From: a virus
Direction: 5' to 3' (one strand)
Virus record (IMG/VR): IMGVR_UViG_3300037585_000132
Coordinates: 1 to 20,175 of that record
DNA: 20,175 bases
Within the stretch, counting starts at the first letter, position 1. Each line of letters starts with the position of its first letter. Position numbers and translations under genes: made by a program. Below, in pieces: positions 1-20,175 of the stretch. The notes below the pieces were generated by a model, which was not told where the DNA came from, did no database searches, and saw only the letters and a list, made by a program, of their open reading frames with translations.

Positions 1-30
1 ACACAGATATTCCGTAACGGAAAAAAATAA
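1..30 (+). CDS. 3' end of an upstream late gene (partial)
   Basis: Frame 1 is open from the window edge and ends TAA at 28-30, giving the tail ...TQIFRNGKK. The stop overlaps the next ATG at 30 in a TAATG arrangement, which is the usual junction in this operon. Only nine residues are visible, so no function can be given. Confidence 0.5.
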   Translation, partial: TQIFRNGKK

Positions 31-266
31 TGTCTGATAACAGTTTTGAACTGATAAACGAATACAAAGAACAAGTTCGTATATTAAAGCAAGAAGTAGC
101 TGAATTACAAGACGCAGGTAAGTCTAAGGATGCAGCTAATAAAAGATGTTTACAAAAATTAGAACATGCTAATAAAGATTTAGAAGACGCACAAGAAAAA
201 ATAAAAAAAATGGAGGAAAAAAATGATCAGAAAGATAAAGGAAAAGATCAAGAATCTTTGGGATAA
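30..266 (+). CDS. Small charged coiled-coil protein, unknown function
   Basis: A 78-residue protein, almost entirely helical and charged (Lys/Glu/Gln), with heptad-like spacing from about residue 10 to 65 and a Lys/Asp-rich tail. There is no signal peptide, membrane segment or cysteine pair. It is coupled to the upstream gene by a TAATG overlap and its 3' end contains the ribosome site and start of the next small gene at 223. A short coiled-coil protein in a late operon could be a scaffold or assembly helper, but nothing in the sequence establishes this and I do not recognise the family. Confidence 0.7.
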   Translation: MSDNSFELINEYKEQVRILKQEVAELQDAGKSKDAANKRCLQKLEHANKDLEDAQEKIKKMEEKNDQKDKGKDQESLG

Positions 267-303
267 ATTTGTTGTCTGGCTATTTTCAGGTTACGATAAG
301 TGA
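223..303 (+). CDS. 26-residue amphipathic membrane-associated microprotein
   Basis: An ATG at 223 follows a strong ribosome site (GGAGG at 212-216, six bases before the start) lying inside the end of the preceding gene. The product begins MIRKIKEKIKNLWDK, a strongly basic amphipathic helix, followed by a short hydrophobic stretch VVWLF and a polar end. The stop TGA at 301-303 overlaps the GTG start of the next gene at 300. The ribosome site and both overlaps argue for translation despite the length. The shape resembles small membrane-active phage peptides, which is only a structural analogy. Function unknown. Confidence 0.55.
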   Translation: MIRKIKEKIKNLWDKFVVWLFSGYDK

Positions 304-524
304 AATTTGGGCTAGTTCTTTTTTTATGCTCATTTGTAGCAGAAGAATGTTTGCCGCCCCATTATTTTCATGCACAATTTCAAGATGAATATACTTGTTT
401 AATGATGGGTTATGAACAATCTATTTTAAAAATGGAAGAAATAGGTAGAGAAGAAATTAATAAACATAGTATGTATATAAAATTTGTATGTGCTGAAATA
501 AAACCATCAGAAGAAGATACTTAA
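300..524 (+). CDS. Small exported cysteine-containing protein
   Basis: A 74-residue product from a GTG start that overlaps the preceding TGA (GTGA). Residues 4-14 are hydrophobic (GLVLFLCSFVA), consistent with a short signal sequence or anchor; C10 and C17 lie near it but neither sits in a good lipobox. The mature part has C33 and C64 flanking a charged helix. It resembles the product of 1712-1927: an aromatic/acidic run before a Cys-Leu, a Tyr five or six residues later, and a basic/hydrophobic strand ending in Cys. A disulfide in the periplasm is plausible. No family recognised. Confidence 0.65.
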   Translation: MKFGLVLFLCSFVAEECLPPHYFHAQFQDEYTCLMMGYEQSILKMEEIGREEINKHSMYIKFVCAEIKPSEEDT

Positions 525-526
525 TT

Positions 527-1201
527 ATGAGAACCCTCGCAATATTATTTATGTTATTATTTACATCCTTTGCACATGCAGGAAGCACCCAATCAAATGT
601 ATCTGGGTCTAACACTGCTATTGAAGGGGGATATACATCAAGTGCTACAACAACTTATCAGTCTGGTTCTAGCTCAAATAGTACTACGAGTAACACAACA
701 AATTCTAATGTAAGGTCATCACCTCCATCAGCATCAGCACCATCTTATAATTCTATGACACAAGATGTTTGTAGTACAGGTGCTTCAATGGGAATACAGA
801 CTTTTGGAATAGGTGTTAGTGGTGGAAAACATTTTATAGATAAAAATTGTGAAAGATTAAAACTAGCTAGAATACTTAATGACTTTGGTATGAAGGTAGC
901 AGCAGTAGCAATACTATGTCAAGATGAAAGAGTATTTGAATCTATGATTCAAGCAGGTACTCCCTGTCCTATTGATGGTAAAATTGGTAAAGAAGCTGAA
1001 GCTCTTTGGTCTAAATATGATAATGAAAGACCAGACTATGACATATATGTTAAACGTATGAAACAAAGAGAAAAGAAGGAAAAAGAATTAGAAAAAATTA
1101 GACTTAAAGAAGAAGCTAAAATGACTAAAGAATTTGATAAGGTAGATAAAGAAATTAAAATAGAAAAACTAAAACCTATAGACTGGGAATCACCTAAATA
1201 A
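527..1201 (+). CDS. Exported Ser/Thr/Asn-rich protein with a basic helical C-terminus
   Basis: A 224-residue protein with a clear Sec signal peptide: MRTLAILFMLLFTSFAHA with a likely cut after AHA at residue 18. Residues 19-75 are a low-complexity Ser/Thr/Asn/Gly linker. Residues about 80-170 form a globular part with four cysteines (in VCSTG, NCERL, LCQDE, PCPID), which suits an oxidised periplasmic fold. Residues about 175-224 are a Lys/Glu-rich helix. It starts two bases after the preceding stop and its TAA overlaps the next ATG at 1201. A signal peptide on a phage late gene implies action at the host envelope (lysis, exclusion or assembly), but the family is unknown to me. Confidence 0.75.
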   Translation: MRTLAILFMLLFTSFAHAGSTQSNVSGSNTAIEGGYTSSATTTYQSGSSSNSTTSNTTNSNVRSSPPSASAPSYNSMTQDVCSTGASMGIQTFGIGVSGGKHFIDKNCERLKLARILNDFGMKVAAVAILCQDERVFESMIQAGTPCPIDGKIGKEAEALWSKYDNERPDYDIYVKRMKQREKKEKELEKIRLKEEAKMTKEFDKVDKEIKIEKLKPIDWESPK

Positions 1202-1329
1202 TGCCAAAACCAGTAAGAAAATGGGTAGTAAAATTAAGAATGTGGTGGGCAGATATTAGAGGACATCATGGTAAACGTTGGGACTATGAACCTGGTGATT
1301 ACTATATGGGTCGTAAAAGAAGAAAATGA
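1201..1329 (+). CDS. Small basic Trp-rich protein (42 residues)
   Basis: The ATG at 1201 shares a base with the preceding TAA, and the TGA at 1327-1329 overlaps the next ATG at 1326. The product starts MPKPVRKWVVKLRMWWADIR and ends GRKRRK; it is strongly basic with four tryptophans and no membrane-spanning length. It exactly fills the space between two well-supported genes, and both junctions are overlap-coupled, so I accept it as a gene. Function unknown. Confidence 0.65.
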   Translation: MPKPVRKWVVKLRMWWADIRGHHGKRWDYEPGDYYMGRKRRK

Positions 1330-1712
1330 AAATAAGCGAGAATACGGCAGTATCTATGCCGATGAAAAATTTAATTAGTATTATTGCTGCTGTTGCAGTA
1401 GGAGTATGGGCATACTTTGGTATAGTAGAAACTTTAAATAAACATAGTACAACTCTAGAGTTAATGCAAAAAGATTTAGAAGCTAACTCAGAATTTAGAA
1501 TTAAATACCCACGTGGAGAACTTGGTCAGTCATCTGGGGAGGCGGAGCTCTTTATGTTGGTGGAACATATGGCAGGGTTAATAGAGTCTATGGATGAAGA
1601 GTTAAAAGGTATGAGAAATAATAAAATTAATATAGATTTTTTAAAAGAACAAGTATCAAAATTACAAGCTGATGTAGAAAAAATAATTAGAAATGGCAAT
1701 GGAGAACACTAA
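1326..1712 (+). CDS. Single-pass membrane protein with a coiled-coil domain
   Basis: A 128-residue product. Residues about 15-35 (LISIIAAVAVGVWAYFGIV) form one membrane helix near the N-terminus. The rest is polar with heptad-like helices at about 38-60 and 95-122. This N-in/C-out layout with a coiled coil outside the membrane is shared with the product of 3627-3908. It resembles the arrangement of inner-membrane spanins or small phage membrane anchors, but no lipoprotein partner with a convincing lipobox is seen beside it. Coupled by ATGA to the gene before and TAATG to the one after. Holin/spanin assignment is speculative. Confidence 0.7.
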   Translation: MKISENTAVSMPMKNLISIIAAVAVGVWAYFGIVETLNKHSTTLELMQKDLEANSEFRIKYPRGELGQSSGEAELFMLVEHMAGLIESMDEELKGMRNNKINIDFLKEQVSKLQADVEKIIRNGNGEH

Positions 1713-1927
1713 TGATAGAAATGGTATTTGCTTTATTACTCTTACAAGATCATAAAATTATAGAACATCGTTATCATGAGTCATTATCAAAATGTCTTAA
1801 AGCTAAACGTTATGCTATGAAGGACAAAAGTCCTGGTGATAGAGTTGTTTATAAATGCATTCAATCTAAAGCAAACATTGAAGTATATATGGGAGAGAAA
1901 AAAATACTCTCTTTAATATTAGAATGA
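1712..1927 (+). CDS. Small exported cysteine-pair protein, possible paralogue of the 300-524 product
   Basis: A 71-residue protein with a short hydrophobic start (MIEMVFALLLL) that may be a signal segment or anchor, followed by C28 and C49 in SKCLKAKRY and VYKCIQ. The same pattern (aromatic/acidic run, Cys-Leu, Tyr, strand ending in Cys) occurs in the 300-524 product. It starts in a TAATG overlap with the preceding gene and its TGA overlaps the ATG at 1924. Function unknown; a disulfide-stabilised periplasmic mini-protein is the reading I would test. Confidence 0.65.
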   Translation: MIEMVFALLLLQDHKIIEHRYHESLSKCLKAKRYAMKDKSPGDRVVYKCIQSKANIEVYMGEKKILSLILE

Positions 1928-2037
1928 TTTGGTTAATTATATTTATAGGAGTTATGGCTTATGCGGTTTATCGTATTAACACTTTTGCTGATGACGTTAA
2001 TCCATACAACTTCAGCAGAAGAAATAACGACAGGTAA
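1924..2037 (+). CDS. Possible 37-residue single-pass membrane protein
   Basis: The ATG at 1924 overlaps the previous TGA (ATGA). Residues 2-16 are hydrophobic (IWLIIFIGVMAYAVY), then the product turns polar and ends YNFSRRNNDR. Its last 77 bases overlap the signal peptide of the exported protein starting at 1961 in another frame, and it has no strong ribosome site of its own. The GGAG at 1948-1951 probably serves 1961. The membrane-type composition and coupled start favour a real gene; the long overlap counts against it. Confidence 0.4.
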   Translation: MIWLIIFIGVMAYAVYRINTFADDVNPYNFSRRNNDR

Positions 2038-3634
2038 TTTATTACCTAATGGTACTGGTTCTGCATCTAATTTGCAATCAGTAGATAATACAATACCAAA
2101 TGTACAATCAAGTTGTTCATCATTTACTTCAGTTAATACTACATGTACAAATTCAAATTGGAACTATCAAGAAGTAGAAATAGGTAGCACATCATCAGGT
2201 ACAGGTACTTTAAACTACACAGGTAATTTAGTAGATGTAACAACAGGTAATGAAACTACTACCCAAGTAATGTTAGATAATGGTATTACTTTAGATTCTA
2301 CAACTGTTGTACAAAATTGTGAATGGTCTGGATCATCACATCAATGTGGTCAAGCACAATCAGGTCGAGATACATTTAAAACAACAGTTAAGATATTAGA
2401 TTCTGATGGTAATGTGTTGTCTGAAATAGACCAAATAAGAAATACAGATTCAGGTTATTATAGTAATGCAGACAAGTATACAGATCAAGTTATATATAAT
2501 GGCACAGGATCAAATCAATTTGATTGGACTTGGACAGGAATAGATGGTGATTCTACTCCAGTTGATTTAGGTGGACCTAATTTGTTAGGTGCTAAACTAA
2601 CTATGACTTATGATAACACGGTTATAGCAAATGAAATTGTTGAAGAAATAAGTGAAATATTTGAAGAATTACAAGAAGAAATATTTGAAGAATTTACATT
2701 TGAATATATTGAAGAAATGTTTGAAGAGTTTACACTTATAGCACCACCTATGGAAGAAGTTATGGAAGAAGAATTTGAAGAGATGACATTTGAACCCATG
2801 CTTACTTTAATAGAAGAAATGCCAATGGAAGAAGAATTTTTTGAAGAAGAAATGCTTATAGAAGAAATGCCAATGGAAGAAGAAATAACTACATCTTTTT
2901 TTACTATGATGCCACCACCACAAGAAGAGGAAATATATGAGGAAACGGAAGAGATCATCGCAAGTTTCTTACCTATGGTTCTTAAAGAAGAGGAGACATT
3001 TACAGAAGAAGAAGAATTTGTCGAAGAAGAACCAGTAATGGAAGAAGAAATTGTACAAGAAAAACCATCAAGATTTACAGCTGCACCTAAAGAAAAAGAA
3101 AAAGAAGAAGTAATAGAGGAAGAAACTGTAGAAGAGGAGCCAAAACAAATAGCACAAAAACCAAATGAAGAAAAAGAAACAATTAAAGAAGAAAAACCCA
3201 CTAGCGAAACTTCTAAAAAGTCCGCAGTTCCAACAAAAAAAATTACCAAACAAAAGAAAGTACAGTCGAAAGGAAATAAAACAACAAATGTTAAGTCACA
3301 GTCAAGACTTGTAAATTTAGAAAAAGTTATGGATAAAGTAGATAAAGATATAAAAGATATATCAAAAAATTTACAGATAAAAAATATAATTAAGATAGGT
3401 GCTATGACTAATGATCAAGCATCTCTTGATATTTATGATGTACCCTTTTATAAAAGTGAAGATATTTATTTAGATCAATTACAAATACAAGATTTAAGAC
3501 AAGTATATGCTGATACTACTCTAAATAATTATATAGCAAATGATCCTGTATTTATTATGCAGGATAAATTAAATAAAATAAATATAGAAAAACAAAGAAT
3601 ATTAATAGAACTGGAGCAATTAAAAAATGGATAA
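1961..3634 (+). CDS. Exported protein with a beta-rich N-domain, long Glu-rich tract and Lys-rich/coiled C-terminus
   Basis: A 557-residue product with a Sec signal peptide (MRFIVLTLLLMTLIHTTSA, cut near residue 19) and GGAG nine bases before the start. Residues about 20-225 are Thr/Ser/Gly/Asn-rich, look all-beta, and hold four cysteines (52, 62, 120, 129); a jelly-roll or lectin-like domain is possible but unproven. Residues about 226-415 are extremely acidic, full of EE/EEE and Met/Phe/Pro, with a 27-base direct repeat at 2810-2836 and 2858-2884. A Lys-rich patch follows at about 419-445, then a helical end with likely coiled coil. It overlaps the next gene by eight bases. Secretion plus strong charge segregation suggests an extended periplasmic or surface protein. 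I do not recognise the family. Confidence 0.8.
   Translation: MRFIVLTLLLMTLIHTTSAEEITTGNLLPNGTGSASNLQSVDNTIPNVQSSCSSFTSVNTTCTNSNWNYQEVEIGSTSSGTGTLNYTGNLVDVTTGNETTTQVMLDNGITLDSTTVVQNCEWSGSSHQCGQAQSGRDTFKTTVKILDSDGNVLSEIDQIRNTDSGYYSNADKYTDQVIYNGTGSNQFDWTWTGIDGDSTPVDLGGPNLLGAKLTMTYDNTVIANEIVEEISEIFEELQEEIFEEFTFEYIEEMFEEFTLIAPPMEEVMEEEFEEMTFEPMLTLIEEMPMEEEFFEEEMLIEEMPMEEEITTSFFTMMPPPQEEEIYEETEEIIASFLPMVLKEEETFTEEEEFVEEEPVMEEEIVQEKPSRFTAAPKEKEKEEVIEEETVEEEPKQIAQKPNEEKETIKEEKPTSETSKKSAVPTKKITKQKKVQSKGNKTTNVKSQSRLVNLEKVMDKVDKDIKDISKNLQIKNIIKIGAMTNDQASLDIYDVPFYKSEDIYLDQLQIQDLRQVYADTTLNNYIANDPVFIMQDKLNKINIEKQRILIELEQLKNG
2810..2884 (+). repeat. 27-base direct repeat pair inside the Glu-rich tract
   Basis: Identical 27-base copies at 2810-2836 and 2858-2884 are offset by 48 bases (16 codons), so the frame is kept. 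Each encodes IEEMPMEEE. The surrounding tract (about 2630-3200) has many degenerate gaagaa-rich units, consistent with growth by slippage or unequal recombination. Confidence 0.8.
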
Positions 3635-3908
3635 AATAAAAAATCAATTAGCTGGTGTTGCAGCTTTACTAGGTGTCATTGCCGCAATAGGTGGTGGATT
3701 TGTTAAGTATGGTGAAGTTATGACTAAACTTGACTCAATAGAAACTGTTGATTACTCAGCACAGATAGCTGTATTAGAAGAAAAAGTTGATGCTTTAAGT
3801 GGAGATCATGGTCATACAAAAATGTTAGTTAATGAAAAGGAAATACAATTACTTAAAGTGCAGATAGAAGAAATTAAAGTTAAATCTTCTAACCCTCTAG
3901 CAAATTAA
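3627..3908 (+). CDS. Small single-pass membrane protein with coiled coil, holin/spanin-like layout
   Basis: A 93-residue product. Residues about 8-28 form a Gly/Ala-rich membrane helix (LAGVAALLGVIAAIGGGFV), followed by two short coiled-coil stretches at about 44-58 and 68-86. It overlaps the preceding secreted-protein gene by eight bases and ends in a TAATG junction with the next gene. The layout matches the 1326-1712 product, suggesting related anchors serving the two exported proteins. A holin-type role is possible because an endolysin lies downstream in the same operon, but nothing proves this. Confidence 0.7.
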   Translation: MDKIKNQLAGVAALLGVIAAIGGGFVKYGEVMTKLDSIETVDYSAQIAVLEEKVDALSGDHGHTKMLVNEKEIQLLKVQIEEIKVKSSNPLAN

Positions 3909-4561
3909 TGTATTTAAATGCTAATGTACCTCCTATAGAATGCTTTGTAAGGGGTAATTATTTAAGAGATCAAAAAGATTCTCACGATAAATACTTTGAG
4001 TGTGTAATATTTGGTTTTAGTTCTATACCTAAACAAGTTCCTTTGTTTCATTACATGATGACAGATGGTGGTATATGGTGGAGAGCACCTATATCTGCAT
4101 TTTGTAAAAAACCAGATGTAAAAGAATTACCTTTAAATGAATTAATGTTATGGGATTCATTTAGTTATAATGTAAGTGTTACAAAATTTTATCAATTAGA
4201 TGGTTGTAAAATGATATACACATCTAGAAGAAAAAAACAAGTTGAAGGTAAATACTTATTTACTATTGACTGGTGTGCTGGTGATTATAATGAATTAGAT
4301 TTTGGTTATGCAGAAAAACCAGATCAACATAAATGTGGACATGTAATAGAATTAGATGATGGTAACTATGCAATTCAACCCAACAATAGACTAAGGATAT
4401 TTGATCCTTCTATGGCAGCTGACCCCAGCAAACCTCTTATCCATAGATTAGTTAATACTAGAATCTGGTCCGTAGAAGATACTTCTAAATGGATTACAGA
4501 TGAAGTACAGGAAGGAAGCTATGATTATGAATATAAGGAGATAAAAGATGGCAGTAAATAA
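3908..4561 (+). CDS. Conserved-looking late protein of unknown function (217 residues)
   Basis: A 217-residue soluble protein with no signal peptide or membrane segment, rich in Tyr, Trp and Asp. Stretches such as ECFVRGNYLRD, GGIWWRAPISAFC, LPLNELMLWDSFSY and FTIDWCAGDYNELDFGY look like a compact, well-conserved fold. It starts in a TAATG overlap with the membrane-protein gene and ends inside the next small basic gene (overlap 4548-4561). It sits between envelope-directed proteins and a cluster of basic proteins in the late operon, so a virion or assembly role is plausible. I cannot name the family. Confidence 0.75.
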   Translation: MYLNANVPPIECFVRGNYLRDQKDSHDKYFECVIFGFSSIPKQVPLFHYMMTDGGIWWRAPISAFCKKPDVKELPLNELMLWDSFSYNVSVTKFYQLDGCKMIYTSRRKKQVEGKYLFTIDWCAGDYNELDFGYAEKPDQHKCGHVIELDDGNYAIQPNNRLRIFDPSMAADPSKPLIHRLVNTRIWSVEDTSKWITDEVQEGSYDYEYKEIKDGSK

Positions 4562-4715
4562 AGCAGGAAACTATACAAAACCTGGAATGAGAAAAAGAAT
4601 CTTTAGTAGAATTAAAGCACAGGCTTCTCATGGCACAGGTGCTGGCAAATGGTCAGCAAGAAAAGCACAGGCACTGGCTAAAGCATATAAAAAAGCTGGT
4701 GGAGGATATAAGTAA
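4548..4715 (+). CDS. Small basic protein, marine-phage type (55 residues)
   Basis: The ATG at 4548 follows a good ribosome site (AGGAG at 4536-4540). The product begins MAVNKAGNYTKPGMRKRIF, contains GAGKWSARKAQALAKAYKKA and ends GGGYK. It is strongly basic with almost no acidic residues. Proteins of this pattern (TKP..R...F.RIK, WSARKAQ, KKAGGGY) are familiar to me from marine phage genomes; I recall them as uncharacterised. The gene overlaps the preceding one by 14 bases and shares a base with the next start (TAATG). Nucleic-acid binding is an inference from charge alone. Confidence 0.75.
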   Translation: MAVNKAGNYTKPGMRKRIFSRIKAQASHGTGAGKWSARKAQALAKAYKKAGGGYK

Positions 4716-4831
4716 TGATAAATTTTATTAAAAAAATATTAGGAATAGATGTTATAGAATATAATATTAGATTATTACAAAGAAAAAATTATTGGAAGGA
4801 AAAATATGGCACTAACAAAAAGTCAACGTAG
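4715..4831 (+). CDS. Small basic protein (38 residues), unknown
   Basis: The ATG at 4715 shares a base with the preceding TAA. The product begins MINFIKKILGIDVIEYNIRLL and ends in a basic tail (KYGTNKKST). It overlaps the next gene by 26 bases. An amphipathic helix followed by a Trp/Lys segment is a common small-phage-protein pattern. Coupling and lack of any alternative gene in 4716-4805 support it. Function unknown. Confidence 0.5.
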   Translation: MINFIKKILGIDVIEYNIRLLQRKNYWKEKYGTNKKST

Positions 4832-5054
4832 TTTAAAAGCATGGGGAAAACAAAAATGGAGAACCAAATCTGGCAAAAAATCTTCGGTGACTGGAGAAAG
4901 ATATTTACCAGAGAAAGCTATCAAGAGCTTATCATCTGCGGAGTATGCGGCAACGACAAAAGCAAAACGCCAAGGAACAAAGAAGGGCAAACAGTTTGTG
5001 AAACAACCGAAAGGGATTGCAAAAAAAGTAAAACAATATAGGAGATTTAGTTAA
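4806..5054 (+). CDS. Basic protein resembling the DUF5872 family
   Basis: An 82-residue product beginning MALTKSQRSLKAWGKQKWR, then TKSGKKSS, GERYLPEKAIKSLSSAEYAATT and a Lys-rich C-terminus with KQFVKQPKGIAKKVKQYR. From memory this pattern matches Pfam DUF5872, a small uncharacterised domain common in marine phages and some giant viruses; no search was run. A ribosome site (GGAAGGA) lies just upstream. About a third of residues are Lys or Arg, so DNA or RNA contact is likely. The gene shares a base with the next start at 5054. A second frame open inside it (4841-5041) has biased composition and is not a gene. Confidence 0.8.
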   Translation: MALTKSQRSLKAWGKQKWRTKSGKKSSVTGERYLPEKAIKSLSSAEYAATTKAKRQGTKKGKQFVKQPKGIAKKVKQYRRFS

Positions 5055-5182
5055 TGTACGGAATGAAAAAAACTAATATGAAAAAGAAACCAACTGCTAC
5101 GAAGAAAAAATATAAAGGATTTTCTAAATTACCAGAAGGTGTTCAAAAAAAAATAAACAAAAAACTAGCAAAGAAAGTATAA
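5054..5182 (+). CDS. Small Lys-rich protein (42 residues)
   Basis: The ATG at 5054 overlaps the preceding TAA and follows GGAG at 5041-5044. The product has the pattern MYGMKKTNMKKKP...KYKGFSKLPEGVQKKINKKLAKKV. The C-terminal half (FSKLPE.VQ.KI.KKLAKK) looks conserved and recurs, as I remember it, in marine phage late operons as an uncharacterised protein. It ends in a TAATG overlap with 5182. Strong positive charge and position among similar genes suggest packaging or nucleic-acid binding; unproven. Confidence 0.7.
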   Translation: MYGMKKTNMKKKPTATKKKYKGFSKLPEGVQKKINKKLAKKV

Positions 5183-5433
5183 TGGCAAAGACAGCAGCAT
5201 GGCAACGTAAAGAAGGTAAAAACCCCTCTGGTGGTTTAAATGCTAAAGGTCGTGCATCATACAATCGTGCAACTGGAGGCAATTTAAAAGCACCTAGTAA
5301 AAAAGTTGGTAATCCTAGACGAGCTAGTTTTTGTGCTCGTATGAGAGGAATGAAAAAAAAATTAACTTCTAAAAAAACTGCTAATGACCCTAATTCAAGA
5401 ATTAATAAAGCACTTCGTGCTTGGAATTGTTAG
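5182..5433 (+). CDS. Basic conserved phage protein (DUF6321-like)
   Basis: An 83-residue product with the conserved pattern AWQRKEGKNPSGGLNAKGR, GGNLKAP, RRASFCARMRGM and a final SRINKALRAWNC. I recall this signature as Pfam DUF6321, widespread in marine phages and of unknown function; not checked by search. Two cysteines (in SFCARM and the last residue) are part of the pattern. It is coupled by TAATG to the gene before and its 3' end overlaps the start region of the endolysin gene. It is the last member of the basic-protein run and likely co-expressed with virion genes. Confidence 0.8.
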   Translation: MAKTAAWQRKEGKNPSGGLNAKGRASYNRATGGNLKAPSKKVGNPRRASFCARMRGMKKKLTSKKTANDPNSRINKALRAWNC

Positions 5434-5986
5434 CTTAATATTATTACACGGAACTATGGATCAATATGGAAAACATAGAGATTTCTTACAAAAAATAAGA
5501 AATGTTAAATCTGAATATAGCCAAGAATCATTTGAGGCTAATGTTCCTGATGATTTTATTTTAACAATAGCTACAGCTGAAACAGGCAACTTTAATTTTA
5601 AAAATGCTGATACTGCTAAAAGAGCAAATAATTTTTTTGGAATGCAGGCTATTGGTGATGAATCATTTATATTATCCCAAGACCCAAATAAAAAAGCTAA
5701 AGTTAGAACATTTAATAGTGCAGAAGATAGTATAAAAGGATTTTTAGAACTTATGAAAACTGGATCTAGTTATCAAGGTATAAGAGAATCAATAGCAAAG
5801 GGAGATAACACAATAAATTATTTTGATTCTTTAGGTGAATACGCAGAAAAAAAAAATTATCCAGAATTTTTAAAAGATATATATATTACTAGAATTTTAG
5901 ATTTTATGAATCCAAAAGATGATACAGGTAAACTAATGTTACCAAATAAAAAACCTATGAAATCTCAAATGAATACCCTAAAATAA
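5384..5986 (+). CDS. Glucosaminidase/muramidase-like endolysin with an N-terminal membrane segment
   Basis: Up to 200 residues. Residues about 58-180 resemble the Bax/FlgJ-type glucosaminidase (lysozyme-like) fold: FILTIATAETGNF with a candidate catalytic E66, then NNFFGMQ (82-88), VRTFNSAEDSIKGFLELM, and YAEKKNYPEFLKDIY near the end. It would cleave peptidoglycan glycan strands during lysis. Residues 11-22 (FVLGIVSLILLH) are hydrophobic, giving a possible signal anchor. The start is uncertain: ATG 5384 and GTG 5417 overlap the preceding gene, while ATG 5456 would remove the hydrophobic segment; none has a strong ribosome site. Last gene before the rightward terminator. Fold assignment is by motif only. 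Confidence 0.75.
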   Translation: MTLIQELIKHFVLGIVSLILLHGTMDQYGKHRDFLQKIRNVKSEYSQESFEANVPDDFILTIATAETGNFNFKNADTAKRANNFFGMQAIGDESFILSQDPNKKAKVRTFNSAEDSIKGFLELMKTGSSYQGIRESIAKGDNTINYFDSLGEYAEKKNYPEFLKDIYITRILDFMNPKDDTGKLMLPNKKPMKSQMNTLK

Positions 5987-6010
5987 AAAGGGGAGCCATA
6001 AAGACTCCCC
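5981..6010 (-). terminator. Rho-independent terminator for the leftward operon
   Basis: Read on the minus strand, a perfect 6-bp GC-rich stem (GGGGAG 6010-6005 with CTCCCC 5995-5990, 9-base loop) is followed by TTTTTATTT. It lies just past the last leftward gene (stop at 6088) and overlaps the end of the rightward endolysin gene by six bases. Read on the plus strand the same hairpin lacks a T-tract, so orientation is clear. Confidence 0.75.
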
Positions 6011-6020
6011 CAGGCAACAG

Positions 6021-6059
6021 AAGACATCTAGAGAACCACCTCTAGGTGTCTTTTTTTTT
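6021..6059 (+). terminator. Strong rho-independent terminator for the rightward operon
   Basis: A 13-bp stem (6021-6033 with 6040-6052, one G-T wobble) closes a 6-base loop AACCAC and runs into nine Ts (6051-6059). It lies 35 bases after the endolysin stop. It lacks a T-tract in the minus direction and so should act mainly on rightward transcripts. The rest of 5987-6087 holds only this pair of hairpins and a short AT-rich spacer. Confidence 0.9.
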
Positions 6060-6087
6060 GGCTAGTATAAACTAACCAAAATTTATA

Positions 6088-6669
6088 TTATGTCTTCACA
6101 AATGATGGAAGACCTAACATTGGTCTTTTATCAAACCTATTGCTTTCAGCAAAAGGACCATTTACATGATTATAATGAAGAAATACTTGTCCACAAATAT
6201 TACCTTTAAACGGTTCTCTCCAATGTTCTAATTCGCAACCACTATATACTAACATATCTCCCACATCAAGCATTACTTCTGTGCCTTCTATAAATATAGA
6301 CCACGGGTCACCACCTAAATGTATGGTTGTAGATATCTCACAACTAGGTCTATCTTTGTGTTTATGTAGTATATCACCGTGTTTGTATATTCGAGCATAT
6401 GAGTATGTAGGTATTAATTCAAGACCTGTTTCTTTTTGCATTTTAGGTAATACTTTCATTAACAAAGTTTCCATTGCAGGATCAGCATAAATTGAATAAG
6501 TGTTTGGAACTTGCTGGTCAGACCAAGTACCTAGTAAACTCGTGTCATACGTAATATTATTTTGATACATAAATTGAACTGCATCACGTTTAAGTAAAAA
6601 ATAATTAAATATAAAATTAGCTAATTCATAACTAATTGCATTTTTTATTACTTGGTATTTATTAAACAT
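6088..6669 (-). CDS. 2-oxoglutarate/Fe(II)-dependent oxygenase, prolyl-4-hydroxylase type
   Basis: A 193-residue cupin-type dioxygenase. The iron triad is visible as H104-x-D106 (in LHKHKDRPSCE) and H149 (CELEHWREPFKG); R151 or K155 could bind 2-oxoglutarate. The strand TTIHLGGDPWSIFI and GDMLVYSGCELEHW are typical of a phage/cyanophage branch of this superfamily in which EHWREPF and QVFLHY are conserved. Such enzymes hydroxylate an unactivated carbon using O2 and 2-oxoglutarate; the substrate cannot be told from sequence. It is the last gene of the leftward operon, sharing one base with the upstream oxygenase (TAATG), and lies before the minus-strand terminator. Confidence 0.85.
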   Translation of the reverse strand: MFNKYQVIKNAISYELANFIFNYFLLKRDAVQFMYQNNITYDTSLLGTWSDQQVPNTYSIYADPAMETLLMKVLPKMQKETGLELIPTYSYARIYKHGDILHKHKDRPSCEISTTIHLGGDPWSIFIEGTEVMLDVGDMLVYSGCELEHWREPFKGNICGQVFLHYNHVNGPFAESNRFDKRPMLGLPSFVKT

Positions 6670-7250
6670 TAAAATAATATAAAGTTAAAAGACACAGATA
6701 TTCTTATGTCATTGCTTTTATTAGGTTCTACTTTATGCCACATCCAAGAAGGAAACATTATTAATCTTCCAGGAATTGGGTCATAATAAGCTTCTCGCCA
6801 CAACTCTCTAGGTAATTTTTCTTTTTTTCTTGTGGGCATACAGTGTTGTGCTCCAGGTCTTGGATCTATTAAACCTAATCTTCCAGAATTAGGTAACGCT
6901 TTTACATAGTAAACACCAGAAAATAATGAGTTAGGATGTATATGACTATTATTATACCCACCAGGTGGATTAATATTAGCCCACATGTTCCCTAGTCTAG
7001 GCTCCATATCCAAATACTCTTCTTGTATAATTTTATTTTGCATTTGAAATAATTCTTTAATTAAAGGTTCATATTCTTTTTTATGATTCATGTCAGTTTG
7101 TGAATGCCAGCCATTCATATTAGTTTTGTTTACACCTTTATCTTGATTACTCCATTCAATTATTTGCTTTTCTAAATAAGGATTTAGTTCATTAGCATTG
7201 GGTAAATCTTTAATATATATAATAGTTGGAAAAAAATATTCTTTAATCAT
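6669..7250 (-). CDS. Putative 2OG-Fe(II) oxygenase (TIGR02466/PF13759-like)
   Basis: A 193-residue protein. NINPPGGYNNSHIHPNS followed by LFSGVYYVKALP, then GLIDPRPG, and PGRLIMFPSWMWHKVEPN with RISVSFNF, is the pattern of the TIGR02466 family (from memory PF13759). Candidate ligands are H103 and/or H105 (HIH, not HxD) and H172, with R183 for 2-oxoglutarate. A substrate is not predictable. It overlaps the upstream oxygenase gene by four bases and shares one base with the next one downstream. It is clearly homologous in its core to the 7825-8493 product (compare SHIHPNSLFSG with IHIHQGSLFTG), so the two may descend from a duplication or separate capture of one family. Confidence 0.8.
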   Translation of the reverse strand: MIKEYFFPTIIYIKDLPNANELNPYLEKQIIEWSNQDKGVNKTNMNGWHSQTDMNHKKEYEPLIKELFQMQNKIIQEEYLDMEPRLGNMWANINPPGGYNNSHIHPNSLFSGVYYVKALPNSGRLGLIDPRPGAQHCMPTRKKEKLPRELWREAYYDPIPGRLIMFPSWMWHKVEPNKSNDIRISVSFNFILF

Positions 7251-7828
7251 TTAAATGGTGTGCCTCCAAACCACATAACAAGTGATTGTCTTACTCCTCG
7301 TCTAACAGGATTAACTCTATGATTTAAAAATGATGCAAAACAAATTGCATGACCTTGTTCAAGTTTTGCGTATTTACCAGGAGCCATTAATTCTAAGTCC
7401 CCTCCTTCAAATTGATTTTCAGGAGACAATAGTAATGTCATAGATATTTTTCTTACAGGTGGTTCATTTTGCATATTAACATCTGTGTCCATATGCCAAT
7501 CATAAAAACCACCTTCAGGATATTCTGTAAACTGTGCATTTTCTGTTATTTGTATATCCCCAAATCCAAAATGATTTCTATTTGCTTTTTGTATAAAAAT
7601 ATTAATATCACGATACATATGTTCCATCTCTTTAAATGGAATCCAAGATATTGTTGTGACTCTTTTTTTTGTATCTAATCCACCACCTGGTTTTCCCATA
7701 CCAACTTGTGCTTTTTGTGGTGGTTGTCTTCTACCACATTCAATAATTTGTCTACATTGCTCGGGTGTAAATAATGGTGTTGTTGTTTGTATAATCCAGC
7801 TTTTCCATTTAGGTTCTGTTATTATCAT
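7247..7828 (-). CDS. PKHD-type 2OG-Fe(II) hydroxylase (PiuC/YbiX-like)
   Basis: A 193-residue protein with a complete prolyl-4-hydroxylase-type active site: H112-x-D114 (FYDWHMDTDV), distal H170 (SFLNHRVNPV) and R180 ten residues later (RGVRQSLVMW) for the 2-oxoglutarate carboxylate. RKISMTLLLSP, FEGGDLEL and GHAICFASFLNHRV are hallmarks of the PKHD branch that includes bacterial PiuC/YbiX. The bacterial relatives are about 225 residues, so this is a compact version lacking the C-terminal extension. Substrate unknown. Four-base overlaps (ATGA) with both neighbouring oxygenases show translational coupling. Confidence in the fold and chemistry is high. Confidence 0.92.
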   Translation of the reverse strand: MIITEPKWKSWIIQTTTPLFTPEQCRQIIECGRRQPPQKAQVGMGKPGGGLDTKKRVTTISWIPFKEMEHMYRDINIFIQKANRNHFGFGDIQITENAQFTEYPEGGFYDWHMDTDVNMQNEPPVRKISMTLLLSPENQFEGGDLELMAPGKYAKLEQGHAICFASFLNHRVNPVRRGVRQSLVMWFGGTPFK

Positions 7829-8493
7829 TCTGCACTCCTATTTTTAATAGGGTCATAATTTACATCCATATTACATGCTAGAGTTCTTCTAAAACCATTT
7901 CCATTAAAAGGATAAACACAATGTCTCATGTCATATGGAAATACATAAAAAGCTTTTTCTTTTATAATAGGACCATAGTCTGAATTACAAAATTGACCTG
8001 ATGAATTTCCTATTATTTGTAATTGTCCATTCATAGGTTTTTCAACTGCGGAATATTCAACGCCCATGTTTTGTGGCAATTTTAAAATCATAACAGACGA
8101 TAATCCAGTAAATAAAGATCCTTGATGAATATGTATTGGATTGTATTCATGTTCTTTCATTTGATTAACCCATATAGAGTTAAGATGCATTTTATAGTTT
8201 TTAATTTTATTCCAATCTAAATAGTGTTTCATAACCATATGAAACCATTGTGTTACAGTCTGTGGTAAAAAATTATGTGGATGCATTTTTTTATTTGGTG
8301 CACCATCAAAAAATAATGAGTGTTCATTTACAATCTTACCTACTAATTGTGGATTAGCTCTAGGTAATTCATCTTTTCTTGTTTCATAAATATGATTAAT
8401 AGTATCATATACATCTAAAGGCACATCATAAATCAAAACAGATTGCCCTAAAAATATACATTTATATTTAATATCAGAATCTAATGTGTTCAT
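7825..8493 (-). CDS. Putative 2OG-Fe(II) oxygenase, divergent TIGR02466-like
   Basis: A 222-residue protein with NPIHIHQGSLFTGLSSVMILKLP (H121, H123), a middle strand region GQLQIIGNSSG, and KAFYVFPYDMRHCVYPF (H191) with FRRTLACNMDV (R202/R203). This reproduces the double-stranded beta-helix order of 2OG-Fe(II) oxygenases with an HxH in place of HxD, as in the 6669-7250 product. It begins inside the end of the sulfotransferase gene (20-base overlap) and ends in an ATGA overlap with the PKHD hydroxylase. Iron dependence is inferred, and loss or change of one ligand is possible. Substrate unknown. Confidence 0.72.
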   Translation of the reverse strand: MNTLDSDIKYKCIFLGQSVLIYDVPLDVYDTINHIYETRKDELPRANPQLVGKIVNEHSLFFDGAPNKKMHPHNFLPQTVTQWFHMVMKHYLDWNKIKNYKMHLNSIWVNQMKEHEYNPIHIHQGSLFTGLSSVMILKLPQNMGVEYSAVEKPMNGQLQIIGNSSGQFCNSDYGPIIKEKAFYVFPYDMRHCVYPFNGNGFRRTLACNMDVNYDPIKNRSAE

Positions 8494-9289
8494 ATTTATC
8501 CTTTATTCTTTGTGGTATTTTTTCTATGTAGGGGTTGTATTCTTTTTTAATTTCTTTTTTAATTTTATGCATATTGTTTCCAACTATGGTATCATCGTAA
8601 GATATACCATTAATATTTATTTGTTGCAAGTTTGTAAATTGGTGTGGGTAATAAGGTATGTTTAAAAAATTATAAACTTTATTTATTTCTTCTCTTGGGT
8701 TTTGCACCAAGTCATCATATTTTATGAAGTGACACATGTTTGGATAATTAAAAGCATTTTTAATTGCTTCTAAATCTTTAGCTATTGCACCTTTTTTATT
8801 CATAATCATAGATAATTTTTCTTCATCATTTTTACAATTATATTTATTAAGAAACGCATCAGGGTTTTCTGTGTACCACTGCATATAAGAAGCTAGCACA
8901 TCCATTAAATCTCTAAGTAATACTACACATTTAAAAGGATGTTTATAATGTTTTTGCATTAATTTAAAATTACCTTTTGTCATTACAGGACCACGATCAA
9001 TAATATATTCTTGTGACCAATGTTTGTAATAATTATCAAACACACTATTTAATACATTATCTAAAGATTTATGATCTGGATAATTTTCAAATACATCTGT
9101 TTTTTTTAATAAAAATACATCTTTCATTATCTCTAAAGTAATAGAATTAGCAGTGCACACAACGTTTGGATTTTGATTTATAATAGATGCAAACAAAGTA
9201 TTACCCGATCTTGGCATTGCAACTAAAAAAAATAATTTTTTATTCTGGTTTTGCCCCAAGTTCGTGTGTAAGTTTATCTTTCTTATCAT
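8474..9289 (-). CDS. PAPS-dependent sulfotransferase family protein
   Basis: A 271-residue protein. The 5'-phosphosulfate-binding loop is LVAMPRSGNTLFASIINQNP (residues 22-41), and the 3'-phosphate site is CVVLLRDLMDVLASYMQW (121-138) with R126 and S134. KYDDLVQNPREEINKVYNFLNI is the usual late helix/strand of the family. It should transfer sulfate from PAPS to a hydroxyl or amine; the acceptor is unknown. The ATG at 9289 overlaps the upstream gene by 50 bases, but the next in-frame ATG (M25) would delete the P-loop strand, so 9289 is preferred. It overlaps the first of four oxygenase genes by 20 bases, suggesting that they are made together. Confidence 0.85.
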   Translation of the reverse strand: MIRKINLHTNLGQNQNKKLFFLVAMPRSGNTLFASIINQNPNVVCTANSITLEIMKDVFLLKKTDVFENYPDHKSLDNVLNSVFDNYYKHWSQEYIIDRGPVMTKGNFKLMQKHYKHPFKCVVLLRDLMDVLASYMQWYTENPDAFLNKYNCKNDEEKLSMIMNKKGAIAKDLEAIKNAFNYPNMCHFIKYDDLVQNPREEINKVYNFLNIPYYPHQFTNLQQININGISYDDTIVGNNMHKIKKEIKKEYNPYIEKIPQRIKDKYEHIRF

Positions 9290-9926
9290 ATTCTAATTGA
9301 CCCAATTCTTTTTTTATTCTTTCAATAGATTGTAATTGACCTAAAACATTAAACACTTCTGGTTGACTTGAACCAGATGTTAAAGTTTCAGCTTTATTTT
9401 TCATTGTTAAATGGTAAGAATGTAATTGATGTGTGTTAACATCTTTAGTATCAAAAGAACCATCATCAAATTTCTTTTTAAATTTAGACCATAACTTTAT
9501 TTCTCTCATTCTATCTCTAGCAACTAATTGCATAGATGCTTTACTATATGTTTTTTCATCTATGTCAATTTGTAATAATTCTTTTTTTAATGGGTCTTCT
9601 TCTTTGTCTAATTTTTCTTGTAATCTTTTTATTTTAACTTCAGCCCTTCTATAATCAAAAGATAAACTCATTAAATTTTCTAAGAATACATTTTGTTCTC
9701 TAACACACTGCCAATATTTAGCAGCTTTAGTTGGATACTTTGCATCATTTAATACAGAAAACTGCATTTCAGTTTCTGTTCTAAACATTTGTTTTTTAGT
9801 CCAAGTATCTCTAAGTTCTTCTGTCATCTTTTTAAACAGAGATACATCCTCTGGCTCCAATATATTATTAAGATTGGGAGCCTCCCTTTCAATTAGTTCT
9901 TTAATATTTCTTTTTTCTTTAGTCAT
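9240..9926 (-). CDS. Helical phage protein, unknown function (228 residues)
   Basis: A soluble, almost fully helical protein. Residues about 47-100 (MFRTETEMQFSVLND, AAKYWQCVREQNVFLENL, LSFDYRRAEVKIKRL) look strongly conserved, followed by a coiled coil to about 150 with RDRMREIKLWSKFKK, then a looser Gln/Ser-rich tail. It starts one base after the preceding stop and its 3' end overlaps the sulfotransferase start by 50 bases. I have an impression of similar uncharacterised proteins in marine phage replication operons, but cannot attach a function. No catalytic motif is seen. Confidence 0.75.
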   Translation of the reverse strand: MTKEKRNIKELIEREAPNLNNILEPEDVSLFKKMTEELRDTWTKKQMFRTETEMQFSVLNDAKYPTKAAKYWQCVREQNVFLENLMSLSFDYRRAEVKIKRLQEKLDKEEDPLKKELLQIDIDEKTYSKASMQLVARDRMREIKLWSKFKKKFDDGSFDTKDVNTHQLHSYHLTMKNKAETLTSGSSQPEVFNVLGQLQSIERIKKELGQLEYDKKDKLTHELGAKPE

Positions 9927-9927
9927 T

Positions 9928-10164
9928 TTATACCTTTTGTATTATTTGTTTTATATCATCTTGCATTTTTTTACCCATAGAATTTGCATGATTAATTATG
10001 GCAGCACATAAGTTAGCTTGATATGGGAAACCTCTTAAAGCATCTCGTATTTTACCAACAGGTTTACCACCATAATCTATTACTATAGCATTATCTTTAT
10101 TTAATCCTATCTTTAATTCAAACAATATTCCAGTGTATTTATCTAGATTATTTTTTTCTTTCAT
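9928..10164 (-). CDS. Small conserved-looking protein (78 residues), unknown
   Basis: The product begins MKEKNNLDKYTGILFELK and contains IVIDYGGKPVGKIRDALRG and YQANLCAAIINHANSMGKKM. I start it at ATG 10164: AAGGAG at 10180-10175 lies ten bases upstream, while an earlier GTG at 10173 is only one base from that site. The ribosome site and start lie inside the end of the upstream gene (overlap 10148-10164). No signal peptide or known motif; a small alpha/beta fold is likely. Function unknown. Confidence 0.7.
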   Translation of the reverse strand: MKEKNNLDKYTGILFELKIGLNKDNAIVIDYGGKPVGKIRDALRGFPYQANLCAAIINHANSMGKKMQDDIKQIIQKV

Positions 10165-10342
10165 CAGACACACTCTCCTTTTGTATATTAACTGGAGTTA
10201 GTGCAGATATAGAATTCATAATCTTAACAACTTCTCCATATGGTCTAGTCATTAAGTATCTCATTATATCCATTAACTGCTCCGAGCTAATCGCATAGGT
10301 TTTTGGTGTTGCCTGTTTTGTTTTGCTTTTATCTTCAGCCAT
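10148..10342 (-). CDS. Small protein (64 residues), unknown
   Basis: A strong ribosome site (AGGAGG seven bases upstream of ATG 10342) supports this start. The N-terminal 15 residues are Lys/Thr-rich and probably disordered. Residues about 17-50 (ISSEQLMDIMRYLMTRPYGEVVKIMNSI) form two helices, and the tail is charged. It resembles small helical adaptor or dimerisation proteins only in outline. It lies between the SSB-tail protein and the 78-residue protein in the leftward operon. Function unknown. Confidence 0.7.
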   Translation of the reverse strand: MAEDKSKTKQATPKTYAISSEQLMDIMRYLMTRPYGEVVKIMNSISALTPVNIQKESVSDERKK

Positions 10343-10353
10343 TTGTCCTCCTA

Positions 10354-10584
10354 TTAAAATGGTATGTCGTCATCATCAACAGTATTATCAAAATACTTAG
10401 ATAATGTTTTTAAGTTTTCTTCTGCATTAGATATTTTTGTTAAAACTTTATCTAACTCATCTAAAAATTGTGGATGTTCACCAATCGCAACTGGTTTATC
10501 AAAGTAAACTTTAGCAGTTGCTTTACCTGCAGCTATCTCTGCTTCATATTTACGTTTAAGTGCATCCAAAAATAGATATCTCAT
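10354..10584 (-). CDS. Small helical protein ending in an SSB-like acidic tail
   Basis: A 76-residue product. Residues about 1-66 form an alpha-helical body (LDALKRKYEAEIAAGKATAK, PVAIGEHPQFLDELDKVL, NAEENLKTLSKYF). The last residues are DNTVDDDDIPF, which matches the C-terminal protein-docking tail of bacterial single-stranded-DNA-binding protein (acidic run, then Asp-Ile-Pro-Phe). No OB-fold is visible, so it is not itself an SSB. It shares one base with the upstream gene. The tail could let it dock onto host factors that normally bind SSB, or mimic SSB. The gene is well supported; that role is inference. Confidence 0.78.
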   Translation of the reverse strand: MRYLFLDALKRKYEAEIAAGKATAKVYFDKPVAIGEHPQFLDELDKVLTKISNAEENLKTLSKYFDNTVDDDDIPF

Positions 10585-10769
10585 TATTCTGCTCCTTTAA
10601 ATTGGTAGTATTTATTTTCTACTAAATCTTCACTATCAAAGTAAGGATTAGTTTTTGCTGCCTTACACTCTCTGGCATCTCGTATAGTTTGATTTAACGT
10701 TCTACCTTCACGCAAACAACCTGCAACGAAATCTTCTACTTCTTGTAATGCTTGTTTAACTTGTCCCAT
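10584..10769 (-). CDS. Small protein (61 residues), unknown
   Basis: ATG 10769 follows AGGAGG at about nine bases. The product starts MGQVKQALQEVEDFVAGCLR, has a helix through about residue 35 (TLNQTIRDARECKAAK) and a polar, Tyr-rich end (YFDSEDLVENKYYQF). Two cysteines, C18 and C35, are too far apart for a metal pair. It starts 14 bases inside the DUF3310 gene's end and shares a base with the SSB-tail gene. Function unknown. Confidence 0.7.
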   Translation of the reverse strand: MGQVKQALQEVEDFVAGCLREGRTLNQTIRDARECKAAKTNPYFDSEDLVENKYYQFKGAE

Positions 10770-11085
10770 TACTAACCTCCTGTATTAATTTATTTAAATA
10801 CCAACTACCTTTTTCTAAATCTTCTAAAGGTTCTCCTTTAAATTTATAACGAGAAACATACTTTAAAATATTACCTTTAAGATAACCATGATACTCATCG
10901 CTAGTCATGCAATCTCTTATAACTTCTATGGTTTCTTTTTTACCATGTTTATAGTGAGAAGGAGAATGTACATTATTATGTTTTCTTTCATTCTCATATG
11001 ACATGTCATGTTTATGGTCTTTCTCATATTTATAAGTTCTCTTATCATCTATAGGTTGTTCAAATATATAATTATTTTCTGCCAT
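10756..11085 (-). CDS. DUF3310 family protein
   Basis: A 109-residue protein. Residues about 39-103 carry the DUF3310 signature: SPSHYKHGKKETIEVI (41-56), GNILKYVSRYKFKG (71-84) and LEDLEKGSWYLNKLI. The first 38 residues are a charged, His/Lys-rich extension of unknown purpose. DUF3310 proteins are very common in phages, often annotated as nucleotide kinase-related (SaV-like), but their biochemical role is not settled as far as I know. AAGGAAAG precedes the start. It overlaps both the metallophosphoesterase gene and the 61-residue gene by 14 bases, so it belongs to the same operon. Confidence 0.88.
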   Translation of the reverse strand: MAENNYIFEQPIDDKRTYKYEKDHKHDMSYENERKHNNVHSPSHYKHGKKETIEVIRDCMTSDEYHGYLKGNILKYVSRYKFKGEPLEDLEKGSWYLNKLIQEVSNGTS

Positions 11086-11815
11086 ACTCTTTCCTTATAG
11101 TTTTGATATCAATTAACTCCATATTATAATTACCATCTTTAACTTCTTTCTTAATAACTAAACCACTCCACCACATATGCTGAGTATCTCTAGCAAAATG
11201 TTCTGTATGATTTAAATAACATCCAGCAGATAATGCATTTAGTTTTTTACCATTTGGTAATGTAGATACTGCATAATCTAACAAATGACTATGTCCTACT
11301 GTAGCAGAAACTTTGTGTTTTGTCAAGATAGATCTTGCAATATTTTCACCAGATATTGCAGATCCCATTATACCAGATGGTAAATGGTGAGAATAGTGTA
11401 CACCATCAATTACCTTTATTGCTTTATATGGTATTTCTCTCCAACCATATTTTTTATAATGAAGATCTTTAATACTTACAGATCCATCTAACTCTGGATT
11501 TTCATCTACAAATCTATCAATTCTATCTTCGTGATTACCCAATATCATTGTTTTTAATGGTTTATGTTTACCTAAACCTTTATTAAATAATGATAAAGCA
11601 TCATGAGTATGCTTCATATCTTTTTGATATCTTCTACCTTCAAATGATTTTTTACCTCTATCATATGTAGAAAGAGAATCCATACTACAAAAATCACCCA
11701 TACATACGACATGAGTAACTTTATAATCTGCTGCTAATCTACCTGCCCACAGAAATCTATCATTGTTTGCTTTAGGTGTACAATGAGGGTCACCTATAAC
11801 TAAGTGCGTTGCCAT
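11072..11815 (-). CDS. Calcineurin-like metallophosphoesterase
   Basis: A 247-residue protein with all the dimetal motifs: GDPHC (D9, H11), CMGDFCS (D41), ILGNHEDR (N94, H95), a histidine pair at YSHHLP (143-144) and TVGHSHLLD (H175, H177). It should hydrolyse a phosphomonoester or phosphodiester; the actual substrate (nucleic acid, cyclic nucleotide or nucleotide) is not evident. Length is normal for stand-alone phage members. It shares one base with the upstream gene and overlaps DUF3310 by 14 bases. A weak promoter-like sequence lies inside it at 11298-11326. The placement among replication genes suggests nucleic-acid or nucleotide metabolism. Confidence 0.9.
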   Translation of the reverse strand: MATHLVIGDPHCTPKANNDRFLWAGRLAADYKVTHVVCMGDFCSMDSLSTYDRGKKSFEGRRYQKDMKHTHDALSLFNKGLGKHKPLKTMILGNHEDRIDRFVDENPELDGSVSIKDLHYKKYGWREIPYKAIKVIDGVHYSHHLPSGIMGSAISGENIARSILTKHKVSATVGHSHLLDYAVSTLPNGKKLNALSAGCYLNHTEHFARDTQHMWWSGLVIKKEVKDGNYNMELIDIKTIRKEYGRK

Positions 11816-12150
11816 TAGTTTAACTCCTTATCTCGTTTCTTTTTTAAATATTCAAGAAAGTCAACAACATTAGACTCATCATCAAATTCTGCTACAGAAC
11901 TTATACTTAAGTCTTTATTATTTTTTTTCTTGTCATCAGCAAATCCACGAAGTCCCCATAGAAACGTTGAATGAGGGTCGGAGGTTGCCATTTTTATCAT
12001 GCCTCTAGCTATTGTAGAACATAATTCATATTCCTCTGTAGACATTTTAGAGGTACTATCCATAATAATACCACAGTGAAAACCTTTTTGCCAAGGACTA
12101 ACTAGTACCTTAACTGAATTTATATAATTAGCTTTATCACTTTTTTTCAT
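11815..12150 (-). CDS. Conserved-looking phage protein (111 residues), unknown
   Basis: A 111-residue soluble protein. Residues about 10-75 look globular (INSVKVLVSPWQKGF, CGIIMDSTSKMS, YELCSTIARGMIKMATSDPHST, FLWGLRGFADD), and the rest is acidic or Lys-rich and probably flexible (EFDDESNVVDFLEYLKKKRDK). There are no catalytic motifs I can name. It overlaps the upstream small gene by four bases (ATGA) and shares a base with the phosphoesterase start. Its placement suggests an accessory role in DNA metabolism, without direct evidence. Confidence 0.72.
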   Translation of the reverse strand: MKKSDKANYINSVKVLVSPWQKGFHCGIIMDSTSKMSTEEYELCSTIARGMIKMATSDPHSTFLWGLRGFADDKKKNNKDLSISSVAEFDDESNVVDFLEYLKKKRDKELN

Positions 12151-12329
12151 TTATACCAATACCTATTATAATTTTCTTTATTATATTCTACAATTTTATG
12201 TATGTAACCTCTCTTCATACTTTTTTTACCAAAATCTTCTGCATCTTTTTCTTTATCAAATAATACATTAGTAAACATTTTATATTCTTTTTCTTTTTTT
12301 TGTTTGTATATTACAAAATATAACATCAT
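12147..12329 (-). CDS. Small protein (60 residues), unknown
   Basis: The product starts MMLYFVIYKQKKEKEYKMF and continues NVLFDKEKDAEDFGKKSMKRG, ending in a Tyr/Asn/Lys-rich tail. The alternation of a beta-strand (YFVIY), a helix (KEKDAEDFGKKSM) and a strand (HKIVEY) suggests a small alpha/beta fold. No strong ribosome site is seen; M2 or M18 could also be the start. It ends in an ATGA overlap with the next gene and lies 29 bases after the nuclease gene. Function unknown. Confidence 0.6.
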   Translation of the reverse strand: MMLYFVIYKQKKEKEYKMFTNVLFDKEKDAEDFGKKSMKRGYIHKIVEYNKENYNRYWYK

Positions 12330-12358
12330 AAGAGTTGGTGAAGAACAGACCCCTCAAA

Positions 12359-13264
12359 CTATTCTCCACCAGCCTCCATAGTCTCATCCTTCTTAGGATT
12401 TTTGACTTCAGTGTACCAAACCCATTTAGGGTTTTTACCTTTAGATTGCTGTTGTGGTAACAACTGCAACTTATCTCTTCCCCAACAAGGAAGTTTGTAT
12501 GGGCAGTATGAGCAAACAAAACCCAAAACTTTATTACCAGTAGGTTTAGTTCTAAATGTTTCTGCTATATCATTATAGCATCTTTTAAACTCTACCTTTT
12601 TATCAATGGCTTTAATATTTTGTTTAGCAGTTTTTAAAGCATTTGCTTTATGTTCTTCTACAGAAGCAGGTGTTTCACACACAGCCCACTCACCAGTAGA
12701 TTTATTAATTGCTATCCAACCACCAAATTTTTTGTTTTGGCTTTCCCCATATAAAAAACCTTGTGACGCATAGCCAAAGGAATCATCACGAACAACTTCA
12801 CTAAATCCTCCTGCTTCTCCAAATTTTTTTTCAAAAGAATATGGTGATGCACTTTTAATATCCCAAACTTTTTCATCAATTTCCACATCTTGTCTCCCAT
12901 CAATTTTATATTTATCAAATTTATATTGGACTTTTTTTTGTTCATTTTTAACATTTACCCCCGCTGATTTCATAACAAATAATGCCAATGCTTCTATTAA
13001 ATCACCAAATGTATTTCTCATTTTTACATTATATGATTGACCTTCACCTTTAATACCTTTAGCTTCCATTTGTAATTGACATAATGGTCTACCAACATTA
13101 GACATTCTTAACTCAAATTTATTTCTTCTTTCTTCTTCAAACTGTTTTAGTAAGGCGTTTTTACACGCCTCACCAAACTCCTGTACTAACTGTTTGTCTA
13201 GCTTAACAGGATTTTTAGATACTGAATCTAAATACTGTTGTACTTTCAACAATATATTATTCAT
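12359..13264 (-). CDS. PD-(D/E)XK exonuclease with a Cas4/AddB-type Fe-S cluster motif
   Basis: A 301-residue nuclease. The active site reads E91 (FGDLIEAL), D126 (IDGRQDVEID), D135-x-K137 (VWDIKSAS) and QxxxY at Q168-Y172 (YASQGFLYG), as in RecB/Cas4/lambda-exonuclease-like enzymes. Cysteines C62 (GRPLCQLQ) and C251, C254, C260 (CSYCPYKLPC) follow the one-plus-three pattern that binds a 4Fe-4S cluster in AddB and Cas4. It probably resects DNA ends or degrades host DNA. The final 40 residues are a Lys/Gln-rich extension. It shares one base with the upstream gene (TAATG), whose product may bind the ssDNA it makes. Family assignment is strong; direction of cleavage is unknown. Confidence 0.88.
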   Translation of the reverse strand: MNNILLKVQQYLDSVSKNPVKLDKQLVQEFGEACKNALLKQFEEERRNKFELRMSNVGRPLCQLQMEAKGIKGEGQSYNVKMRNTFGDLIEALALFVMKSAGVNVKNEQKKVQYKFDKYKIDGRQDVEIDEKVWDIKSASPYSFEKKFGEAGGFSEVVRDDSFGYASQGFLYGESQNKKFGGWIAINKSTGEWAVCETPASVEEHKANALKTAKQNIKAIDKKVEFKRCYNDIAETFRTKPTGNKVLGFVCSYCPYKLPCWGRDKLQLLPQQQSKGKNPKWVWYTEVKNPKKDETMEAGGE

Positions 13265-14124
13265 TACTTAGACAGCACTTGTTCTGGAAGTTCATCAGCT
13301 ACATCATCAACTATTTTAGCATCTACCTTATCAGAATCATTTATTTTTTTAGTCTTTGCATTATTGTAAGCATCAACAACTCCTGCGTTCTCCGTATCAA
13401 TAGATTCTTGGAACACTTTTAATGTTTCCATATCCATATCAGATAATTGTAAATTAGTATCTGCATTTACTCCTATCTCGGGTACATAGAAAACATTGCC
13501 ACCTTTTTTTTGTCTTTTAGTTTCAAGAGAAAAAGTACAATTAAACATAAGTTTTTTTCTTTTTTTCAATTGATCTAAAGCAGAACTCACAGGTGAGAAA
13601 GCTGTTCCAGTTACTCTATATAGAACAGGTAAGTTTTCTACACTATGTGCATTACCTTGTGCAGTTTTACCATCTTTAAAAGATAATAAACCATACACTA
13701 GTTTATAACATCGTATAGTTCTTTGCCTTTCTAGTTCTTCTGGAGTAAGAGTTGACCTTTCTTTGAAAGGTATCTTACCACATTTAGTTCCACCTAATAT
13801 ATCTATAGCTTCTTCTTTCCAGCTTTTAAATATAATAGATCTATTTACATACTCACCCTTATCCGCATCATAGTGCATATATTGCATTGCACTTATGAAA
13901 GGTCTTAATGTAACTGGTTTACCAAAAACATTTTGACCTATCTTAGAATCGTAAGTATAGAAGTGACCAACTGGTAATTGATTACCATCATCATCTTCTG
14001 GTGTACGATTGATTGCTAGTCTAGGTATATTATTACCTAAATTAGAACCATCGTCTTGCCCAATGGCTTGCATAATTTGCTCATTCGACATTCCTTTTAT
14101 ATTTACTAAGTTATTATCAGACAT
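13264..14124 (-). CDS. Replication-operon protein, candidate ssDNA-binding/annealing factor
   Basis: A 286-residue protein with a strong ribosome site (GGAGG before ATG 14124). The core at about 30-225 appears beta-rich: IPRLAINRTPEDDDG, HFYTYDSKIG, IIFKSWKEEA, CYKLVYGLLSF, LYRVTGTAFSP and FNCTFSLETKRQ. The C-terminal 60 residues are acidic/Lys-rich and flexible. Immediate coupling to a Cas4-type exonuclease and placement after the polymerase fit an ssDNA-binding or annealing protein, as in gp2.5/exonuclease or Red-like pairs. I see no diagnostic motif, and the tail does not end in an acidic-Phe motif, so this function is positional inference only. A near-consensus promoter lies upstream at 14147-14175. 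Confidence 0.7.
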   Translation of the reverse strand: MSDNNLVNIKGMSNEQIMQAIGQDDGSNLGNNIPRLAINRTPEDDDGNQLPVGHFYTYDSKIGQNVFGKPVTLRPFISAMQYMHYDADKGEYVNRSIIFKSWKEEAIDILGGTKCGKIPFKERSTLTPEELERQRTIRCYKLVYGLLSFKDGKTAQGNAHSVENLPVLYRVTGTAFSPVSSALDQLKKRKKLMFNCTFSLETKRQKKGGNVFYVPEIGVNADTNLQLSDMDMETLKVFQESIDTENAGVVDAYNNAKTKKINDSDKVDAKIVDDVADELPEQVLSK

Positions 14125-14146
14125 TGTCCTCCATTTTAGTTATTGT

Positions 14147-14175
14147 CTTATACCACATTTTAAGTAATTTGTCAA
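14147..14175 (-). promoter_or_regulatory. Sigma-70-type promoter upstream of the 286-residue protein and nuclease genes
   Basis: On the minus strand, TTGACA (14175-14170), a 17-base spacer and TATAAG (14152-14147) give six of six and five of six consensus matches. The predicted start is about 14140, some 16 bases before ATG 14124 and just ahead of its ribosome site. It would give the nuclease block its own transcript. The -35 overlaps the last codons of the 31-residue membrane gene. Confidence 0.65.
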
Positions 14176-14267
14176 GAAAAAAATGCTAATAAAATTAAAT
14201 ACCACATAAACAGTATAATAAATGCACATAGTCCTGCTGATGTATATACCATTATTTTACTCAACAT
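14172..14267 (-). CDS. 31-residue single-pass membrane microprotein
   Basis: The ATG at 14267 overlaps the end of the 72-residue gene (its TGA is 14263-14261). The product starts MLSKIMVYTSAG and continues with a hydrophobic helix LCAFIILFMWYLILLAFF, then Ser and stop. The hydrophobic length fits one membrane span. It fills most of what otherwise would be an empty 136-base gap. No independent ribosome site is obvious, so translation would rely on coupling. Function unknown. Confidence 0.55.
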   Translation of the reverse strand: MLSKIMVYTSAGLCAFIILFMWYLILLAFFS

Positions 14268-14479
14268 ATTCTAGTCTCTCCATTAATTACCTTAACATCT
14301 AAACCATCACATTGTGCAAAGTATTTCCACTCTGAAAAAAACTCATGGTCATTAGCTAGATATAATGTAGTTGGTTCTATTACACATTGATCTTTTAATG
14401 AAGTGTACTCTAAAAAAGCAGAGTATTGCTCATCAGAATATTCATCCATTGTTTCCAATGCTTCTATTTCTTTGGTCAT
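14261..14479 (-). CDS. Small acidic protein (72 residues), unknown
   Basis: The product starts MTKEIEALETMDEYSDEQYS and contains LEYTSLKDQCVIEPTTLYLAND and EFFSEWKYFAQCDGLDVKVING, ending TRIC. It is acidic, with three cysteines and no membrane segment. A strong ribosome site (AAGGAGG) precedes ATG 14479, which overlaps the polymerase stop by four bases. A near-consensus promoter at 14503-14531 inside the polymerase gene would drive it separately. An acidic small protein with its own promoter next to a polymerase could be a regulator or DNA mimic, but nothing more can be shown. Confidence 0.72.
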   Translation of the reverse strand: MTKEIEALETMDEYSDEQYSAFLEYTSLKDQCVIEPTTLYLANDHEFFSEWKYFAQCDGLDVKVINGETRIC

Positions 14480-16512
14480 TTAACCTCCTTCATATTTAAC
14501 CAATCATATCCTATTTTAAGTTCTGTGTCAAGTGGAACATTAAAATTAATATTGTAATACTGTTTAAGTGCAGGTATTACATCTGCTGTGCCCTGTTTAA
14601 ATATTTTACTCATCACATCTTCTTCTCCAGGATAAACATCAGCTACAATAGAATCGTGAACTGTATTTACAAGTAAACTTTTTACCTTTTGTTCTTGCAT
14701 AAGTTTATATATATTTATACAAGCAAGTGGTACAATATCTGCTGTTGCAAAACCTTGCACAGGATAATTTTTTATTTGTGTGCCATATGTAGAGCCACCC
14801 CAAGGTGTTCTTTCTGCGTATGGGAATGAATACTCTCTACCAGTTGGTAATTTAACTCTTTTAAATCTAATAGCTTCACTTTGTAAGTGCTCATGCCAAA
14901 CTTTTATATCTTTATATTTTTCTAAAAATTTAGTATAATATCTTTTCTCATCTTCTGTACCAGTTACACCACCATACAAAGGTTTAAATGTATGTGCCTT
15001 TGCATCTTGCCTTGATACACCTATAATATCTGCAGTGTACTGATGAACATCTATTTTATTTTTTATATCTTCCATACCTTGCTTATCTTGTGCAAGGTAT
15101 ACAGCAGTTCTAAATTCTAATTGTGCAAAGTCTACTTCTAGTATACTACCTTTTTCAAATCTAGATGTTACAACTTTTCTTATAGGAAAAGTTTTACCTC
15201 TTGGTTGGTTTTGAAAATTAGGATCACGACTAGATAATCTACCTGTTGCTGTAACTGCTTGCATAAATTTAGGATGTAAGAAACCTTTTTCATTTGTAAA
15301 ATTTTTTAATCCTTCTACAAAAGTATTTAAATAAGTATCTACTGCATTATGCCTAACAATAGCATCAATAAATTGTTTAAACTCACCCTCTGCTTCTGCA
15401 GATATTTTAGTTAAAGTTATTCTATCTGTTCTAAAACCAGACTCTGCTATATCATATACACTTCTAGGTCTTTGTCTAAATCCTGCTATCTTTGCCATAG
15501 GTGTATATATATAACCATCACCATCACAGTCTACACATTTAGTATAATTTTTATATGGACTACCATCTTTTTTTATTTTTTTAACTACACCTTTACCTTT
15601 ACAAGTTATACATTGTTCTGCTACAGTTCTATGTATTACCTCTGTATTATCTGCAACTAAATTTCTAAATTGTTGTCTTGAATAATTTGGTCTTCGTTTA
15701 TTTTTTCCTGTGCTTTTATCTATACCTACATTAAATATTTTAGCCCATTCTTTTTTATCTTTAGGTTTTACAGAATATATTAACCAAGCTAATTGTTCTG
15801 GACTTGATAAATTAATTTTAGTATCACCCATTTGTTTGTATACTATCTTGTCTATCTTCTGTTTTAAATATGCAAACTCTGCTCTGTATTCTTTTTCTAC
15901 TTTACTTAAATCATCTAGATCTATATTGATTCCATTTCTTTCCATATCTGATAGCACAATTAAAAATTCATTCATCATTTTAGCAGTCATCAATAAACCC
16001 TTATTTTTAGCCATTTTTAGGTCACTCATTTGCGAATCAAATAATCTTCTAGTTATTTCTACATCCATTCTACCATACTCTTCAACTACATCTGCAGGTA
16101 TATTTTGAAATGGTATACCCCTATCTGTATATTCTTTTATACGATTATCTTTTGATCCAATCTTTCTTCTACGGCAAGACATTTCTAATGTTAAACTTTT
16201 TCTTATACCTCTATTTAATATATACTCACCTAACATAGTATCATAAACTTTACCACTATATTTAAATCCAGATTCTAATAACCACATTAAATCAAATTTT
16301 ATGTTATGACCTATAAGTAAAGTTGTTTTATCTAACACGGATTGTATTTTATGATAACATCCTTTATCAATTCTTTCACTATGATTTGTAAAGTAATACC
16401 CATCATTTATACCAACACTAACTAATATATTATCAGGATGAAATGGTGATGGATCATATCCACCTGTACTTGTTACTTGCCAAGATGTTTCTACATCAAC
16501 TGTTGTTATCAT
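14476..16512 (-). CDS. Family A DNA polymerase with 3'-5' exonuclease and zinc-knuckle insertion
   Basis: A 678-residue T7-like replicative polymerase. Proofreading motifs: ExoI TTVDVETS (D6, E8), ExoII GHNIKFDLMW (D74), ExoIII YGRMD (Y146, D150). Polymerase motifs: A, EVDFAQLEFR (D461); B/O-helix, R501, K505, F509, Y513-G514; C, NTVHDS (H619, D620). F509 sits at the E. coli Pol I F762 position; Phe there has been associated with virulent phages. There is no 5'-3' exonuclease domain. Residues 301-333 contain two CxxCxGxG knuckles (CITCKGKG, CVDCDGDG) between the exonuclease and palm, probably one zinc site. Start ATG 16512 overlaps the helicase stop by four bases. Confidence 0.97.
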   Translation of the reverse strand: MITTVDVETSWQVTSTGGYDPSPFHPDNILVSVGINDGYYFTNHSERIDKGCYHKIQSVLDKTTLLIGHNIKFDLMWLLESGFKYSGKVYDTMLGEYILNRGIRKSLTLEMSCRRRKIGSKDNRIKEYTDRGIPFQNIPADVVEEYGRMDVEITRRLFDSQMSDLKMAKNKGLLMTAKMMNEFLIVLSDMERNGINIDLDDLSKVEKEYRAEFAYLKQKIDKIVYKQMGDTKINLSSPEQLAWLIYSVKPKDKKEWAKIFNVGIDKSTGKNKRRPNYSRQQFRNLVADNTEVIHRTVAEQCITCKGKGVVKKIKKDGSPYKNYTKCVDCDGDGYIYTPMAKIAGFRQRPRSVYDIAESGFRTDRITLTKISAEAEGEFKQFIDAIVRHNAVDTYLNTFVEGLKNFTNEKGFLHPKFMQAVTATGRLSSRDPNFQNQPRGKTFPIRKVVTSRFEKGSILEVDFAQLEFRTAVYLAQDKQGMEDIKNKIDVHQYTADIIGVSRQDAKAHTFKPLYGGVTGTEDEKRYYTKFLEKYKDIKVWHEHLQSEAIRFKRVKLPTGREYSFPYAERTPWGGSTYGTQIKNYPVQGFATADIVPLACINIYKLMQEQKVKSLLVNTVHDSIVADVYPGEEDVMSKIFKQGTADVIPALKQYYNINFNVPLDTELKIGYDWLNMKEVK
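14503..14531 (-). promoter_or_regulatory. Sigma-70-type promoter inside the 3' end of the polymerase gene
   Basis: On the minus strand, TTGACA (14531-14526), a 17-base spacer and TATGAT (14508-14503). The predicted start near 14496 lies about 17 bases before ATG 14479. Its spacer shares ACTTAAAAT, in the same place, with the promoter at 14147-14175. Being inside coding sequence, chance occurrence is possible, but spacing and -10 match are close to ideal. Confidence 0.6.
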
Positions 16513-17723
16513 ACTTCATACCTACTTATACTTCTTCTAATGGTACACACAGGTTCACCATGATAACCATTTATTTTATTTTTACTTATACATAATGTTC
16601 TTATTTTATTTTCTAAATCACTATTAGAGTTTCTACCTATACCAATAATCAAATCAGCTTCAGCTGCCTTACCAGTTTTAGAATTTTCCATTTGGTCAAA
16701 TGAAATACTATTTCTATTGTGTGCATCAGCAGATGCTTGAGATATTGCAATGACTGCACAATCTCTTCTCTTTGCTATCTCTCTTACACTTGTGTAGATC
16801 TGCCTTAACTTCTCATCTGTCCTTGCATATGTACCAGTTACATTTATTTTATCTAACTGATCTATTACTATTATATCTGGTTTATGTTTTTCGCAATGTG
16901 CATCTACATCTTCCATTGACCAATCAACTGTATCAAACATAGATACATTATTTTTTATTTCAGCCCAAGAGTTTTGTGCTATATTTTTTTCTTGTATTAT
17001 TTCTTCTCTTGTCATACCAGTATAGCAGGATATTGCTCTCATCTGTGTTCTTATTGCAGGTTCTTCATTTATAAATGCATGTATCTTTGCACCCTGTTCT
17101 GCAAAACCATTTGGTCCTGCACATAGGCTAACCCAGAATGCAGTCTTACCTGTCTCTGGTCTAGCAAATGCTATCATAAGATTACCACCACCAATACCAC
17201 CTACATTTTCTTTTAAAACAGGTATATTAAATTTCCATTTTGTAGTTACATCTAATAAATCTAATACTTGTTCTACATTACTTGTAACTGCAGGAGTTTT
17301 TTCTTCGCTGATATTTTGTTTATGTTTTTCTATCATACCAGTTATGTCAGTAAAGTTTGCTTCCTTACCATTAAATATTTCTGTAGCTTCTACTGCTATT
17401 CTTTGTGCTAAATCTCTATCAGATAAGATACGCATAATATCTTTTGCTATCTCTTTACTTGGCTCTTGTACTTCTTTTATATCCTCTACTAATTCACTAA
17501 ACTTTTCTTTTGCAGCACGAGTTAATGCAGGATTAAATATAGCAGTATGTAAAGAATATAACTCATCTACTTTTATATCATCACTATATTTTTCGTGTGC
17601 TTTTTGTATTGTTTCATACAAAGCACTTATGTCACCTGCAAATACAGTTGGTGATAGCATACCCTTATGTTGAGTATAAAATTTTTTATTAAGCATAAGC
17701 CTAATCATTTGTTTTTCAATCAT
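16509..17723 (-). CDS. DnaB-like replicative DNA helicase
   Basis: A 404-residue RecA-fold helicase. Walker A is ARPETGKT (187-194), the catalytic Glu is in FINEEPAIR (about E220), Walker B is DIIVIDQL (283-290), and Q329 in AVIAISQAS is the sensor. Residues 1-140 form a helical N-terminal domain like the DnaB collar. LRQIYTSVREIAKRRDCAV and KTGKAAEADLIIGI are typical of T7 gp4/DnaB-type enzymes. It unwinds DNA 5'-3' ahead of the polymerase as a hexameric ring (family knowledge). Unlike T7 gp4, primase is a separate gene immediately upstream, overlapping by eight bases; the polymerase follows with a four-base overlap. Confidence 0.93.
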   Translation of the reverse strand: MIEKQMIRLMLNKKFYTQHKGMLSPTVFAGDISALYETIQKAHEKYSDDIKVDELYSLHTAIFNPALTRAAKEKFSELVEDIKEVQEPSKEIAKDIMRILSDRDLAQRIAVEATEIFNGKEANFTDITGMIEKHKQNISEEKTPAVTSNVEQVLDLLDVTTKWKFNIPVLKENVGGIGGGNLMIAFARPETGKTAFWVSLCAGPNGFAEQGAKIHAFINEEPAIRTQMRAISCYTGMTREEIIQEKNIAQNSWAEIKNNVSMFDTVDWSMEDVDAHCEKHKPDIIVIDQLDKINVTGTYARTDEKLRQIYTSVREIAKRRDCAVIAISQASADAHNRNSISFDQMENSKTGKAAEADLIIGIGRNSNSDLENKIRTLCISKNKINGYHGEPVCTIRRSISRYEV

Positions 17724-18510
17724 AAAATATTTCCCTTACTTGTTCTGTGTTATAGTATTTTAAATCATCTTCAAGAGGTTTTACTATTACATTTTCAAAT
17801 CCAGAAGACCTTAAATCTTTTGCCATATCATATGCTTTTGTTGTAGCATCTCTATCTAAACATATATATAAATTTTTATATGGTTGCAAATGATTTTTGT
17901 GTACTGCTTTTAATTTAGTACCCATAATTGCTATACCAGTTAATATGTTGGATACTGCACAAGCAGAAGGACAATCTTCCACAATAACTGCATCATTACA
18001 TTCACCACATTTAAATGGCACATCTTTATTACCATACATATACCATTTAGGAAAGTCATCTTTACTTAATGCTCTACCTACTGCACCTACTATTTTATGT
18101 GACATTCTATTTTTTATTAAGAACACAACTCTATTTTGCTTTACATCATATTTAAAATCTGCTCTACCCCAAGACCAAGACTCCCAACAATTATTATTTG
18201 ATAGCCAACGCATTGCTTTTTCATTCGAATATATAGATTGAAAACTATCTGGTATTAGAAAGTCTGAATCTTCTATATGTAATTGTTTATTACCATTAAA
18301 TACTTTTTCTACATAGCGCATATCTTTTTCTCCTTCTTTTTTTCCTCGTGCTTTACAAGACGCATGGAAACAATACCAACTTATTTTATTTTCTGTAGTG
18401 TCTACTGCTAGTGTATTTTTATTATTACAAAATGGGCAATCCATTCTAATGTTTGTATCTGGTGGCACAAACAAACCTTGCACAACTGCTAATTGTTGTT
18501 TATAATTCAA
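17716..18510 (-). CDS. DNA primase, T7 gp4 N-terminal type (zinc-binding plus TOPRIM)
   Basis: A 264-residue primase if begun at TTG 18510, which has GAGGAA at good spacing; the frame stays open upstream to 18570 (TTG) and 18561 (ATG), but those starts lie deep in the previous gene without a clear ribosome site. The zinc-binding domain is DCPFCNNK...WYCFHASCKA (C25, C28, C47, C52). The TOPRIM core shows E178 in VIVEDCPSACAVS and CLDRDATTKAYDMA (D219, D221). It makes short RNA primers for lagging-strand synthesis (family knowledge). Its 3' end overlaps the helicase gene by eight bases, consistent with a split version of the fused T7 primase-helicase. Confidence 0.92.
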   Translation of the reverse strand: MNYKQQLAVVQGLFVPPDTNIRMDCPFCNNKNTLAVDTTENKISWYCFHASCKARGKKEGEKDMRYVEKVFNGNKQLHIEDSDFLIPDSFQSIYSNEKAMRWLSNNNCWESWSWGRADFKYDVKQNRVVFLIKNRMSHKIVGAVGRALSKDDFPKWYMYGNKDVPFKCGECNDAVIVEDCPSACAVSNILTGIAIMGTKLKAVHKNHLQPYKNLYICLDRDATTKAYDMAKDLRSSGFENVIVKPLEDDLKYYNTEQVREIFYD

Positions 18511-18715
18511 TAGGTAATTCCTCGTATGTAATAGAATATCTATCAACAGAATAAAAATCATCTTTATCAATCTTCATTAGATTGTGATTTAAATATTCTG
18601 CAATTTTATTTTCTACTTGTTCTATTGTTGGTTCTATTGTTGGTTCTATTTCGAATGGTATTATCGCTGTTGCTTCTATTCCTAGTCCTGTTATTCTTAC
18701 TTTGTATTTTTTCAT
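18500..18715 (-). CDS. Small protein (71 residues) with an EPTI repeat
   Basis: The product starts MKKYKVRITGLGIEATAIIPF, then EIEPTIEPTIEQVENKI, then a helix and a polar end (YSVDRYSITYEELPIEL). The beta-strand, linker and helix arrangement looks like a genuine small fold. AGGGA lies about nine bases before ATG 18715. A 12-base tandem repeat at 18620-18651 encodes the EPTI units. Its end contains the ribosome site for the primase. A -35-like TTGACA lies upstream at 18752-18747, but no matching -10 is seen. Function unknown. Confidence 0.68.
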   Translation of the reverse strand: MKKYKVRITGLGIEATAIIPFEIEPTIEPTIEQVENKIAEYLNHNLMKIDKDDFYSVDRYSITYEELPIEL

Positions 18716-18800
18716 TGTCTATTTCCCTATCATACTTTTCTTTATTTGTCAAGCGATTTTGCTTTTTTATTTTTGCATAATAACTTGGGTGTTTCCACAT
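18606..18800 (-). CDS. Possible small basic protein overlapping the EPTI-repeat gene
   Basis: The first 28 codons (MWKHPSYYAKIKKQNRLTNK and on to YDREIDNEK) read like a natural basic protein and fill the otherwise empty 18716-18800. The remaining half is an Asn/Arg/Thr-rich low-complexity reading of the neighbour's repeat in another frame. There is no clear ribosome site. Either a short real protein reads through into the neighbour, or this is a chance frame. Kept at low confidence because the interval has no other gene. Confidence 0.35.
   Translation of the reverse strand: MWKHPSYYAKIKKQNRLTNKEKYDREIDNEKIQSKNNRTRNRSNSDNTIRNRTNNRTNNRTSRK
18620..18651 (+). repeat. 12-base tandem repeat, about 2.6 copies
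   Basis: The unit TTCTATTGTTGG occurs at 18620-18631 and 18632-18643 with a partial third copy to 18651. On the minus strand it encodes Glu-Pro-Thr-Ile units in the 71-residue protein, keeping frame. Confidence 0.85.
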
Positions 18801-18804
18801 AAAA

Positions 18805-18915
18805 TTATTTTGTACTATTAGTTATAGTATATCTTAACACACTTGTTATTGGATTATAATCTGTAGATTTACAAGATGTAAGGCACAAGAATATTAATAC
18901 TATTAGTATTCTCAC
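18805..18915 (-). CDS. 36-residue predicted lipoprotein
   Basis: A GTG start at 18915 overlaps the preceding TGA (18914-18912) in a GTGA junction. The product starts MRILIVLIFLCLTSCKST: a basic residue, a hydrophobic stretch and a textbook lipobox L12-T13-S14-C15, followed by about 21 polar residues ending TITNSTK. It would be exported, lipidated on C15 and anchored in the outer or inner membrane; K16 at +2 favours the outer membrane by the E. coli rule. It lies in the early/replication operon, not next to the endolysin, so an envelope role such as superinfection exclusion is more likely than lysis, but this is speculation. Confidence 0.65.
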   Translation of the reverse strand: MRILIVLIFLCLTSCKSTDYNPITSVLRYTITNSTK

Positions 18916-19133
18916 AGTCTACCTTTTCTTTCTGATCTAGGTTTATATGGTAGTTTAACTACCTTACTACTTGGATTACCTTTACGGCTTGTCCATTTTA
19001 TTTCAACTTCTTTGGCATCACCACCTTGAAAAGACTTCATTGCTTTCTTTAAACTCATTGCTTCAATTTCTGTGACGACAGTATCATCACCTATTTTAAT
19101 TGGACCTTTTTTTACGAATGTATATTCTCTCAT
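18912..19133 (-). CDS. Small basic protein (73 residues), unknown
   Basis: The product starts MREYTFVKKGPIKIGDDTVV and contains TEIEAMSLKKAMKSFQGGDAK, then EVEIKWTSRKGNPSS and a basic tail KPRSERKGRL. A strand-helix-strand pattern with a basic end suggests a small nucleic-acid-binding fold, without a known motif. AGGAGG precedes ATG 19133, which shares a base with the upstream stop (TAATG). Its stop overlaps the GTG start of the lipoprotein gene. Function unknown. Confidence 0.72.
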   Translation of the reverse strand: MREYTFVKKGPIKIGDDTVVTEIEAMSLKKAMKSFQGGDAKEVEIKWTSRKGNPSSKVVKLPYKPRSERKGRL

Positions 19134-19285
19134 TAGTCCTCCTCTATTTCAAAATTAACACATGTCATTCCACTTGTTGGGTGACCAGATTCAGTCCATT
19201 TAAAAGGACAAGTGTCTAACCACTCATGAAAATCTTCCCATCTTTTTTCTATTTCATTATCTATATCTATTTCTTTTTTATTCAT
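19133..19285 (-). CDS. Small acidic protein (50 residues), unknown
   Basis: ATG 19285 follows AAGGAG seven bases upstream, a strong ribosome site located at the end of the GP88 gene. The product starts MNKKEIDIDNEIEKRWEDFH and continues EWLDTCPFKWTESGHPTSGM with a strand CVNFEI and acidic end. Two cysteines and two histidines are present, but the spacing is not a standard zinc finger. Its TAA overlaps the next ATG at 19133. The ribosome site, acidic soluble composition and coupling make this a convincing short gene. Function unknown. Confidence 0.7.
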   Translation of the reverse strand: MNKKEIDIDNEIEKRWEDFHEWLDTCPFKWTESGHPTSGMTCVNFEIEED

Positions 19286-19286
19286 A

Positions 19287-19922
19287 CTAATGCTCCTTAT
19301 AGCTTACTTGTTTGATTGAACGACTCCAACAGGCACGACAACTACCACACTCACCATCTTGTTTGTATGCAGGACATTCTCTACCTATTGCTTTTTTATC
19401 TTTGTGTACACCAGATGTCCACTTCCAAAAATTAGGTGGTGGACTATCTACCTTGATTGCTGACACACGCAAACATAAATTCTTTGGTACATCTTCTTCT
19501 TTGATGTCTTTAATAAATTGATATTCTCTTGTGGCTAACCAATGATTTATCTGTGGTGTTAGTTCACACACTTCAAATATTTTCATTAGATGTGAGTAAG
19601 ATTGTATATCACCTGCATCAAACCACCTGTGATATCTCTTTGATTTATCTAGGTTTTTGTATTTTATGGTCAACAATTCTGTCATATAATCTACCCACTC
19701 ATTTAACTCTATTGCATTTCTTCTAACTTCGTGTGCATTAAATACATTTTTAAATACATATCTACCTTTTAACGCATAGCAAGAATGGCATATAGTGCCT
19801 TTTATTTTTGCTAACTTACTCCCAGTCTTACAATGCTTTGCAGATATACCCCAACCAAATGCAGGCATTTTACTAGGATTAGATAGTGTACCTATCTTTT
19901 TTTCTATTTCTTTTATCTTCAT
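19287..19922 (-). CDS. GP88-family phage protein with cysteine clusters
   Basis: A 211-residue protein matching, from memory, the phage gp88 family (Pfam GP88): C31, ICHSCYALKGRY (C45, C48), WFDAGDIQSYSHLMKIFEVC, LTPQINHWLATRE and a C-terminal cluster C183, C192, C195, C198 in CPAYKQDGECGSCRACW. The cysteines could bind zinc or an iron-sulfur cluster; the biochemical role of the family is not known to me. ATG 19922 overlaps the stop of the 33-residue membrane gene (ATGA), and a ribosome site for the next gene is in its last codons. It lies near the right end of the visible operon, so it may be expressed early. Confidence 0.85.
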   Translation of the reverse strand: MKIKEIEKKIGTLSNPSKMPAFGWGISAKHCKTGSKLAKIKGTICHSCYALKGRYVFKNVFNAHEVRRNAIELNEWVDYMTELLTIKYKNLDKSKRYHRWFDAGDIQSYSHLMKIFEVCELTPQINHWLATREYQFIKDIKEEDVPKNLCLRVSAIKVDSPPPNFWKWTSGVHKDKKAIGRECPAYKQDGECGSCRACWSRSIKQVSYKEH

Positions 19923-20020
19923 GTTATGATTGCTCCAACTATAAAGCCAATGCTAAACCAAATAATTTCTGTTCGGTAATACAATGACCATACATTTATT
20001 TTACTAATTATTTTTTTCAT
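19919..20020 (-). CDS. 33-residue single-pass membrane microprotein
   Basis: The product starts MKKIISKINVWSLYYRTE and ends with one hydrophobic segment IIWFSIGFIVGAIIT. It is basic at the N-terminus and hydrophobic at the C-terminus, an N-in tail-anchored layout. The TGA (19921-19919) overlaps the GP88 start. It accounts for the gap between GP88 and the partial gene at the window edge. No strong ribosome site is seen. Function unknown. Confidence 0.6.
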   Translation of the reverse strand: MKKIISKINVWSLYYRTEIIWFSIGFIVGAIIT

Positions 20021-20028
20021 GATGATTT

Positions 20029-20057
20029 ACTTTAACACATAAAATCTGGTGTGTCAA
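20029..20057 (-). promoter_or_regulatory. Weak candidate sigma-70 promoter before the 33-residue gene
   Basis: On the minus strand, TTGACA (20057-20052), a 17-base spacer and TAAAGT (20034-20029, four of six). A start near 20022 would leave almost no leader before ATG 20020, so downstream genes such as GP88 are the likelier targets if it is real. It lies inside the end of the partial gene. TTGACA alone is expected several times by chance in sequence this AT-rich. Confidence 0.3.
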
Positions 20058-20175
20058 CTCCAGTATACTTTGCAAATCTTTTTTTCTCACCAATGTAATA
20101 TTGTTTGTATGCAGTTATATAATCTTTATGTTTGTATTCATCTGGCATACATTGTGGTGGTGGTGTAAAATATTG
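20032..20175 (-). CDS. 3' part of a small unrecognised gene (partial at window edge)
   Basis: The frame is open from the window edge to TAA at 20034-20032, giving QYFTPPPQCMPDEYKHKDYI, then TAYKQYYIGEKKRFAKYT and an end GVDTPDFMC. The protein-like composition and the motif CMPDEY...AY..YY.GEKKRFAK look conserved, as in small uncharacterised marine phage proteins. An internal ATG at 20148 could be the start, but the good reading upstream of it suggests the gene begins outside the window. Function unknown. Confidence 0.6.
   Translation of the reverse strand, partial: QYFTPPPQCMPDEYKHKDYITAYKQYYIGEKKRFAKYTGVDTPDFMC

Follow-up and report, generated by a model that had tools for sequence, protein, structure and literature searches.

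The genes SP1, SP2, and MC2 constitute one conserved unit whose order is constant in relatives, and together with a small gene pair inserted among them they probably form a putative joint system that helps to break or remodel the host cell envelope. They lie in the window, that is, the whole 20,175-nucleotide stretch of DNA analyzed here, which is part of the genome of an HMO-2011-type pelagiphage near HTVC033P. The six open reading frames picked out by an earlier sequence-only reading (CP1, SP1, MC1, CP2, SP2, and MC2; Table 1) are real genes, each with numerous homologs. An assembly error does not account for their arrangement in the window, because the same order is found again in independent contigs (e.g., L077, L078, L133, and L087).

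TABLE 1. Genes of the module and its surroundings in the window.
Gene	Coordinates	Strand	Product and remarks
A	30..266	+	Soluble coiled-coil protein, 78 aa, upstream
CP1	300..524	+	Small Cys-rich protein, 74 aa, phrog_19893; position mobile
SP1	527..1201	+	Exported, 224 aa, phrog_20531; opens the SP1-SP2-MC2 module
sm	1201..1329	+	Basic, 42 aa, conserved; between SP1 and MC1
MC1	1326..1712	+	128 aa, single transmembrane helix, coiled coil, phrog_20984; cassette with CP2
CP2	1712..1927	+	71 aa, two Cys, phrog_24646; partner gene of MC1
SP2	1961..3634	+	Exported, 557 aa; predicted jelly roll, acidic spacer, helical C-terminus
MC2	3627..3908	+	93 aa, single transmembrane helix, coiled coil, C-terminal NPL motif
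phrog_3704	3908..4561	+	Labeled "ferredoxin"; neighbor gene
PF01832	5384..5986	+	Glucosaminidase-domain protein; peptidoglycan hydrolase, same strand block

Gene Units and Synteny

SP1 lies ahead of SP2 in all 92 of 92 loci, MC2 is the next family member past SP2 in 66 of 67 readable loci, and in 34 of 43 the end of SP2 overlaps the start of MC2, by 8 nt in the window. MC1 and CP2 form a tight pair of their own, CP2 being the gene that comes after MC1 in 114 of 118 cases, and are present in most isolated pelagiphage groups. The placement of this pair varies: it may precede SP1, separate SP1 from SP2, follow MC2, or be missing. Parsimony on the SP2 tree requires about 15 changes of its position, and among 25 well-flanked loci retrieved with MC1 as query, 13 hold the pair without SP1 or SP2. 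CP1 moves independently of both units.

The sequence-only reading had described two parallel sets, each running from a Cys-pair protein through a signal-peptide protein to a membrane coiled-coil protein, and had taken these for a duplicated envelope system. Synteny divides the genes otherwise: SP1, SP2, and MC2 belong together, MC1 and CP2 form a separate unit, and the apparent repetition arises because the pair sits within the three-gene unit; the first of the proposed sets had moreover left out the conserved gene sm. A single SP1-SP2-MC2 unit lacking MC1-CP2 is carried by HTVC033P, HTVC202P, S28-C10, and HTVC023P, for which reason the duplicated-set reading is rejected and two parallel envelope systems are barely credible. 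What speaks for duplication is a probable distant homology of MC1 and MC2. Profile-profile alignment of the two gave 84–86% probability, while other membrane or coiled-coil controls stayed at 0.1–2.7% and a reversed one at 0.3%. This kinship is based on separate alignments with controls, whereas family membership was assigned by better score because iterated MC2 profiles picked up MC1 too. The other two pairs showed no detectable relation in the same type of comparison, CP1 and CP2 reaching 0.6–1.8% probability and SP1 and SP2 aligning over just 3–6 columns. Of the two outcomes that had been named as telling against duplication, a single set in relatives was thus observed, and an absence of relation for every pair was not, given the probable homology of MC1 and MC2.

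The module is carried on unrelated phage backbones, namely HMO-2011-type, Votkovvirus, HTVC023P, HTVC202P, Baldr, and the T4-like Mosig, and the freshwater phage ctXG6705 probably carries the SP1-SP2-MC2 unit as well. Relatives of SP1 were found in 10 phage records and those of MC1 in 45 isolate records, with HTVC115P as the only overlap; this near-exclusive occurrence was not counted as evidence, because of redundancy among the records and because MC1 and SP1 occur together in many environmental contigs. A search with the NPL-type protein of HTVC115P matched no other phage record. A host origin was considered for SP1 and rejected, as it turned up in no more than 2 of the 162 genomes from a single bacterial order and a genome scan of the whole collection returned 12 hits, mostly on viral-looking contigs of metagenome-assembled genomes.

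Features of the Encoded Proteins

The signal peptides of SP1 and SP2, the Ser/Thr-rich character of SP1, and the membrane coiled-coil nature of MC1 and MC2, all of which had been read from the sequence, were confirmed by inspection and by hydrophobic-helix and sequence features. Both signal peptides are clearly of type I by inspection. In SP1, Ser and Thr make up 48% of residues 19–80; next come a helical domain in which four Cys are invariant (82, 108, 131, and 147) and a charged C-terminal helix. Its AlphaFold model was helical only (mean pLDDT 54) and was left out of the fold search. The sole match of the SP1 profile to solved structures, a region of GDAP1 (E 0.0018), was taken as chance on a charged helix. 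A lipobox (LSGC, LSSC, or ISAC) is present in 10 of 83 SP1 proteins, and about ten loci encode a 52-aa lipoprotein within or next to the module.

SP2 is predicted to contain a galactose-binding-like jelly-roll β-sandwich (about residues 20–218), in which the strands were modeled at pLDDT of about 80–94 and the loops more weakly. The predicted domain resembles the sugar-binding domains of Fbs1, CBM61, and CBM16 in fold (Z 10–14) at a sequence identity of about 10%. The SP2 profile matched none of the solved structures searched, and a few SP2 members matched Pfam CBM_4_9 below the cut-off. A disordered spacer (227–340) without Lys or Arg and with 37% Asp/Glu leads through a K/E/P-rich linker to a conserved helical C-terminus (about 412–557) ending in a conserved LKNG. 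Jelly rolls also occur in phage tail fibers and tailspikes, and the module lies in a late gene block, so that SP2 might be a glycan-binding fiber or decoration protein with the others assisting virion assembly. Such a role is highly improbable in view of the Sec signal peptides on SP1 and SP2, which virion proteins of tailed phages would, to our knowledge, not be expected to carry, and of the co-conservation with a membrane protein.

MC1 and MC2 each have one hydrophobic helix (residues 9–27 and 8–26, respectively) followed by coiled-coil-like sequence, and the NPL motif at the C-terminus of MC2 is invariant. A longer homolog of CP2 from locus L175 has a signal peptide distinct from the segment, probably a β strand of its mature domain, to which the hydrophobic N-terminus of CP2 aligns, so that export of the window CP2 is doubtful. 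In PADLOC, CP2 gave a weak and partial hit to a reverse-transcriptase model (E 0.001), which was taken as chance.

Lysis Genes and Comparison with Known Systems

Lysis genes are frequent neighbors of the module. Directly upstream in HTVC033P-type genomes are genes for an amidase (PF01510) and for a hydrophobic protein resembling a holin (phrog_2524), gene A coming after the latter, and in many other genomes an M15 endolysin (PF08291) follows MC2. A T4-type lysozyme is encoded upstream in L166, a holin-like protein directly upstream in L167, and a holin-like protein and a lysozyme downstream in ctXG6705. Of 39 loci flanked on both sides, only 21 had a peptidoglycan-hydrolase gene of any of three families within 2.5 kb, and in HTVC202P and Baldr the module adjoins terminase. 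The phrog_3704 gene follows MC2 in one genome type and precedes SP1 in another.

Like the two-component spanins (lambda Rz/Rz1 and T4 PseT.3/PseT.2), the module would combine a putative inner-membrane protein, bearing an N-terminal transmembrane helix and coiled coil, with a partner predicted to be exported to the periplasm, and it shares with them overlapping genes, Cys in the presumed periplasmic parts, and, in many loci, a position in the lysis region. Within the first 50 kb of HTVC033P, an N-terminal transmembrane helix combined with a coiled coil is seen in no small protein other than MC2, and the annotated genes yielded no credible lipoprotein. Matches of MC1 and MC2 to the Rz family were weak (E 0.14–0.28), that of the ctXG6705 protein reaching 0.0067. 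The i- and o-spanins, which are needed to disrupt the outer membrane in lysis, bind each other by their C-termini; those of MC2 and SP2 are conserved (NPL and LKNG, respectively). The module differs from these spanins in that no o-spanin lipoprotein is encoded in the window, lipoboxes being confined to the minority of SP1 relatives and the small neighboring lipoprotein noted above; in the size of SP2, far bigger than an o-spanin and equipped with a predicted jelly roll; and in having a third protein, SP1. Since no lipobox was found in the module proteins of the window, including SP1, SP2, and CP2, it lacks the outer-membrane anchor that characterizes true spanins. The long periplasm-crossing link proposed for the SP2 spacer recalls the unimolecular spanin T1 gp11, from which the window SP1 and SP2 differ in having neither an N-terminal lipobox nor a C-terminal transmembrane helix. 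In L175, an Rz-like i-spanin and an o-spanin are encoded immediately upstream of MC1-CP2-SP1-SP2-MC2, and the module is therefore not simply a spanin replacement.

The canonical spanins of L175 and the modules adjoining terminase rather than lysis genes would also suit surface remodeling or superinfection exclusion, in which SP1 and SP2 would reach the periplasm or outer membrane late, the jelly roll would bind a surface glycan and block receptors or DNA entry, and MC2 would serve as anchor. The signal peptides, the predicted sugar-binding fold, and the lipobox of some SP1 proteins agree with this. We nonetheless consider it rather unlikely, given that PADLOC gave no relevant match to known exclusion or defense families, that the only match to such a protein, of the neighboring lipoprotein to Cor (0.034), was signal-like, and that a location in the late lysis/packaging block does not suggest the early expression expected of exclusion genes.

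A role in the timing of lysis, and not in outer-membrane disruption, might be modeled on a different pair of proteins. T4 T is a class III holin with one transmembrane helix and a periplasmic C-terminal domain, and T4 RI, its antiholin, is a periplasmic, helical, Cys-containing regulator. MC1 or MC2, with a single helix and a conserved extramembrane domain, might correspond to the former and the helical, Cys-containing SP1 to the latter, in keeping with the lysis-gene neighborhood. This is improbable, however, as neither a sequence match to the T4 pair nor a holin-family match was obtained, holin-like candidates already flank the endolysin, and SP2, the largest and always-present partner, would have no role or counterpart.

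The nearest isolate counterparts are HTVC033P gp44–gp46, direct orthologs of MC2, SP2, and SP1 annotated as hypothetical (gp45 as "putative carbohydrate binding"); unlike the window, HTVC033P has neither the MC1-CP2 cassette nor sm. No description of the module or an equivalent was found in the literature searched, in agreement with the earlier remark that none was known.

Proposed Function and Outlook

The late envelope-spanning system for lysis or remodeling envisaged by the sequence-only reading remains the best interpretation of SP1-SP2-MC2, once the duplication is set aside. We tentatively regard the module as an accessory, spanin-like envelope-disruption complex, a late component of the lysis cassette that would start at the inner membrane, reach through the periplasm, and help to disrupt or remodel the outer envelope as infection ends. 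The inner-membrane anchor would be MC2, whose coiled coil would project into the periplasm, and the helical C-terminus of SP2 may dock on MC2. The long, disordered, acidic spacer of SP2 would then cross the periplasm and present the jelly roll to an envelope glycan, with SP1, probably disulfide-bonded, assisting the complex. MC1-CP2 would be another cassette of the lysis region, one that moves independently and lies inside the module here by chance.

A survey of spanins left outer-membrane passage unexplained for phages without a lipoprotein spanin, many of them marine, and raised the possibility that other topologies or anchors might serve as spanins (Kongari et al., 2018; PMC6139136). A bolder proposal, which we judge unlikely, takes SP1-SP2-MC2 for a lysis complex of three parts that spans the periplasm independently of lipoproteins, is common to unrelated marine phages without recognizable spanins, and uses a glycan-binding exported protein in place of the o-spanin lipoprotein; if true, it would represent a novel kind of outer-membrane disruption machine. 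One phage group carrying the module is among the most abundant in the ocean (PMC9038755), and a conserved inner-membrane coiled-coil protein with exported, long-spacer partners provides a concrete, clonable candidate for phages that lack a lipoprotein spanin.

Gene Content of the Window and Its Probable Host

The DNA polymerase of this virus fragment (20,175 bases) shares 90% identity with its counterpart in the HMO-2011-type Pelagibacter phage HTVC033P, and gene order around the SP1-SP2-MC2 unit, here called the module, matches HTVC033P gp43-gp48. With HTVC033P as nearest isolate, SAR11 is probably the host. The six reading frames named in the sequence-only reading are all present and have homologs, and a seventh conserved gene, sm, absent from its list, lies in the same block. 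The signal peptides proposed for SP1 and SP2 were recognized by inspection as type I, and the supposed membrane proteins MC1 and MC2 each carry a single hydrophobic helix.

Features of the window and its surrounding genes
Position	Strand	Feature	Remarks
30-266		A	Soluble coiled-coil protein
300 (start)		CP1	Small Cys-pair protein
527 (start)		SP1	Signal-peptide protein
1201 (start)		sm	
1326 (start)		MC1	Membrane coiled-coil protein
1712 (start)		CP2	Small Cys-pair protein
1961 (start)		SP2	Signal-peptide protein
3627 (start)		MC2	Membrane coiled-coil protein
3908-4561	+	phrog_3704 'ferredoxin'	Beside the module in two genome types, past MC2 or ahead of SP1
6669-8493, also 6088-6669	-	Three tandem 2OG-Fe(II) oxygenase-domain genes (PF13759, PF13640)	Joined by a fourth neighbor of like size with no Pfam match; HTVC033P also has two oxygenase-domain genes
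8474-9289	-	Sulfotransferase-domain protein (PF00685/PF13469)	Phage-encoded; adjoins the oxygenases
14476-16512		DNA polymerase	
18805-18915	-	ORF of 36 codons	Lipobox looks good (MRILIVLIFLCLTSCKS); either a tiny lipoprotein or a chance occurrence

Gene Order and Kinship in Related Loci

Searches with SP2 and MC1 supplied about 150 viral loci, which were annotated by profiles of each family, duplicate contigs being removed before order was counted. SP1 lies ahead of SP2 in 92/92 loci containing both, MC2 is the next family member past SP2 in 66 of 67 readable loci, and in 34/43 the gene for SP2 runs into that for MC2, typically by 8 nt. The one readable locus without MC2 next after SP2 is that of HTVC115P, where MC1 follows SP2 instead; its third arrangement (4848-7969 of locus L160) reads SP1-SP2-MC1-CP2, then a separate NPL-ending MC2-like protein, gp49. 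CP2 follows MC1 in 114/118 cases. This pair separates SP1 from SP2 in 41 loci, comes after MC2 in 9, precedes SP1 in 5 and is absent from 8 with long flanks, counts that are not natural frequencies because some loci were fetched using MC1 itself. Among SP2-query loci alone, MC1 stands between SP1 and SP2 in 25 and does not in 38. Of 25 long-flanked MC1-query loci, 13 have no SP1 or SP2. Parsimony on an SP2 tree (61 rows) required 15 changes of MC1-CP2 position, a rough figure because of long branches and horizontal transfer. CP1 may lie before SP1, after CP2, or far downstream on the other strand.

Since these counts show two independent units and a roaming CP1, the apparent CP-SP-MC repeat is a movable MC1-CP2 pair inside SP1-SP2-MC2. 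The sequence-only reading had suggested that it may be a duplicated set. Profile-profile comparison of the three pairs supported kinship for one alone. MC1 and MC2 matched across ~85 columns (probability 84-86%); other membrane or coiled-coil families of the same loci scored 0.1-2.7% and reversed MC2 0.3%, which makes a distant relationship, not just a generic resemblance, likely. No relation was detected by this comparison between CP1 and CP2 (0.6-1.8%) or between SP1 and SP2 (alignments of only 3-6 columns). Duplication of the whole set is the least credible reading, and a very improbable one.

SP1 occurs in 10-11 phage records on several unrelated backbones, including T4-like Mosig and a freshwater phage, and MC1 in 45, of which 40 are named Pelagibacter phages. 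Bacterial assemblies gave few matches, viral-looking for the most part. No description of the module was found in the open-license papers searched.

Protein Anatomy

In SP1, an N-terminal region rich in Ser/Thr is followed by a helical domain in which four Cys are invariant. The N-terminal domain of SP2 is a predicted jelly roll whose top likenesses are to sugar-binding domains (Fbs1, Z 14; CBM61, Z 11; CBM16, Z 10); the segment 227-340 is free of Lys and Arg, with Asp/Glu making up 37% of it and large hydrophobic residues 40%, disorder is predicted up to residue ~449, and the C-terminus is predicted helical. A part for the module in surface remodeling or exclusion appears unlikely and is ranked below an accessory lysis complex. 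An invariant NPL motif closes the MC2 sequence, an ending shared by single-TM coiled-coil proteins shortly downstream of SP1 in CRP-207, CRP-810, Mosig, ctXG6705, and HTVC115P; in the roseophages CRP-207 and CRP-810 this protein, two genes past SP1, is annotated 'lysozyme'. In locus L175, CP2 has its own signal peptide ahead of the stretch that matches the hydrophobic start of the short CP2 proteins. This stretch more probably forms a beta strand, which leaves export of the window CP2 uncertain.

Association With Lysis Genes and Comparison With Spanins

The HTVC033P-type block runs small TM protein, amidase, hydrophobic holin-like protein (phrog_2524), A, CP1, module. In other backbones the module neighbors an M15 endolysin, a T4-type lysozyme, a holin-like protein, or an Rz-like spanin pair. 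One of three hydrolase families lies within 2.5 kb in 21/39 loci with both flanks, so the link to lysis genes is frequent but not universal. A role in lysis timing is rather improbable and was also placed lower than an accessory lysis complex. The terminase adjoins the module in two isolates. That the module encodes virion parts is more doubtful still, and likewise ranked lower.

Unlike true spanins (defined as in PMC6139136), the module showed no lipoprotein in the window when its proteins were examined for one, and for this reason it is not filed as a spanin. A scan of HTVC033P over its first 50 kb (all but the last 3 kb) gave no credible lipoprotein and, as sole i-spanin-like protein, MC2. 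A lipobox occurs in 10/83 SP1 relatives; in L036, L057, L080, L081, L083, L122, and L123, the SP1 signal sequence carries both a lipobox (LSGC, LSSC, ISAC) and an AxA-like site downstream, which suggests that SP1 switches between soluble and lipoprotein forms among relatives. A 52-aa lipoprotein accompanies the module in ~10 loci. This conserved protein (51-56 aa; lipobox LSAC and similar; L016, L024, L026, L029, L032-L035, L042, and L074) lies before SP1, between SP1 and SP2, or between MC2 and MC1. Simple replacement of spanins is disfavored because L175 has the module and spanins together.

How marine phages without spanins pass the outer membrane has been raised as an open question (PMC6139136). 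We tentatively favor the module as an accessory lysis complex of spanin-like layout, a reading with somewhat less than even chances and preferred over each of the alternatives.

Follow-up and report, generated by a model that had tools for sequence, protein, structure and literature searches.

Genes and borders of the cassette

We analyzed a 20,175-nt viral sequence (hereafter the window), in which a block of six overlapping genes lies on the minus strand. The block opens with G (9240–9926), which encodes a 228-aa all-helical protein and overlaps by 50 nt the next gene, ST (8474–9289), an optional member that encodes a PAPS-type sulfotransferase. Four genes for 2OG-Fe(II)-type oxygenases follow, namely O4 (7825–8493), O3 (7247–7828), O2 (6669–7250), and O1 (6088–6669), the last of which is annotated as a ferrochelatase (see below). 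The overlaps of 20, 4, 4, and 1 nt reported from sequence alone for the five ORFs from ST to O1 are confirmed, all on the minus strand, and translational coupling of the oxygenases and sulfotransferase is supported. The sequence-only reading described a five-gene cassette; those five genes are real, but G was missed, and the unit comprises six.

The cassette is bordered on one side by the conserved gene that closes the early replication operon (9928–10173, minus strand), a border common to HTVC033P, G001, G003, G006, G009, L022, and L455. On the other side lies a convergent endolysin-like gene (5384–5986, plus strand; PF01832), separated from O1 by two terminator-like stem-loops, one at the end of the cassette operon (5989–6011, minus strand) and one at the end of the convergent lysis/late operon (6019–6054, plus strand). 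The near-identical contig L455 lacks the block (gain/loss unit 6028–9927). L455 is 98.5% identical by blastn to window positions 1–5658, where the similarity breaks inside the endolysin-like gene, and similarity resumes at 9927; 31 nt stand in place of the 3.9 kb of the window, and exactly the six cassette genes are absent. Among related window-type phages, HTVC033P and G003 have nothing in the slot between the 9928–10173 gene and the convergent lysis gene, G001 has an unrelated 747-aa gene there, G006 and G009 have a cassette lacking ST, and the window, L022, and L009 have a cassette with ST. The unit is a six-gene portable cassette that is gained and lost as a block.

Conservation of gene order and genomic setting

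We find the order G-(ST)-O4-(X)-O3-O2-O1 in 160 retrieved loci belonging to two phage lineages, where X is an extra oxygenase between O4 and O3 (PF13640, 1.5e-14) found in 51 of 78 scored loci from a G-seeded scan. The cassette thus codes for four or five different 2OG-Fe(II)-type oxygenases, the optional sulfotransferase, and the conserved helical protein. Among viral contigs seeded with ST (n = 80; 67 loci complete and 13 cut by contig ends), the order G-ST-O4-O3-O2-O1 is kept as far as the contig reaches in every case, and median dN/dS values of 0.13 to 0.36 for every cassette gene reveal purifying selection. Given this unbroken order in 80 ST-seeded loci and purifying selection, the gene order is far from chance, and the possibility raised earlier that the five genes form a chance collection, to be recognized by loss of their order in related phages, falls away. 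The backgrounds in which the cassette is found include phages with unrelated PolA sequences (ST-seeded and G-seeded loci, 80 each).

The carrier is an HMO-2011-type pelagiphage, which has PolA, helicase, primase, and gene order in common with this group; its PolA is 90% identical to that of HTVC033P and 41% identical to that of HMO-2011, and the early operon is syntenic. Its hosts are probably SAR11 bacteria. In the window lineage, the cassette comes last in the early replication operon with no adhesin adjoining, whereas in other lineages it is found within the tail-gene region, beside adhesins. The block has moved to the early operon in the window lineage, a position that could also suit a host target. 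A cellular origin was considered and rejected: O1 relatives in genome_contigs are found mostly on phage-like contigs of MAGs and SAGs, with cell-like neighbors only in L345.

Active sites of the oxygenases and the identity of O1

Pfam and NCBIfam searches, together with a fold model for O1, bear out the presence of four different 2OG-type oxygenases and a sulfotransferase. O3 matches PF13640 (7e-14) and resembles PiuC and P4H; O2 matches PF13759 (3e-28) and TIGR02466 (5e-42); and O4 matches PF13759 (1e-8) and, at the profile level, O2. These Pfam assignments place O2, O3, and O4 in the double-stranded beta-helix superfamily. The active-site residues are H112, D114, H170, and R180 in O3 (invariant in 75/75 aligned sequences), H103, H105, and H172 in O2 (73/73), and H121, H123, H191, and R202 in O4 (76/76). 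The invariant HxH...H arrangement of O2 and O4 is common to 3bvc, the solved relative of O2, and a 2OG-binding Arg follows the distal His by ≈10 residues in O2 (R183), O3 (R180), and O4 (R202). The two HxD...H (O1 and O3) and two HxH...H motifs recognized from sequence are therefore correct and invariant, and all four active sites are intact; loss of their geometry, named in advance as grounds for abandoning the proposed cassette, is not seen.

O1 gives no Pfam match. It is assigned to phrog_2954, which carries the PHROG label "ferrochelatase," as does the GenBank annotation. Since no profile–profile match between O1 and O3 was found, we made a structure model of O1. This model (pLDDT 86) folds as a double-stranded beta-helix resembling that of prolyl hydroxylases; the best Foldseek match is a Pseudomonas putida P4H solved with EF-Tu (E 2.5e-8), and the nearest PDB chains are the P. 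putida prolyl hydroxylase, PHD2, SnoN, and PiuC-like enzymes, with VIA Z scores of ≈14 to 15 over 150 to 170 residues (rmsd ≈3) for P4H, PHD2, and SnoN. H104, D106, and H149 are invariant in 66/66 aligned sequences and across 14 O1 relatives down to 30% identity. O1 lacks an Arg at the canonical 2OG site and has instead a near-invariant R93 and an invariant R151; because the canonical 2OG-binding Arg is not evident, cosubstrate use by O1 is inferred.

Ferrochelatases adopt two Rossmann-like alpha/beta domains over about 300 aa. O1, at 193 aa with a beta-helix model, does not have this two-domain architecture, and 14 diverse O1 members scanned to an E-value of 10 yield no match to PF00762. The co-occurrence of a 2OG-Fe(II) oxygenase and a "ferrochelatase" in pelagiphages has been read as a pair of iron/heme partner genes (Wittmers 2022, PMC9599517), as has the pairing of phrog61 with phrog2954 (PMC11561400). 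A heme/iron partnership in which O1 is a ferrochelatase serving the oxygenases has the PHROG and GenBank annotations and this published interpretation in its favor, but is very hard to reconcile with the small size of O1, its beta-helix model, its invariant HxD...H residues, and the failure to match PF00762, and we consider it extremely improbable. From the model and the HxD...H residues, O1 is most likely a prolyl-hydroxylase-like 2OG oxygenase and not a ferrochelatase. The phrog_2954 annotation has been propagated, and published conclusions about a heme/iron partnership in phages, or about a seasonal enrichment of "ferrochelatase," should be reconsidered.

The helical protein G is always first in the cassette and accompanies the block throughout. 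It has a weak match to phrog_1409, and its model (pLDDT 76) consists of six helices; the best viral Foldseek match is to an unnamed protein (E 7e-5), and comparison with the PDB returns generic coiled coils only, with Z ≤11, below the caution level for helical models. A G-like domain inside a glycosyltransferase ORF of AG-345-L05 (E 3e-4) was discounted.

The sulfotransferase is an optional member

ST matches PF00685/PF13469 over the cut-off (≈2e-12), and the PAPS sulfotransferase motifs, comprising the PRxGNT 5'-phosphosulfate loop and the 3'-phosphate-binding residues R126 and S134, are invariant in 80 sequences. The PF00685/PF13469 matches point to no substrate, and ST weakly matches TPST and SULT alike (E ≈3e-4). 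To obtain a sample independent of ST, we seeded a scan with a distant G, which gave 80 loci, 78 of which were scored for ST. The gene after G is O4 in 59/80 and ST followed by O4 in 21/80; two of these 21 ST genes are truncated remnants (L192 and L195). Intact ST is found in 18 of the 78 scored cassettes and is missing from 60, always from the same slot, with G, O4, O3, O2, and O1 staying where ST is absent. Parsimony on O4 or G trees gives 13 to 17 changes of ST state; only three independent pairs of loci with and without ST are set apart by strongly supported branches, and the true number of changes is uncertain. In HTVC023P-type phages, a related ST occurs at three other places in the neighborhood (L088/L159, L163, and L123).

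The sequence-only reading had proposed that the oxygenases create hydroxyl groups that ST then sulfates. With ST absent from most cassettes of the ST-independent sample, this proposal is unsupported, an obligate sequence of hydroxylation and then sulfation is rejected, and hydroxylation does not serve mainly to feed ST. Enrichment of Tyr or acidic-Tyr sites in the adhesins of ST-containing loci was considered as a sign of tyrosine sulfation and rejected, since a strong raw signal disappears under control: within the G-seeded set, adhesin Tyr content is 2.40% in loci with ST versus 2.27% in the rest (p 0.50), and the signal is likewise gone with independent pairs. The optional presence of ST poses the question of whether the host can supply the sulfate donor. 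Full-length or strong APS kinase matches (≥59 bits) are found in about 24 of 147 Pelagibacterales genomes, many of which are incomplete; a lenient cut-off raises this to 117/147, mostly by partial P-loop matches. Supply of the PAPS donor is a real constraint on ST.

Cassette type segregates with predicted adhesin type

In 112/128 loci a kelch-like ORF lies immediately upstream of G; nearly all of the remaining 16 have the window-type early operon at that place. The kelch label of these pelagiphage adhesins denotes a chain of similarity and not a direct Pfam match: S-SKS1 matches PF24681 just over the cut-off, and relatives match both the PF24681 family and the pelagiphage profile. Across the locus sets, G occurs with kelch in 113 loci and with a gp63-like protein in none, and a gp63-like protein occurs with the O3-O2-O1 triad, free of G or kelch, in 56. 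The HTVC023P-type triad sits behind glycine-rich proteins and the gp63-like protein; a 718-aa tail ("stabilization") protein related to HTVC023P gp72 lies downstream in kelch-type loci. Among HMO-2011-like phages, the triad accompanies glycine-rich gp62/63/64 in HTVC033P, G003, G204, G205, and L421, whereas genomes with kelch or other adhesins have no local oxygenases. Oxygenase version and predicted adhesin type segregate together. We found no window-type contig spanning both the cassette slot and the kelch adhesin region. Three unrelated phage records, S-SKS1, AG-345-O18, and AG-345-L05, have ST next to kelch proteins (phrog_19111), and the optional extra genes of related clusters encode other tailoring enzymes (Trp halogenase and methyltransferase-like).

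A proposed role in adhesin tailoring

We tentatively suggest, at somewhat below even confidence, that the cassette may be a mobile set of enzymes that tailors the kelch-like tail adhesins of the phage itself, or a glycan attached to them. Several lines of evidence point this way: the oxygenase version follows adhesin type, with ST beside kelch proteins; gene order and overlaps are conserved across backgrounds with unrelated PolA; protein prolyl hydroxylases are among the solved structures closest in fold to O1 (P. putida P4H/EF-Tu and PHD2); and the optional genes in related clusters are tailoring enzymes. In such a scheme, the oxygenases would draw on 2-oxoglutarate, O2, and iron to hydroxylate side chains, either on the adhesin itself or on adhesin bound to G; G would be an adaptor, chaperone, or substrate; and, where PAPS is available from the host, ST would attach sulfate. 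The phage could benefit through a more stable adhesin, a change in receptor recognition, or evasion of host resistance. A phage structural protein, one of the targets suggested by the sequence-only reading, gains support from the adhesin pairing, which does not demonstrate it; co-segregation of adhesin and cassette may reflect joint transfer rather than an enzyme and its substrate. With rather less assurance, we suggest that in marine phages kelch-like and glycine-rich adhesins are each accompanied by an oxygenase set of their own, with sulfation optional, giving multiply hydroxylated and sometimes sulfated receptor-binding proteins.

The genomic neighborhoods also bear on a host target. Enzymes that act early on the host envelope, altering an outer-membrane protein or a surface glycan, for instance to shut out competing phages, would suit the window-type phages, in which the cassette ends the early operon, and glycan genes are indeed found near ST: glycosyltransferase and sugar-epimerase genes alongside that of S-SRM01, a glycosyltransferase gene near that of AG-345-L05, and cytidylyltransferase and sugar-kinase genes beside that of AG-345-O18. 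However, glycan genes are not regular members of the cassette, the oxygenase version tracks the adhesin, and the cassette of other lineages is embedded among tail genes beside adhesins; we regard envelope tailoring as unlikely, at roughly one chance in four. The early position, the similarity of O3 to PiuC and P4H, and the closest Foldseek match of O1, to a P4H solved with EF-Tu, would also fit prolyl or arginyl hydroxylation of a host translation or regulatory protein such as EF-Tu or a ribosomal protein. We judge this quite improbable, as it leaves unexplained the coupling to adhesin type, the placement of ST beside kelch proteins, and the need for four to five different oxygenases. A metabolic role, as proposed for cyanophages (Sullivan 2010, PMC3037559), could lie in 2-oxoglutarate drawdown or in oxidizing and sulfating a small molecule that is produced in the infected cell. 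Halogenase and sulfotransferase chemistry would suit such tailoring of a small molecule, yet drawdown needs no four conserved, different enzymes in fixed order and the cassette has no biosynthetic scaffold gene; we give it slightly less credence still.

If each adhesin type does have its own oxygenase set, the attachment chemistry of these phages would become dependent on the supply of O2, iron, and 2-oxoglutarate and on sulfate activation by the host. If the link to adhesins is correct, a large set of "auxiliary metabolic" genes would acquire a direct, testable role. The gene families of the cassette are common in very abundant ocean phages.

Comparison with known oxygenase clusters

Oxygenase clusters in pelagiphages are already known (PMC9599517 and PMC3037559), and our partial coverage of the literature found no paper combining kelch, phage tail, marine, and oxygenase. 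The partner genes of Wittmers 2022 (PMC9599517) come from the same families (phrog_61, phrog_81, and phrog_2954) and host group and include co-located oxygenases, and the pelagiphage HTVC023P itself, which like HTVC033P is grown on Pelagibacter HTCC1062, has the O3-O2-O1 triad; however, the oxygenases described there are nearby and not adjacent, with no mention of a sulfotransferase or helical partner, in contrast to the ordered six-gene block with optional ST described here. Multi-oxygenase runs comparable to the cassette are present in HTVC008M, with five adjacent oxygenase genes, and in S-SM1, with a long cluster beside a tail-fiber gene, and the earlier description of four oxygenases in a row as unusual was overstated. 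Like the cassette, these clusters place adjacent 2OG/PhyH genes, the O1-type "ferrochelatase" included, near tail-fiber, neck, and sheath genes, but their gene content and order are different, and G and ST are absent. In the cyanophage S-SKS1, the arrangement kelch–G-like–kelch–ST–kelch resembles the kelch-type loci, with an ST of 28.5% identity and a G-like protein assigned to phrog_1409; this ST lies outside an oxygenase operon, and the resemblance of the G-like protein is weak (E 5e-5). P. putida P4H, PHD2, and PiuC resemble the cassette enzymes in the fold of O1 and the sequence family of O3, although identity to O1 is only ≈12 to 15%. What is new relative to these systems is a fixed six-gene unit with a clean empty site, an optional slot for ST, the pairing with predicted adhesin type, and the proposed reassignment of phrog_2954.

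The cassette site and its borders

In the phage contig G001 (L340:9708-11951), the slot between the last early gene and the convergent endolysin-like gene is occupied, in place of the cassette, by one gene of 747 aa on the opposite strand, which makes this slot a general insertion site. Similarity between the window and L455, a near-identical contig without the cassette, ends within the endolysin-like gene (5384-5986; region concerned, 5658-6028); because the break falls inside this gene, its 3' half was exchanged along with the cassette. A lysis gene at the slot border was not seen in the map of the window-type, cassette-harboring contigs L338 and L339. Elsewhere in the window, the protein encoded at 1961-3634 harbors a long, repetitive, Glu/Met-rich middle part, of which the large antisense ORFs at 2608-3249 and 3068-3253 are a by-product; the HTVC033P homolog is annotated as carbohydrate-binding.

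Relatives and possible partners of the oxygenases

L345:5980-6693, on a Rickettsiales MAG contig, encodes a relative of oxygenase O1 (55% identity) that is possibly a cellular copy; its neighbors are cell-like (RecQ-like and HslU-like). The small protein phrog_7759 (HTVC023P gp63, L083:8401-8919, and relatives) is found with the O3-O2-O1 oxygenase triad in HTVC033P, HTVC023P, HTVC008M, and S-SM1 and may be a further partner or substrate. DUF6445 proteins (phrog_1644, "minor coat protein") are found near the sulfotransferase and the kelch proteins (L086:7381-8001 and L085:729-1349); since another copy, L086:14261-14746, weakly matches 2OG-FeII_Oxy_5, DUF6445 may represent an additional oxygenase-like family. 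Finally, the triad is interrupted between O3 and O2 by a flavin-dependent tryptophan halogenase gene in L118 (1629-3113; PF04820, E 9e-111, family scan of this copy) and L164 (2662-4149); close to the run of oxygenase genes in HTVC008M there is also a PrnA-like gene.
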